From positions 1 through 32,370 of IMG/VR virus record IMGVR_UViG_3300042691_006893: a stretch of DNA of 32,370 bases. One strand, given 5' to 3'. The notes beneath the pieces were generated by a model, which did not search any database, had not been told where the DNA came from, and saw only the letters and a list, made by a program, of their open reading frames with translations. The first letter of the stretch is position 1; each line of letters opens with the position of its first letter. A program made the position numbers and the translations under genes. Shown here piece after piece: positions 1-32,370 of this stretch. This stretch comes from a virus.

Positions 1-2
1 CT

Positions 3-542
3 AAAATGCCGGGAGACATATTAGAAACTAAATTAATGTTTAAAACTGGTTTTGACGGCTTTACTAAATGTTCTGTAAGTTATTCAACCTTACGTTTATG
101 GTGTTCAAATGGTGCTGCCAGATGGAATGAAGATAGAGCAATTTCATTTAAGAACACTAAAAATAATAATGATAGATTTATGTTATTTACAGACCAGATA
201 ATTAAAGCTACTGCAGACGTAGATAATTATGTAAGTATGTTAAACGATCTAACATTTAAAAGCATTACAGAAGCTGATTTAGATAAATATTATTCAAAAG
301 TATTCGGAATTAATCGCCAGAATTACCACGACCAAGCTACAAGAAGACAAAATACATTCGATAAAATAAATGAAGCGGTTGCGTTTGAAATGGCAAATAC
401 TGGAACTAATATGTTTAGCGTTCTGCAGGGCGTAACAAGATATTTAACCCACGAAGTAGCTAAAAGCGAGGAAGACCTATTATTTAGTTCAGCAAATAGA
501 ATTAATTCACTTGCGCATTCAGTAGCTTTTAATCTTAATTAA
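3..542 (+). CDS. DUF932-family phage protein, C-terminal part (5' cut by window edge)
   Basis: The frame is open to the left edge, and the first Met at base 6 lies inside a conserved-looking stretch, so the true start is upstream of the window. About 178 residues are visible, against roughly 250-350 for the family. The segment LRLWCSNGAARW and the later helical part resemble DUF932 proteins of phages and plasmids (LRVxCxNG motif). DUF932 proteins are common in early phage modules, often near recombination genes; their biochemical role is unknown. Here the gene closes a transcription unit, as a hairpin with a T-run follows 12 bases after the stop. The family assignment is from motif memory only. 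Confidence 0.65.
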   Translation, partial: KMPGDILETKLMFKTGFDGFTKCSVSYSTLRLWCSNGAARWNEDRAISFKNTKNNNDRFMLFTDQIIKATADVDNYVSMLNDLTFKSITEADLDKYYSKVFGINRQNYHDQATRRQNTFDKINEAVAFEMANTGTNMFSVLQGVTRYLTHEVAKSEEDLLFSSANRINSLAHSVAFNLN

Positions 543-553
543 TTAAAATAGGG

Positions 554-581
554 GTGCGACTACTCAACGCACATTTTTTTT
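554..581 (+). terminator. rho-independent terminator after the DUF932 gene
   Basis: GTGCG (554-558) pairs with CGCAC (568-572) around a 9-base loop and is followed by eight T from 574. It separates the DUF932 transcript from the next promoter. The stem is short but G+C-rich compared with its surroundings. Confidence 0.7.
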
Positions 582-593
582 CATAATATATAT

Positions 594-620
594 AATATTT
601 AAAAAATATTTGTATCTTTA
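594..620 (+). promoter_or_regulatory. Bacteroidota-type early promoter with 17-bp upstream element
   Basis: TATCTTTA at 613-620 is close to the Bacteroidota -7 consensus TAnnTTTG. Directly upstream, AATATTTAAAAAATATT (594-610) is identical to the element at 2466-2482 and lies at the same 2-base distance from the -7 box. The first gene begins 25 bases downstream. The shared element could be a regulator site or an A-tract that strengthens the promoter. Confidence 0.65.
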
Positions 621-644
621 CGGAAAATTAAAACTTATAAAAAA

Positions 645-809
645 ATGGCAATTACATTTAACCCAATCAGCGAAAAAAGAATTAGAGAATTCTTTAAGAC
701 GCAAAAAGAACAGAACAGACGTTTCCGTTCTGGAGAATTTATAGAAGCGGCAATAATAGACCGAATTCTAACAATAGAAAACAAACAAACAGAAACTAAA
801 AAAAAGTAA
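645..809 (+). CDS. small ribbon-helix-helix-like putative DNA-binding protein (54 aa)
   Basis: The reading frame starts at ATG 645 (MAITFNPISEKRIREF) and stops at 807-809, one base before the next gene. It is the first gene after the promoter at 594-620. A short beta-like start, a basic helix with KTQKEQNRRFRSG and the helix EFIEAAIIDRIL resemble Arc/MetJ-type ribbon-helix-helix repressors, which bind operators as dimers. The FRSGEF turn is like the xxSxA/EFI turn between the two helices of that fold. A repressor of its own promoter is a reasonable inference but not shown. Similar in size to the minus-strand protein at 25689-25853. Confidence 0.55.
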   Translation: MAITFNPISEKRIREFFKTQKEQNRRFRSGEFIEAAIIDRILTIENKQTETKKK

Positions 810-810
810 A

Positions 811-999
811 ATGAACGCAGGAAACTATTTAATAGATGGCGATAATGGAACAGAATTTATGTCTCCATATTACGATACTAACGCAGAAGTAAAAGCACAA
901 TGCAATAGTTGTAAAGTGTTTTTCAGCGAAGAAGAACTAATTGATTTAGGCGGTTGGGATAATTTCCACTGCGCAGAATGTCACGAAGAAAATAATTAA
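811..999 (+). CDS. small zinc-ribbon-like protein (62 aa), function unknown
   Basis: The start lies one base after the previous stop, so the two genes are probably translationally coupled. The C-terminal half has CNSC near residue 31 and CAEC near residue 54 (CxxC-x19-CxxC), a spacing that fits a zinc ribbon; the residues between, FSEEELIDLGGWDNFH, are acidic. Small zinc-ribbon proteins are frequent in phage early regions, where they bind nucleic acids or host proteins. Nothing in the sequence identifies a specific role. Confidence 0.6.
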   Translation: MNAGNYLIDGDNGTEFMSPYYDTNAEVKAQCNSCKVFFSEEELIDLGGWDNFHCAECHEENN

Positions 1000-1023
1000 T
1001 TATTAATCTAAAAACCAAAACAA

Positions 1024-1305
1024 ATGAAACTAACAGTAACAGTAAAATCAGAAGTAGAAACAAATTATGACATAATGCTTCCGCATTATTGTAAATCAAG
1101 AACCAGTTATTATAAAATTATTGATGAAAAGACTGCCATTAAGGTTGGTTACTGGCACGCTCAATATTATGACCTTGCGATAGTTTCGCCAGATAGCGCG
1201 TTAAAGTTTAGCGAAGAACCTTGTAATTCAGATGAATTCTATACAGTATTTGAGCAAGTAAGTATGTATATTAACCATAAAGCTGAAAGCAATGAGAATA
1301 TTTAA
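1024..1305 (+). CDS. hypothetical protein (93 aa)
   Basis: The start is preceded by AAACCAAAACAA, an A/C-rich leader that recurs in front of several early genes here and replaces a Shine-Dalgarno sequence. The product is soluble, begins with beta-rich MKLTVTVKSEVET and carries aromatic residues in its centre (SYYK, YWHAQYYD). No signal peptide or membrane segment is visible. I do not recognise a family. It overlaps by 14 bases with the next small gene, consistent with an early operon. Confidence 0.55.
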   Translation: MKLTVTVKSEVETNYDIMLPHYCKSRTSYYKIIDEKTAIKVGYWHAQYYDLAIVSPDSALKFSEEPCNSDEFYTVFEQVSMYINHKAESNENI

Positions 1306-1450
1306 AATAATCTACGAATACAAAGGTTTAAACGATAGCGAAATAGTTTACGGAAATAATAAGCCGGAAGCGTTGCGCAAGTTTATCAAAGGGCAAAATT
1401 TAACTGATTTAATAATTTTAAAAATAGTAGAATGGACAACTTTACAATAA
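1292..1450 (+). CDS. hypothetical small protein (52 aa)
   Basis: Starts at ATG 1292 inside the end of the previous gene and stops at 1448-1450, overlapping the following gene by 19 bases. It begins MRIFKIIYEY, continues with a KPEALRKFIKG helix and ends LIILKIVEWTTLQ. The frame fills what would otherwise be a 126-base gap, and codon choice matches neighbouring genes, which supports it. It looks like the small phage proteins with a beta-alpha-beta outline, but no function can be assigned. Confidence 0.5.
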   Translation: MRIFKIIYEYKGLNDSEIVYGNNKPEALRKFIKGQNLTDLIILKIVEWTTLQ

Positions 1451-1635
1451 TTAGAAACTGGTTATATAACTACGTTCAATTTTTAGACAAAGAAGAAAAG
1501 AAAAATAATCTGGAAGAAAAATGCGGTATAATATCGTCTTGTTATCCACCAAACGAAATGTACCCAGATGGAATACAAATTAAATATCCGTTTCCGATCA
1601 AACCAAAAGACGCAAACAGATATTATTCACTTTAA
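1432..1635 (+). CDS. hypothetical protein (67 aa)
   Basis: Short soluble protein, with a basic/acidic helix (FLDKEEKKNNLEEK) followed by a proline-rich tail (CYPPNEMYPDG, YPFPIKPKD). Starts within the preceding small gene and ends 12 bases before the RadC-like gene, in the same leader style (AAATCTAAAACAA before the next ATG). No recognisable family. Confidence 0.5.
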   Translation: MDNFTIIRNWLYNYVQFLDKEEKKNNLEEKCGIISSCYPPNEMYPDGIQIKYPFPIKPKDANRYYSL

Positions 1636-1647
1636 AATCTAAAACAA

Positions 1648-2091
1648 ATGAGACAATGTACACCAAGATTTGAGTTAAAAAGTACTCAAACTAAATTTCC
1701 TGCTAAATTTATTAAAGATGGAAAAGACGCTAATTTATTTATACGAAAGTTTTATTCAGACGATATAGAAATATTTGAAAGTTTTTTTATACTGCTTTTA
1801 AACGCAGCTAATAAGACGATAGGATATGCTAAAATAAGTCAAGGCGGAGTTTCTGGAACTGTAGTTGATGTTAAAATTATTGCGAAATATGCAATAGATA
1901 GTTTAGCAAGCTCAATAATATTAGCGCATAACCACCCAAGTGGTAATTTAATTGCTTCAAAACAAGATAAAGAAATATCAATTAAAATAAAAGAAGCTTT
2001 AAAATTATTAGAGGTTAAAGTTTTAGATCATATTATTTTATCGCCATATAAAAAAGAATTTATTTCAATGGCTTCGCAAGGTTTAATTTAA
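1648..2091 (+). CDS. RadC-like JAB-domain protein
   Basis: The 147-residue protein is almost entirely the JAB/MPN (DUF2466) domain of the RadC family. The metal-binding signature HNHPSGN is at residues 94-100, with Asp107 in KQD completing HxHPxG...D, and Glu44 is a plausible upstream acidic residue. The family is JAMM-protease-like in fold; the old DNA-repair role is doubtful, and the proteins are frequent on phages, plasmids and islands as DNA-processing or anti-restriction factors. It lacks the N-terminal helix-hairpin-helix region of chromosomal RadC, as is usual for mobile-element versions. Located just before the recombination operon. Confidence 0.88.
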   Translation: MRQCTPRFELKSTQTKFPAKFIKDGKDANLFIRKFYSDDIEIFESFFILLLNAANKTIGYAKISQGGVSGTVVDVKIIAKYAIDSLASSIILAHNHPSGNLIASKQDKEISIKIKEALKLLEVKVLDHIILSPYKKEFISMASQGLI

Positions 2092-2101
2092 AATAAAAAA
2101 A

Positions 2102-2467
2102 ATGAAAGTAGGAAATATAGAAAACAGAAAATATGGATTTAGTTATAAGCAATACGAACGCATTTACGATCTGTATAAAGACAATAAAACGTATAATGAA
2201 ATAGCTTCTATTGTTGGAACTACGCATTCAAGAGTATCTGCAGTATTAAGCCACATTAATTCGGTAATAATAGCAGAAGAAAAAAAATTAAATAAAATGT
2301 TATTTGATAAAGATGAATTTAAAGGTAGAGGAAGCAGTTTTAAAGAATTAATATTTCCTGCAGACAACGAACCAACAATTGGAAATGTAGTAATAAAAGA
2401 CGGCAAAATAATTCAAGACGGTGAAGATATTACAGTTAAATTCAGAACTTTAAAACATTATTTTTAA
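2102..2467 (+). CDS. HTH-containing hypothetical protein (121 aa)
   Basis: Residues about 15-48 (YKQYERIYDLYKDNKTYNEI then IVGTTHSRVSAVLSHI) form a helix-turn-helix-like unit: a helix, the NKTYNEIAS turn and a recognition-helix-like TTHSRVSAVL. The C-terminal half contains a beta-type stretch (GNVVIKDGKIIQDGEDITVKF). It may be a small DNA-binding regulator. Its 3' end overlaps the promoter element at 2466-2492 by two bases, so it ends the first early unit. Family unknown. Confidence 0.55.
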   Translation: MKVGNIENRKYGFSYKQYERIYDLYKDNKTYNEIASIVGTTHSRVSAVLSHINSVIIAEEKKLNKMLFDKDEFKGRGSSFKELIFPADNEPTIGNVVIKDGKIIQDGEDITVKFRTLKHYF

Positions 2468-2492
2468 TATTTAAAAAATATTAATATCTTTG
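2466..2492 (+). promoter_or_regulatory. Bacteroidota-type promoter of the recombination operon
   Basis: TATCTTTG at 2485-2492 matches the Bacteroidota -7 consensus TAnnTTTG exactly. AATATTTAAAAAATATT (2466-2482) upstream is the same 17-mer as at 594-610, at the same distance. The first gene starts 27 bases downstream at 2519. The repetition suggests the two early transcription units are co-regulated. Confidence 0.75.
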
Positions 2493-2518
2493 CATTCACA
2501 AACCAAAACAAATAGACA

Positions 2519-3157
2519 ATGAACAAACAACTTCCAACACTGGCAGACCTATATGAAGACAATATAGAGTTAGCTTTCAAACAAGACCAATTCAATCAAC
2601 TGGTTAATGTAGAACCAAAAAAAGATTGGATAAAAACAAATAAGTATGCAAATAATAGTAAATACATTCCGATCGGAATTGTAGAAACTTTGCTGCAGAA
2701 ATTATTTAAGCAACACCGAGTAGAAGTAATTAGAGAGGGCGTAATGTTTAATTCGGTTTATGTTACTGTTCGGCTTCATTATCTTAATTTAATAAATAAT
2801 GAATGGACTTACCACGATGGCGTTGGTGCGGTACAATTACAAACCAAGTCTGGAAGCAGTCCTGCAGAACTACAAAACATAAATAATAACGCAGTTATGA
2901 TGGCTTTACCGATGGCTAAAAGTTACGCAATAAAAGACGCTGCAGAACATATAGGTGCTATATTTGGGCGAGATTTAAACCGAAAAGACGTATTAGAATT
3001 AACGCCAGATAATTCAATTCAGAAAGATAGAGTAAAAGAAAGAGCCATTAAAATGATTGAAGCGGCAAGAACTTTAAACGATATTAATATTTTGTATAAT
3101 GAACTTCCGAAAGAATACCATACATTAATTAGCGAAAAAGAAAATAAACTACTTTAA
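2519..3157 (+). CDS. putative single-strand annealing protein (Rad52/ERF-like)
   Basis: A protein of 212 residues with a beta-rich core (SKYIPIGIVETLLQKLF, VYVTVRLHYLN, WTYHDGVGAVQLQ) followed by a helix rich in Ala/Lys (MALPMAKSYAIKDAAEHIG) and FGRDLNR. This order, with a GxGA strand and a K..A.KDA...G..FG helix, resembles Rad52/Sak-type or ERF annealing proteins of phages. The next gene is a YqaJ-type exonuclease and an SSB-like protein follows, which is the classical two-component phage recombination arrangement. The protein would coat single strands made by the exonuclease and pair them. The exact superfamily remains uncertain. Confidence 0.65.
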   Translation: MNKQLPTLADLYEDNIELAFKQDQFNQLVNVEPKKDWIKTNKYANNSKYIPIGIVETLLQKLFKQHRVEVIREGVMFNSVYVTVRLHYLNLINNEWTYHDGVGAVQLQTKSGSSPAELQNINNNAVMMALPMAKSYAIKDAAEHIGAIFGRDLNRKDVLELTPDNSIQKDRVKERAIKMIEAARTLNDINILYNELPKEYHTLISEKENKLL

Positions 3158-3168
3158 AACCAAAGACA

Positions 3169-3930
3169 ATGAACAAAGAAGAAATAATTTTTAGAGCATC
3201 CGCAGTTGGTAAAATAATGACTAACGACAGAAGCGGTAAACAGATGGGCGAAACTGCAAAAACCTATTTAAAGCAGTATTATAGAGAGTTAAAATATAAG
3301 CGCAGAAAAGATATAAGTAATAAATATATCGAAAAAGGTTTGGCGCAGGAAGAAGCAGGAATTGATTTACTTTCTATTAGTTTAAATAAACTACTTAAAA
3401 AGAACGACCAAAGATTAACGAACGATTATGTAACTGGCGAACCAGATTGTTATATTGGCGAAACGATATTAAGAGCAACAGAGGGTTACGACATAAAATG
3501 TTCGTGGGACTTATTTACGCTGCCATATAAAGACGATAAATTGCTATCTGACTACTATTATCAAGCGCATTCTTATATGTGGCTTACTGGTGCTTTAAAA
3601 TGGAATATTGCATACTGTTTAGTAAATACACCTTTGCATTTAATTCAGAAAGAAAAAGAACGCATTTATTATTCATTAAATTGCCCTGCAGAAGACAACA
3701 AAGAATATATTAAAAAATGTATTGAAGTAGAGAAAAACAATATATTTGATAGTTTTGAATTCTACAAAGAATATCCGGGTTACGATCTACAATGTAAAGA
3801 ATGGAGTTTTGATATTCCAAAAGAAGAACGAGTTGTAATGTTTGAAGTAGAAAGAGACGAGTCAGTAATTGAATTAATGATAACAAGAATAGAAGAAGCC
3901 AGAAATTATTTATTAACCTTAAACCAATAG
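3169..3930 (+). CDS. YqaJ/lambda-exonuclease-type recombination nuclease
   Basis: The N-terminal RASAVGKIMT motif is characteristic of YqaJ-like phage exonucleases. The PD-(D/E)xK core is visible: Glu61/62 in GLAQEEAG, Asp93 in GEPDCYIG, Asp108-x-Lys110 in YDIKCSW, then YYQAHSYMW with Gln132. Length (253 aa) fits the family. It should degrade one strand of double-stranded ends, giving the substrate for the annealing protein encoded 11 bases upstream; the pair forms a recombination module. A following gene begins 3 bases after the stop, so expression is probably operonic. Confidence 0.85.
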   Translation: MNKEEIIFRASAVGKIMTNDRSGKQMGETAKTYLKQYYRELKYKRRKDISNKYIEKGLAQEEAGIDLLSISLNKLLKKNDQRLTNDYVTGEPDCYIGETILRATEGYDIKCSWDLFTLPYKDDKLLSDYYYQAHSYMWLTGALKWNIAYCLVNTPLHLIQKEKERIYYSLNCPAEDNKEYIKKCIEVEKNNIFDSFEFYKEYPGYDLQCKEWSFDIPKEERVVMFEVERDESVIELMITRIEEARNYLLTLNQ

Positions 3931-3933
3931 ACA

Positions 3934-4230
3934 ATGGAAATTATTTCAGCAAGTATCGATCTAACAAAAATCGACAAAAGTAAAATCGTAGAGGGCAAAA
4001 AAGGACAAAAGTATTACAATATAGGAATTATTGTAAACGATGAAAAAAACCAGTACGGACAAAACGTATCTATATTCGACGATCAAAGTAAAGAGGAACG
4101 CGAAGCCAGAAAGCAAAAAAATTATTTAGGTAACGGAAAATCTGTTTGGAGTAATAATAAGAATATTGATGTTCCAGACGAAGAAATTGCGACAAATAAT
4201 AAAAAAAATAGTTCTGGTTTACCTTTTTAA
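3934..4230 (+). CDS. SSB-like protein with acidic/hydrophobic C-terminal tip
   Basis: A 98-residue protein with an OB-like start (MEIISASIDLTKIDKSKIVEGKKGQKYYNIGIIVN), a basic middle and a disordered end closing in SSGLPF. The xLPF ending resembles the C-terminal tip by which bacterial SSBs recruit partner proteins. I remember similar short proteins annotated as single-stranded DNA-binding proteins in Bacteroidota phages. Its position after the annealing protein and exonuclease fits this role. It is shorter than canonical SSB and has no clear full OB fold from inspection, so the assignment is moderate. Confidence 0.6.
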   Translation: MEIISASIDLTKIDKSKIVEGKKGQKYYNIGIIVNDEKNQYGQNVSIFDDQSKEEREARKQKNYLGNGKSVWSNNKNIDVPDEEIATNNKKNSSGLPF

Positions 4231-4249
4231 TAATTAAATAAATAAAACA

Positions 4250-4531
4250 ATGGATAGATTTATAGATGAAAATAGCAGTTTAGAAGACTGGTTGGAAATG
4301 GCTGATTATATCGCCAAAACGCATTTTAGCGGACATTTTACTTTATTATCCTTTACTTACTCTTACAAGTTCACTTTTGGAACTGTATTAGATCGAGACG
4401 ACATAAACGATTTAGAGGGTTATAAAGATTTAAAAGACGCTATTATAAACGCATACCAAGAATTCCTGCAGTATGAAAACAATGTAATTAAATTTAGTAA
4501 ATTTAAAAAACCAGAACCAAAACAATTATAA
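4250..4531 (+). CDS. hypothetical protein (93 aa)
   Basis: Acidic, soluble product beginning MDRFIDENSSLEDWLEMADY, with a beta-like middle (HFTLLSFTYSYKFTFGTVL) and an acidic helix. Preceded by AATAAAACA, the usual leader of this operon, and followed two bases later by the HTH gene. No family recognised; location within the recombination operon is the only hint. Confidence 0.5.
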   Translation: MDRFIDENSSLEDWLEMADYIAKTHFSGHFTLLSFTYSYKFTFGTVLDRDDINDLEGYKDLKDAIINAYQEFLQYENNVIKFSKFKKPEPKQL

Positions 4532-4533
4532 CA

Positions 4534-4779
4534 ATGAAACAAAAAACTCAAAAATCAGCGGTTTTATCCTTATTGAAAAAAGGTAGAACATTAAATTGGC
4601 TTAATACTTTTGAATTAACTGGCTGCAGTTCAATCGCCAGAAGAATACACGACTTTGAAAAGTTGGGTTATGTATTTAAAAGAGAAAAGAAAGTATTTAA
4701 AACACGTTACGGAACTTCTGGAATGTTTTTAAATTATACTTTAGATAAAAAAACAACACCTAAAAATTTAATAGATTGA
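4534..4779 (+). CDS. helix-turn-helix (HTH_39-like) protein
   Basis: 81 residues forming a small winged-helix-like unit: KSAVLSLLKKGRTLNWL, then FELTGCSSIARRIHDFEKLGYV as the turn and recognition helix, and a wing with KREKKVFKTRYG. This pattern (AVLxxLKKGxxLxxLxAxxxxGxxxLaaRIxdLr) matches the HTH_39 family found beside phage recombination and NinG genes. It probably binds DNA. The stop codon TGA overlaps the TTG start of NinG, indicating translational coupling. Confidence 0.75.
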   Translation: MKQKTQKSAVLSLLKKGRTLNWLNTFELTGCSSIARRIHDFEKLGYVFKREKKVFKTRYGTSGMFLNYTLDKKTTPKNLID

Positions 4780-5378
4780 GAATAGTTAAAGATAAAAAAT
4801 GTAAGTGGTGCGGAACTGTTTTTAGACCTTATAAAACTACAGACAAGTTCTGTTCTACTTACTGTTTTATCGACGACCATAAGGAAAAGGAATGGAAGAA
4901 AGAGGTTAAAATAAGGAAAGAGAAATTAAAGACGCATAAAGATTATATAAAAGATTTTCAAGTCATAATTAATAAACTTATTCGTATTATTGATTTTGGA
5001 CATAATTGTATAAGTTGCGGCAGAAATGGTAAACCGCAATCTGGACATTATCATAGTACACAAGCAAACCCGTCATTAAGATTTAATTTATTTAATATTT
5101 GGCTTCAAGATTACTATTGTAATGTACAACTTTCAGCAAACATAATAGGCTACAATAAAGGGCTTATAAACGAGTTTGGCATTCAATTAAAAGAATATAT
5201 AGAAACTGGTTTAGTTGCTGAAATAAGAGAAATAAAGCCGTCTATACCGGAATTAAAAGAAGCAATTGAAAAAACTAAACAGATAATAAAACAATTGCCA
5301 AAAGAAAAAATATATTCAAAATCTGAAAGAATTGAATTAAGAAAAAAATTTAATGAAGAAATAGGAATATATAAATAA
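4776..5378 (+). CDS. ninG: NinG/Rap recombination protein
   Basis: The N-terminus has a zinc site (C9-x2-C12 ... C26-x3-C30) followed by a basic helix, then the NinG signature: CISCG at 78-82, SGHYH at 89-93, PSLRFNLFN near 99-107, and a Cys-Asn pair at 115-116 with a later Tyr-x-x-Gly-Leu. Lambda NinG (Rap) is a junction-resolving factor for recombination, consistent with the neighbouring annealing/exonuclease genes. The start is TTG at 4776 within TTGA of the previous stop; no in-frame ATG exists nearby upstream of the zinc site. The length of 200 residues agrees with the family. Confidence 0.9.
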   Translation: MRIVKDKKCKWCGTVFRPYKTTDKFCSTYCFIDDHKEKEWKKEVKIRKEKLKTHKDYIKDFQVIINKLIRIIDFGHNCISCGRNGKPQSGHYHSTQANPSLRFNLFNIWLQDYYCNVQLSANIIGYNKGLINEFGIQLKEYIETGLVAEIREIKPSIPELKEAIEKTKQIIKQLPKEKIYSKSERIELRKKFNEEIGIYK

Positions 5379-5384
5379 AATTAC

Positions 5385-5392
5385 TATCTTTG
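5385..5392 (+). promoter_or_regulatory. Bacteroidota-type promoter (-7 TATCTTTG)
   Basis: Exact TAnnTTTG match just after the NinG stop. It lacks the 17-bp element seen at the two early promoters, so regulation may differ. Transcription would begin near 5398 and first pass through the structured segment at 5398-5530 before the gene at 5566. Confidence 0.75.
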
Positions 5393-5397
5393 TAGCA

Positions 5398-5530
5398 CGT
5401 TCTTTAGAATTTAAAAAATGTTTTTGGTCGAGAAAAACATCGTTAAACATAGTGGCAGCGGAAGCAGAGCCACAAATACGACGCCCTATTATTTGCACTC
5501 GACCTGCATTTAATAGGGTTTTGTCGTTTT
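5398..5530 (+). ncRNA. candidate structured RNA with loop-sequestering pseudoknot
   Basis: Gene-free stretch behind a perfect promoter. Elements in order: GGTCGAG (5426-5432); hairpin GTGGC (5452-5456)/GCCAC (5469-5473) topped by GC-GGAA-GC, a GNRA-type tetraloop; long hairpin ACGAC (5478-5482) + CCCTATTA (5484-5491) pairing with TAATAGGG (5511-5518) + GTCGT (5523-5527); inside it a TGCA/TGCA stem (5494-5497 with 5505-5508) closes a 7-base loop CTCGACC (5498-5504) that is the exact complement of GGTCGAG. A short T-run (5527-5530) follows, so this may be a free RNA of about 130 bases or a leader/riboswitch of the downstream genes. No known RNA family recognised. Confidence 0.6.
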
Positions 5531-5565
5531 AAAAGGTTATTAGTTTACCTAAAACTATTAGAAAA

Positions 5566-5784
5566 ATGGAAAAAACAAGAATTGTATTTTGTTCATCAAA
5601 AGACGACGAACAAATTGAAATGGAAGCGTATATTAATACGCAAAATGAGTTATATATAAAAATTGAAAATGAATTAGACCAATTTAGTTATATAACATTA
5701 AATAAATTGACTGCCATTAAATTCGTAAAACACCTTAAAAAAGAAATATCTTATATGATAGAAAGTGAGGAAGAAAATGGCTGA
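5566..5784 (+). CDS. hypothetical protein (72 aa)
   Basis: Small acidic protein (FCSSKDDEQIEMEAYINTQNELYIKIE), beta-rich first half and helical second half (NKLTAIKFVKHLKKEISYMIESEEENG). First gene after the structured RNA. Its 3' end overlaps the next gene by 8 bases from ATG 5777. Function unknown; the position suggests part of the replication unit or a target of control by the upstream RNA. Confidence 0.55.
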   Translation: MEKTRIVFCSSKDDEQIEMEAYINTQNELYIKIENELDQFSYITLNKLTAIKFVKHLKKEISYMIESEEENG

Positions 5785-6466
5785 AAATAAAAAGAAATAT
5801 ATTATTTACCAAGATTGGATAAATACATTTGATAAATTAGAAGATATTGAAGCAGGAAAATTAATTAAACATTTATTTAAATATATAAATGGAATTGAAG
5901 ATGAAGCGCCAGACCGATTAACTAATTTATTATTTCAGCATATTAAACAAACTATTGATAGAGACTGCGAAAAATATAAAGAAACTTGTCAGAAGAATAA
6001 AGAAAATATTAAAATACGATGGAATAAAAATAATACGACCGAATACGAGCGTATAAATTCGAATACGAAAAATACCGATAATGATAATGATAGTGATAAT
6101 GATAATGATAGTGATATTATTAAAATAAATAAAAATAAAATAGATTTATCTTTTGTTGATTTTGAATATTTAGAAGTATTTGAATTATGGTTGGAATATA
6201 AAAAAGAAAAAAAGCAAAGTTACAAGAGCCAAAAAAGTTTAGAAATTTGCTACAAGAATTTAATTAAAATAGCAAATAACGATCCAGAAGTAGCAAGGCA
6301 AATAATCAGTAATTCAATAGCAAATAATTATTCTGGCTTATTTCCGATAAAACAAAATAAAGAAGACCAACCGAACAAGTTTCATAATTTAATAAATTTA
6401 TACAACCAAACACAAGAAGAATATGCAAACAAACCACGCACTGGAAAAAAGTTCGGTGAACTTTAG
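5777..6466 (+). CDS. replication-region protein, DUF6291-like N-terminus
   Basis: Start set at ATG 5777 (MAENKKKYIIYQDWINTFDKL); a GTG 12 bases earlier is also in frame, but the ATG is more likely. N-terminal 80 residues (YQDWINTFDKLEDIEAGKLI then GLFKHI-like YING and CEKYKETCQKNKENIKIRW) match the DUF6291-type domain found in Bacteroidota phage replication regions. A DNDNDS repeat linker (two 18-base units, 6077-6112) separates it from a helical C-terminal part (FELWLEYKKEKKQSYKSQKSLE), as seen in proteins that load or organise replication factors. It likely takes part in replication initiation; no catalytic motif is seen. Confidence 0.6.
   Translation: MAENKKKYIIYQDWINTFDKLEDIEAGKLIKHLFKYINGIEDEAPDRLTNLLFQHIKQTIDRDCEKYKETCQKNKENIKIRWNKNNTTEYERINSNTKNTDNDNDSDNDNDSDIIKINKNKIDLSFVDFEYLEVFELWLEYKKEKKQSYKSQKSLEICYKNLIKIANNDPEVARQIISNSIANNYSGLFPIKQNKEDQPNKFHNLINLYNQTQEEYANKPRTGKKFGEL
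6077..6112 (+). repeat. tandem repeat, two perfect 18-bp units inside a coding region
   Basis: Unit GATAATGATAATGATAGT occurs twice without mismatch and encodes DNDNDS twice. It lies in the linker between the two parts of the replication-region protein. Such a tract can change length by slippage in steps of six residues. Confidence 0.9.
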
Positions 6467-7217
6467 TCCAAACTTAATGCAGGCAGAAAGGTGCTATATT
6501 ACTGATTATGCAGGAAAAAAAATAAGTGAGATAGAACATATTGAAATTGAAAAATACTGCCGGGAATTAGTTATAAAAGCGTTTTTAGACATAGGACAAG
6601 CAAAAGTAGATAATACGATTATTAAATTAATGACTGGTGGTTTAATTAATGAAATACTTCCATATAAAAATATAATTAGTCCGTCTGGCGTAAAAACTGC
6701 TATTGAAAAAGGAGTACGAAAGGAATACGGCGAATATTTCGGTATAAACGCAGTTTCATTTAATCAATTTCTTAAAGGTTATATGAATTCAACTGAAAGG
6801 CAGGAAGCTATTTTAAAACAAAAACAACACGAAAAAAAGATTATTGAAGAACGCCAAAATGCACTTAATATGGATACTGGAAAAGAATTTACGTTGTATT
6901 GTTACGATAAGTTTAAAGAAGAAAATTCAATTTATGACCCTGCTAATATTGCTTACGACTGGCTAAAAAAGAATAATTTAATTCCATTAATTACAAAAGA
7001 ATTAAAAGAAAGCATAAAAACAGAAGCCGAAACAAGATATATAAGTTCCAGAATGAATGGCGCAGACGGAGTTCCTGCAAGTAAATATATGATGGAACGA
7101 CTGGCAGGAAAAACAAAAAAAACTAATAAAGAGGAAGAAATATTGAGTTTATGCAAGAATATTCATTTAAAGCTAATATTTAACCACATTACAAAAGAAC
7201 AAATAGAAAAAATATAA
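6423..7217 (+). CDS. hypothetical replication-region protein (264 aa)
   Basis: Overlaps the preceding gene by 44 bases; a second in-frame ATG at 6477 (MQAERCYITDYAGKK) may be the true start since the family-like part begins there. Predominantly helical, with a long charged helix (RQEAILKQKQHEKKIIEERQN) near the middle. No Walker or zinc motif was seen. Genes at this position in related phages follow replication-initiation genes, so a helicase-loader-like or primosome role is possible but unproven. Its stop codon (TAA 7215-7217) overlaps the left edge of the palindrome at 7216. Confidence 0.5.
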   Translation: MQTNHALEKSSVNFSPNLMQAERCYITDYAGKKISEIEHIEIEKYCRELVIKAFLDIGQAKVDNTIIKLMTGGLINEILPYKNIISPSGVKTAIEKGVRKEYGEYFGINAVSFNQFLKGYMNSTERQEAILKQKQHEKKIIEERQNALNMDTGKEFTLYCYDKFKEENSIYDPANIAYDWLKKNNLIPLITKELKESIKTEAETRYISSRMNGADGVPASKYMMERLAGKTKKTNKEEEILSLCKNIHLKLIFNHITKEQIEKI

Positions 7218-7338
7218 CGCCTACGGCTTGGCGAAGTGGGGGAATTATACCCACAAAAGCCGATTAGAATTACTAATGTTCAATAACAGATAAAAGATGA
7301 TAGAAAGCAGTCAGCCCCCATTTTGCCAAACCGATGTT
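7216..7338. repeat. long imperfect palindrome, attC-like folded site
   Basis: Left arm CGGCTTGGCGAAGTGGGGG (7224-7242) pairs with right arm CCCCCATTTTGCCAAACCG (7315-7333): 19 positions, one mismatch and two G-T wobbles, around a 72-base centre. The ends carry AAC (7216-7218) and GTT (7336-7338), the trinucleotides invariant in integron attC sites; the flanks are not perfect RYYYAAC/GTTRRRY. An alternative hairpin, CGGCTT (7224-7229)/AAGCCG (7257-7262) enclosing GTGGG/CCCAC, uses the same left arm. The right arm lies within the 5' end of the methyltransferase gene. Size resembles large attC sites. I believe similar units occur in chromosomal intergenic DNA of Bacteroidota, from memory only. 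Confidence 0.7.
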
Positions 7339-8049
7339 AGCGGAAGGCATGGGTTAATTCACGGAAACGCAATGGATTTAATTTGCGATTTAGATGACCA
7401 TAGTATTGACTTAACAATTTTAGACCCTGATTATCAGGATTGGGATAAACTTTGTAAAGAAGGTTTAATTTGTCAAGCTGTAAGGGTTACAAAACTAACT
7501 GGAAATATTATTTGCTTTACAAAGCAACCATTTGATTATGAATTAAGAAACGAAGTAAATCACATTTTTAGGCGTGAAATTATTTGGAGCTTTTCAAATG
7601 GTGGTGCTTGGGTAAGTAAGCGGATGCCATTGGTATCGTTCCAAAAAATATTCTGGCTTACATTAAGCAAAGATTTTTATGTTGATGTAAGGACTGGATT
7701 AGATTACAATGAAGGCACAAAATCAATGAAGCGAAGTAGTAAGGTATTTGGAGACTATAAGGCAGAAGGAAGGCAATTTGATAAATCAGATGAAGGAACA
7801 TGGATAAGAGACCACTATCATTTTAATAAACCGCATAATGGCAAAATACCTGCAAAACCAAAAGACTTGATGCAGATACTTATTAAATGCTTTTGCCCTG
7901 AAAGTGGTGTTGTTTTAGATCCATTTTTTGGAAGTGGAATAGTTGGAGAAGTTTGTCAAGAATTGAATAGGGATTTTATAGCATACGAAATTGACGAACA
8001 AAGAGTAAAAATGTTCAATGATAAGCAGGGTGCTAATGCTTTCCGCTAA
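7297..8049 (+). CDS. DNA (adenine-N6 or cytosine-N4) methyltransferase
   Basis: Order of motifs is that of the beta class: catalytic motif IV first (ILDPDYQDW, residues 41-49; DPDY replaces the common DPPY), and the SAM-binding motif last (VVLDPFFGSG, 205-214, followed by YEID near 230). Such enzymes transfer methyl groups to exocyclic amino groups of DNA bases; in phages they protect DNA from restriction or mark it before packaging. The first ~18 residues (SSQPPFCQTDVSGRHG) are a translation of the palindrome arm and are probably not family sequence. Start ATG 7297 is the only ATG before the domain. The stop codon lies in the right 15-bp inverted repeat. Neighbouring ParB gene fits known phage pairings. 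Confidence 0.85.
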   Translation: MIESSQPPFCQTDVSGRHGLIHGNAMDLICDLDDHSIDLTILDPDYQDWDKLCKEGLICQAVRVTKLTGNIICFTKQPFDYELRNEVNHIFRREIIWSFSNGGAWVSKRMPLVSFQKIFWLTLSKDFYVDVRTGLDYNEGTKSMKRSSKVFGDYKAEGRQFDKSDEGTWIRDHYHFNKPHNGKIPAKPKDLMQILIKCFCPESGVVLDPFFGSGIVGEVCQELNRDFIAYEIDEQRVKMFNDKQGANAFR

Positions 8050-8050
8050 C
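7336..8050 (+). mobile_element. candidate integron-type gene cassette carrying a DNA methyltransferase
   Basis: GTTAGCGGAAGGCAT (7336-7350) and ATGCTTTCCGCTAAC (8036-8050) are inverted repeats identical at 14 of 15 positions. In integron cassettes the start (GTTRRRY) is complementary to the cassette's own inverse core (RYYYAAC) at its end, which is the arrangement seen here. The segment also looks richer in G+C than neighbours. No attC stem is obvious after 8050, and no integron integrase is in the window, so the element may have been truncated or fixed in the phage. Transposon-like terminal repeats are an alternative, but no transposase or target-site duplication was seen. Confidence 0.5.
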
Positions 8051-8105
8051 TTGCTTATAGAAGCCATAAACTCACCCCAATACAACGAAATAAATAAAAA
8101 ATAAA

Positions 8106-8339
8106 ATGACGCCAAAAGAAAAAGCGGAAGAATTAATTAATAGGTTTATACCACATACAAGGGTATTTCACGAAGTTTTAGGTTGGGAAGATTATATTGA
8201 CTCTGCTAAACAGTGTTCAATAATAGCAGTAAACGAAGTATTAGCAGACGCAAGTAAAAAGGTTAGTCATATTGATAGAAACGGGTTATCTGATTATGAA
8301 TACTGGTGGGAAGTAAAAAAAGAATTAGATAAGCTATAA
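8106..8339 (+). CDS. conserved small phage protein (77 aa)
   Basis: Begins MTPKEKAEELINRF, then helical KQCSIIAVNEVLADAS and an aromatic YEYWWEVKKELDKL end. This pattern (MTPKEKAxEL...A...C...VxEI...YWxxVKxEI) is common in small proteins of Bacteroidota phages, but no function is known to me. First gene after the cassette, followed by an own promoter for the next unit. Confidence 0.65.
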   Translation: MTPKEKAEELINRFIPHTRVFHEVLGWEDYIDSAKQCSIIAVNEVLADASKKVSHIDRNGLSDYEYWWEVKKELDKL

Positions 8340-8362
8340 AAAAATATTAATAAAAAAAATAT

Positions 8363-8370
8363 TATATTTG
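8363..8370 (+). promoter_or_regulatory. Bacteroidota-type promoter (-7 TATATTTG)
   Basis: TAnnTTTG match 15 bases before the ATG at 8386, in a very A+T-rich stretch (AAATATT just upstream, as at the early promoters, but not the whole 17-mer). Probably starts the ParB-FkbM-oxygenase-terminase transcript; the spacing leaves a very short leader. Confidence 0.6.
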
Positions 8371-8385
8371 TAAAAAATAAACCTT

Positions 8386-8970
8386 ATGAATATCAAGAAA
8401 ATTAAAATAACCGAAATTAAGTTAAACCCAAATAACCCAAGATTAATAAAAGGAGATAATTTTAATAAATTAGTTAATTCAATAAAAGAATTTCCTAAAA
8501 TGTTAGAAATAAGACCTATTGTAGTAAATGACGATATGATTGTTCTTGGTGGAAATATGCGTTTAAAAGCGTGTAAGGAAGCAGGGTTAAAAGAAGTTCC
8601 AGTAATTAAAGCAAGCGAATTAAGCGAAGAAGAACAAAGGCGTTTTATAATTGCAGACAATGTAGGTTATGGAGAGTGGGATTGGGAAATGCTTGCAAAC
8701 GAGTGGGAAAACGAACAATTGACCGAATGGGGTTTAGACGTATGGCAACCGCCTGCAGAAGTAGATTATTCTATATTAGACGATGAAAATGCAGACCTTA
8801 ATAGCCAATTAGAAGATATGGCAAGCGGAGTTAAAAAAGCAATACAGATCGAATTTGAAGCAGAACATTATGAACAAGCATATGAACTTGTTAAATTCTG
8901 GCGTGAACGTGAAGCATATGTTGGTGGTATGATAATGGAATATTTAAAAGCCGAAAAAGAAAAGATATGA
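8386..8970 (+). CDS. ParB/sulfiredoxin-like N-terminal domain protein
   Basis: The N-terminal 90 residues follow the ParB-like pattern: KITEIKLNPNNPR, then VNSIKEF, ...IVVNDDMIVLGGNMRLKACKEAGLKEVPV with GGNMR at 55-59 standing for the GxxR box, and EEEQRRFIIADN. Such stand-alone phage ParB-like proteins are common beside DNA methyltransferases and terminases; the fold binds nucleotides and can have nuclease activity. The C-terminal half is acidic and helical (AEHYEQAYELVKFWRERE). It overlaps the FkbM gene by four bases (ATGA), so the genes are co-translated. Confidence 0.85.
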   Translation: MNIKKIKITEIKLNPNNPRLIKGDNFNKLVNSIKEFPKMLEIRPIVVNDDMIVLGGNMRLKACKEAGLKEVPVIKASELSEEEQRRFIIADNVGYGEWDWEMLANEWENEQLTEWGLDVWQPPAEVDYSILDDENADLNSQLEDMASGVKKAIQIEFEAEHYEQAYELVKFWREREAYVGGMIMEYLKAEKEKI

Positions 8971-9659
8971 AGATTAAAACGATAAAAGGAATAAAATTCT
9001 ATTACCGTGAAAACACAAGCGATTTAAAAACATTTGAAGAAGTTATTGATCGAGACGTTTATAGAAAAAAAGGAATGACAATACAAAATGGTGAAACGTG
9101 GATTGATTGCGGTGGGAATGTAGGTGCTTTTACTTTATTGGCTTGTTCTTTGGGTGCAAATGTAATAGTATATGAGCCAGACCCTAATAACTGCAGAATG
9201 ATTGAAAAAAATTTACAATTAAATAATTTTAAAGCAGAAATAATTTGCGCAGGATTAGTTCATAATGAAGTAAAAAAAGCAAATTTATACGTAGGAAATA
9301 ATGGTAACGTCTGGAGAAATTCAATGTATAAAAATTGGAACGGAAAAGGTTTGAAAGTTGATTGCGTAAATTTTGACGAAGTAACAAAAGATGGATATTG
9401 TGTTAAAATGGATATAGAGGGCGCAGAAATGCCAATATTAGAAAACACAAAAAGAAAGTTTAAAAAGTTAGTGTTTGAATGGAGTTTTGATATAGACCCA
9501 AGTTTACCAAGATTTTGGAATATTATAGATAAATTAAATAAAAATTATAAATTAGCTTCAATAGGAAATACTGCTAAATATCAAAGTAGAGATTATGACG
9601 TATGGCAAAAATCTTGGTTTCCTGCCTGCACAAATGTATTCTGTTATGAAAAGAATTGA
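8967..9659 (+). CDS. FkbM-family SAM-dependent methyltransferase
   Basis: Rossmann fold motif TWIDCGGNVGAFT (44-56), VYEPDP (68-73) as the acidic SAM-binding loop, and MDIEGAE (148-154), the diagnostic motif of the FkbM family. The family mainly O-methylates sugars and polyketides. In a phage it could modify a sugar on DNA, virion or cell surface. Overlaps the previous gene by ATGA and the oxygenase gene by 14 bases, so it is part of one unit placed directly before packaging genes. Residues C-terminal to the motif (QKSWFPACTNVFCYEKN) complete the domain, so the gene looks intact. Confidence 0.85.
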   Translation: MKIKTIKGIKFYYRENTSDLKTFEEVIDRDVYRKKGMTIQNGETWIDCGGNVGAFTLLACSLGANVIVYEPDPNNCRMIEKNLQLNNFKAEIICAGLVHNEVKKANLYVGNNGNVWRNSMYKNWNGKGLKVDCVNFDEVTKDGYCVKMDIEGAEMPILENTKRKFKKLVFEWSFDIDPSLPRFWNIIDKLNKNYKLASIGNTAKYQSRDYDVWQKSWFPACTNVFCYEKN

Positions 9660-10428
9660 TTTAAAAAAAGTTGAACATAATATTAAGATAGGTGACGTTT
9701 GTGGAATAATTGAGCCAAACGTAACAGAAGATAGTATTTTTTATGATAATGGAGAAGCAATAGGTTTTTACATAAAAAACATATATAACTATTCTGAAAA
9801 ATTAGGCAAACTGGCAGATTTAGCAAATGTAGAATTAAGGAGTAAAAATGTTCCTAAAAGCGAAATGAAAAGATCGAGCGGTTTGCATAATACTGATAAA
9901 GAGGTTTTGCAGTATTCAACTATAATTGGTAGTGTTCCGCCAAAACCACATATGAGAAGACCTTATCCAACAATATCAAGCGTACATCAAGTAAAATCAG
10001 CACAAACATTTATAAAAGCTATGTTATTGTTATGTAAGGAAAGCGAACAATTAATTAATCAAATAACACCGCATATTTACGAAAGACAAAAACAGATAAT
10101 TGAAACAAACATACCTAAAAAGTGGAGGTTTGGGGATTTATTTACAAGTTCAATTAGCAATTATAATATTTCAGCACCATTTCATAGAGATGCAGGAAAT
10201 TTAGAACATTGCGTAAATGTAATAATCGCAAAAAAGCAAAATGCAACTGGCGGAAACACAACTGTGCCAGATTATAATGCAACTGTAGATAGCAGTGATA
10301 ATTCAATGTTAGTTTACCCTGCTTGGAGAAATGTTCACGGAGTTACGCCAATAATACCAACTGCCAAAGACGGTTATAGAAATTCACTTGTTTTTTACCC
10401 GTTAAAAGCATTTAAAGGTTTAAAATAA
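9646..10428 (+). CDS. 2-oxoglutarate/Fe(II)-dependent oxygenase-like protein
   Basis: Start set at ATG 9646 rather than 9595, because the first 17 codons of the longer form lie inside the FkbM gene. The C-terminal domain shows the iron facial triad H180-x-D182 (APFHRDAGN) and H231 (RNVHGVTP), with R245 (GYRNSL) to bind the oxoglutarate carboxylate; the spacing of 49 and 14 residues fits the family. GGNTTVPDY (202-210) matches the loop region of phage TET/JBP-type and related oxygenases. Position beside methyltransferase, ParB and terminase suggests oxidation of a methylated base before packaging, but an amino-acid or sugar substrate is not excluded. Confidence 0.65.
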   Translation: MKRIDLKKVEHNIKIGDVCGIIEPNVTEDSIFYDNGEAIGFYIKNIYNYSEKLGKLADLANVELRSKNVPKSEMKRSSGLHNTDKEVLQYSTIIGSVPPKPHMRRPYPTISSVHQVKSAQTFIKAMLLLCKESEQLINQITPHIYERQKQIIETNIPKKWRFGDLFTSSISNYNISAPFHRDAGNLEHCVNVIIAKKQNATGGNTTVPDYNATVDSSDNSMLVYPAWRNVHGVTPIIPTAKDGYRNSLVFYPLKAFKGLK

Positions 10429-10446
10429 CAGAAACAAAGCAGAAAT

Positions 10447-10800
10447 ATGCCATTTAAAAAGGGAGAAACGCCAAAAGGCGCAAAAGTATTCAAAAAAGGT
10501 CAGTCTGGTAACGTAAATGGAAGACCGCCAAAGCTACCGCATTTAGATAAATTATTAGACGAAGTATTGGGCGAAGAAAAAGACGGGGTTACCGCTGCAA
10601 AAGCAATTTTAGCAGCATTAAGAGCAAAGGCGGCAAAAGGAGACGTAAGAGCAGCCGAAATACTTTTAGATAGAGCATACGGAAAAGCAAAGCAACACAT
10701 CGACCATACTTCAAACGGAAAAGATATTGATACTGGTATTAAAACTATTATAATTGAAGACGCAAAATCAACTACGGATAGAAGTCAATCCAGTTTATAA
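10447..10800 (+). CDS. DUF5681-like putative terminase small subunit
   Basis: Basic N-terminus with KKGETPKGAKVFKKGQSGNVNGRPPK; the GQSGNxxGRPK motif marks DUF5681 proteins, which stand directly before terminase large subunits. The helical rest (HLDKLLDEVLGEEKDGVTAAKAILAALRAKAAKGDVRAAEILLDRAYGK) resembles a DNA-recognition small subunit. It overlaps the large subunit by 47 bases. Role inferred: recognition of phage DNA for packaging. Confidence 0.8.
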   Translation: MPFKKGETPKGAKVFKKGQSGNVNGRPPKLPHLDKLLDEVLGEEKDGVTAAKAILAALRAKAAKGDVRAAEILLDRAYGKAKQHIDHTSNGKDIDTGIKTIIIEDAKSTTDRSQSSL

Positions 10801-12037
10801 ACCATTATTAAATGACCGAACAGAAATATTATTGCTTTACGGCGGGTCGGGATCAGGCAAGTCGTATTTTGCGCACCAAAAGGTTTTATTAAGAATATTG
10901 ACCGAAAAAGGTCACAAAATACTTGCTTTGCGTAAAGTAGATAAAACGCTAAAAGAAAGTATTTATCCTTTATTCAGATCGTTAATTTATGACTGGCAAT
11001 TAGAACACGAATTTGAGTTTAATAAAACCGAAAAAAACATACTTCATTTGCCAACCGGGAATGAAATAGTCTGCAGGGGTTTAGACGAGCCAGAAAAGAT
11101 AAAATCTATTCACGGAATTACTTCCATACTCTACGATGAATTAACAGAATTCACGTTTGAGGACTTTACGCAAACAATGCTACGTGTTAGGGGCGAAAAG
11201 AATAACTACGTTCAATTTATCGGCTGCTTCAATCCAATTAGCGAGTATCACTGGCTAAAAAGGAATATTATTGATAATATAGACGAATTAAACGCAGGCG
11301 GAACAAAATATAAATACGTTCATACTACATATAAAGACAATTTATTTTTAACTGAAAGAGACGTTAAAACAATAACAGACTTACAATTAACTAATAAATT
11401 ATACTACGATATTTATGCGTTGGGTATTTGGGGAGTAGAAGATAAGTCTGGAAAATTCTGTTTTGCTTTTGACGAAGAAAGACATTCCAAACATTGCGAA
11501 TACAATCCAAATGAATATCTTTACTTATCTTTTGACTTTAACAAAAATCCAATAACTTGTGCAGCAATTCAGCATTATAATGAAACGATTTATGTTCCTT
11601 ATGTTTTCAAGCTGCATAACAGTAATATTTATTCTTTGTGCGATGCTATACTGGCTAAATATCCAAATGCTATTTATAGCGTTACGGGTGACGCGACTGG
11701 TAAAAGCAGTTCGGCAATGGTTCAAGACAATCTAAATTATTATAAGGTAATTAAAAGTAAGTTAAACCTTTCTACTTCTCAATTATTCGTACCAACAATA
11801 AACCCACCTATTACTGAAAATAAGGTACTTGTAAACGCTTTATTAGAAAATTACAGTATAAAGATTGACCCGGTTAATTCAGCGTCTTTAATCTACGATA
11901 TGAAGTTTGTAGAAGTAGACGAAGACAATAAAATTGTAAAAGACCGCTCAACCGAAAGCAGAAAAGCAGACGTTTTGGACTGCTTCCGATATTATTGCAA
12001 CCAGTGGCACAAAAATTTTCTTAAATTTCAGAAATAG
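10754..12037 (+). CDS. terL: terminase large subunit
   Basis: ATPase domain: Walker A GGSGSGKS (30-37), Walker B ILYDE (125-129), with FIGCFNP (155-161) as a coupling segment. Nuclease domain: LSFDFNKNP with D261, TGDATGKS with D313, and ADVLDCFRYY with D406/D409, the three acidic positions of the RNase H-like fold. It pumps DNA into the prohead and cuts it. Start is TTG 10754, in the end of the small-subunit gene; the alternative would remove the KPLLNDRTEI strand before Walker A, which is conserved in this family. Length 427 is typical of PBSX/Terminase_3-like enzymes. Confidence 0.95.
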   Translation: MKTQNQLRIEVNPVYKPLLNDRTEILLLYGGSGSGKSYFAHQKVLLRILTEKGHKILALRKVDKTLKESIYPLFRSLIYDWQLEHEFEFNKTEKNILHLPTGNEIVCRGLDEPEKIKSIHGITSILYDELTEFTFEDFTQTMLRVRGEKNNYVQFIGCFNPISEYHWLKRNIIDNIDELNAGGTKYKYVHTTYKDNLFLTERDVKTITDLQLTNKLYYDIYALGIWGVEDKSGKFCFAFDEERHSKHCEYNPNEYLYLSFDFNKNPITCAAIQHYNETIYVPYVFKLHNSNIYSLCDAILAKYPNAIYSVTGDATGKSSSAMVQDNLNYYKVIKSKLNLSTSQLFVPTINPPITENKVLVNALLENYSIKIDPVNSASLIYDMKFVEVDEDNKIVKDRSTESRKADVLDCFRYYCNQWHKNFLKFQK

Positions 12038-12052
12038 TATTACATTTGTCTT

Positions 12053-12379
12053 ATGTTTCATTTGTTTTGGATTGAAGTTATACTGACTTTGTTGTTAAAT
12101 TCCTTATTTATTTGGGGTTTGTATGCAGCAAGTCAGTATAGCTTTGATATAAACGGAAATATTACAGATAAAGAAATTTTATGGAAGTTAAAGTATTATG
12201 CCGAAAAATTACCTTTATTTATTGGAAAGCCTTTAATACTTTGCCCGATCTGTATGAGTTCGGTTTACGGAACGATATTATATTTATTTAGTTATAATTA
12301 TAGTGAATATATGTATTTACCGCTTTACATTATTTGTCTGGCAGGTTTACAATACTTAATTTTCAGAATAATTGAATGA
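12053..12379 (+). CDS. small membrane protein with CPICMSS motif
   Basis: Three hydrophobic segments are visible: IEVILTLLLNSLFIWGLYA, ILCPICMSSVYGTILYLF and YLPLYIICLAGLQYLIF. The motif CPICMSSVYG in the second segment resembles DUF1360-like small membrane proteins of Bacteroidota phages and some bacteria. Start ATG 12053 follows an exact TACATTTG (12041-12048), which would make a leaderless message; chance is likely. Holin function is conceivable but there is no endolysin nearby to support it. Overlaps the next gene by ATGA. Confidence 0.65.
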   Translation: MFHLFWIEVILTLLLNSLFIWGLYAASQYSFDINGNITDKEILWKLKYYAEKLPLFIGKPLILCPICMSSVYGTILYLFSYNYSEYMYLPLYIICLAGLQYLIFRIIE

Positions 12380-12600
12380 AAGATATTTTAGTAAAAAACG
12401 GGTTTTATAAATACAAGTCTTGTAATTGTGGCGGTATGTATAACGAAAGTTGGAGACATATGCACAACCCGAATATCAAATTAAAAATCTGGCCGAATAA
12501 CGATAAATACGAAATAGGCGGAAAGATAGTTTTAGCGAATAATTTTTATACTGAATTTAATGCTTTTCTGGAAAAAAATAAAATCAAAATTACTGGGTAA
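12376..12600 (+). CDS. hypothetical protein (74 aa), Cys-containing
   Basis: Soluble protein with CNCGG near residue 17, then RHMHNPNIKLKIWPNNDKYEIGGK. The Cys/His/Cys pattern may bind metal, but there is only one close Cys pair. Sits between the membrane protein and the tail-chaperone gene and overlaps the latter by 41 bases. Possibly a tail-assembly accessory protein; no family recognised. Confidence 0.5.
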   Translation: MKDILVKNGFYKYKSCNCGGMYNESWRHMHNPNIKLKIWPNNDKYEIGGKIVLANNFYTEFNAFLEKNKIKITG

Positions 12601-13201
12601 GCCATATTTTCAGCTAAAAACAGAACATAAAATTGTTCCTGCTTTTATTTGTGATGGCGTTCAATATTATCAGTTTGAAGACATATTTGCTTTAGCTTCT
12701 GGCAGAGCATTCGTGGCAAATGCGTTTTATAACGAACTTTCAATGCGATGTTCACGTGAATATTTATTAGCGCATACAACCGCAGTAGATAATATTCTGA
12801 ACGATAAAAAGAATATTAAAATAACCGAATTAGCCCGCTTAAATATGTTCTTAAAAGAAAGATTAGAACTAATTGTAGAGGGCGAAATAATAATGAAACT
12901 GGCGTCAGTTGTGTTCTTTGACGAAAACGAAAAGCCATACGAATATAATTACAAATACAACTTAAAAAAGATAGCCAAGTGGAAAGAAAATAAATTAGAC
13001 GCTTTTTTTTTATCGCAGCAGCTAAAGAATTACAATCCCTTTTCCAGTATGTCAGAGGAAGATTTTCAAGCATATACGACAATAGGGGAGAAAGTGACAG
13101 ACAAACAAATATCAGTTCTTTCATCGCTACTATTAGACGAACAGAAGAAAACAGATTTCTACAGAATATTAGACTTGCAAAGGCAAGTAACATCGGCATA
13201 G
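12560..13201 (+). CDS. putative tail assembly chaperone (G-like product)
   Basis: Gene located directly before the tape measure, as tail chaperones are. The 213-residue 0-frame product has a beta-rich N-terminus (KPYFQLKTEHKIVPAFICDG) and a mainly helical rest (ELARLNMFLKERLELIVEGEIIMK). Near residue 150 the frame passes T-TTT-TTA at 13006-13012, a strong -1 slippery site; continuing in the -1 frame leads to an open extension up to 13296. That is the scheme of lambda G/GT and equivalents. No catalytic motif. The chaperone function is inferred from position and the shift site, not sequence similarity. Confidence 0.6.
   Translation: MLFWKKIKSKLLGKPYFQLKTEHKIVPAFICDGVQYYQFEDIFALASGRAFVANAFYNELSMRCSREYLLAHTTAVDNILNDKKNIKITELARLNMFLKERLELIVEGEIIMKLASVVFFDENEKPYEYNYKYNLKKIAKWKENKLDAFFLSQQLKNYNPFSSMSEEDFQAYTTIGEKVTDKQISVLSSLLLDEQKKTDFYRILDLQRQVTSA
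13006..13012 (+). promoter_or_regulatory. candidate -1 ribosomal slippery heptamer (T TTT TTA)
   Basis: In the 0 frame the codons are TTT (13007-13009) and TTA (13010-13012), preceded by T: X XXY YYZ, the same class as the retroviral U UUU UUA. It lies in a run of nine T (13003-13011). A slip of one base back places ribosomes into an open frame. Downstream hairpin is not obvious. Confidence 0.55.
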
Positions 13202-13296
13202 ACGACATAAATAAATTGTCTGTTTATGAATACAATCTTTTATTAGAAGACTACATAAGTAGTTTGCCGAAAACCGATACAGATGGCATTAGATAA
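13012..13296 (+). CDS. -1 frame extension of the tail chaperone (T-like part)
   Basis: The -1 frame is open from 12994, immediately upstream of the slippery site, to a stop at 13294-13296, 14 bases into the tape-measure gene. Past the 0-frame stop at 13199-13201 the extension reads IDDINKLSVYEYNLLLEDYIS, with amphipathic helical character and natural codon use, filling a space that otherwise would be an 81-base gap. A slip would give a fusion of about 245 residues (151 + 94). It would be dual coding with the 0 frame for ~190 bases, which is longer than in lambda. Alternative: independent translation, but no good start is seen. Confidence 0.55.
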   Translation: MAAAKELQSLFQYVRGRFSSIYDNRGESDRQTNISSFIATIRRTEENRFLQNIRLAKASNIGIDDINKLSVYEYNLLLEDYISSLPKTDTDGIR

Positions 13297-15478
13297 TATA
13301 AAAATAAAGGTTGTAGTAGATGACGCAGCTTTAAAACCTACAATAGATACTTTAGAGGAATTAGGCAGAGTCGATAGTAAGAATGCAGCAAACGCAAAGA
13401 AAAACGCTGACGACTTTGCTAACGGGCAAAAGAAAATTCAAGATAGCGTTAATAAAACCGGAAATGATTTAAACAATGTAGGTAAAGCGGCAAAAGGCGC
13501 ATTTGCTACAGAACAATTAAATAACTTTAACAACGACTTAAATAGATTAAATACTTCTGTTGGAAAATCTGCGAGTGGGTTTAATACACTACAATATTCA
13601 ATAAACAATATTACACGAGAAATGCCTGCGTTTGCCAATTCAGTGCAAACTGGTTTTATGGCAATATCGAATAATATTCCGATGGTAGTTGATGAAATTA
13701 CCAAATTAAGAAAAGCAAACCAAGAATTAGCTGCTTCTGGACAACCGACAAATTCAATATTAAAAACATTAGCAGGAAGTTTTTTTAGTTGGCAAACGCT
13801 TTTATCCGTTGGAGTTACTTTACTTACAGTTTATGGCGGCAAGTTAATTGATTTAATTTGGCCTACAGAAAATTTAACAGATAAACAGAAAAAATTAAAC
13901 GAACAAGTAAAAGCAGCAAACGATGAATACGAAATTGAAGAAAGGCGTTTAAGGGCGTTAGGAATGGCGGAAACAGATTTAATATTAAAAAGACAAGAAA
14001 GAGTAAAAGAAAATATTAAACTTTACGCTTCTGAATTAAAGTTACAAGAACAAATGCTTGCGCAGGCTATTGGAAAAGCCGCTGCAGGAGAAGCAATTGC
14101 AAAAGCAATTGGAATACCGTCAATTATTACAAGTTTTTTTACGCCAAGTGAAGAAGATATAAAAAAATTAAAAGAACAATTAAAACAAGTTCAATTAAGT
14201 AAAAAAGACGCAGACGTTCAATTATTAGAGTTACAGAAGAAATATGAAGCCGAATTAAAAAAAATAGAAGACGAAAAAAAGAAAAAAGGTAAAGAAGAAA
14301 AAGATAAATCGGCAAAAGAATATGAAGACGCATTAAAAGAATTAGATCGAATTAATAAAGAAAATGCAGCTGCAGCCGAAAGAGATTTAAAAGAAAGATT
14401 AAAAAAAGAAAACGATACCAGATTAAATGCACAGAAAGTAGCAATATTAAAAACTTTAGAAGGTTCACAAGAAAGATTAAACGCGGAAATTGCAGCTATT
14501 CAAGAAGAAGCAAAAATTAAATTATTAAACGCGCATTTAACAGAAGACGAAAGATTTATAATAATTAAAGAAACTGAAAACAAAATAGCGGAATTAAGGG
14601 CAAAATATCGTAAAGACGAACAAAAAGCATTAGAAGAAGCGCAGAAAGAACGCGAAAGACAAGCAGACGAAGAATTAAAAAATTTAGAATTAGCATTTAA
14701 AAGAAAAGAGGAAATACGTAAAGCAGAAGTTCAATTAGCAACCGACGTAGCTGGAAATATCGCAAACGCTATTTTAACCATTGAAAGCCAAAATAGTAGG
14801 AATAGATTAGAAAGACGTTTGGCAGATTTAGAAGAACAAAAAAATGCTGAATTAAATAGTAAAAATTTAACGGAAAAACAAAGATTAGCTATTGAAAAGC
14901 GTTTCGACCAAGAAACAGAACAATTACAAAGAGAAGCATTTGAAAGGGAAAAGAATTTTAAAATAGCCACTGCGATTATAAATACTGCATTGGCAATTAC
15001 AAACGCATTGGCAACTGGTGTACCGCCTTTTAATGTTATTCAATCAATAGCAATAGGGGCGCAAGGTGCAGCACAAATAGCAATAATAGAGAATGAAAAA
15101 TTTGCGCAAGGCGGTTTAATTGGCGGTAAATTACATTCAGAGGGCGGAACAGTAATTGAAGCAGAAAAAGACGAATTTGTAATTAATCGAAAAGATACAA
15201 TTAAAAATTTAGAGTTAATCGAAAGTATTAATTCTGGAAAAGCAGACCAATATATTTACAAGAATTACGTTCTTCCTGCTATAATAGGTCAGAAAGAAGC
15301 TAAAGCAAAAGAAAGCGGTATATTCGCAGGAATAATGGATAATATGGCTTTAAATGGCAAAATGTTTGACGATTATTATTTACGCAAGGCGATTGAAAAA
15401 TCTGGCAAAGAAAATGCGTTAATGATTGTAAAAGGGTTAAAAGATAATTCTGTTTATAAAAACACAAGGCAGTTTTAA
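13283..15478 (+). CDS. tail tape measure protein
   Basis: 731 residues. N-terminal part with repeated Asn/Gly helices (NNVGKAAKGAF, YSINNITREMPAFANSVQTGFMAISN), hydrophobic segment around 160-190 (SFFSWQTLLSVGVTLLTVYGG), extensive coiled coils from about 195 to 540 (KKKKGKEEKDKSAKEYED and similar), a second hydrophobic region near 555-600 (IATAIINTALAITNAL) and a C-terminal FAQGGLIGG...GGTVIEAEKDEFVINR motif typical of Bacteroidota tape measures. It fixes tail length and guides DNA ejection. Start ATG 13283 overlaps the chaperone extension; stop TAA overlaps the next ATG (TAATG). Tail length cannot be estimated reliably. Confidence 0.9.
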   Translation: MALDNIKIKVVVDDAALKPTIDTLEELGRVDSKNAANAKKNADDFANGQKKIQDSVNKTGNDLNNVGKAAKGAFATEQLNNFNNDLNRLNTSVGKSASGFNTLQYSINNITREMPAFANSVQTGFMAISNNIPMVVDEITKLRKANQELAASGQPTNSILKTLAGSFFSWQTLLSVGVTLLTVYGGKLIDLIWPTENLTDKQKKLNEQVKAANDEYEIEERRLRALGMAETDLILKRQERVKENIKLYASELKLQEQMLAQAIGKAAAGEAIAKAIGIPSIITSFFTPSEEDIKKLKEQLKQVQLSKKDADVQLLELQKKYEAELKKIEDEKKKKGKEEKDKSAKEYEDALKELDRINKENAAAAERDLKERLKKENDTRLNAQKVAILKTLEGSQERLNAEIAAIQEEAKIKLLNAHLTEDERFIIIKETENKIAELRAKYRKDEQKALEEAQKERERQADEELKNLELAFKRKEEIRKAEVQLATDVAGNIANAILTIESQNSRNRLERRLADLEEQKNAELNSKNLTEKQRLAIEKRFDQETEQLQREAFEREKNFKIATAIINTALAITNALATGVPPFNVIQSIAIGAQGAAQIAIIENEKFAQGGLIGGKLHSEGGTVIEAEKDEFVINRKDTIKNLELIESINSGKADQYIYKNYVLPAIIGQKEAKAKESGIFAGIMDNMALNGKMFDDYYLRKAIEKSGKENALMIVKGLKDNSVYKNTRQF

Positions 15479-17520
15479 TGGCATACATTCAAGTATATTT
15501 AGATAATACTTTACTTTCAGAACCACCAATTAATTGGGAAGATTTCGAAGAAAGTATAGAACGCGACCCAGATATAAGAGGTTTGTTGCCAAAATATCCA
15601 ACACGATTAACTTTTACTGGCGATGGTTACGATTATTTAAAACAAACATTTGAAGACGATGGATATTGTTCAGTTGTAGACGTAACATTTAACGTAAGTT
15701 GTGACGAAGATGGAAGTTTCGTAGAATATTTTAAAGGGAAAATATTTATTTCAACCTGCACATTTAATTTATCGAAATGCCAAGTAGAAACGGAAGTAAG
15801 CGATAATAATTATGCAGCTACGATATATAACAATAAAAATATCAAAGCTAATTTTCAAGCGCCATTAAGCAAAAACGGAGTTACTATAACTGCACCGCCT
15901 TTAATTGGAATTTACCCACACGATTGTACAGATGGAACTTATTATACTTCATACCGATATGGATATAATATATTAGACGCATTTGAATATTTAATTGCTT
16001 TTATGTCTGATGGACAAATAGATTTTATTTCGTCTTATTTTAGTTCTTTTACAGATAGCGGTAAATTAATGGTTATGCGAGGGCGTCAATTAAGATTATA
16101 CGACGCAGGAAGTTATGATGTAACAATTTCGTTCCAAGAATTATTTATTGAATTAAATAAAAAGTTCAATATTAGTTTTGCGATGGAATTACAGACAAAT
16201 GGCAGATGGAGAATGCGAATAGAAAACGAAGCATATTTTTATCAGACCGGAATAGCATTTAAAAAGCGATACATACAAGATTTAAAACAATTCTTTAACG
16301 GGCAACTACTTTATTCGCAAATTAACGTAGGAAGTAGAATAACAGTAGACGATCCAGATAATTTTTGTTTGCCAGATATTCAAAGCATAACATTTACCGA
16401 AGAAAATTATTATCTACAATCTATTTGTAATAACGATAATGAATTAGATTTAGTTTCAGATTTTATAATTGATAGCAATGTATTCCAAGATATTTTACAA
16501 AATAATAACGACGATTACGATAATGATATTTGTTTAATTCAATATACTGGTGCAACGTTAGAAAGTACGCAATTCGATTTAATACCAACCGCAGCCATAT
16601 ACAACGAACTTCTATTGAATTATAAAGTAATTGAACGTTGGAATGTAGGTAGTGCAGTTGCTAAATATACTTCCGATGGAAACGATAATATAGTAGTAGA
16701 AAAAACAGATAATGTAAGTGTTTCGCCAGTGGTATTAACAACGCCGTCTGGTAGTGGTTCGTTTTTGCCAGTATTATACCAAACCGAAGTAATAGACGCG
16801 AATAATAATTGGACTTCGCAACAAAGATTTACAAGCCCTGCAGATGGACTTTATAGTTTTGGTAGCTTATTTTATGTAACTGTTTCAACAAACCCGAACA
16901 ATCCAAGTGTTATTTGGAATAATACAACTGGAACGCAAATAGTATTTAATATATTATTAAATGTTTACGACGCTTCAAACGTGCTTCAAAATACTTATAC
17001 GATGGGTTATGCTAACTTTACAGATAATAAGTTTCAGACTGGATCGGGAATAAATAGAGTAAGAGATTTAACGTGGCCTACGGGTTATAACGTAGCTGGT
17101 GCAGCAAATTGGATAGCAAATAATAATACACAAGTAAGATTAGAGGGTTTTGCTGAAAACGTAGTTATGCCAACCGGATATTATGCAGAAGTAGAATGTT
17201 ATTATAGCCACACAATTTTAGGAACTGGTAGTATTACATTTACTGCCGGAATAGGTTCAAGACTTTATACTACATTTATTTTAAATGGTGGCGGTATATT
17301 AAAAGAAAGCGATACGGAAGATTATAAAGTAAGTAATTATTTATTTGATCAACCAGTTACAACAAACGAATGGAGTGCTTTAAAATCAAATATGGCTAAT
17401 CAGATAGCAATAGGAGTAGACCACAATGCAAATATAAATACGTGGGTTCAAAAAGTAAGCAGGAAGTTAAAAGATGGAATGACAAAATTTGAACTTGTAT
17501 CTAATAAAAATAATGTTTAA
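15478..17520 (+). CDS. tail tip / baseplate-hub-like protein
   Basis: 680 residues with N-terminal MAYIQVYLDNTLLSEPPINWEDF, then several beta-rich segments (PTRLTFTGDGYDYLKQTF, SFVEYFKGKIFIS), a middle FDVSYQELFIELNKKFNISFAM-like stretch and a beta-sandwich C-terminus (DGLYSFGSLFYVTVSTN, TGYYAEVECYYSHTILGTGSITF). Position after the tape measure and size correspond to distal-tail or tail-tip proteins of siphoviruses. No enzyme motif was recognised. One-base overlap with the tape measure gene indicates coupling. Confidence 0.6.
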   Translation: MAYIQVYLDNTLLSEPPINWEDFEESIERDPDIRGLLPKYPTRLTFTGDGYDYLKQTFEDDGYCSVVDVTFNVSCDEDGSFVEYFKGKIFISTCTFNLSKCQVETEVSDNNYAATIYNNKNIKANFQAPLSKNGVTITAPPLIGIYPHDCTDGTYYTSYRYGYNILDAFEYLIAFMSDGQIDFISSYFSSFTDSGKLMVMRGRQLRLYDAGSYDVTISFQELFIELNKKFNISFAMELQTNGRWRMRIENEAYFYQTGIAFKKRYIQDLKQFFNGQLLYSQINVGSRITVDDPDNFCLPDIQSITFTEENYYLQSICNNDNELDLVSDFIIDSNVFQDILQNNNDDYDNDICLIQYTGATLESTQFDLIPTAAIYNELLLNYKVIERWNVGSAVAKYTSDGNDNIVVEKTDNVSVSPVVLTTPSGSGSFLPVLYQTEVIDANNNWTSQQRFTSPADGLYSFGSLFYVTVSTNPNNPSVIWNNTTGTQIVFNILLNVYDASNVLQNTYTMGYANFTDNKFQTGSGINRVRDLTWPTGYNVAGAANWIANNNTQVRLEGFAENVVMPTGYYAEVECYYSHTILGTGSITFTAGIGSRLYTTFILNGGGILKESDTEDYKVSNYLFDQPVTTNEWSALKSNMANQIAIGVDHNANINTWVQKVSRKLKDGMTKFELVSNKNNV

Positions 17521-17522
17521 AA

Positions 17523-19493
17523 ATGGGATATAATTTTATAAAAAATCAGCCATTTGTATTTAATCACGATAATGAATTTTGCGGAACAGAACAAAAAGAA
17601 GTTTGTTTATTAACCGAAGAAACAGATTTACTTTCTTTTCAAGCAGCATTAACACCGCAAGGAAATAGTGCAGTAAACCCTACATTTATTTTAGGAACTA
17701 ATTTAATAAACGATCCAAACTTTGAATATTGCGCTTCAAATTGGACTTTTACTGGTGGTTGGGGTTGTGGGTTTTTTAATGCAACAAAAGCGGCAGGCGG
17801 TGCGGCAGGATATTGCCAACAATTAGGTTATAGTTTTCAATCTGGCGGGTATATAATTAAATTAAGCGTTTTAAGTTTAGGCGCAGGAGATAGTATTGAT
17901 ATTTATATAGGTAGTCAAAACGTAGCAACGATAGGAACAAACGGAACGCACACTATTCATATTGAAAGCGCAAATGGCGGAAATGGGTTTAAAATATATG
18001 CAGACGTTGGTACTTCCGTAACTGTAGACGATATTGAAGTTTATTATATTGGTTGGGCGTATGCTGCGGGTAGTAATTGGGAAATAGACGAGGGTAAAGC
18101 GTGCCATACTTCTGGTGCAGCAGGCGATTTAACACAATACATACTTTTAACCAAAGGCGGTTTATACCAAGTTCGTTTAACTATAAGCGGAATGACGCAA
18201 GGAAGTTTAGTTGTTACGTTAGGAAATAATGGTTATAGTGAAACATTTACCGCAAATGGAACATATTTATTTTATGGAAATAATACAGATACTTACCCTG
18301 CAACAATAGACGATTATTTATTTAAAATAAGCGCTTCTACAGACTTTGATGGTTGTATTGATAATTGTTATGTTTCAGAAGTTTGCGACAATGTAAGAGT
18401 ATCTATATTCGATTTAGAGGATAATTTTATAATGGAGATACCGCAAACATTTATAACATTAGAAAAAAATATTGTAAATCTATCCACTACGCCAAATAAC
18501 TTAAAATTAGACGAGGGTTGCTATAGATTAAAAGTAATTAACCCTTGTTCTGCAGACGGCGAAGAAATGATACCAAATGGAGATTTTCAAGAAGATACAG
18601 ATTATTGGCAATGGCAAGATATAAATGATAATACAACGACTGTAAGAACTTTATATTTAGCGACATTATATTCATTAAACACAAACTTTACTGGTTCAGA
18701 TACAGTAACAATACAACATCAAGGCGTTACTACAATGGTTGTAGGTAAAAAATATAAAATCTGCTATAAAATAGGTTTAGATACTGGAACAAGTTTATCA
18801 GTTGAAATAGATGGAAATACTTATAATCATACCGGACCTATATTTACAACAAATGGACAAACATTTTGCCATACGTTTACCGCAGCTTCGACTTCTTCAA
18901 TAGTAGAGTTTATTTGTACTGGCGGAACGGGTGACTGGTTTAATATTTACGATTTATCGGTTGTATTAATACCGGAAGATTATACATACGTTTATGAAAG
19001 TAATTGTTTTAATGTAAAAGAGGTTCACGATTGTACTAAATTATTTGTTTGGAGTGATACAAAAAACGGGTACGGGTTTTATTATGGTTTAAACCCAATT
19101 ACGTTTAATTTAAGATTATTAGCTGAATACAGACGCGAAAGATACGTTCAAGGCGTTACAAACTTTGACGATACAACTTATAAAACGGCAACAATATTTG
19201 CTACGAGCCGAGAATATAAAGAAGTTAATATTGATAGTTATCCAATTACTATTCATCGTTGTATAGCGATAGCAAGACTGCATAAAACATTTACTATTGA
19301 TGGAGTTATAAGTTATCCAGAAATAGTAGATTACGAACCAACGTGGAATAATTTTAGCAAGAAATTTGCGCAGGCACGTTTCTTTGTTTACCAATCAACA
19401 GAACAGTTTAATAATTGCGGAACTGATTTCACCGCAGATCAAGATTATTTAATCGACCCAGAAACTGGCGATTGCGTAATAAGTCTGGAATAA
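17523..19493 (+). CDS. tail protein with tandem carbohydrate-binding-like domains
   Basis: 656 residues. Three segments have the outline of CBM4/CBM6-like beta sandwiches: NLINDPNFEYCASNWTFTGGW at about 60-175 with VTVDDIEVYYIGW at its end; GDLTQYILLTKGGLYQVRLTISG at about 200-285, ending FDGCIDNCYV; and NGDFQEDTDYWQW at about 350-470 ending FNIYDLSVVL. Trailing part contains DYEPTWNNFSKKFAQARFFVYQ. Such proteins bind glycans, hence a receptor-binding or adhesin role on the tail is likely. Starts 2 bases after the previous stop. No signal peptide. Confidence 0.65.
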   Translation: MGYNFIKNQPFVFNHDNEFCGTEQKEVCLLTEETDLLSFQAALTPQGNSAVNPTFILGTNLINDPNFEYCASNWTFTGGWGCGFFNATKAAGGAAGYCQQLGYSFQSGGYIIKLSVLSLGAGDSIDIYIGSQNVATIGTNGTHTIHIESANGGNGFKIYADVGTSVTVDDIEVYYIGWAYAAGSNWEIDEGKACHTSGAAGDLTQYILLTKGGLYQVRLTISGMTQGSLVVTLGNNGYSETFTANGTYLFYGNNTDTYPATIDDYLFKISASTDFDGCIDNCYVSEVCDNVRVSIFDLEDNFIMEIPQTFITLEKNIVNLSTTPNNLKLDEGCYRLKVINPCSADGEEMIPNGDFQEDTDYWQWQDINDNTTTVRTLYLATLYSLNTNFTGSDTVTIQHQGVTTMVVGKKYKICYKIGLDTGTSLSVEIDGNTYNHTGPIFTTNGQTFCHTFTAASTSSIVEFICTGGTGDWFNIYDLSVVLIPEDYTYVYESNCFNVKEVHDCTKLFVWSDTKNGYGFYYGLNPITFNLRLLAEYRRERYVQGVTNFDDTTYKTATIFATSREYKEVNIDSYPITIHRCIAIARLHKTFTIDGVISYPEIVDYEPTWNNFSKKFAQARFFVYQSTEQFNNCGTDFTADQDYLIDPETGDCVISLE

Positions 19494-19497
19494 ATGC

Positions 19498-19505
19498 TAT
19501 ATTTA
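19498..19505 (+). promoter_or_regulatory. possible promoter (-7 TATATTTA) of the glycosyltransferase gene
   Basis: Close to TAnnTTTG with A at the last position, as at 613-620, 11 bases before the ATG of the glycosyltransferase at 19517. The preceding gene ends at 19493. Separate transcription would fit an accessory gene inserted in the structural region. In this A+T-rich DNA such matches can occur by chance. Confidence 0.4.
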
Positions 19506-19516
19506 TAACAAATTAA

Positions 19517-20428
19517 ATGGCAAGAAAGAAAAAAGAAATTAATAATTTAGATAGCAAAGGAGTTTTAATACTTGCTTTAGGACATCCATATTACGGGCGT
19601 TTAGCGGCACAACTTGCAATGTCTATTAAATCAAATACGCCAGAAGTAAGTATTTCTGTAGTTAAAACTGCTAATTCATTAAACCACTGCACTGCGGAAT
19701 ATTTAAAATACTTTGATAATATAATTGAATGTCCGAAAGAATATTACACAAATAATAAAGGTTTTGACGACTTTATTAAATGTAAAATACATATTTACGA
19801 CCTTACGCCATACGATAAAACAATTTATTTAGACGCAGACATAATTTGGCTTCATAATAGAAATATAAACGATCTATTTGAGGAATTAAGCGAAGCAGAA
19901 TTTACAATACAGAATAGAGGTGCATTTGAGTTAGGCAAAGGCAAATTAGAAGACAAAACAAGCTGGTGGTGTAATGTAAACGATATACTTCCGGCTTATA
20001 ATGTTAAAAATGGAATTTATTATTCACTTTCAAGTGAGTTCATTTATATAAAAAGGGCAACCAATGTAAAAAAATATTTCGATAAATGCAAGTGGGTTTA
20101 TGATAATATTAAAATAAAACATACTAAATTTGCAGGCGGTATTCCAGATGAACTTATTTTTTCAATAGCAATGATTTTATGTGATTATTACCCGCATAAA
20201 ACATATTACGTTCCGATATACTGGGAACAAGCCGAGAAACGCAGATTAATTGGTGCAGAATTAAATAATTTATTTTATGGTTTTAGTTTAGGCGGCAAAA
20301 TAGTAGGGGATAGGGAAAAAAAGATTTATAATGATATAGTGCAGAAATACTGCAATCAAAACGGCTTAAAGCATTATTTTCAAGCCAAAGATAAAGTTCA
20401 ATGGCTACCAGATAGACAAGTAATATAA
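19517..20428 (+). CDS. glycosyltransferase, GT8-like
   Basis: N-terminal GVLILALGHPYYGRLAAQLAMSIK and the later TAEYLKYFD fit nucleotide-sugar transferases with GT-A fold. YLDADIIWL contains the DxD metal/nucleotide-sugar motif at 106-108. Further aromatic motifs follow (SWWCNVNDILPAYN, TKFAGGIPDELIF). Closest by pattern to LgtC-like GT8 enzymes, although sugar and acceptor are unknown. The gene sits between tail and portal genes with its own probable promoter, so it looks like an accessory insert. It could glycosylate virion protein, phage DNA or host surface. Confidence 0.75.
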   Translation: MARKKKEINNLDSKGVLILALGHPYYGRLAAQLAMSIKSNTPEVSISVVKTANSLNHCTAEYLKYFDNIIECPKEYYTNNKGFDDFIKCKIHIYDLTPYDKTIYLDADIIWLHNRNINDLFEELSEAEFTIQNRGAFELGKGKLEDKTSWWCNVNDILPAYNVKNGIYYSLSSEFIYIKRATNVKKYFDKCKWVYDNIKIKHTKFAGGIPDELIFSIAMILCDYYPHKTYYVPIYWEQAEKRRLIGAELNNLFYGFSLGGKIVGDREKKIYNDIVQKYCNQNGLKHYFQAKDKVQWLPDRQVI

Positions 20429-20435
20429 TGCAAAA

Positions 20436-22232
20436 ATGAAAATCGAAATTACACCAGAGTTAGTATTTAGTTATATTAAAAATCATAAACATAGGCACGC
20501 TGCTTATTATGAAACTGTAGATATTGCAGACCATTTAAAATTTCATATTGATGGTTATAGATTTGACGAACATAAAGCATATACAGTAAGAGAAAACCCG
20601 TATTTTAATAAGCTAATCGATACAATGCGACCGTCTGAAAGCGATACCATTAAAATGTATCGTAGAAGCATTTATATCGGAAAAACGAAGTCACCTTGTA
20701 ATAAGGTAATTAATTCGTTAAAGAAAATAGTTAAGTCTCCAGAATGGGATATTTCATTTGATAAGTCAGAAGTTCCGCCAGTAATAATACCAGAAGAAAC
20801 GTTAGAATATTATACTGAATATAAATATCCAATGTTTAATTCAGTTGAAAACTGGGCGATAAATTATTTATTAAAAGAAAATTTATCTGATCCAAACGGA
20901 ATAGTTTGTATTATGCCAATTGATTATATGGTTGAGCAAACAGAATACGTTAAACCAGTAGCTTTATTTATCCCGTCTTATGACGTTTACGAATACAAAG
21001 CCGAAAAACTTTTAATATTTAAGTCAAATAAAATAGCTGAATATAAAAGTAATGATGGAAAAGTTACATATAAAGAAAATGTAATTGTAACTATAAATGA
21101 AAACGAAATTTGGGAAAGTAAAAAATTAAATACTAAAGGCGATTGGAGTTTAGAATTAGTTTATACTCACAATATAGGTAAACTTCCTGCGTTCAGATCT
21201 GGCGGTCAATATAAAAATATAATAGACGGCAATCCAATATTCGTTTCAATGATAGATGGAATGCTAAATGGATTGGATATTGCAGCAAGAGAATGTAGCG
21301 ATTTAGACGCCGAAGTAGTTCAGCATATTTATTCTACAATGTGGTATTATTCCGGGCAGGAATGTGCCACTTGTAACGGAACTGGTAAAGTATTAATCCA
21401 AGGTAAACAATCAGTATGCGGAACGTGTTCTGGCGAGGGCGTGTTGAAAAAATCGCCTTATAAAGATTTAGTTGTAAAAAGTCCAAATATTGGAGAACAA
21501 CAAGTACCAACACCACCAGCAGGATATATAATTAAACCAACGGATATAGTTAAAATACAAGACGAAAGAATACAAGGACATATATTTGACGCATTGAGTT
21601 CAATTAATATGGAGTTTTTAACGAATGCGCCTGCTAATCAAAGTGGAGTGGCAAAGGCATACGATAGAGACGAATTGAATAATTTTGTTTATGGCGTAGC
21701 TTACCACTTTGTTGAAATATTAAATAGAGTATTTTATTTTATAAATGAATACAGATATAAGGTTGTTGTTCCAGACGAAAAAACAAGAATGGAAATGCTT
21801 CCAGAAATATACGTTCCAGAAACATTTGATTTATTAACTGCTAATATGCTAATTGATGAAATAAGCAAAGCAAGAAATTCAAAGCAAAGCATTTTAGTTA
21901 TTAATGAATTAGAAAAAGAATACGCAGAAAAAGCGTTTCCAGAAGACGATTATATTACTGATAAAATGGAAGTAATAAATTCAATCGATCCATTTATTGG
22001 AATGTCAATATCTGAAAAAAATGATTTGTTAGTTAGTGGCGGAATACAGAAAATAGATTTTATTGTTTCGGTTTATATTTACGATTTTATTGAGCAAGCC
22101 AGAAATGCAAATGAAGACTTTTACGAGTGGGAATACGCAAAGCAAAGAGAATTAATTTACAAAATGGCTAATGATAAAATGAACGCTACCACAAGCGAAA
22201 TAAAAACCATAATGAATAATAGCGGTGAGTAA
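20436..22232 (+). CDS. portal protein with DnaJ-like zinc-finger insertion
   Basis: 598 residues; gene position before a MuF-like protein, length and the helical C-terminal part (LTANMLIDEISKARNSKQSILVINELEKEYAE) fit portal proteins of tailed phages, which form the dodecameric ring through which DNA enters and leaves. A distinctive insert is C310-ATC-NGTG and C328-GTC-SGEG: two CxxCxGxG motifs, like one zinc-binding pair of DnaJ. A segment RIQGHIFDALSSINMEFLTNAPANQSGVAKAYDR resembles the portal stem/clip region. I recall such Cys motifs in other Bacteroidota phage portals. The stop overlaps the MuF-like start by one base (TAATG). Confidence 0.75.
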   Translation: MKIEITPELVFSYIKNHKHRHAAYYETVDIADHLKFHIDGYRFDEHKAYTVRENPYFNKLIDTMRPSESDTIKMYRRSIYIGKTKSPCNKVINSLKKIVKSPEWDISFDKSEVPPVIIPEETLEYYTEYKYPMFNSVENWAINYLLKENLSDPNGIVCIMPIDYMVEQTEYVKPVALFIPSYDVYEYKAEKLLIFKSNKIAEYKSNDGKVTYKENVIVTINENEIWESKKLNTKGDWSLELVYTHNIGKLPAFRSGGQYKNIIDGNPIFVSMIDGMLNGLDIAARECSDLDAEVVQHIYSTMWYYSGQECATCNGTGKVLIQGKQSVCGTCSGEGVLKKSPYKDLVVKSPNIGEQQVPTPPAGYIIKPTDIVKIQDERIQGHIFDALSSINMEFLTNAPANQSGVAKAYDRDELNNFVYGVAYHFVEILNRVFYFINEYRYKVVVPDEKTRMEMLPEIYVPETFDLLTANMLIDEISKARNSKQSILVINELEKEYAEKAFPEDDYITDKMEVINSIDPFIGMSISEKNDLLVSGGIQKIDFIVSVYIYDFIEQARNANEDFYEWEYAKQRELIYKMANDKMNATTSEIKTIMNNSGE

Positions 22233-23125
22233 TGGCAAAGACGCCAGACGAAATATTAAAAGAATTATTTGAAACTATTGATAACTCAATAGATAAAATA
22301 AACGCAAAAGCTACTTCGCAGCAAAAAACAATTTTAAAAGAAGTTGAATTATTAATTAAAGATTTATCTGTAGACGAAAGTGGAAATATTAAATCTACAA
22401 TAGGTAATTTAAAACTAATTAATAAGATAAATGCGAAATTAGAAAAAGTAATTTTAACGCCAGAGTATAAAAAATCAGTTGCGGATTTTGTTAAAAGTTT
22501 TGGCGAAGTTGAAGATTTACAAAACAGATATTACAGAGACGTATTTAATGAATTTGTTGTACCAAAGACAAGCGAAGAATTAAAAGATATTGCCGTACAA
22601 ACGACGATTAAAGATTTAACGGAAGCAGGGTTAAGCAGTAACGTATCTGGTGCTATAAGCGATCTAATAGCGTCAAACATAAAAGGCAAACAAAGCTATA
22701 ATGATTTAAGAAAACAATTAACCGATTTTATCGTAGGTACAAAAGATAAAAACGGAAGATTATTAAGTTATGTAAATCAAATTACTTCTGATAGTTTAAA
22801 TACTTATTCAGCGGAATATGATAAAATAATTACAGACGTTATTCAACCAAGTTGGTATAAATACGTTGGTTCGATTATTTTAGATAGTAGACCATTTTGT
22901 AAAGCCGTAGTAGAAAAAAAATGGGTTCATAAAAGCGAACTGGGTGCTTTAAGCAGGGGTGAAGTAGACGGAAAACAAGTAAGTACGCAAGGGTTTAAAC
23001 CGAATACAGATAAAGAAAATATTATTATTAATCGTGGCGGTTGGAATTGCAGGCATAAATTTGTTGCAGTAAGCGAAGAAGTAGTTCCAGATAAATTAAA
23101 AGAAAAATTTGCAGATAAAGAATAA
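22232..23125 (+). CDS. MuF-like head morphogenesis protein
   Basis: 297 residues with the typical C-terminal pattern DSRPFC (218-223), a loop with KSELGALSRGEVDGKQV, and GGWNCRHKF (269-277): the Cys/Trp/Cys/His pattern of the minor head protein gpF family. These are internal head proteins encoded after the portal. The helical N-terminal half is variable in the family. No fused toxin or enzyme domain is seen. One-base overlap with portal gene indicates translational coupling. Confidence 0.85.
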   Translation: MAKTPDEILKELFETIDNSIDKINAKATSQQKTILKEVELLIKDLSVDESGNIKSTIGNLKLINKINAKLEKVILTPEYKKSVADFVKSFGEVEDLQNRYYRDVFNEFVVPKTSEELKDIAVQTTIKDLTEAGLSSNVSGAISDLIASNIKGKQSYNDLRKQLTDFIVGTKDKNGRLLSYVNQITSDSLNTYSAEYDKIITDVIQPSWYKYVGSIILDSRPFCKAVVEKKWVHKSELGALSRGEVDGKQVSTQGFKPNTDKENIIINRGGWNCRHKFVAVSEEVVPDKLKEKFADKE

Positions 23126-23142
23126 ATAATAAACTTTGTATT

Positions 23143-23436
23143 ATGGCAAAAAAATATAAAACACCAATTTGGCAAAGAGCAGCAGGACAAGACAAAGAAA
23201 AAGGCGGTTTAAATAGAAAAGGCGTTGAAGCATATAATAAAGCCAATCCGGGTGCTAATTTAAAAATGGCAGTTACAAAAGCACCAAGTAAATTAAAGAA
23301 AGGTGGCGAAGCAGATAAACGCAGAAATTCGTTTTGTGCCAGAATGGAGGGAATGAAAGATAAATTGACTTCGCCTAAAACCGCAAAAGACCCAGAAAGC
23401 AGAATAAATAAAGCATTACGTAAATGGAATTGCTAA
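23143..23436 (+). CDS. DUF6321-like basic protein (97 aa)
   Basis: Lysine-rich, with TPIWQRAAGQDKEKGGLNRKGVEAYNKANPGAN... and the C-terminal motif RRNSFCARMEGMKDKLTSPKTAKDP, then SRINKALRKWNC. I recognise this ending from DUF6321-type phage proteins found near head genes. Two Cys (SFCARM and WNC) may matter. Its strong positive charge suggests binding to DNA in the head or at the portal; not proven. Confidence 0.75.
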   Translation: MAKKYKTPIWQRAAGQDKEKGGLNRKGVEAYNKANPGANLKMAVTKAPSKLKKGGEADKRRNSFCARMEGMKDKLTSPKTAKDPESRINKALRKWNC

Positions 23437-23454
23437 CCCTTAAAACTAAATAAA

Positions 23455-23613
23455 ATGCCGTTAAAATCAGGAAAATCAGCAAAAACAATCAGTAGAAACA
23501 TTTCTTATGAAATGAAGAAAAACCCAGAAATGAAACAAAAACAAGCCGTTGCTATTGCGCTATCAAAAGCAGGAAAAAGCAAACCAAAAATGGCTAAAGC
23601 AAAGAAAAAATGA
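23455..23613 (+). CDS. DUF6496-like small Lys-rich protein (52 aa)
   Basis: Short gene missed by length filters. Starts at ATG 23455 ([20 protein letters not shown]), contains [19 protein letters not shown] and ends in a Lys-rich tail; stop at 23611-23613 overlaps the following ATG (ATGA). The pattern [34 protein letters not shown] is a widespread small phage protein motif. Likely nucleic-acid binding because of the charge. Function otherwise unknown. Confidence 0.75.
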
Positions 23614-23951
23614 ATAACGCTTTAATCAAATTAGCGTACAAACCAATTAACAGAAGTCAAAAGCGAGAAGCATTAAAGGAAAAGAAAAAAATTCTGGAAA
23701 TGCTTCTTACTATTGAACTTAATTTTACAGATCAATTATTTCAAGATAGTTACGATTATTTAGAATTGTATAATTTCTATTTAGACTTATATTGTTTGAC
23801 TGCACAAAAAATAGTTTTAGAGCAGAAGCCAGTATTTTTTAAACCGAACTTTTACTATTTTGAAACACAATACAAACCGAGTGAAAATATTAATAAAATA
23901 TCCAACACGAAGCAGACCGCAGAAGTTTTTGGAAACGCTGAAACAAATTAA
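23610..23951 (+). CDS. hypothetical protein (113 aa)
   Basis: Helical, soluble product ([43 protein letters not shown]). Overlaps the previous small gene by ATGA and the following glycosyltransferase gene by about 70 bases. The last 25 residues overlapping the next gene look unstructured, so the C-terminus could be coded only because of the overlap. No family recognised. Confidence 0.5.
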
Positions 23952-24549
23952 TTCACTTTCAGCAGATTTATCAAACATACATTTATTAGTTAGTTATGAC
24001 GCAGACGATAAAACAATGTCTGACGAAGTAATTGCTAAAGCGAAAACATATTTTCATAATGGAGAATTTATAAAAGGACTTTCTGCAAATAAAATACACG
24101 CTTGTAATAGAGATATAACTACAACAAAATTTAAGTGGGATATTTTAATACTTATGTCTGACGATATGGTTTGCCAGTGCAGAAATTGGGACAATATATT
24201 AAGGGCAGAAATGAAACAATATTTTTCAGATAAAGACGGTGTATTGTGGCATAATGACGGCTATACTGGAACTAAATTAAATACAATGTGTATTTTAGGC
24301 AGGAAGTATTTTAATCGTTTTAATTACATTTATCACCCAGAATATCTTTCATTATGGTGCGATAATGAATTTATGGAAGTAGCTAATAAGTTAGGCAAAC
24401 AAAAGTATTTTGAGAAAGTTTTATTCAAACACGAACACCCTGCAAACAATAACGAAAAAAGAGATAATTTATTATTGCATAATGAAACGTTCTTTAGTCA
24501 AGATAAAAAAACATTTATAACGCGTAAAGAAAAGAATTTTGGACTATGA
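23881..24549 (+). CDS. glycosyltransferase-like protein (GT-A fold)
   Basis: Start set at GTG 23881, just before [19 protein letters not shown], the usual first strand of these enzymes; an in-frame TTG at 23860 is an alternative. The nucleotide-binding region has LLVSYDADDKTMSD (36-48) and LMSDDMV with the DDM (DxD-like) motif at 94-96. C-terminal PEYLSLWCDNEFMEVANKLGK and HEHPAN are like family-2 type enzymes. First of a three-gene sugar-modification unit (with 24546 and 25097), the start of the next gene overlapping by ATGA. Sugar and acceptor unknown. Confidence 0.7.
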   Translation: MKILIKYPTRSRPQKFLETLKQINSLSADLSNIHLLVSYDADDKTMSDEVIAKAKTYFHNGEFIKGLSANKIHACNRDITTTKFKWDILILMSDDMVCQCRNWDNILRAEMKQYFSDKDGVLWHNDGYTGTKLNTMCILGRKYFNRFNYIYHPEYLSLWCDNEFMEVANKLGKQKYFEKVLFKHEHPANNNEKRDNLLLHNETFFSQDKKTFITRKEKNFGL

Positions 24550-25100
24550 TTTTGTCAATACTAATACCAACGCTTACAGAAAGAGTATTTTATTTAGATA
24601 AACTTTTAAAGCAGTTAAATAAACAGATCGAATTTTGTAATGCAAAAGATAATGTAGAAATACTTATTAATTCAGACAATAGAGAAAAAACAACTGGCTT
24701 AAAAAGAAACGAATTACTTAAAATAGCAAAAGGCGAGTATGTTTGGTTTATAGATGACGATGACGAATTATATCCGGGTGCTATAAATGCGGTTCTGGAA
24801 GCAGCAAAGAAAAAACCAGATTGTATGGCAATAAATGGAACTATGACAACAAACGGAAGAAACGAAGAAAGATGGTTTATTGCAATTAATAATTCATATG
24901 AAAAAAGAAACGGGGTTTATTATCGTTACCCAAACCATATAACACCTATAAAACGCGAATTAGCGACTAAAATAAAATTTCCGAATAAGACGTTAGGCGA
25001 AGACTTCGATTATGCTACTGCTCTTAAAAAAGCCAAATTATTAAAAACAGAAGAAGTAATTAAACTACCAATATATCATTATCAATACAGAAGAAAATGA
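24546..25100 (+). CDS. family 2 glycosyltransferase
   Basis: MILSILIPTLTERVFYLDKLL is the typical first strand of GT2, ILINSDNREKTTGLKRNELLKIAKGEYVWFIDDDDEL has the DxD at 70-73. C-terminal part shows ERWFIAINN and TLGEDFDYATAL, with the ED motif used as catalytic base region in GT2. Length 184 is at the short end but contains the whole catalytic domain. Adjacent in frame-overlap with glycosyltransferase and FkbM genes, so the three products probably act in sequence on one glycan. Confidence 0.85.
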   Translation: MILSILIPTLTERVFYLDKLLKQLNKQIEFCNAKDNVEILINSDNREKTTGLKRNELLKIAKGEYVWFIDDDDELYPGAINAVLEAAKKKPDCMAINGTMTTNGRNEERWFIAINNSYEKRNGVYYRYPNHITPIKRELATKIKFPNKTLGEDFDYATALKKAKLLKTEEVIKLPIYHYQYRRK

Positions 25101-25705
25101 ACTATAGCCAGAATAACGAACAGAATATAATATTAAACTATTTTAAAAATTATAAAGGAACTTTATTGGATTTAGGTGCAAACGATGGAATAACATTTTC
25201 TAATTCATATGCAGCACTACGAAGTGGTTGGAAAGGTTTATTAGTAGAAGCCAGTCCAAATGTATTTATAGATTTAGAAAAGCTTTACCGCAATAATGAT
25301 AATGTTCAATTATTAAATGTAGCAGTAGGTATGTTTAACGAAAATATTACTTTTTATGAAAGCGGAACACTATTAAATAAAGGCGATATAAGTTTAGTTA
25401 GCACAATAGACGAAGCAGAATTAAAGCGTTGGGGAAAAACTAAATTTACGCCAAAAGAAGTTAAATGTTACGACTTTAAAAGTTTAATGGAGTTATCAGA
25501 ATATAAAACCTTTGACTTAATTAGTATTGATATAGAGGGAATGGACTATAAAGTTTTAACGCAAATGAATTTAACCGATCTACAATGCAAAATGCTTATA
25601 GTTGAATACAATGGTAAGAATGAAAAAGATTATGTAGAATACGCAGGTAAATTCGGTATGAAATTACATTCAAAGAATTTAGAAAATCTTATTTTCCTAA
25701 AATAA
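25097..25705 (+). CDS. FkbM-family methyltransferase (second copy)
   Basis: SAM-binding LLDLGANDGITFSNSYA (23-39), VEASP (50-54), SISID-type motif ISIDIEGMDYKVL (142-154) with DIEGMD as the FkbM signature. Different from the FkbM at 8967-9659 in all linking sequences, so it is not a recent duplicate. It would methylate the sugar product of the neighbouring glycosyltransferases. Overlaps the previous gene by ATGA. Its last 17 bases overlap, tail to tail, the minus-strand repressor-like gene. Confidence 0.85.
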   Translation: MNYSQNNEQNIILNYFKNYKGTLLDLGANDGITFSNSYAALRSGWKGLLVEASPNVFIDLEKLYRNNDNVQLLNVAVGMFNENITFYESGTLLNKGDISLVSTIDEAELKRWGKTKFTPKEVKCYDFKSLMELSEYKTFDLISIDIEGMDYKVLTQMNLTDLQCKMLIVEYNGKNEKDYVEYAGKFGMKLHSKNLENLIFLK

Positions 25706-25853
25706 GTTTATTTACTGCGTCTGGAATTGAAATATATCTTTTCTTTTCAATTAATTCTTTACGCTGACGTTCCAAAACTTTTTCTTTTACTTCACCACAA
25801 AGTTTAATTTGAGTAGTAGTACATTCGTGTGGTAGTTTTCTATTTCCTGCCAT
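25689..25853 (-). CDS. counter-directional ribbon-helix-helix-like regulator (54 aa)
   Basis: The only convincing minus-strand gene of the window. Reads MAGNRKLPHECTTTQIKLCG from ATG 25853-25851 and stops at 25691-25689. TQIKLCGEVKEKVLERQRKEL, then KRYISIPDAVNKLI is a strand-helix-helix order with the SIPDAV turn, like ribbon-helix-helix repressors. A TATCTTTG promoter lies upstream on the same strand (25873-25880), and a perfect 19-bp palindrome (25852-25870) lies between promoter and start, arguing for autorepression. It overlaps the FkbM gene at the 3' end. Its target could be both divergent units. The family call is by pattern, and the gene is too short for certainty. Confidence 0.65.
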   Translation of the reverse strand: MAGNRKLPHECTTTQIKLCGEVKEKVLERQRKELIEKKRYISIPDAVNKLILGK

Positions 25854-25870
25854 AATTATATTATAATTAT
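25852..25870. promoter_or_regulatory. palindromic operator candidate
   Basis: ATAATTATATTATAATTAT: nine bases mirrored around one T (25861), no mismatch. It overlaps the expected start of the minus-strand transcript, which suggests that bound repressor blocks transcription. A+T-only palindromes can arise by chance in such DNA, but the placement is precise. Confidence 0.55.
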
Positions 25871-25872
25871 AA

Positions 25873-25880
25873 CAAAGATA
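25873..25880 (-). promoter_or_regulatory. minus-strand promoter (-7 TATCTTTG) of the regulator gene
   Basis: Plus-strand CAAAGATA reads TATCTTTG on the minus strand, an exact consensus. The start codon lies 20 bases further, with the palindrome in between. This supports the reality of the gene at 25689-25853. Confidence 0.7.
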
Positions 25881-25914
25881 AAAAATAAATAGAACTTACA
25901 AATAATTAAAAATA

Positions 25915-25922
25915 TATTTTTG
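25915..25922 (+). promoter_or_regulatory. plus-strand promoter (-7 TATTTTTG) for the head operon
   Basis: TAnnTTTG match 20 bases before the ATG at 25942. With 25873-25880 it forms a divergent pair about 35 bases apart. Probably drives scaffold and capsid genes. Confidence 0.55.
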
Positions 25923-25941
25923 CTATTAAATAAATTAAATA

Positions 25942-26154
25942 ATGGCTACAATAATAGCAACACTATCAAACGGAAACTTGTTTGAATTTCCAGAAGAAAA
26001 TATTTCAAACGTAAAAAGAATGTTGGGCGGTCAGATCGTTTCATTTGACTATAAGAGGGAAGCAGAAGATACAGATTTTACAGAAGTAAACGAAGAAACT
26101 ACTGCAGAAGAAGTAAAGACCACTAAAAGAGGTCGTAAAAAAGTAACCAATTAA
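25942..26154 (+). CDS. small conserved-looking protein before scaffold (70 aa)
   Basis: MATIIATLSNGNLFEFPEEN with a beta start, a helix NVKRMLGGQIVSF, an acidic stretch (EDTDFTEVNEETTAEEV) and a basic tail (KTTKRGRKKVTN). Contiguous with the scaffold gene (11 bases). May be a small head-assembly or decoration protein; no family recognised. Confidence 0.55.
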   Translation: MATIIATLSNGNLFEFPEENISNVKRMLGGQIVSFDYKREAEDTDFTEVNEETTAEEVKTTKRGRKKVTN

Positions 26155-26165
26155 ATTAAATAAAT

Positions 26166-27020
26166 ATGGCAAATTTAGCAGAAACGCTAACTGCATTATT
26201 CGAGAATGTTGGGTTGGATAATCAAAATCCAGCTATTATAGAAATGCAAAAAAAACTGGCAGCTACGGAAGTAGACGATAATTTCGTTTCTAAAGTAAAC
26301 GAATTTAAAACGCGACTAACGATTGACGCTGCAAAAAATAACCCAGATTTAAAAAAGCATTTTACTGCTACTGTTCTGAATGGTTTAGATACTGAATTAT
26401 CTAATACTATGAATGAATTAGAACTTGCCGAAGAAATAAAGCAAGAACTATTAGCTGAAAAAAATTCTTATAAGCGTTCTTCATTATTAGCGAAGAAAGT
26501 TAAAGATTTAGAAGCGGCTAAAGTTGGTGCAAACAAAGGCGATAAAGCAGAAATGCAAAAGCAAATTGACGCTTTAAATCAACAAATATTAGCTGAAAAA
26601 ACCAATTCTGTAAACGCAGTAAAGGCAAAAGAAGCAGAATATAATGATAGATTTAAAGGTATGTTGATGAACCAGTTTTTATCAGCAAAACAAATCGTTG
26701 ATTATGCAAAAGACGAAAGTTATTTATTAGCTAAAACAAAGATAGTAAACGAACTAAAGTCAAAGGGTTATAATGTTCAATTAGAAAATGATGCTTTAAG
26801 ATTAACCAATACAGATGGAAGCGACGTGTATGTAGAAAACAAGAAAATTGATTTCAATACATTTGCTGAAAGCGTTTTGGCTAATAATAAATTGATTGTA
26901 ACCGCTGCGGCTTCCAGTGGTACACCACCAAAAACAGTTATCACAACACCGACAAATACTAACGTAAACAATAGTAAATTTTCGGCAGCTATGGATAATT
27001 TGTTATCAGAAGTCAGTTAA
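26166..27020 (+). CDS. putative head scaffolding protein
   Basis: 284 residues, highly helical and acidic, with a long coiled coil (NELELAEEIKQELLAEKNSYK ... AEMQKQIDALNQQILAEK, about residues 75-165), a globular-looking part with FLSAKQIVDYAKDESYLLAK and a C-terminal short helix SKFSAAMDNLLSEVS after a Thr/Pro/Asn-rich linker. Location directly before the major capsid gene and the coiled coil with a C-terminal helix fit scaffolding proteins of tailed phages. No protease motif seen. Confidence 0.75.
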   Translation: MANLAETLTALFENVGLDNQNPAIIEMQKKLAATEVDDNFVSKVNEFKTRLTIDAAKNNPDLKKHFTATVLNGLDTELSNTMNELELAEEIKQELLAEKNSYKRSSLLAKKVKDLEAAKVGANKGDKAEMQKQIDALNQQILAEKTNSVNAVKAKEAEYNDRFKGMLMNQFLSAKQIVDYAKDESYLLAKTKIVNELKSKGYNVQLENDALRLTNTDGSDVYVENKKIDFNTFAESVLANNKLIVTAAASSGTPPKTVITTPTNTNVNNSKFSAAMDNLLSEVS

Positions 27021-27039
27021 TCTATTAATATAAAAAAAA

Positions 27040-28155
27040 ATGTCAGTAACATTAGGACAAGGCTTTAGACCTTATTTGCTTCGCGCAGCTAATTCCATTT
27101 TTGGAGATGCTGCTTATCCCGGTTATAAATTAGACCCGCAAGGTTTTTTAAATCTTTTGCAGTCTCAAAACAAACCACAAGTATTAACATTAAATAACGC
27201 TGCAGGACATAAGAACACAGTTCAAGTTTCTTACAAGCAAAGATTTACAAAAGACTTCACAGATACTTCAAAATCTTGTGACGTTACTTCTGTACTTTCA
27301 CGTCAAGAAGCTTCAGTTGATCTTTCTTCTACACGTCAAATAGCTATTTATTTAGCTGACGAAACAGTTGCTCAATTCGAAGACGAAGCGTCAAGAACAG
27401 TAGCAGTAGGACAACCTGCAGGACAAATCGCAGCTGAATTGTTAGACGATATTCTACACGCAGCAAACGCAATTCTACAAGGCATTAATGACGACCTTTT
27501 AACACTTGCAGTTGCCGCAATAGGTAAAAATCGTGTAACTGGTTCAGCCGCAGCAAAAACAGTAAATTTTCCATTAAACACAACTAACTTGCCACTTAAC
27601 GCAGGAATGAATGAAATTCTTTCTGACTATAAGATTAATGGCGGTAAAGGAAGACCACAAATTGTAGGTTCTGGTTTAATGCACAACTTTATGCTTATGC
27701 AAGCAGCTAAAGGTATCGACCAGTCAGGTTTGGATACTAAAATTCAAGGTGCTGGTGCAGACTTTTATTTAGACCTTTCAGCTTCTTCTATTTTGGGTGC
27801 TAACCAAGTTATTGCATACGAACCAAACGCAGTACAAATCGTTGAGTATATGGAATACACTGGCTTTAAAGCAGGTGTTAAACCGGGTGCTTCTGTATTT
27901 GGAACTATTGCACTTCCAATGATGGTAGGCGCAGAAGTTATGCCAGTAATGTTTGATTGGCAGTTAAAATATTCTGATTGTCCAGTTACATTAACAGACC
28001 AGTATTATGGAACTTCATTGAACCTACAGAAAGGTTATAACTTTATCCTTTCTAAACAATGCGGATTGTTTACTGTACCTGCAGACGCTTACAGAGGAAC
28101 AGACGCACTTTCTGGAAACAGAGGTTCTTTGCGTTACTCTATTACAAACGTTTAG
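27040..28155 (+). CDS. major capsid protein
   Basis: 371 residues, after the scaffold gene and before a strong terminator. Features of HK97-type capsid proteins: N-terminal arm, QVSYKQRFTKDF strand, AIYLADETVAQFED helix-like segment, GSGLMHNFMLMQAAKGID, and a P-domain-like VIAYEPNAVQIVEYMEYTGFKAGVK...GTIALPMMVGAEVMPVMFDWQLKYSD. Codon choice differs from most neighbours: five of eleven Arg codons are CGY (AGA predominates elsewhere), and CTT/TCT are frequent, as expected for a heavily translated gene. Confidence 0.85.
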   Translation: MSVTLGQGFRPYLLRAANSIFGDAAYPGYKLDPQGFLNLLQSQNKPQVLTLNNAAGHKNTVQVSYKQRFTKDFTDTSKSCDVTSVLSRQEASVDLSSTRQIAIYLADETVAQFEDEASRTVAVGQPAGQIAAELLDDILHAANAILQGINDDLLTLAVAAIGKNRVTGSAAAKTVNFPLNTTNLPLNAGMNEILSDYKINGGKGRPQIVGSGLMHNFMLMQAAKGIDQSGLDTKIQGAGADFYLDLSASSILGANQVIAYEPNAVQIVEYMEYTGFKAGVKPGASVFGTIALPMMVGAEVMPVMFDWQLKYSDCPVTLTDQYYGTSLNLQKGYNFILSKQCGLFTVPADAYRGTDALSGNRGSLRYSITNV

Positions 28156-28182
28156 TAGTTAGAATAATTTAGTTGAACAAGC

Positions 28183-28214
28183 AAAAAAGGGTGGCAATTT
28201 TGCTGCCCTTTTTT
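28183..28214 (+). terminator. strong rho-independent terminator after the capsid gene
   Basis: AAAAAAGGGTGGCA (28183-28196) pairs over 14 positions (two G-T wobbles) with TGCTGCCCTTTTTT (28201-28214) around a 4-base loop. It is an A/T-flanked symmetric stem, so it could act in both directions. It probably limits transcription past the capsid gene. Confidence 0.85.
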
Positions 28215-28228
28215 ATAAAACAAAACAA

Positions 28229-29281
28229 ATGGAATGTTTAATTGATTATATAGGTTTAAAAGATTGCGATACAGATACAAGTCCAAGCGGCTTGTTTATA
28301 AATCAATTAGCAGGTGTTGAACTTGCAATGATTAATAGTATAGCAGACGAAGACCAAGCAGATTATATAGGCGTTTGGAATGACGTTCAAGCAAGAGCGG
28401 CATTAAGATTTAAGAATGACGTTAAAGCCATATTTGCAGAACGATATAAATTAAAACAAATTTATAAAAGTATTGACGTTGGAAAAGTAGTAGATACGAC
28501 AAACGTAACTACAATGTCAAATACTAAAAGAGGTTTTAAAGTAGAATTAAACTGCGATACTTCCGATTATGCACCGAGCAATTTACAAGTATTTTATGTT
28601 CAGACTTTAAACTTTTATTCTTTAACTGCGGCAAAAGTAAATATTGCTATTGAAGATTTAGATACAAATACCGAACTATTTAGTGAGGGTAGTTATGACG
28701 CAATAGTTGGTTGGAATACAATTACTATTAATCAAACATTCGTAGCCAGAAGAATATTTATAAGCGTTGAAACTAGTAATATTAATGTTCCTGCTTTAGA
28801 TATATCTACAATAAATAATAGTTTATTTTATAATTGTGGTGATTACGATTATTGTTTTGACTGCGGTTGTGGAACAGTTGGTAAAATAACTGGTATGTCA
28901 GAAGACGTAGCAACAAGCCAAGTAACATTAAATCCTACAAATACATTTGGAGTAAGCGCAATATTTTCAATTCAATGTCAGTTTGAGCCGATAGTTTGTA
29001 ATAACTTAAATGTCTTTGCAAGTGCTTGGTTATATTTATTAGGCAGTGAATTAATGGACGAAAGAATATATACAAGCAGGTTAAACGAATATACTTTATT
29101 CGATAAAGTAAAAGCAAAAGAATTAAAAAAAATATTTGAAGCAAAATATAAAGGCGGAGTTGTAGACGATATTACTTATTACGGAGAATTGAATACAACT
29201 TTAAATAGCATAAACTTAAATTTGAATGACGCTTGTTTAGAATGTAACCATTTATACCAGTTTAGAGAAGCGATATTATGA
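28229..29281 (+). CDS. hypothetical structural protein (350 aa), neck region
   Basis: Begins MECLIDYIGLKDC; Cys-rich centre (YNCGDYDYCFDCGCGTVGK, residues about 205-224), and a C-terminal helical part (LYLLGSELMDERIYTSRLNEY ... KAKELKKIFEAKYKGG). In this position phages encode head-tail connector proteins. The clustered Cys suggests metal binding or disulfides. No defined family; the following gene starts within its stop (ATGA). Confidence 0.55.
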   Translation: MECLIDYIGLKDCDTDTSPSGLFINQLAGVELAMINSIADEDQADYIGVWNDVQARAALRFKNDVKAIFAERYKLKQIYKSIDVGKVVDTTNVTTMSNTKRGFKVELNCDTSDYAPSNLQVFYVQTLNFYSLTAAKVNIAIEDLDTNTELFSEGSYDAIVGWNTITINQTFVARRIFISVETSNINVPALDISTINNSLFYNCGDYDYCFDCGCGTVGKITGMSEDVATSQVTLNPTNTFGVSAIFSIQCQFEPIVCNNLNVFASAWLYLLGSELMDERIYTSRLNEYTLFDKVKAKELKKIFEAKYKGGVVDDITYYGELNTTLNSINLNLNDACLECNHLYQFREAIL

Positions 29282-29862
29282 TTTACAACACTAACATAAG
29301 AAAGGTAGTAAATAAGTTCGAGAAAGCGTTAGAAACTATTGTAGACGAAAAATTAATGATTGAAATTGGTTCTACGATACAAGCTAATACATTAGAAAGG
29401 GTTCACGAAGATGGGTTAGATAGTAATTTGCAGAATATAGGTCAATACGATACAACAACACCAATTTATATTAACCCAGATAAAGCACCGAGAAAAACTG
29501 CAAGTAAAGCGAAAGGAATAGAGGGTTTAAAAAGAGCAGGAAAATATGGCGATACTAAATTTAAGAATGGAAAGCCACATAAAACTGCTTACAACGCAAA
29601 TTATAAAGCATTAAGGAATAAGATCGGCAGAAGAATTGATAAAGTAGATTTAAATTTTTCCGGCAAATTAAGTAAAGAATTTGGGTTGGAAGTAAAAGGA
29701 AAAAACGAAGTTGATTTAGGTTTTATAACTTCATACGGAACGGAAGTTGGTAATTCATTGGAAAAGAAATATGCTAAAAGAATTTGGGCGACAAGTGAGA
29801 ATGATTTAAAAGATATTAATACAATAATAAACGCAAAAATACGTAAGAATTTAAATGCCTAA
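29278..29862 (+). CDS. tail completion / neck-like protein (194 aa)
   Basis: Helical start (VVNKFEKALETIVDEKLMIEI) then basic, flexible part (PRKTASKAKGIEGLKRAGK) and a C-terminal FSGKLSKEFGLEVKGKNEVDLGFI. Overall outline of HK97 gp10 or Mu gpG-type head closure/tail completion proteins, and the position agrees. Overlaps previous gene by ATGA and the next by 8 bases. Family not certain. Confidence 0.55.
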   Translation: MIYNTNIRKVVNKFEKALETIVDEKLMIEIGSTIQANTLERVHEDGLDSNLQNIGQYDTTTPIYINPDKAPRKTASKAKGIEGLKRAGKYGDTKFKNGKPHKTAYNANYKALRNKIGRRIDKVDLNFSGKLSKEFGLEVKGKNEVDLGFITSYGTEVGNSLEKKYAKRIWATSENDLKDINTIINAKIRKNLNA

Positions 29863-30433
29863 ACTTCACGAAATAGTAGATAAAATTAATTTAAACATAA
29901 CTACGGGAGTGTTTAAGTCAAAGCGATTTCAGAAAGGTAAAGTTTATGGAATTGCAGAACTTGTAAGAACAGACGAAAACGAATTAAAACCTTGTTTAGT
30001 TGAAAATTCTGGCGAAGCTACTTACATAAGTATTGACGATAATTATCCATTTATTATTTATCATAGAGTAATTGGAATAAGCGCAAACGTTGAAACGGAA
30101 GTAGATTTTGGAATAAAAAAAAGAATTGAAGAAACTGCAAATATGCAATTAGTATGTTATGCAGATAGATCGAAAATACAATTTACAAAAGAAGATTTAA
30201 TTGGTGGCGTAGAAGCAGCAATGGCGTATGAAGTACCCAAAGCCGATTTAAGCGCATTAAATTTGAATTTCTGTAATATCATTCAGAATTCATTTAATAA
30301 CGATAAACAAGCGGTATATGACGCAGAATTTAACTTAAATGACTTTATGTTAAAACCTAACCATATATTGTTTAGTTTGAGTTATGATATTATAACAAAC
30401 TACGACAAGAATTGTCTTGTATTATGCGATTAA
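29855..30433 (+). CDS. putative tail terminator-like protein (192 aa)
   Basis: Starts MPKLHEIVDKINLNITTGVF, followed by beta strands (YGIAELVRTDENELKPCLVEN; IIYHRVIGISANVET) and a helical stretch (KKRIEETANMQLVC). Size, mixed alpha/beta outline and position between neck and tube genes are those of tail terminator proteins. No recognisable motif, assignment by context. Confidence 0.5.
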   Translation: MPKLHEIVDKINLNITTGVFKSKRFQKGKVYGIAELVRTDENELKPCLVENSGEATYISIDDNYPFIIYHRVIGISANVETEVDFGIKKRIEETANMQLVCYADRSKIQFTKEDLIGGVEAAMAYEVPKADLSALNLNFCNIIQNSFNNDKQAVYDAEFNLNDFMLKPNHILFSLSYDIITNYDKNCLVLCD

Positions 30434-30472
30434 AAATTTAATTGGTTTAATTAAATAAACAAATACAATAAA

Positions 30473-31024
30473 ATGGCAGCAGATATTTATTATCCGGGTT
30501 GTAGCACCGCTATCCCAGACCCAAATTGTTCAGATTGTCCACCTACAGAAAATGGTGACGTCAGGGCATTTTTCCTTGTAAAGAAAACATTTACTTTTAC
30601 TGACATTACAGATACTTCCGAATGGCAGACTGGAATATTAGCAAAAGATATTTATGTATTTCCTTACACAAGAGGAACAGTAACAGTTGCAGAAAATGTA
30701 GTTAATGGTTTTGGCGATCAAGACGAAAAATTAGATAGCTATACTTTTACTGCGGCAGTTGAAGAACCGAATTACAAAGATAATTACGGCTTTTGGAATG
30801 CTATTAAAAATGCAAGGAACTTTAAATTCGGTTACAAAACTGAAAATTATGTTCATTTAGCAGACGTAGCAGCACAATTCATTCCGAAACAAGACGTAAA
30901 AGATGGTAAAAAATCGCAAGTAAACTGGATGATTTCCGTAAAGTTTACACAAGATAATTTAATTGAACCATTTGATGCGCCAGATGGAGTATTTGAGCAG
31001 TGTATTGAAGTAATAGGTGAATAA
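30473..31024 (+). CDS. putative major tail (tube) protein
   Basis: 183 residues with beta-rich sequence (RAFFLVKKTFTFTDITD; YVFPYTRGTVTVAENV; LDSYTFTAAVEE; NFKFGYKTENYVHL; VNWMISVKFTQDN). Followed by its own terminator, as expected for an abundant virion protein, and placed after neck genes. Cys-rich start (YYPGCSTAIPDPNCSDCPP). Tail tube assignment is from context and secondary-structure outline. The codon pattern appears similar to the capsid gene (TTC, CTT frequent). Confidence 0.6.
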   Translation: MAADIYYPGCSTAIPDPNCSDCPPTENGDVRAFFLVKKTFTFTDITDTSEWQTGILAKDIYVFPYTRGTVTVAENVVNGFGDQDEKLDSYTFTAAVEEPNYKDNYGFWNAIKNARNFKFGYKTENYVHLADVAAQFIPKQDVKDGKKSQVNWMISVKFTQDNLIEPFDAPDGVFEQCIEVIGE

Positions 31025-31035
31025 TTGTTTTACAA

Positions 31036-31072
31036 TAAAGCGGTTTGAAATATAGCCGCTTTAAATTTTTTT
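31036..31072 (+). terminator. rho-independent terminator after the tail-tube gene
   Basis: TAAAGCGG (31036-31043) pairs with CCGCTTTA (31056-31063), 12-base loop, followed by seven T (31066-31072). The next gene starts 4 bases later, so it is expressed by read-through or its own promoter. Confidence 0.8.
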
Positions 31073-31075
31073 ATT

Positions 31076-31417
31076 ATGTCTTTTTGCGAAGAAATTACAA
31101 ATAATTGCGACGAATGTTATCAGTATTTAGCAGACCAATGTTCTGTTATTAGTATTATAACAGATTTAATAGAGGGCGACGAATATTATTTGCATATATT
31201 AGATAAATTTGAAAAACATTACGTTATTGAAACAATGATAGGTGAAGATGGAAAAATAACGATTGACCCGTTTTTCTTTGATAAAAAAATATTTATTAAG
31301 TCAAACGGAAAATTAGAGGTGTGGTTATCTACACAACAATATGGGCAGAATTACGACGTGCCAATAACTATTAACGATATTATTTATAATTGCATAATAG
31401 TTAGTTTTAATGAGTAA
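31076..31417 (+). CDS. hypothetical protein (113 aa)
   Basis: Starts with a Cys-containing segment (MSFCEEITNNCDECYQYLADQC) reminiscent of the Cys-rich start of the tail-tube gene upstream, then beta-rich (YYLHILDKFEKHYVIETMIG, KLEVWLSTQQYGQNYDVPI). Could be a tail-associated protein. Overlaps the next gene by 8 bases. No family recognised. Confidence 0.55.
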   Translation: MSFCEEITNNCDECYQYLADQCSVISIITDLIEGDEYYLHILDKFEKHYVIETMIGEDGKITIDPFFFDKKIFIKSNGKLEVWLSTQQYGQNYDVPITINDIIYNCIIVSFNE

Positions 31418-32370
31418 ATATATATCACAATACGCAGACGCAGGAACGCTAACAAATAGTGACTTGTTTTTAATTCAGCGTGGTTCTATTTACAATAAAA
31501 CAGATTGGGCACAAATTAAAAGCGATATAGGAATTGATAATGCGTTTATTAATGGCGGAAATACATTTGGTGCTACTGCGGTGTTTGGCGCACAAGACGA
31601 CCAAAGTATTGATTTTATTGCAGACAATACTACAATATTTTCATACGATAAAAACGGAATAATAATAAAAACGGGAAGCCCTATTTTCTTTGAAAATACC
31701 GCAGGAACAGAAACAATAGAAATTTCAGCACCGACAATTACCGCTTCTTATTCTTTAGTGCTTCCAGATACGCAAGGAAGCGTAGATACGGTTTTAACAA
31801 ATGATGGATCGGGTAATTTAAGTTGGTCACCTGCTTCTGGTGGTTTAAAATCTGGAACTGCAACTGCAGCAACTACAGACGTTTACACAACTACAATTAC
31901 TGGAGTTACTTCTTATACAACAAATGACGCTTATGTAATTAAATTTAATACTGCTAATTCAAACGGTGCGACATTAAATATAAATAGTTTAGGCGCAGTA
32001 GATTTAGTTAAAAATAATAATGTAATTATAACTGGCGGAGATATTTCTGTAGGTCAAGAATTCATTATTATTTATGACGGTACTAATTTCCAAATGATAG
32101 GAATTGCACCTAATCAAATGTTCGCATACGTTACAAATGCTGATAGTGTTACAATAAATAAAGGACAACCAGTTTACGCATTTGGGGCAAGTGGAGATAG
32201 AATGTCTGTAAAATTAGCTGATAATACAAGCGAAGCTACTTCTTCAAAAACAGTAGGTTTAGTATTTAGTAGTTCAATAGCTGCGGGCGGTTTAGGTTTT
32301 GTAATTACACAAGGCGTTTTATCAAACGTAAATACTGGTGCTTATTCACCGGGAGATACATTATATGTTG
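31410..32370 (+). CDS. tail-fibre-like protein, 3' cut by window edge
   Basis: Open from ATG 31410 to the window end (320 codons seen). N-terminus MSKYISQYADAGTLTNSDLF, then the phage-fibre pattern LVLPDTQGSVDTVLTNDGSG near residue 115, and a later part with GQPVYAFGASGDRMSVKLAD and SKTVGLV, like repeats of fibre or DUF2190-type structural proteins. Gly/Thr/Ser/Asn-rich beta content fits a trimeric fibre. Could bind host receptors. The rest of the gene lies outside the window. Confidence 0.7.
   Translation, partial: MSKYISQYADAGTLTNSDLFLIQRGSIYNKTDWAQIKSDIGIDNAFINGGNTFGATAVFGAQDDQSIDFIADNTTIFSYDKNGIIIKTGSPIFFENTAGTETIEISAPTITASYSLVLPDTQGSVDTVLTNDGSGNLSWSPASGGLKSGTATAATTDVYTTTITGVTSYTTNDAYVIKFNTANSNGATLNINSLGAVDLVKNNNVIITGGDISVGQEFIIIYDGTNFQMIGIAPNQMFAYVTNADSVTINKGQPVYAFGASGDRMSVKLADNTSEATSSKTVGLVFSSSIAAGGLGFVITQGVLSNVNTGAYSPGDTLYV

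Follow-up and report, generated by a model that had tools for sequence, protein, structure and literature searches.

A putative cis-acting leader RNA with kissing hairpin loops upstream of replication genes in Bacteroidota phages

Two hairpins whose 7-nt loops complement each other in full, and which together constitute an intramolecular kissing pair, were identified in an intergenic gap of the virus record IMGVR_UViG_3300042691_006893, the whole of which (positions 1 to 32,370) is referred to here as the window. The pair is located 3' of a Bacteroidota-type promoter and 5' of replication genes. The same layout precedes replication genes in phages of Flavobacterium, Olleya and Cellulophaga and in many IMG/VR contigs, and about 73 distinct elements have been collected. 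On comparative sequence evidence, the two hairpins and their kissing pairing are conserved as RNA. The stretch in the window is probably (estimated probability about 0.55) one copy of a widespread, uncatalogued leader RNA switch of Bacteroidota phages that would act in cis. These elements add a common, strongly covarying RNA family that is missing from Rfam, in a group of phages for which RNA-based control of genes has been little described.

Parts and fold of the element in the window

The promoter of the element contains an exact Bacteroidota-type -7 element, TATCTTTG (5385..5392, + strand, as are all features of the element and its downstream genes), and a TTG at -33 is absent. Hairpin 1, ATGTTTTT [GGTCGAG] AAAAACAT (5418..5440), has an 8-bp stem and carries the kissing loop GGTCGAG at 5426-5432. 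This hairpin is present in the centroid fold, and covariation of its pairs is seen across the family. Kissing cannot be represented in an MFE fold, and that of the window chooses another local pairing. The linker of the window folds into a GNRA-capped middle hairpin, GTGGC A GC[GGAA]GC AGA GCCAC (5452..5473), which is missing from most relatives, in which the linker is 10-25 nt long and only rarely longer. Hairpin 2 (5478..5527), also obtained by folding, consists of a lower stem (5478-5482/5523-5527), an upper stem (5483-5491/5511-5519) and an inner TGCA/TGCA stem (5494-5497/5505-5508) enclosing the 7-nt kissing loop CTCGACC (5498-5504). Covariation in the family extends to its outer stem, its inner stem and the kissing loop.

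Hairpin 2 runs into a weak terminal T-run, TTTT (5527..5530), and most relatives carry a strong T-run at the homologous place. Measured against an intrinsic terminator, in which a G+C-rich stem is followed directly by a T-run, the window copy has four T residues only and a UUU bulged inside the stem, and the stem and short T-run that the original prediction had proposed as a terminator form a weak one. The first gene 3' of the element encodes 72 amino acids (5566..5784), begins 38 nt after hairpin 2 and has no match in Pfam. The next gene encodes a DUF6291 replication-type protein (5777..6466; PF19808, E = 1.3e-20), with its start at 5777 picked by alignment and the ORF list starting at GTG 5765. 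Relatives of this protein are annotated as replication proteins, or their genes adjoin a primase gene. Elsewhere in the window (8967-9659 and 19517-25705), several ORFs resembling sugar or methyl transferases by eye are found among structural genes.

The original prediction, which was made from the sequence of the window alone, named the promoter, GGTCGAG, the GNRA-capped hairpin and the TGCA-closed CTCGACC loop, and all of these are present. The complementarity of GGTCGAG and CTCGACC was also correctly described, but GGTCGAG, instead of being an open strand, caps an 8-bp hairpin as its apical loop. The proposed pseudoknot therefore survives as a tertiary pairing, which compensatory changes in relatives support, but in the form of loop-loop kissing instead of strand-loop pairing.

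The region folds better than its shuffles, with a z of about -3.5 to -4.0, and when the 187-nt intergenic gap was dinucleotide-shuffled 3000 times, none of the shuffles reached its score for two hairpins with complementary loops. Both GGTCGAG and CTCGACC are single-copy within the 32-kb window. A bare loop-loop match of 6-9 nt with 3-bp stems is by itself only mildly unusual because it was found in 231 of 5000 shuffles. Chance is excluded by the full layout and the comparison with relatives, not by the bare loop match. Two further matches to a genome-wide descriptor in the window (12041 and 21581) lie inside ORFs and were taken as chance.

Relatives, covariation and distribution

BLASTN of the window intergenic region against phages returned nothing significant because the sequence of the element is not conserved. 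A loop pattern containing GGTCGAG, GTGGC and GCCAC gave only chance matches in viral contigs, apart from one identical contig. An 8.2-kb contig from another sample, IMGVR_UViG_3300008339_005173 (L122, L217, L467), shows no difference from the window across the 187-bp gap or in the genes for the replication protein and NinG.

Relatives of the replication protein led to phages 11b, tooticki, hattifnatt, hemulen, elemo, Harreka and Cellulophaga phi19:3 and to contig L123. In each, the gap before the replication genes contains a TAnnTTTG promoter followed by hairpin 1, a linker and hairpin 2, and the loops of the two hairpins are complementary. The layout is shared by 11b, tooticki, elemo, Harreka, phi19:3 and L123, and their kissing sequences are unrelated. 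The loop pairs of the relatives are CGGGCAGG/CCTGCCCG, GTGAGACG/CGTCTCAC, TGAGAGC/GCTCTCA, GTGGTGG/CCACCAC, CTCTCACAA/TTGTGAGAG and CAGTCACT/AGTGACTG. Six of the seven gaps tested, including that of the window, outscored all 100 shuffles, and phi19:3 was weaker (2/100). The replication gene of Riemerella phage RAP44 (L223) has no clear element. Near 30567 on the - strand of RAP44, a 15-nt inverted repeat, TGTTAAACCATCGTG/CACGATGGTTTAACA, follows a TATATTTG box and differs in layout from the kissing element.

From IMG/VR, 80 loci carrying DUF6291-type genes were retrieved, and the full element was detected in 27 of 77 segments upstream of replication genes, compared with 0 of 77 reverse complements and 6 of 1540 shuffles. 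In segments elsewhere, it was detected in 7/1043 and 3/1043 on the two strands. A second search, which used promoter and linker and was blind to loops and genes, yielded 81 elements above threshold from 120 contigs, and an ORF starts 9-31 nt downstream of nearly all of them. The downstream ORFs belong to the DUF6291, Lin1244_N, ParB_N, HNH and NUMOD4/HNH families or are small ORFs, and one element of the DUF6291 set (in L195) is found 5' of a DnaB-type gene. Since the family of the downstream ORF varies, the element marks the start of an operon, mostly of replication genes, and not one protein. The window, with its promoter, hairpins 1 and 2, complementary loops and ORF shortly downstream, fits the family described here, and the placement in many phages agrees with the earlier suggestion of a leader of replication genes.

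TAnnTTTG is located directly 5' of hairpin 1 in the relatives, where the acceptance rule or the search pattern itself included it, and a TTG at a spacing of 17-23 from this box is present in only 21 of 72 elements. Complete phages contain one or two elements per genome. Tandem kissing elements occur in L187 (1918-2021 and 2390-2490) with the loops GTGAGACAC and GTAGAG; one precedes a small ORF and the other the replication gene. The phage in L195 is unrelated to that of the window, and its element (about 704-850), 5' of the DnaB-type helicase gene, has the same kissing pair, GGTCGAG/CTCGACC.

In two phages closely related to that of the window, L464 (98% identity in the terminase) and L465 (93%), the element occupies the gap that separates ninG from the replication gene, which is its place in the window. 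Their kissing sequences are CCACGTCAA/TTGACGTGG and CGTCGTCAA/TTGACGGCG. One C-G pair has changed to G-C and one A-U pair to U-G, with all nine kissing pairs kept. A lack of compensatory changes in related phages had been named at the outset as a refuting result, and those found in these phages decide this check in favour of the pairing; across the family the kissing helix and the stems covary.

Alignment A5 shows pairing in 92% of the cells of the kissing helix and changes on both sides in 7 of its 9 pairs, figures that overstate kissing because the rows came from a descriptor demanding it; sliding the structure lowers pairing from 90% to 31-48%. Alignment A6 is the stronger test for the same reason, as its 75 rows (42 non-redundant), all from the sequence-similar group 1, were collected by a covariance model that does not include the kissing pairs. 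Among the non-redundant rows, each of the 21 column pairs with the strongest covariation lies within hairpin 1, one of the two stems of hairpin 2 or the kissing helix; in A6 this last helix contains 307 Watson-Crick and 2 G-U pairs in 318 cells. Over the whole structure, G-U pairs far exceed A-C pairs (82 vs 6, in an alignment whose fitting to the hairpin stems somewhat favours G-U there), which indicates that the + strand RNA folds. The linker AAAGGAAUUAUU and the internal loop UGAA/GGAU are conserved unpaired stretches.

No match to the window was found in Rfam 15 at the gathering threshold, and 20 relatives gave none except for one tRNA gene. Permissive E-values returned only chance-level matches for the elements of the window and L201. 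The layout was likewise not described in the published literature searched, in keeping with the earlier statement that no known RNA family has it. A DNA pattern applied to bacterial genomes gave 119 matches, none of which was a real element. The model R1, which finds the sequence-similar group only and misses the window, 11b and tooticki, gave one match in 696 Flavobacteriaceae and Flavobacterium genomes. This match is located on contig C164 of one assembly (L463) and precedes a gene that by eye resembles the replication gene of L123. The near absence from bacterial genomes indicates that the element belongs largely to phages that do not reside in chromosomes.

Outputs, proposed mechanism and alternative explanations

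A T-run of at least 5 follows hairpin 2 in 55 of 72 elements, and one of at least 4 in 65 of 72. In 8 of 73 elements, 6-8 nt of the hairpin-1 kissing sequence recur directly before the start codon, against a null rate of about 0.8% per element. The T-run is missing in 7 of the 8 copy-bearing elements vs 13 of the 65 copy-free ones (Fisher p = 3e-4). Further cases of the copy are L325, L469 and L475, as well as L197 by eye. When start regions were matched to elements, 10 elements, including L325 and L475 added by hand, matched their own start region compared with 0.24 expected, a number reached in 0 of 5000 permutations. In this subclass, the sequences make it possible that the hairpin-2 loop has two mutually exclusive partners, and the start-codon copy could compete with the hairpin-1 loop for it. 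The repZ leader provides a precedent in which a hairpin loop pairs directly upstream of the start, and such loop-start complementarity is found in a minority of relatives. No copy of GGTCGAG precedes the start of the 72-aa ORF in the window. The switch suggested by the original prediction therefore gains a second loop partner in a subset of relatives but not in the window copy.

Transcription would start directly downstream of the TAnnTTTG box. Hairpin 1 would form first, at the 5' end, followed by hairpin 2, and the apical loops would then kiss by about 7-10 Watson-Crick pairs, a step that is well supported by covariation. Through hairpin 2, the leader would control in cis the gene that opens a replication or early operon. 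In most members, hairpin 2 and the T-run would serve as an intrinsic-terminator-like attenuator, and in a minority the hairpin-2 loop would pair instead with the copy of the hairpin-1 loop at the start codon. The making or breaking of the kissing contact would be the variable step, setting readthrough or translation. No alternative or competing helix covaries in the 42 non-redundant rows of A6, which counts against a classical two-state attenuator, as this would show one. The output is least clear for the window because its T-run is weak and a start-codon copy is absent.

More tentatively, the elements may represent a class of ligand-free switch in which kissing of two leader hairpins of nearly free sequence times the phage replication genes, with terminator and start-codon pairing as interchangeable outputs, and which spreads between operons and phages as a module. 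The kissing sequence varies while its pairing is kept, so the family offers a natural test bed for a tertiary contact that alone steers termination or translation. Thanks to the start-codon copies, the idea of a switch can be tested directly with reporter fusions.

A gene for a free small RNA, about 95-140 nt long, that ends at hairpin 2 and has host or phage RNAs or proteins as its targets in trans, is an unlikely reading, although the element has its own promoter, a compact fold and, in most members, a T-run. The same-strand ORF 9-31 nt downstream of nearly all 81 elements from the unbiased search leaves little room for a second promoter, and the T-run is missing in some members. Because the loops pair with each other and vary in sequence, no common seed is left, and the two 7-mers of the window have no second site in it. 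Neither the free RNA of about 130 nt nor the antisense or protein-binding role that had been suggested found direct support, and the ORF placement in most relatives favours a cis-acting leader.

Phage HK022 contains two RNAs of about 70 nt, putL and putR, each with two stem-loops and located 3' of early promoters (PMC9378689). By analogy, the nascent RNA of the element might bind RNA polymerase and allow readthrough of operon terminators, perhaps including its own hairpin 2. The position at operon starts and the number per phage, one or two, are compatible with this, and the conserved linker and the UGAA/GGAU internal loop could be contact sites. The resemblance to put is in placement and form only: the put RNAs, from a phage of another host phylum, are antiterminators that bind the beta' zinc-binding domain of RNA polymerase and suppress termination further along the transcript, and neither kissing or a pseudoknot nor a T-run of their own is mentioned for them (PMC9378689). 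Most members of the present family carry a T-run on the element itself, and a put-like function, which would leave the start-codon copies unexplained, is improbable. Equally improbable is a 5' structure with a purely passive role, protection of the mRNA or insulation of the operon, that does not switch; it would suit the 5'-end position and stable folding but neither the strict covariation of the loops nor their copies at start codons.

Control of copy number or immunity by kissing between RNAs, as in plasmid antisense systems or phage P4 CI, would fit the variable loop specificities, the position in a leader of replication genes and the two elements of different specificity in L187. It is nevertheless very improbable, since both partners lie within one molecule and the near absence from bacterial genomes indicates mostly non-prophage carriers, for which lysogenic immunity is unlikely. 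P4 CI-type immunity RNA acts in trans to terminate the replication operon and is carried by temperate phages and satellites residing in chromosomes, whereas the present element was nearly absent from bacterial genomes, in the pattern search and in the covariance-model search, the latter of which reached only the sequence-similar group. A structure of DNA, such as a replication origin folding as a single strand, would explain the location beside replication genes but was rejected on the G-U to A-C count, and the transcript-oriented promoter, T-run and start-codon copies and the elements preceding HNH, ParB or small ORFs make it the remotest of these readings.

Comparison with known leader RNAs

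Riboswitch expression platforms are leader switches of the terminator or start-site type, in which one folded domain can drive either output. The putative switch described here resembles them in having two outputs, termination or start-site pairing, but differs in that no ligand, conserved binding core or covarying antiterminator helix was seen. The leader of T4 gene 32 contains what may be the sole viral pseudoknot in translational autoregulation according to a review (PMC3014915). Like the element, this leader has a tertiary fold and precedes a phage replication gene whose start region is A/U-rich; however, the T4 pseudoknot is bound by the product of its own gene, whereas the element has a kissing contact between two hairpin loops, and its downstream genes vary widely. 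In plasmid ColIb-P9 (IncI-alpha), a pseudoknot is the translation switch of the replication initiator RepZ, as given by titles cited in PMC10724649. This system resembles the start-codon-copy subclass, with the difference that the repZ competitor is an antisense RNA in trans, whereas hairpin 1 of the element carries the start-region sequence in cis. HK022 put, T4 gene 32 and repZ may be regarded as the nearest cases that work alike, by analogy and not as families to which the element has been assigned.

The same kissing and start-codon sequence, CATCCAC, is found before three different genes in L143, L267 and L469. Judged from these sequences, the element looks like one transferred as a module.
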